This document shows, piece by piece, positions 1 to 15,084 of a stretch of DNA of 15,084 nt. The DNA is from Candidatus Desantisiibacteriota bacterium. GTDB taxonomy: Bacteria; JACRDZ01. Under the pieces are notes generated by a model that was given only the letters and a program-made list of their open reading frames with translations, searched no databases and was not told where the DNA came from. The stretch lies in NCBI GenBank assembly GCA_016209155.1, contig JACQWU010000165.1, forward strand, positions 15,062-30,145, written 5' to 3'. Every line of letters begins with the position of its first letter. Within the stretch, counting starts at the first letter, position 1. The translations under genes were made by a program, and so were the position numbers.

Positions 1-1230
1 GATATTAGAGATTAGAACTAATAATTGTCCTGGACGTTCTGTAGTAAAATATAAGTATCCAATTCCATTTTCGATTGTAGTCAACGAATAAGATACATTT
101 TTAGCAACATTATTTGTATCTAAATAATATACTTGAACTACATTAAACCAATCATATTCCTCTGGGATCTCAAATTTATAGACGATATCATACCTTATAT
201 TATTATAATATCTATATCTCTCAACTTTTATTGGTGTAATATACTTATATCCAGATATATATGGCCGATTATTTCCATTTTGGTCTATTTTCCCTAACGG
301 ATTTTCTAAAAACAAATTCCAGATATCTCCACTCTCAATAGGTATTGTTTTTTCTGAATTAACCCCGAATGATTCAGTCGGGGTTTCAATCTTTCCAACA
401 TATATATTAATTAATTCATTATCTTCCATCGTATCAAATTTAAATTGATGGATTATTTTTTTCCCAATATATTTTTTCCCAAATAATATACCGGGACTAA
501 AATAAACCTTATCTACTTTTGGAATTGCAGAAAATCCAGTTGAGGTACCTTGTTTCAAAAAAATTGGATACCCTGTAAACGTACCCCCATCATAAGAGAC
601 TGTCATTGTTCCCCATGTTCTACCTGGTTGTAAAAACATTAAATCATTAGATATAGTATTATTACTCCATGTTGCTATCCCATTGTTCTTGCCGAAAAAA
701 TTGCTATCACTATTAACTGCCAGACCTCCAATTATCTCAGTATCAAGAGCTGATACCGAGATTTCTTGAAAATCAAAAGAATTAACATCGTATGCATACC
801 AGGCATAATCTGTAGATTTAGATCCTGCGCCTAAAAAAAAATCATTTAAAATAAATTTAAGTGCATAAAATCTAAATTTTGCAATAAACAATGTTCCATC
901 TGTATTTTCCACCGTGGAAGGGAAAATGTCTTCGGTTTCAATGAATTTTGTATAAATACCGGAATGGTATCGAAAAACCATACATCTTTCATCATCTAAT
1001 CTTACTAATTTATCAAAACTCAAAAAATCATCGGTATTTTTATATAGTGCTGTATTTGACCCGGCCTGAAAATCTATATATCCTAAAAATGTTTTATTCT
1101 GCGATATATCCCCAACCGATATTATTCTATCCGATATATCAATTTCCCTATTCCCTGGATCAGTATATATTTTTGATCTAATCACAGGGCGAGCAAATAC
1201 TTTTGCCTGTTGGATATCAAATTCCGGCAT
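1..1230 (-). CDS. Putative tail tip/minor tail protein (3' end beyond window)
   Basis: An open frame runs from an ATG at 1230 to the left edge without a stop: 410 codons, C-terminus missing. The start is well supported. AAAGGAG lies about 8 bases upstream, and the ATG overlaps the preceding TAA by one base (TAATG). The N-terminal 70 residues include REIDISDRIISVGDIS and then NTALYKNTDDFLSFDKL. This resembles the 'DVTDRV ... agt.t..L.N.DgrFs' pattern of tail-tip and minor tail proteins in several siphophages; I make that comparison from memory. The rest is rich in aromatic residues, Asn and Gly, with no membrane segment or signal peptide, as expected for a beta-structured virion protein. It is the last visible gene of the tip/adhesin cassette. 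A role in the tail tip or as a fibre anchor is inference; existence of the gene is near certain. Confidence 0.72.
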   Translation of the reverse strand, partial: MPEFDIQQAKVFARPVIRSKIYTDPGNREIDISDRIISVGDISQNKTFLGYIDFQAGSNTALYKNTDDFLSFDKLVRLDDERCMVFRYHSGIYTKFIETEDIFPSTVENTDGTLFIAKFRFYALKFILNDFFLGAGSKSTDYAWYAYDVNSFDFQEISVSALDTEIIGGLAVNSDSNFFGKNNGIATWSNNTISNDLMFLQPGRTWGTMTVSYDGGTFTGYPIFLKQGTSTGFSAIPKVDKVYFSPGILFGKKYIGKKIIHQFKFDTMEDNELINIYVGKIETPTESFGVNSEKTIPIESGDIWNLFLENPLGKIDQNGNNRPYISGYKYITPIKVERYRYYNNIRYDIVYKFEIPEEYDWFNVVQVYYLDTNNVAKNVSYSLTTIENGIGYLYFTTERPGQLLVLISNI

Positions 1231-2858
1231 TATTGTCGCTCCTTTATTTCTATCACCATATCATATCTATTATTTTGGTTTTTACTAATTTCCCATTTCA
1301 TTGATAGATATCCTTCAATATATATTGATGGGTATATAACTTCATTTTCATAAAATTTAATTTTTCTATTTATTGCTGTTCCCGATCGTGTGAAGGTATA
1401 TATCTCATACCAATCATCACGAAAATCCTGCGATACATTAACATATTTGATCATCCTTTTTTTCGGACTATGAAGAGACCCTAATTGTTTCAGTGATCCA
1501 TCACTTGTAACCCCAGTGCTGATTATTTCATCATTCCCGATCATATAATTCGTAGGTGACGGGTTAGCAGATAATATTTTTTCGGAGGAAAAATTTTCCC
1601 CGTATTTAACTTTGTTATACGCACCGTAATTTAACACAATCTTATCTATATACGGTGTATTTAATCTTTCATTGTATGAATTCAAAATTAACTTAAATTG
1701 AAAATAAATTCCTGATTTATTTGTAGTAATATAATCTTTAACACTTTTAACTGCCCCCCATACCGCCTGCCAGGATGCATCCGGATCCCAATAATCTATA
1801 GATACTCCATTATTATCGATTACTGTACCGGTTTTCGCTCCAGCAGGAGTAATATCACTTATTTTTAATTGTATCGTACCTATGTCACCAATAACATTTT
1901 TTATAATTTTGAGATTTTCAAAAGAATTTTGAAATTTTATAATCGGTGATAAGTAATAACCACTACTAAAATATTTTTTACCCATAATGTGATTATAATC
2001 TATCCACATCACCGGATAATTAGAATTACCATCTTGCCCTCCACCGTAAGTAGCAAGATTATTATTATATATTAATTGGCCAGTATCCCAATATTGATGA
2101 GTATCTTCATATTTTAATACATCATTGATATATAATTTATTACTATTTCCTGAACGTTCAAATCTGATTAGAGTTGGATATGTTATTGGAGAAATTTCCA
2201 TATCCACATTCGAATAATATATCCCATTAATGGTGTAATTATACATCCATCTCCATGTTTCTACACCAGTCCAGTCTAAACATTCAAGCTGGACATTTAT
2301 AAAATTATTGCTATCGAATTGAAAATACCAATCACCTACACATCTATTATTTATCCCTCCTATAAATTCGGAAATATACTCCCACCAATTTGATGTATCT
2401 AACAATTTAGATTCAATTGTAAAATCCTTAATGTCAAAATATCCTGAATTTGGGAATTGAGCGAACGCACTATAATTATATTCGCGTTGACCAGTATTAA
2501 GTAAAAATTTTGCACACTTAATACCATTATGGACATCAATTGTTGGGAGCACTCTTGTTTCTATTCCACCCTTACCCCATCGCTGCAAATTAACATATTC
2601 ACCTGAGTTTCTGTCAATATAATCATCATTTACTGATAATATATTTAAATCATTATTTTCGTTGTATGTTGTAGTATTTTGTTCCGGATTGTGAAATTTA
2701 CCTGTTTGCCAGGAGATATTATCCGGTATAATGACATTTATATTTTTAAATGTCATTATAACATTATTATCACTTACAAAAGAACTATATCCATAAGTAG
2801 CAATATCCACGCCAGAGGATATCGCAAAACCTCTTGTTGCAATGGCTATGCCTATCAT
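1230..2858 (-). CDS. Tail fibre/adhesin-like protein with probable lectin-type domain
   Basis: This 542-residue protein starts at an ATG two bases after the previous stop, with an AAAAGGG-type SD inside the end of the upstream gene. Three parts are visible. Residues 1-45 form an N-terminal segment beginning MIGIAIATRGFAISSG. Residues about 143-291 look like a concanavalin A/LamG-type beta sandwich: FTIESKL, WYFQFD, a typical strand pair around KLYINDVLKYED, and a final WIDYNHI. Residues about 300-410 form a second beta-sandwich ending TPYIDKIVLNYG, a pattern often seen in secreted and virion adhesion domains. There is no signal peptide. Neighbours are other beta-rich putative tip proteins, so receptor or glycan binding at the tail tip is the likely role (inference). 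A perfect 14-bp inverted repeat lies within codons for residues about 33-44. Gene confidence is high; function moderate. Confidence 0.75.
   Translation of the reverse strand: MIGIAIATRGFAISSGVDIATYGYSSFVSDNNVIMTFKNINVIIPDNISWQTGKFHNPEQNTTTYNENNDLNILSVNDDYIDRNSGEYVNLQRWGKGGIETRVLPTIDVHNGIKCAKFLLNTGQREYNYSAFAQFPNSGYFDIKDFTIESKLLDTSNWWEYISEFIGGINNRCVGDWYFQFDSNNFINVQLECLDWTGVETWRWMYNYTINGIYYSNVDMEISPITYPTLIRFERSGNSNKLYINDVLKYEDTHQYWDTGQLIYNNNLATYGGGQDGNSNYPVMWIDYNHIMGKKYFSSGYYLSPIIKFQNSFENLKIIKNVIGDIGTIQLKISDITPAGAKTGTVIDNNGVSIDYWDPDASWQAVWGAVKSVKDYITTNKSGIYFQFKLILNSYNERLNTPYIDKIVLNYGAYNKVKYGENFSSEKILSANPSPTNYMIGNDEIISTGVTSDGSLKQLGSLHSPKKRMIKYVNVSQDFRDDWYEIYTFTRSGTAINRKIKFYENEVIYPSIYIEGYLSMKWEISKNQNNRYDMVIEIKERQ
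2727..2760. repeat. Perfect 14-bp inverted repeat inside the 542-residue gene
   Basis: Arms TATAATGACATTTA (2727-2740) and TAAATGTCATTATA (2747-2760) are exact reverse complements around a 6-base loop. The element lies in codons for residues about 33-44 of the fibre-like gene, about 100 bases after its start. It is AT-rich, so chance is possible in this base composition. It has no U-run on the transcribed side and is therefore not a standard terminator. Confidence 0.6.
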
Positions 2859-2860
2859 AT

Positions 2861-3568
2861 TTACCCTTTTTTAACCAAACTTGTGGCTTCGCTTGGCCCT
2901 GCATAAACTCCTGTTATTATATGAGTATCAATCACATTAATATCTGCCTCTAAATCTGATTGCGTGGCATAATATTTTACTGTACCCTCTAACATATTAT
3001 GATTAGCATCATATGTTGTGTTAACCAATTTAAAATTTTTTCCGGCAAGCGCTTTTACTAGTACCAATACATTATTTGTGTCTGCCGGTAAATTATCAGT
3101 CTTCGTTTTTATTAATGTAATATCTGCATTACTGTTAATATTCACAGCACCATTCACTGTTATTTTACCAGTAGTTTCGGTAATTGCAAGATTGGCAAAA
3201 TTTGGAGGAAAAGCCTGTAATAAACTATATCCTGTTTTATCTGTTAAAATATCACTCAATGAATTTGAGCGTAAAATAAAAGTGCCTAAAACTATCTTGC
3301 CAGGAATAGAATTTACTATCCCAGTCCCCCAGACATTATAGCATTTTCCAACCGCATACCCATTGCCGGCACTGGCAATTATTTTAACATAATATTCTCC
3401 TGTTTCACTACCACGCTGTGCAACCGTTAATCCGGAAGTAATTTTAGATGCCGACTCATCCTCATAAACCCATGCCGATGGTGTGCGATCAGCATTAGCA
3501 ATAGCTCCTGTGTCATTTCTATGAGCAGGAAAATCAAAATACAATGTTTCCCCTAATTTTACTTCCAT
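2861..3568 (-). CDS. Putative tail/baseplate-associated structural protein
   Basis: This is a 235-residue protein. The ATG at 3568 has AAGGAG a few bases upstream, and that SD lies within the last codons of the preceding gene. Residues 1-100 (MEVKLGETLYFDF ... TGEYYVKII ... GKCYNVWGTG) read as an immunoglobulin-like beta sandwich. Residues about 109-135 contain DKTGYSLLQAFPPNFANLAI and then TETTGKITVN. This resembles the 'DKTGYsLs...pPnFa.L.It..tG+Vtv' element repeated in phage tail fibre and upper baseplate proteins; here I see one copy. It is followed by a helical LPADTNNVLVLV stretch and a short C-terminal domain. No catalytic motif or membrane segment is visible. Its position between two lectin-like proteins suggests a connector or accessory fibre protein. 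Family assignment is from pattern memory and is moderate. Confidence 0.68.
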   Translation of the reverse strand: MEVKLGETLYFDFPAHRNDTGAIANADRTPSAWVYEDESASKITSGLTVAQRGSETGEYYVKIIASAGNGYAVGKCYNVWGTGIVNSIPGKIVLGTFILRSNSLSDILTDKTGYSLLQAFPPNFANLAITETTGKITVNGAVNINSNADITLIKTKTDNLPADTNNVLVLVKALAGKNFKLVNTTYDANHNMLEGTVKYYATQSDLEADINVIDTHIITGVYAGPSEATSLVKKG

Positions 3569-3569
3569 A

Positions 3570-5006
3570 TTATCTCCTTCTTAATATACTGCCACATATA
3601 TTGGCAGTATTATTATTTTGAGTAATTCCGAAACTTTTGAATGTATTCGTGCCAGACATCGTAATATTCCCGACCATACTCAAATTTGCAAGATTCCCAT
3701 AATTTTTACTACCTCCAAGAAATGAAACATTTCCCGCATTATTAAGAATAATATCAGGTGGTGTTGTTAACGTTAAATTTGTTGATACAGCCGCATCAAA
3801 TAAAATACCTAAATTTCTATTATACTTTTGTTTTATCTCTTCATCAGTTAAACCTCTTGAATAAAAACTTACTTCATCAAAATACCCATGCCATTGCCGA
3901 GAAGCCATTTCCTCCCAGCCTAACCGAAAATCAGCAGTAGCATCACCAGCAGGCATAGTTACTGTTTTAGCAGCTCCTGCCACGCCATTGATATATAGCG
4001 TACATGAATTATTAATTGTCCTAAATACTACATGATTCCATTGATTAAGTCCAAACAATGGGGTATCCCATTGTTGCATTCCTTCTGTATTAGTGTAAAA
4101 ATTTAATTTTCCGGTGTTGAAAACATATAATTGTTGAGCTCCAACAGAAGGGTAATACGCCATTATATTATTATAAGTTGTATTGGATGATGACATATAT
4201 AGCCAGAAAGACATTGTCCAATTACTCCCGAAATTAAAATTACAAGCCAGATTTTTTAGCAGATCATCAGACCCATCGAAACCGATAGCCCCATTAAGGA
4301 CTCCAGATTGATTATACAGAGACCCGTTATATGTTAGATTATTTAGTCCACATACATCTATTATGTCCCCTGATGTTTCATCCATACGCCACAACCCCAT
4401 TATATTAGAATCAGATGCGGGAGTATTCAAAATTCCCGATCGACAATAAATTTTCCCTCCACCACCAATTAATGTTCTCACATAAGTTTCAGAGGTTTTA
4501 AAATATCCACAATGAATATCATACCCATTAAGATTTATATTCCCTTTTATCAAATTAACTGCGACCATTGTATCAATGGTGCTACTTCCTTGATTTCCAG
4601 TTAATTTCCAATTGCCATTACTTACGGCACTGTATGTTACATTGCCGGTATTTTTTCCTTTAAAGTTAACCGTTTGCTCTGTCGCTGATGTTGATATGAA
4701 ATTACACCATGATTTATAATTAACAGGAATATATGTCATTTCAGAACTAAACCGTAATGCTACATTACTATCCCCAGCAGTGGCATCTCCTATCAGTAAC
4801 ATCGTATCGGCATTATGTGTTAGTATCCCTGTATAATTAGTACTTCTCGTGCAATCAATGGAGCGACAATACGCGGCTTCATCAATAGTACAATTTCCAG
4901 ATGACGCATCAAAAACTACAATATCAGCAGAAGTTGGTTTAGCTCCTCCCCACTTTGCATTATCACTCCAATTCCCATTTCCAGTAGTAAATGTTTTGAC
5001 TGACAT
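3570..5006 (-). CDS. LamG-domain tail fibre/receptor-binding protein candidate
   Basis: This is a 478-residue protein. Residues 1-200 start with TTGNGNWSDNAKWGGAKPTS and continue with Asn/Gly/Thr-rich short strands, typical of beta-solenoid or autotransporter-like surface proteins. Residues about 203-395 are a well-formed LamG/concanavalin A-like domain: GLWRMDETSGD, GAIGFDGSDD, WTMSFWLY, NQWNHVVFR, CTLYINGV and the closing YFDEVSFYSRGLTDEEIKQKYN signature. Residues 396-478 return to solenoid-like strands (LTLTTPPDIILNNAGNVSFLGG), so the lectin domain looks inserted into a solenoid. LamG-type domains commonly bind glycans; a receptor-binding role is inferred from this and from the post-tape-measure position. 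The C-terminus ends with RRR at a hairpin and the next gene's SD. There is no signal peptide. The start follows the small upstream gene after 9 bases. Confidence 0.82.
   Translation of the reverse strand: MSVKTFTTGNGNWSDNAKWGGAKPTSADIVVFDASSGNCTIDEAAYCRSIDCTRSTNYTGILTHNADTMLLIGDATAGDSNVALRFSSEMTYIPVNYKSWCNFISTSATEQTVNFKGKNTGNVTYSAVSNGNWKLTGNQGSSTIDTMVAVNLIKGNINLNGYDIHCGYFKTSETYVRTLIGGGGKIYCRSGILNTPASDSNIMGLWRMDETSGDIIDVCGLNNLTYNGSLYNQSGVLNGAIGFDGSDDLLKNLACNFNFGSNWTMSFWLYMSSSNTTYNNIMAYYPSVGAQQLYVFNTGKLNFYTNTEGMQQWDTPLFGLNQWNHVVFRTINNSCTLYINGVAGAAKTVTMPAGDATADFRLGWEEMASRQWHGYFDEVSFYSRGLTDEEIKQKYNRNLGILFDAAVSTNLTLTTPPDIILNNAGNVSFLGGSKNYGNLANLSMVGNITMSGTNTFKSFGITQNNNTANICGSILRRR
3586..3610. repeat. 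9-bp inverted repeat at the end of the LamG gene
   Basis: ATACTGCCA (3586-3594) and TGGCAGTAT (3602-3610) are exact reverse complements with a 7-base loop. It sits in the last codons of the LamG gene, about 20 bases before the start of the next gene and next to its AAGGAG SD. No U-run follows on the minus strand, so it is not an intrinsic terminator. It might influence translation of the next gene or transcript stability (inference). Confidence 0.55.
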
Positions 5007-5015
5007 ATTTTTCTC

Positions 5016-5339
5016 CTACAATTTTTTATTTATCCTATCCTGGACATCCACTACTTGTGCGTTTAATGCCCCTTTTACATTTTCTAATATTACGGGTGTA
5101 ATTGTTAACTCATCTATTTTTTTCTTAGTATAATTAAATTCTTTTTCGTCTTTGATTAATTTTTCATTTAATTCTTCTAATGAGGGATTTAAGACTCTCC
5201 TTCGCGCTTCTATTCTCATTTTTTCTATATCGTCTAAGGAAATCCGGACTAAAAAATCCTTCTCATCTATTGTAAAAGATGCGATTTGTATTTCGTTATC
5301 TACATTTACTTCCTCATCAAAAACCAATTTGGCAACCAT
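5016..5339 (-). CDS. Small coiled-coil protein of unknown function
   Basis: This 107-residue protein begins at an ATG two bases after the preceding TAA (TAATTATG); the purine-rich AGGGAGA SD lies in the last codons of the upstream gene. Residues 1-38 are beta-like (KLVFDEEVNVDNEIQIASF ... FLVRISLDD). Residues 40-80 are highly charged and helical (LEELNEKLIKDEKEFNYTKK), likely a short coiled coil. The C-terminus is helical (NVKGALNAQVVDVQDRINKK). It contains no Cys or Trp and no membrane segment. I do not recognise a family. Its place between the tape measure region and the receptor cassette suggests a tail-tip adaptor, small chaperone or trimerising factor, but that is inference from position only. 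Confidence 0.62.
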   Translation of the reverse strand: MVAKLVFDEEVNVDNEIQIASFTIDEKDFLVRISLDDIEKMRIEARRRVLNPSLEELNEKLIKDEKEFNYTKKKIDELTITPVILENVKGALNAQVVDVQDRINKKL

Positions 5340-5341
5340 AA

Positions 5342-5758
5342 TTATTTCTCCCTAAATCTCAATGATATTGATTGTATTGCTTGTTCAATATCCGGTATAT
5401 ATGATTTATAATATATATCCGAGAATTTTTCGATAAAACATAGATTTTTATATCCGCTATAATTATCTATATATGCCCTGAACCATTGGTATAAGCTACT
5501 TGTATTAGTACAATGCCTATATATTTCATACAGCGCATTAATTTGAGCTAAAAAACAGGTAAAACTAAATTCATATTCACTTTTCCCTAATAAACCATCC
5601 ATACCGCAACAGTAAAAATCCCAGTTACCATCTACTCCTTGCAGCGTTTGCTCAAAATTATTTTCTTTTTCAATCCATTTAACCGGATTAATTTGAAAAA
5701 TCAGTTCTTCTGACCAACTATTATTATTTAGTTTATCCCAGACAAATTTCACATCCAT
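5342..5758 (-). CDS. Unrecognised small protein following the tape measure
   Basis: This 138-residue protein is rich in aromatic residues (many Trp, Tyr and Phe) with several Cys, including FYCCGMDG. The N-terminus MDVKFVWDKLNNNSWSEELIFQINPVKW looks like a beta-rich opening; the middle (TCFLAQINALYEIYRHC) is helical. The ATG at 5758 is the first Met after the tape measure stop at 5766, but no convincing SD lies upstream (AATAGAAAA). Translation may depend on coupling to the tape measure gene, whose stop is seven bases away. In many siphophages this slot holds a distal tail (Dit) protein or a tape-measure-linked minor tail protein. I see no Dit signature, so the role is open. Confidence 0.6.
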   Translation of the reverse strand: MDVKFVWDKLNNNSWSEELIFQINPVKWIEKENNFEQTLQGVDGNWDFYCCGMDGLLGKSEYEFSFTCFLAQINALYEIYRHCTNTSSLYQWFRAYIDNYSGYKNLCFIEKFSDIYYKSYIPDIEQAIQSISLRFREK

Positions 5759-5765
5759 TTTTCTA

Positions 5766-8249
5766 TTAAGAATAACTAGGAATTAAATTTCCCCGCGTTG
5801 TTCTTCGCCTTTTATTTATTTGTGATTCCTCGATTTTTTTCAGTAAATTCGTATCACTCGAATAATAATTATTCGTTTCATATGTAATATATTCTGTCAC
5901 TTGCTTTGTATTGTTTGTTTGAGGATTATTTTCTTTATAGCTCGGAACAAATCTCTCTACCGCAGCCTGTGCGCTCATGCGGTGCAATGGTAATACTACT
6001 TCCTGCCCATGCCCGATCATAATTTGAGGCTGTCCTGAATAACCTGGAATTGTTCCCCCGACATCTTTTGATAACATCGGGGTAACTAAACTTGCTCCTA
6101 GCCCTACTGCCAATCCAACAGGACCGGCTACTGCACCGGCTACTGCTAATCCAGATCCTATTCCAGACAATATTGCCTGTCTTTGTTTTTCAGCTGTAAT
6201 CATTTTTTCTATTGTTAAGATACTTGTCAATAACGGTATTTTTGCAGCTTCTGATAAAGCTAATGTAGTATTGGTAAGTAGTTGCTTATCATATATTGCA
6301 TCTATCCCTGCAGATACCAATTTAGATGCGGCCATTTGAACCGCCATCATCATAGTCGATCTTAATATATCTTCTGCTGATGCTCCCATCAATGACATCG
6401 ATACAACATTTTGAGCCAAACTATTTGTGTATTGTTTTGCAAATTGAATCTTTTGCAATTGCATTTGTACATGTATTGTTTCAAGAGCTTTTATCCTTTG
6501 TGCTCTTGATTCTGCAATAGCAGACAGATCGTTTTCTTTTTGTATTTCTGATGTTATTCTTTTATGTATATTTTCTTCTTCTTTTACTCCGGATATAAGT
6601 GTTGTTTTTAATTCATAAGGTTTATCAATTTTTTTTGGTTCTTCTTGCGTAGATAAAAATTGGGTAGATAAGCTTCCTGATATTTTGAATTGAGTTCCTG
6701 CAAATTTTGCATTAGATTCTAATCTTTCCGCCAGCCGTTTTTTATCTGCCTCGGCCCATTGCTTAGTCAATGTTATTAATGCTGTTATATCTTCTTTTTC
6801 ATCTTGTAAAACCGCTTCAGCTTCTTGCCGTGTAAAACCCATATCTTCTAATATCATAATTCGAGATATTTCTAATAAATTAATTTTTTCTTCATCAGAT
6901 ATTTGATAATTATATGCCTTTAATAATGTTAATCTTTGTTCCTCTTCTTTTTCAACTCCCAAAATGAAATTATTTAGTTCATCATTTAATCTATTTATTT
7001 GTTGCGTTGCTATTGATAAATCCTGCTCTCTTGCTTTAAAATTTTCGTTTGCGGATTTATTTAAATTAGTTGTATTTTTTAATTCTGCCTGTTCTTTTTG
7101 TAACTTTAAAATATCTGCTTCTTGCTTGAGCTTATCTTTATTTGTCTGTAATATATTTTGATCAATAGTATTAATATCAGCAAGATGTGCCTTAACTTTT
7201 TCATAAACACTCATTAATATATTAACATCACCTTTTTCATATCCAGTTAAATCAGGCATATATCTTTTTAATTCTTCATTTGCATATTGTAATTCGCTAG
7301 ATCTCATATCAGCAGATTGATGTTGTCCTTCATACGGATTTGCTGCTATATCTATACGTAATCTAAGCACATCTTCCAACGCTTTTTTTTGAGCAACTAA
7401 TTTTTCTTGTGTATTTTCAGGCACATATAATGCATCAACTGCTTTATCCGCAAGGTCCTTTAACAACCCAACCATTACAGATGATATAGGAATTGTTTTT
7501 TTAACCAGTTCTTCCCACAAATCAGCAAAACTTGATTTCATTCCTTGTACTTTTTCAGATGTTGTTATTGATTCTCCACCAATATTAGTTATTAATTTTG
7601 CCCCTTTTTCTAACACGGCATTTAACACCGCCTGTTGTTTTTCTTCCTCAGATAATTCATCAACTGTTTTATTAATTGATTGCGCATATTCTTTTACCAC
7701 ATCACTTGTATGCACAATAATATTTGCGGATGCCAACATCCTTGACGATTGCCGCGCAATACCTTCAATGATTGTATTAAACATCGTATTAACATCCTGC
7801 CCTGTTGCGCGTGCGGAATATCGAGCCATTTCCAATATACTGCTTATTTTATCAAGCTGAACCCCTAGAACTTGCGCAATATTAGCATCCTGAATCAATT
7901 TGTCCGGTTCAATTATACCTGCCGACACTCTTTTCATATCATTAATGATTGAAGTTGAACTATATCCAGCCGCTGTTGTCATATTTTTGAATGCATCAGA
8001 CATATCTTGTATCTTTGCAACAGCTTCAATTTGTTGAATTGCCACATTAAAATAGTGTATAGCTTTTTCAGCCAGATATATTTTTGAAGTAACAGCGGCC
8101 CACATAACATCCATTTCTAATCCTTTAGATGTTTTTGCTGTATCCTCAGTCGCAGTTTGCACTTTTTTAATCGATTGCTCAACCTTGATCATCCCTGCAA
8201 CCACTTGATCAACCTTAGCTAATATTTCAATCTCTAATTTACTATTCAT
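5766..8249 (-). CDS. Phage tail tape measure protein
   Basis: This 827-residue protein sets tail length and occupies the tube lumen before DNA ejection. Residues about 40-270 resemble the conserved phage minor-tail/tape-measure domain: long amphipathic helices, MTTAAGYSSTSIINDMKRVS, LGVQLDKISSILEMARYSA, then SITTSEKVQGMKSSFADLW. Residues about 360-460 are strongly coiled-coil. A Gly/Ala-rich hydrophobic segment at about 690-726 (GLAVAGAVAGPVGLAVGLGA) could form membrane-active helices during ejection. A C-terminal GGTIPGYSGQPQIMIGHGQE motif is typical of tape measure ends. The ATG overlaps the stop of the chaperone frameshift extension by 8 bases. The SD is modest (AAGG and TGAG upstream), suggesting coupling to the upstream gene. 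At the usual 1.5 angstrom per residue the tail would be about 120 nm (inference). Confidence 0.9.
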   Translation of the reverse strand: MNSKLEIEILAKVDQVVAGMIKVEQSIKKVQTATEDTAKTSKGLEMDVMWAAVTSKIYLAEKAIHYFNVAIQQIEAVAKIQDMSDAFKNMTTAAGYSSTSIINDMKRVSAGIIEPDKLIQDANIAQVLGVQLDKISSILEMARYSARATGQDVNTMFNTIIEGIARQSSRMLASANIIVHTSDVVKEYAQSINKTVDELSEEEKQQAVLNAVLEKGAKLITNIGGESITTSEKVQGMKSSFADLWEELVKKTIPISSVMVGLLKDLADKAVDALYVPENTQEKLVAQKKALEDVLRLRIDIAANPYEGQHQSADMRSSELQYANEELKRYMPDLTGYEKGDVNILMSVYEKVKAHLADINTIDQNILQTNKDKLKQEADILKLQKEQAELKNTTNLNKSANENFKAREQDLSIATQQINRLNDELNNFILGVEKEEEQRLTLLKAYNYQISDEEKINLLEISRIMILEDMGFTRQEAEAVLQDEKEDITALITLTKQWAEADKKRLAERLESNAKFAGTQFKISGSLSTQFLSTQEEPKKIDKPYELKTTLISGVKEEENIHKRITSEIQKENDLSAIAESRAQRIKALETIHVQMQLQKIQFAKQYTNSLAQNVVSMSLMGASAEDILRSTMMMAVQMAASKLVSAGIDAIYDKQLLTNTTLALSEAAKIPLLTSILTIEKMITAEKQRQAILSGIGSGLAVAGAVAGPVGLAVGLGASLVTPMLSKDVGGTIPGYSGQPQIMIGHGQEVVLPLHRMSAQAAVERFVPSYKENNPQTNNTKQVTEYITYETNNYYSSDTNLLKKIEESQINKRRRTTRGNLIPSYS

Positions 8250-8981
8250 TGCTCACAGGCCTTTTTATAATATAATTATTTATTTCATTCATTGTATTAC
8301 TTATCACCCTGAAAATTTGATATATATGCGCAGATTGATTTAACATTCCGCCGCTGTCCGGCAAACATTTTAAGTTTTCACACATAACATATAAATTAAT
8401 CATTTCATTTACTTCATAGATATATTGTTTTTTCTCATTCAACAATGCTATTGGACATCGATGAAGCAACACATCCAATAAAAACAATTCCGTTTCCGGC
8501 TCTGCTTTACACCCTCTTATGCCTTGATAAGAGGGTTCAGTACATTCATTACAATTCCAAGTTTTATATTTTTCATCTAATTTAACTTTTAAATATAAAA
8601 CTAACGTATCAAAAAATCCTGTGCTACCTCTGAAAAGTTATTAATTACATGCAAAATTTCAGTAGTATTATCAAGAGATAATATTTCAAAAACCTTATTT
8701 GTATCAATTTTACCTGCTATGACTGGAAAAGGGATAACATTCCCTTTTCTATCTTTTTTAATCCAATCTTTTAAACATTCTTCGAATTTTAAATTAAGCT
8801 GTTCTTCAAGTGGTTTCCCTACTGCCTTAACCAGCAAAAGCCCTGATGGATTTTTAATTTTATATACATCTCTTTTATCTTCCGGCAGGTCTCTGTCTGC
8901 TAAAAGTACATATGATATTACTTCGTTTGAATCAACTTTAATAATCTGTTTTTTAGTTTCTTTTTTTTCTTCTTTCTGCAT
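8242..8981 (-). CDS. Tail assembly chaperone fusion (GT-like) made by -1 frameshift
   Basis: The frame one base behind the chaperone gene is open from a TAA near 8640 through the slippery heptamer to TAG at 8244-8242. Shifting -1 at TTTTTTG (8616-8610) would replace the last two codons (ATA CGT, then TAG) with a 122-residue extension starting DTLVLYLKVKLDEKYKTWNC. The fusion would be 246 residues, close in plan to lambda gpG-T. The extension carries WNCNEC, GC and RCP, four cysteines that could bind a metal, and LPDSGGMLNQ, which resembles the 'lP.aGgllDQp' motif of other phage chaperone extensions. Its end overlaps the tape measure start, as expected for a T domain that recruits the tape measure protein. 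A separate gene from a TTG at 8487 is the alternative, but no SD or ATG supports it. Confidence 0.78.
8511..8536. repeat. 10-bp stem-loop within the chaperone T-like extension
   Basis: ACCCTCTTAT (8511-8520) and ATAAGAGGGT (8527-8536) are perfect complements with a 6-base loop. On the transcript it begins about 74 bases after the slippery site, too far for a classic frameshift stimulator. It has more G+C than its surroundings. It may be a secondary structure affecting ribosome flow, or chance. Confidence 0.55.
8560..8616 (-). promoter_or_regulatory. Programmed -1 ribosomal frameshift signal
   Basis: Read on the minus strand, a slippery heptamer T TTT TTG (8616-8610, grouped in the chaperone's zero frame) is followed by a 7-base spacer (8609-8603). 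Then comes a perfect 12-bp stem, AGTTTTATATTT (8602-8591) pairing with AAATATAAAACT (8571-8560), around a 19-base loop. X XXY YYZ plus a 5-9 base spacer plus a stem is the classic -1 layout. The zero-frame stop TAG (8603-8601) begins at the last spacer base and overlaps the foot of the stem. The stem is nearly all A-U, so its strength is modest. Confidence 0.75.
8601..8981 (-). CDS. Tail assembly chaperone (G-like), zero-frame product
   Basis: This 126-residue protein starts with an ATG preceded by a strong AAGGAGG SD seven bases upstream. It has a highly charged Lys/Glu-rich N-terminus (MQKEEKKETKKQ), then a compact alpha/beta stretch (VISYVLLADRDLPEDKRDVYKIKNP). The C-terminus is helical (NKVFEILSLDNTTEILHVIN) and ends VAQDFLIR. 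Sequence similarity to a named family is weak. The assignment rests on position (tail tube gene, this gene, then tape measure), on length, and on the frameshift signal in its last codons leading into a frame that reaches the tape measure start. In lambda the equivalent G and GT proteins coat the tape measure protein and recruit tube subunits, and are absent from the finished virion. The zero-frame product should be the abundant form. Confidence 0.8.
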   Translation of the reverse strand: MQKEEKKETKKQIIKVDSNEVISYVLLADRDLPEDKRDVYKIKNPSGLLLVKAVGKPLEEQLNLKFEECLKDWIKKDRKGNVIPFPVIAGKIDTNKVFEILSLDNTTEILHVINNFSEVAQDFLIR

Positions 8982-9023
8982 ATATATTCCTCCTTATATT
9001 TTTTTTAGCCAGTACCACATCAG

Positions 9024-10514
9024 TTATACTGTTAAAGTATCAATCGTCTCAAAATATACCGGTGGAGCGTTATAAATCACAATCTGATCAATATTTGGTT
9101 CAGTTGTTATTCCCGCACCGATACATTTAATCCCAAGCCCAATCCCCTGTACGCTATTAATTGTCCCAACGCCCATATCAGTTGGTCTTTCTATTACGAT
9201 GTACCCATCTTGAGTCATATTAAGAGTTCCATCGTATATTATTTTTCCAAGCTTATCCAAACTTGACGCACCATCAGATGTATATCTTATTTCCGCATTA
9301 GTCCCAAAAACCAGTCCAACCGCCGGAGTGATAATTTTGAAATATACAACCTCAATTGGTATTTTACTCAGGATAACACAATAATCCCCGCTTTCAGCTG
9401 TAGCAGTATCTGAGAACATGTCAAAATAGTTAGCTCCTAAATCCTTTGCCGAGGCAGTTTTATCGTAAAATGTTACTTCAGATAAATCATAAGTAAATAC
9501 TTTAATAATTAAATTATCATTATCTCCACAATTAGCCTCGTTAATTCCAAGTAACTTACAATCTAAACTTTCCTGTGTTCTTTTCCCGCCGGTTTTACTT
9601 TTTGGGGTAGGGTCTTTTTTTAGCATAACGCGCGGCATAGTAGCAGTATGCATATATTTATTACCATCCTGTCCGACAGTTTCTATCGTATCACCATGAG
9701 TCAACACATACTTAACCAACATTGAATTCCCAGCATGAAACAAAGTCCAAAAATCAGCTGATGCTAAAAATTTTTCTATCTTTAACGAAAAAGCCGAAGA
9801 ATAAATTGTTCCATCCTTAAAAAATTCATCCGGATTTATACTTCCTAAAACAAAACTATCCAATACCCGTTTTAAATCCAGAGATAAAACCATTTTTTGA
9901 ATTTTGACAGGTGTAGATAAATTATCCATATAACCATAAGCATGGCTAAACATATAAGGCGCTTTACGAGTTGCATCAGTTAGCCCTGTAGTTTTATTTT
10001 CAAGAGTAACAACGTTTTTACATCCTCCCGACATTTTATATTCAATTTTTTTTCCGGCATCAAGCGTGATATCAAATTTATTTGGCATCCCGCCTGTAGC
10101 TAATTTATTATATAGCCCGCCGATAACCTGTTCTAATGATATTCCACCAGCTGGAGGATTATATCCCGGGATTGTCATATGCGACCTTCTAAGCGTTGCT
10201 AGTGGAGGCGTCATAACATAATTTTCACCTAAAAATTTCATAATACGATTAAATACTTTTGAGTTTGGCCGGAGCAATTGACCAATATTAATATCTCCCC
10301 GCACAGTTGTCCTTATAACCTCGCCAGTTGAAAACGGAGATGTTCTTATTTCCGATTTATCCGCCTCCTCCTCTTGTACTATTTTTTCAACATCAAACTC
10401 AGTGAATTCTTCCAAAATAGTACTCGCAACAAAAGTCCCATTGACAACTTCATCGCCAATCATACCTATACGCTCATTGTCATATACTTTAACTGGATTT
10501 TGATCAAATGACAT
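9024..10514 (-). CDS. Major tail tube protein with long C-terminal extension
   Basis: This 496-residue protein starts at an ATG with a GGAGGG SD. The N-terminal 300 residues have the look of a tail tube fold: FTEFDVEKIVQEEEADKSE, alternating beta strands (GEVIRTTVRGDINIGQLLRP), KIEYKMSGGCKNVVTLEN, and PYMFSHAYGYMDNLSTPVKI followed by VLSLDLKRVLDSFVLGSI. The long hydrophilic loop around KKDPTPKSKTGGKRTQ (residues about 295-312) may link to a C-terminal beta domain (residues about 320-496). Tube proteins are usually about 150-300 residues, so the extra domain could project from the tail surface. No tail sheath is recognisable, and a frameshifting chaperone and tape measure follow, so a single tube protein of a siphovirus-type tail fits best. 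A sheath protein is the main alternative. Confidence 0.72.
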   Translation of the reverse strand: MSFDQNPVKVYDNERIGMIGDEVVNGTFVASTILEEFTEFDVEKIVQEEEADKSEIRTSPFSTGEVIRTTVRGDINIGQLLRPNSKVFNRIMKFLGENYVMTPPLATLRRSHMTIPGYNPPAGGISLEQVIGGLYNKLATGGMPNKFDITLDAGKKIEYKMSGGCKNVVTLENKTTGLTDATRKAPYMFSHAYGYMDNLSTPVKIQKMVLSLDLKRVLDSFVLGSINPDEFFKDGTIYSSAFSLKIEKFLASADFWTLFHAGNSMLVKYVLTHGDTIETVGQDGNKYMHTATMPRVMLKKDPTPKSKTGGKRTQESLDCKLLGINEANCGDNDNLIIKVFTYDLSEVTFYDKTASAKDLGANYFDMFSDTATAESGDYCVILSKIPIEVVYFKIITPAVGLVFGTNAEIRYTSDGASSLDKLGKIIYDGTLNMTQDGYIVIERPTDMGVGTINSVQGIGLGIKCIGAGITTEPNIDQIVIYNAPPVYFETIDTLTV

Positions 10515-10559
10515 TTTTTATCCCTCCGTTAATTTTTGTTATATTATTTTTTTCCAATT

Positions 10560-11090
10560 TTATTCTCCTATATTAGGCTGTACAATATCATCGCCATTAT
10601 CCTGTACATATATGGTATGCTGCGCTTTAGTAAAAAATCTGCATCCAACCATATATTTATTATTTTTATTTTCAAAATATTCTGTAACATCAACTTTTTC
10701 TATTCCCCAGGTCTCAGACATATTACAAAACCCATTAATTTTATAATTATCAGTCATTGCCTGGTAACATATTCCAGACACCCGTTCCAACTCTTCAATT
10801 TGTAGTTCTAAATTAACTTGATCGGAAAAAATAATTGATTGTGCAATAAGATCAACTTCCTTTTCCCTCGGAAATTGAACCCATTTATCATCACCGGTAC
10901 CATGCCTGAAAATCAAAACAACAGGAAAAATACTTGTTTGCAATTCTGCTATATTTAAAATAGCCTTTTTAATACCCGTTGTTTGCTTAGTTCCTTCATA
11001 CACACGCCGCATATTCTCAATAAATGCAAAAAAATAATCACCTATAATATTTCCATCATTATCTTTAGTTCCATATGTATCAAATGGCAT
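10560..11090 (-). CDS. Putative tail terminator / head-tail joining protein
   Basis: This 176-residue protein lies between the Mu gp36-like gene and the tail tube gene, where siphophages and Mu-like phages carry a tail terminator (lambda gpU or Mu gp37 position). The sequence alternates helices and strands: YFFAFIENMRRVYEG, SIFPVVLIFRHGTGDDKW, VNLELQIEELERVSGI, and YMVGCRFFTKAQHTIYV, compatible with the alpha/beta terminator fold. The start at 11090 has GAGG overlapping the upstream TGA, so translation is probably coupled to the gp36-like gene. Its proposed role is to cap the finished tube and dock it to the head. I recognise no diagnostic motif; the call is mainly positional. Confidence 0.6.
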   Translation of the reverse strand: MPFDTYGTKDNDGNIIGDYFFAFIENMRRVYEGTKQTTGIKKAILNIAELQTSIFPVVLIFRHGTGDDKWVQFPREKEVDLIAQSIIFSDQVNLELQIEELERVSGICYQAMTDNYKINGFCNMSETWGIEKVDVTEYFENKNNKYMVGCRFFTKAQHTIYVQDNGDDIVQPNIGE

Positions 11091-11100
11091 TTAAATATCC

Positions 11101-11523
11101 TCAAAAGTTTTTAAGCGTATCACGTGTAAACGTTCTATCTGAAGATGAATAATTTATTCCAACACCCGAATCTGGAGCAGGAGTATCAACCCCCAGACTA
11201 ATTGTTCCAGCTGCAACTTTTTCCAAAAACTTAATGGCATTGTTATAACTTGCCATTATTGATTCCGTAGACCCAAGCCTGCGCTGATATAAAAAATGTT
11301 CAGAAATATCCTTTGCGATTTTTTTTAAAATTGCAGGAACGGGAGACAATGGAACGGTATATTTTGTTTTCAAATAACTGTCGATTAAACTTTCCGTATC
11401 AATAATATTATTATTAACCACAGTATCATTAATAACCCCATTATTGTCATCATCAGTAAGACCTATTAATTTTTGTTCGGGTACCCGATCTAAAATATCC
11501 GTTTGCGTAATATAATTTCCCAT
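11101..11523 (-). CDS. Mu gp36-like head completion protein (DUF1320)
   Basis: This 140-residue protein has the typical DUF1320 pattern: an N-terminal YITQTDILDRVPEQKLIGLT, an acidic loop DDDNNGVINDTV, helix NNNIIDTESLIDSYLKTKY, then VPLSPVPAILKKIAKDISEH and FLYQRRLGS. In Mu and related phages this protein sits just after the capsid gene and is thought to act as a head-completion or connector protein where the tail joins. The length matches the family. The ATG has an AAGGGC SD just downstream of the palindromic repeat at 11541-11586. The C-terminus (SSSDRTFTRDTLKNF) also fits the family. This is one of the clearest Mu-like markers in the window. Confidence 0.88.
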   Translation of the reverse strand: MGNYITQTDILDRVPEQKLIGLTDDDNNGVINDTVVNNNIIDTESLIDSYLKTKYTVPLSPVPAILKKIAKDISEHFLYQRRLGSTESIMASYNNAIKFLEKVAAGTISLGVDTPAPDSGVGINYSSSDRTFTRDTLKNF

Positions 11524-11540
11524 TTTATGCCCTTAATCGC

Positions 11541-11586
11541 TTTTATTGTAGGGGCAGGTCACTGTGCCTGCCCTCATACAATAAAA
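11541..11586. repeat. Dispersed-type palindrome (GGGGCAGG family) after the capsid gene
   Basis: Outer arms TTTTATTGTA (11541-11550) and TACAATAAAA (11577-11586) are perfect complements; inner arms GGGCAGG (11552-11558) and CCTGCCC (11567-11573) are also perfect. The 46-bp element nearly fills the 70-base gap between the capsid and gp36-like genes. It is much richer in G+C than its surroundings. It resembles GTAGGGGCAGG-type palindromes I recall as dispersed repeats in several bacterial genomes (from memory). It is not a canonical terminator on the minus strand: no U-run directly follows the inner stem. Confidence 0.72.
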
Positions 11587-11593
11587 AATCAAA

Positions 11594-12574
11594 TCATGTA
11601 GTCCTGGTATCTTTCCACAAATACCCCAGTCCGCTATCAACCTGTCTAATATCAATTTCCTCAGCAACCTCATACACCTGCTGATGTTCAGCATCTTCAT
11701 AATAAGTATATGTTGCGCGAGGTAATCCATTAGATGCATATACAAGCCTTGCCTGTACTCCTGCCATTGGCATTTCCAACCCTGGTGTTTCATCGGCGTT
11801 GTAAACCAAAAATGCCGACCCTTTACCCGCATTCTTTTCCCATATCAGCCTGTTTGTAAATTCCGTCCCTGCTTTTGTTTCTTTTGCAGTGTTCTCAATC
11901 GGATAAGCAACAACAACATCCTTAATTTTCAAGACTTTTGCAAGTATGTCTTCAGTTACAATTGCCCTCTCGGTGTGTGACATCATTGCCAGCACTGTTG
12001 ATTCTTTGCAAATTTGATTAAAAGTCATAAAATCAACAAATAATCTAAGTAAGTCAGGGGTTACTCCGGAATACAAAAATATCTGTTCTATCCCATTTGC
12101 AATATCAACAAGGAATGTATTCCCTGTGCCTGCCGCCCATTTTCCTTCCGCATCTTCACCGGCTGCAACTCCGCACCATGTTGCGTCTAAAACGCTAGAC
12201 GCACATATAATTTCACGTGCCAAATCGACTTTATTGGTGCTATGATTAATGGCATTCTCTTCGAGTCTGAGAGGATATGCATTTGGAGCTTGCTGATAAT
12301 CTTTTTGCTTATCCGGTACCGGTGTAGCATGACAATTTTCAGTTGTGCTAATAGATGTTTCTGTCATTTTGTAAGTACTGCGTGGTGCACGCCCGGTTTC
12401 AGCTCTTTTCCCTGCATCATTCCTAAACCAGTCCGCACGTAAATATTTTGGTATTTTTGCTTTTGGATCATAGACATCCACTATAGGATATATTTTATCT
12501 GCAATATATCTATTTAGTGGATTTCTTACCGCAATATTTGCAAGTGGACCACCAACTAAATTTTTTCTTTCCAT
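11594..12574 (-). CDS. Major capsid protein
   Basis: This 326-residue protein would build the icosahedral shell, probably with an HK97 fold. It follows the protease/scaffold and cement genes and precedes a gp36-like gene, the Mu-type order. Visible features: an N-terminal arm (PLANIAVRNPLNRYIADKIYP) with early proline and Arg/Lys; the E-loop region (KIPKYLRADWFRNDAGKRAE); a long central helix (ENAINHSTNKVDLAREIICA); a P-domain stretch (PDLLRLFVDFMTFNQICKES); and a C-terminal strand set (YTYYEDAEHQQVYEVAEEID). Length is normal for Mu-type capsid proteins. The ATG has GGAAGGTG upstream, and palindromic repeats flank the gene on both sides. Unlike HK97 itself there is no long N-terminal delta domain, which fits a separate scaffold. 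Confidence 0.87.
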   Translation of the reverse strand: MERKNLVGGPLANIAVRNPLNRYIADKIYPIVDVYDPKAKIPKYLRADWFRNDAGKRAETGRAPRSTYKMTETSISTTENCHATPVPDKQKDYQQAPNAYPLRLEENAINHSTNKVDLAREIICASSVLDATWCGVAAGEDAEGKWAAGTGNTFLVDIANGIEQIFLYSGVTPDLLRLFVDFMTFNQICKESTVLAMMSHTERAIVTEDILAKVLKIKDVVVAYPIENTAKETKAGTEFTNRLIWEKNAGKGSAFLVYNADETPGLEMPMAGVQARLVYASNGLPRATYTYYEDAEHQQVYEVAEEIDIRQVDSGLGYLWKDTRTT

Positions 12575-12612
12575 ATTTTTTTCACCTTCCTTTTAAATCA
12601 ATTTTTAAATTT

Positions 12613-12637
12613 TCATTCCCGCGAAGGCGGGAATCCA
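12613..12637. repeat. ATTCCC-N8-GGGAAT palindromic repeat, copy 1
   Basis: The core ATTCCCGC (12615-12622) pairs with GCGGGAAT (12627-12634) around a GAAG loop, flanked by TC on the left and CCA on the right. It lies between the cement gene stop and the capsid gene SD. The pattern ATTCCC-N8-GGGAAT matches the Neisseria dRS3 consensus, and similar repeats are scattered in other genomes (established knowledge plus memory). Copy 2 at 13397-13421 is in the same orientation and differs only at two loop bases over 25 bp. Confidence 0.85.
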
Positions 12638-12640
12638 ATA

Positions 12641-13372
12641 CTAAACCGTTGTTAATGCAACTCCATCATTTGCTGTTACTCTCCACACCAAAGCCGCACC
12701 TACTGTCATTGCAGTCAAAACTATCATATCTTTCACAGCGCCAAAAGTAAGAGTATTGTTACCGGCCTGGTTCACCGCCGCTGATACTGTAATTACAATA
12801 TTCCCAACATGAGTATCATCGATTAAGGCAATTTCCTGCCCAATGAAAGTTGGAATTGCAAGAGTTCTTGTCTCTGCACCGGCAGAAGTCAATGCGCATA
12901 CACCTGATGCAGTTACAGCTATTGCCCCAGAATCTCCCGGATCTGCAATTGCATTATTCATTGAGTTAAGCGTTGATGTTGTTAATTGCGTCATTGGAGT
13001 AAGCAAAACCGATGCAAGATCATCCTCAGCGCCTGATGGTTCGATTATCATCCCAGCAGGATACTGTGTTGCAATAGCAGCTTGCGCCTTACCTGCATCA
13101 GTAGCATCAACATATTCAATTGTAACAATAGTCCCATTTACAAGCGCGCCTGATGTTTCAATTTTTGATATACCTCCTGATCCTACTACAGCAATGTCTG
13201 CCGCTTCACCGGCAGCAGGAGCGTTTTGCAAAACCCCAAAAGGTTTTTCAGTAGCAGAATTAGGGCGCCGCACTTTTCCTTCAGACGTTAATACTACTAT
13301 TTTATATTGATCATTACTTAAATCCTCATCAGCAAGTCTTGAAACCACTAAAAGTTTATTTTCAGTTGCCAT
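12641..13372 (-). CDS. Capsid cement/decoration protein with two domains
   Basis: This 243-residue protein sits between protease/scaffold and capsid, the usual place for a head decoration protein. Residues about 1-125 match the DUF2190-type capsid cement pattern: YKIVVLTSEGKVRRPNSATE, KPFGVLQNAPAAGEAADIAV, GTIVTIEY, AGMIIEPSGAEDDLASVLL. Residues about 140-243 form a second beta-rich domain: DPGDSGAIAVTASGVCAL, ETRTLAIPTFIGQEIALI, GNIVITVSAAVNQAGNN, VWRVTANDGVALTTV. That domain resembles modules found in several phage head and fibre proteins. The fusion is longer than the usual cement protein (about 110-150 residues). The SD is very strong, AGGAGGTGA, suggesting high expression as expected for a shell component. 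It probably binds the capsid outer surface and stabilises the shell. Confidence 0.83.
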   Translation of the reverse strand: MATENKLLVVSRLADEDLSNDQYKIVVLTSEGKVRRPNSATEKPFGVLQNAPAAGEAADIAVVGSGGISKIETSGALVNGTIVTIEYVDATDAGKAQAAIATQYPAGMIIEPSGAEDDLASVLLTPMTQLTTSTLNSMNNAIADPGDSGAIAVTASGVCALTSAGAETRTLAIPTFIGQEIALIDDTHVGNIVITVSAAVNQAGNNTLTFGAVKDMIVLTAMTVGAALVWRVTANDGVALTTV

Positions 13373-13396
13373 ATTTCTTTCACCTCCTATTTTTTG

Positions 13397-13421
13397 TCAT
13401 TCCCGCAAAAGCGGGAATCCA
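13397..13421. repeat. ATTCCC-N8-GGGAAT palindromic repeat, copy 2
   Basis: The core ATTCCCGC (13399-13406) pairs with GCGGGAAT (13411-13418) around an AAAA loop, with TC and CCA flanks identical to copy 1. It lies between the protease/scaffold stop and the SD of the cement gene. On the transcript the stem is followed by an A-run, not a U-run, so it does not read as an intrinsic terminator for the head operon. Confidence 0.85.
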
Positions 13422-13437
13422 GTATTTAAAACATATT

Positions 13438-14109
13438 CTATTTTTTTAATTCATTAGCATATTCAGCTACAAGAGTTACATTTTCATTTTTAATTTGCTG
13501 ATACGATTCAGCAAAATCAATAGATTTTCCTGACTTTAAGACTTCTTTTATTCTGTTGTTTGTCATCACAATCAGCTTTTCCCCTGCAGTTCCCGTCCGC
13601 GGAATATCCTTATCCTGCCCCGCAAACTCAGCAAATTCAACCTGCTTTGGTAGATACGTCTTACAAAATTCCCTGAAAAATTCCGACGGAGTTTGTTTTT
13701 TCTTTGTTCCGTCTGCGCCAGCCTCGGCAAAATCAACGGTGGTTTGATTTTCTGCTATTGCCGCGCTAAAGTTAGTAATCCCCATTCCAAGTTTTTCCAT
13801 TGCGGGAATAATTTTACCTTCCTTCTTGAGGCGTTCGCAAAAATCAGAAGACTCTTTTTTCTTTGCTTCCGCTTCTTTAGCCTTAAGCGCATTTTCCCGC
13901 GCAAGTAAGGCATTTTCCTTTTTCGATTGAGCCTCAGCAAATTCAGCAGCAAGTTTTATTTTTTCCGTTTCAATTGCAGAATTAACAGCAGCTGCAACTT
14001 TTGATTTTACTTCCGCCTCAGAAAAAGATTTTTCAGCTGAAACATCAAAATCAACATCAACCTCTTTAAAAAGATTTTTTAATTTCTCACCAAATTCTTT
14101 AAAAGTCAT
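13438..14109 (-). CDS. Nested scaffold protein (Mu Z-like), in-frame internal start
   Basis: An in-frame ATG at 14109 (codon 152 of the protease gene) is preceded by TAAGGAGGTGA at 14128-14118, a full complement to the common bacterial 16S rRNA 3' end, eight bases before the ATG. The product would be 223 residues, almost all helical and charged, with Lys/Glu/Ala-rich coiled coil (KIKLAAEFAEAQSKKENALL and onward), no lectin-like or enzyme motif, and a Lys-rich C-terminus (LVAEYANELKK). This matches Mu, where gene Z (scaffold) starts inside gene I (protease) in the same frame. The scaffold would guide capsid assembly and then be digested by the protease part. The SD match is far better than needed for coincidence within coding sequence. 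Confidence 0.83.
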   Translation of the reverse strand: MTFKEFGEKLKNLFKEVDVDFDVSAEKSFSEAEVKSKVAAAVNSAIETEKIKLAAEFAEAQSKKENALLARENALKAKEAEAKKKESSDFCERLKKEGKIIPAMEKLGMGITNFSAAIAENQTTVDFAEAGADGTKKKQTPSEFFREFCKTYLPKQVEFAEFAGQDKDIPRTGTAGEKLIVMTNNRIKEVLKSGKSIDFAESYQQIKNENVTLVAEYANELKK

Positions 14110-14562
14110 AGTTTTATTCACCTCCTTATCATTAAATTTATTCAAAATTTCCTCAGAAAAATCTATAGATATCCCTTCTTTTTCCTCAAACGCAATATCC
14201 GGCAGCCCGCCAACCGCCGGGGGAACTGCTCCCAAATACCCTATATGCCGGAGACTCCCGTCAGGACGTAACGATATCGACCTTTTTTTATATAATCCTT
14301 TACTCACCCAATCTTTAAATTCAGACAAAACCTCTTTAGGTTTATATAACAAAAAATCTCCGGATCTTTTAATAGCCTCAACCCAGCCATATGCCGGAGC
14401 GTTATCTTTAGGATGGCCAATCACAATTGAAGCCTCTTTGTATAATGGATTATATTTACTCACTATGTCATCCAAATCATCCTGTCTCCATATTTTTATA
14501 TTTCCGTTGTTGTCAATGTGAGCCCCGGTCCTAAAAATTGGAATCCATTTTTCATCTGCCAT
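13438..14562 (-). CDS. Mu gpI-like prohead protease with C-terminal scaffold
   Basis: This 374-residue protein starts at an ATG overlapping the upstream TAA by one base (TAATG), with AGGAGGG upstream. Residues 1-130 are the protease: WIPIFRTGAHIDNNGNIKIW, VIGHPKDNAPAYGWVEAI (candidate catalytic His50), then GLYKKRSISLRPDGSLRHIG (candidate Ser95 or Ser97) and LGAVPPAVGGLPDIAF. The last pattern, a conserved PPAV-type loop, is typical of Mu I-like proteases (clan of assemblin-type Ser proteases). Residues 152-374 are the scaffold, also made alone from an internal start. In this system the protease clips scaffold and itself after shell assembly. The recurring FAE/FSE triplets in the scaffold could be cleavage sites (inference). 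Length is typical of the family. Confidence 0.88.
   Translation of the reverse strand: MADEKWIPIFRTGAHIDNNGNIKIWRQDDLDDIVSKYNPLYKEASIVIGHPKDNAPAYGWVEAIKRSGDFLLYKPKEVLSEFKDWVSKGLYKKRSISLRPDGSLRHIGYLGAVPPAVGGLPDIAFEEKEGISIDFSEEILNKFNDKEVNKTMTFKEFGEKLKNLFKEVDVDFDVSAEKSFSEAEVKSKVAAAVNSAIETEKIKLAAEFAEAQSKKENALLARENALKAKEAEAKKKESSDFCERLKKEGKIIPAMEKLGMGITNFSAAIAENQTTVDFAEAGADGTKKKQTPSEFFREFCKTYLPKQVEFAEFAGQDKDIPRTGTAGEKLIVMTNNRIKEVLKSGKSIDFAESYQQIKNENVTLVAEYANELKK
14118..14128 (-). promoter_or_regulatory. Internal SD for the nested scaffold start
   Basis: The 11 bases TAAGGAGGTGA on the minus strand are the full complement of the common 16S rRNA tail and lie eight bases before the in-frame ATG at 14109. 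They encode DKEVN of the protease/scaffold linker. The same AGGAGGTGA core precedes the cement gene, which supports this as a working start in this genome. Confidence 0.82.
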
Positions 14563-15084
14563 TACGCATTCCCTCCTATTAAAAATTTTACCAATGCATT
14601 ATTTATTTCTTCCCAGTCTTGTGTTTGTACCATCAAAAACGGTCGCGCCGGTGTTGCCACAAACCCGCGCTTAGATTTTATGTTTGCACCACTGCCAATC
14701 CCAAATTGATGCCTTGCAGCGTATTCAACATTTGTCTCAACCGTTGCTTTATCCGTATATGCCTTAGCATTTATTGATCCAAGCAATCTGCCAGAGGTTA
14801 TTAATATTTTTTTCCCTGCTGTATATCTCTGAAACCCTGCTGTTTGTACCCCCTTTTTTGTATACGCCTGGCGTTTTTTCCCCATCGTATATCCAAGCAC
14901 ATAAGAAATCATCTTAAGCGGCTGCCATTTCTCAGGCCGTCCGCCGGCAGCAAAATTGTCAACAACCGAAGTCCTCACGATTTGTCCGATAATTTTCATT
15001 ACCGGAGTCATGTTTTTCGCACGTTCTTCAATTTGCTTTATATTATTTTTCACTTGCTCATCATCGAGCTTAATTTCTAATTCC
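14562..15084 (-). CDS. Mu gpG-like virion morphogenesis protein (5' end beyond window)
   Basis: The frame is open to the right edge, so the true start lies beyond 15084. A GTG at 15053 is an unlikely start because the codons before it (ELEIKLDDEQV) fit the N-terminus of this family. The visible protein has about 174 residues. Typical features: IKQIEERAKNMTPVMKIIGQ (N-terminal helix), VVDNFAAGGRPEKWQPLK, LITSGRLLGSINAKAYTDKA, VEYAARHQFGIGSGANIKSK, and a conserved PARPFL near the C-terminus. The family (phage virion morphogenesis, Mu gpG; HK97 gp10-like) helps complete the head-tail connector or tail. It lies directly before the protease gene, the classic Mu order G then I/Z. Stop and next start share one base. 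Confidence 0.9.
   Translation of the reverse strand, partial: ELEIKLDDEQVKNNIKQIEERAKNMTPVMKIIGQIVRTSVVDNFAAGGRPEKWQPLKMISYVLGYTMGKKRQAYTKKGVQTAGFQRYTAGKKILITSGRLLGSINAKAYTDKATVETNVEYAARHQFGIGSGANIKSKRGFVATPARPFLMVQTQDWEEINNALVKFLIGGNA

Follow-up and report, generated by a model that had tools for sequence, protein, structure and literature searches.

Programmed frameshifting in a tail assembly chaperone gene, by which one gene gives both a short and a long helper protein, is used by nearly all long-tailed phages. The G/GT slippery site of phage lambda differs from the one described here, which lies in a stretch of 15,084 nucleotides from a Candidatus Desantisiibacteriota bacterium (the whole stretch analysed, from now on referred to as the window). 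The lambda system, in which ribosomes shift by -1 at a low level close to the 3' end of G, and its wide conservation have been reviewed (PMC5009743); the window shares with it the order tail tube - G - T - tape measure and comparable protein sizes, and its site is likewise situated near the end of G, where slipping would probably also be infrequent. It differs from lambda in that neither of the two proteins could be matched to annotated chaperone families, searches with the G of the window giving no match to PHROG or Pfam families and those with its T none to annotated chaperone families.

In phage P2 the published frameshift site of E/E+E' (Christie et al. 2002) is TTTTTTG, with 37 nt of E' lying inside E and without a hairpin detected downstream (PMC3091744, PMC3931495). 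The window contains the identical heptamer near the end of the zero-frame gene, the same overlap of 37 nt and, as in P2, a -1 extension that runs into the next gene and lacks a ribosome binding site of its own. P2 is however a myovirus whose two proteins are 91 and 142 aa long and for which no hairpin was found, while G and GT of the window consist of 126 and 246 aa and two hairpins are predicted downstream of the site.

The site in the window is, with a probability of about 0.93, a -1 programmed frameshift of the G/GT type in the tail assembly chaperone gene of a siphovirus-type prophage. Heptamer, gene order and purpose were familiar already and only the lineage is new; a well-known recoding mechanism is extended to a prophage from a bacterial phylum of which few members have been sampled, while the understanding of frameshifting itself is unchanged. 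The annotation of one tail gene is corrected, and a T-domain family is defined which in several named phages has been annotated from false starts.

The features of the locus are the following.

5766–8249, minus strand: tape measure protein, 827 aa, related to the T5-type pb2
8242–8610, minus strand: T-domain extension in the -1 frame, 122 codons and a stop (DTLVLYLKVKLDEKYKTWNCNEC...), with homologues in the phage L114 and in Rhizobium, Agrobacterium and Rhodobacter phages
8511–8536, minus strand: predicted second hairpin, ACCCTCTTAT-CAAGGC-ATAAGAGGGT, 10 bp with a loop of 6 nt, 73 nt after the heptamer
8560–8571, minus strand: 3' arm of a 12-bp stem, pairing with 8602–8591
8591–8602, minus strand: 5' arm of the 12-bp stem, separated from the heptamer by 7 nt
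8601–8981, minus strand: G-like tail assembly chaperone, zero-frame ORF of 126 aa, so named because it lies after the presumed tail tube and before the tape measure, and from weak local similarity to G of the loci L016 and L036
8610–8616, minus strand: slippery heptamer T TTT TTG, in zero-frame register and two codons ahead of the zero-frame stop
8989–8995, minus strand: strong Shine-Dalgarno sequence AAGGAGG of the G gene, identified from the sequence
9024–10514, minus strand: presumed tail tube protein, 496 aa, from position and size only and with no family match

The G/T pair is located after the presumed tail tube gene and directly upstream of the tape measure gene, and the neighbouring genes form a phage head and tail module with a head maturation protease, a major head protein, a Mu gp36-like head-tail adaptor and a tail completion protein. 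The window forms the terminal part of a 30-kb contig in a metagenome-assembled genome and, since the other part of the contig carries bacterial-type genes, the phage region is most likely a prophage. Between the head genes, at 12613–12653 and 13369–13424, copies were observed of a short dispersed repeat that matches the host genome at about 20 other places, and these tie the phage contig to that genome.

On the minus strand the 3' end of G reads GTA GCA CAG GAT TTT TTG ATA CGT TAG, with the TAG ending at 8601. When the register was recomputed from the sequence the YYZ of the heptamer closed on a zero-frame codon boundary, and the placing of T TTT TTG in register two codons before the stop, made in a preliminary description of this DNA, was confirmed at 8616–8610. 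The -1 frame is open already from 8637, nine codons upstream of the slip site, which gives the 37-nt overlap with G at a -1 offset, and recomputation agreed with the earlier statement that it continues for 122 more codons and overlaps the start of the tape measure gene by 8 bases (T stop at 8244–8242, tape measure ATG at 8249). The T domain is cysteine-rich and encoded in the -1 frame only, so that it would be present only in the 246 aa fusion. As had been proposed, the extension lacks an ATG and a Shine-Dalgarno sequence of its own; near its beginning there is neither a start codon nor a Shine-Dalgarno sequence, and the first ATG within the frame is found at 8403.

How much the heptamer itself can tell was addressed by counting. 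In the A+T-rich window TTTTTTG was observed 10 times against 11.4 expected, in-frame X XXY YYZ motifs occupy ~1.2% of the codon positions (57 in ~4,800 codons), and the chance of an in-register slippery heptamer anywhere in an overlap of 37 nt is ~1 in 8. Among 1,266 ORFs a background of 2.5% have a slippery heptamer in the last three slots before the stop. The heptamer by itself is little proof, and it is its position and the homologues that carry the case.

Searching viral and genome collections directly with G, the tail tube and the tape measure revealed no close relatives. Relatives were reached via the major head protein (37–49% identical), whereupon their tail modules were read, and later via the T domain. 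The T of L114, a phage in IMG/VR, resembles that of the window with E 7e-5 in tblastn and E 2e-8 in pairwise comparison, and the T of Rhizobium phage vB_RleS_L338C matches at 32.6% over residues 19–108 (tblastn E 2e-3, phage collection); both have a G ORF on one side and the tape measure on the other. From L338C and Rhizobium phage RHph_I4, the latter found in the same phage collection, a T-domain search led further to Agrobacterium phage JP1, Rhizobium phage RHph_TM16 and the Rhodobacter phages RcTiptonus, RcDurkin, RcMenchie and RcZahn. The signature shared by the T domains is Cx2C ... C ... RCP ... LPxxGG, of which Cx2C is invariant, and T adjoins the tape measure wherever the record shows a tape measure.

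In all T-domain homologues examined T is found in the -1 frame relative to G, with an in-register slippery heptamer in the overlap. The G ORF of L114 ends GAA AAA AAC TGA, that is with A AAA AAC immediately before the stop, and the same heptamer is used by JP1, RHph_TM16 and RcZahn, in the last of these four codons before the stop. RcTiptonus differs from the window by its A AAA AAG situated 27 codons before the stop, but like RcZahn it has a homologous T next to the tape measure at a -1 offset; gp42 of RcTiptonus and gp28 of RcZahn are annotated as tail assembly chaperone. L338C and RHph_I4 share with the window the homologous T domain, the -1 geometry and two tandem predicted downstream hairpins, while their heptamer is GGGAAAC, one codon before the G stop, and their genes are annotated only as hypothetical proteins. 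It is because of this homology, with the T domain, the -1 offset and a heptamer all conserved, that the frameshift reading is regarded as the best explanation and that the likening to lambda G/GT in the preliminary description holds; a homologue keeping both frames without a heptamer, which had been named there as contrary evidence, was not met with among the T-domain homologues examined.

The same comparisons bear on other explanations of the extension. A mechanical ORF of 81 aa does run from a TTG in the T frame (8487–8242), the one earlier described as spurious, and T could in principle be a separate gene starting either there or by translational coupling at the G stop, as phages of this group can use coupling (the locus L013, below). 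This is very improbable, as the homology to T of L114 and the Rhizobium phages begins at T residues 16–19 and includes the invariant Cx2C, ahead of the TTG which is residue 42; from 8637 to 8487 the only other start codon in the T frame is a rare ATA at 8520, with no Shine-Dalgarno sequence there. Since the homology starts ahead of the first likely start codon, internal initiation fails to explain the extension. The run of six T might owe its length to faulty sequencing or assembly, or to a genuine 1-base indel, the true gene then being one continuous ORF or a broken one; this is suggested by the homopolymer and by the fragmented state of the metagenome-assembled genome (352 contigs). Isolated and independently sequenced phages however have their -1 offset at this same position although their heptamers differ, for which reason an error fails to explain the extension, and we consider this explanation extremely unlikely. 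The run of T might also let the RNA polymerase slip, the fusion then being made by transcriptional and not by ribosomal slippage, but known sites of this kind are runs of more than 8 T (PMC3711429), longer than the T6 of the window, and homologues manage with GGGAAAC, which is not a homopolymer; the probability of this is put at next to nothing.

The preliminary description had also expected automatic annotation to miss or miscall the extension, which is what was observed in three of the homologues. At L134 4082–4339 (Rhizobium L338C), L138 1615–1800 (Agrobacterium JP1) and L137 1633–1878 (Rhodobacter RcTiptonus) T is annotated from a start codon too far downstream, 99–132 bases after the G stop, as a shortened hypothetical protein, and the frameshift is unannotated.

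For the G part, the G of the window aligns weakly, over local stretches, with those of L016 (E 0.003) and L036 (E 0.016), and the G proteins of L036 and L042 match PHROG 313 'Tail assembly chaperone'. AlphaFold models (pLDDT 43 for G and 55 for T) were too poor for fold search or comparison.

Under the programmed frameshift, most ribosomes would read G through to the TAG at 8601, giving the 126 aa protein, while a minority would slip back one base on T TTT TTG, aided by structured downstream mRNA, and produce the 246 aa GT. If lambda is taken as the model, the tape measure protein might carry a coat of many G and few GT, with T recruiting tail tube subunits. At sites of the U UUU UUA type slippage occurs in tandem in the P and A sites, and a tRNA-Leu would decode the TTG before slipping. 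If T TTT TTG slips in this way, ...AQDFL-DTLVLY is expected as the predominant junction peptide; the AQDFF-DTLVLY proposed earlier stands as a minor form but not as the sole one. The heptamer T TTT TTG is absent from the efficient E. coli heptamers listed in PMC4066793, a point against the site although P2 uses this heptamer; the absence also fits a low-level production of the fusion.

Downstream of the heptamer the coordinates of the first stem were recomputed and found exact: 12 perfect pairs (8602–8591 with 8571–8560), a loop of 19 nt and a spacer of 7 nt. The pairs are nearly all A-U and the stem is weak. The cassette had been called complete on these elements, and heptamer, spacer and stem are indeed as described, but the second hairpin (8536–8511), which is more G-C rich than the first stem and unique in the genome, had been overlooked. 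A stem of at least 12 bp starting 4–10 nt downstream has a probability of ~0.0003 by dinucleotide shuffles as compared to 0.022 by synonymous-codon shuffles, and the folding energy of the 12-bp stem alone is ordinary for its composition (z -0.40). Folding of the 100 nt starting 3 nt past the heptamer is more stable than in codon-preserving shuffles (p 0.015), largely because of the second hairpin. At 12 less related sites the downstream structure likewise exceeds codon-preserving shuffles (Fisher p ~5e-6), and downstream structure is probably selected across the family. The 12-bp stem on its own has moderate support as a stimulator, and the second hairpin is possibly part of a composite one. 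That T TTT TTG is driven by an unusual composite stimulator, a near-pure A-U stem of 12 bp followed by the G-C richer hairpin of 10 bp, in a layout common to the distantly related Rhizobium phages, seems doubtful; in these relatives the left arm of the second hairpin is in a different codon phase from that of the window.

An Rfam search of the region gave nothing. The possibility that the second hairpin is a dispersed repeat was rejected, no other copy being found in the genome. An SD-like AGAGG is situated 10 nt upstream of the heptamer and is significant when compared against gene positions, but was rejected as an upstream stimulator in synonymous shuffles (p 0.17 for the window and 0.14 for the family); its apparent significance is due to acidic and Gly-rich codons at the C terminus of G. 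Elsewhere on the minus strand, within an ORF of the tail region, a perfect 14-bp hairpin with a loop of 6 nt was noticed at 2760–2727, the longest perfect hairpin of that strand.

When phages with the same head module were surveyed more widely, at least 14 further loci were found that have a slippery heptamer at the end of the G ORF, -1 geometry and a T ORF reaching as far as the tape measure, a count that is illustrative as the loci were picked by their heptamer and form a biased sample. The heptamers are mostly A AAA AAC, placed 0–2 codons before the stop, against the 2.5% background of ORFs. The phages sharing the head module are not uniform in their G/T arrangement. At L013 12414–12734 (the same phage as L108) there is no heptamer and the initial ATG of the T ORF overlaps the stop of G (ATGA), so that translational coupling may have replaced the frameshift there. 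In L038 and L099 G stops at 12461, and ...TCC TGT TGA and ...TCC TCC TGA respectively are followed by T in the +1 frame, a sequence arrangement that suggests +1 frameshifting at the stop codon. In the T5-like Enterobacter phage KKP_3711 (L031, 4075–4903) the minor tail protein and the tape measure are separated by two ORFs whose phase is +1, which differs from the window. In L122, another of the loci read, a methyltransferase-like ORF contains at 5129–6208 poly-Asn runs and a segment resembling a REP-associated transposase, and neighbouring genes carry the repeated peptides 'VGQAFLPV' and 'CQTGMSDLP', an apparent case of repeat elements translated inside genes.
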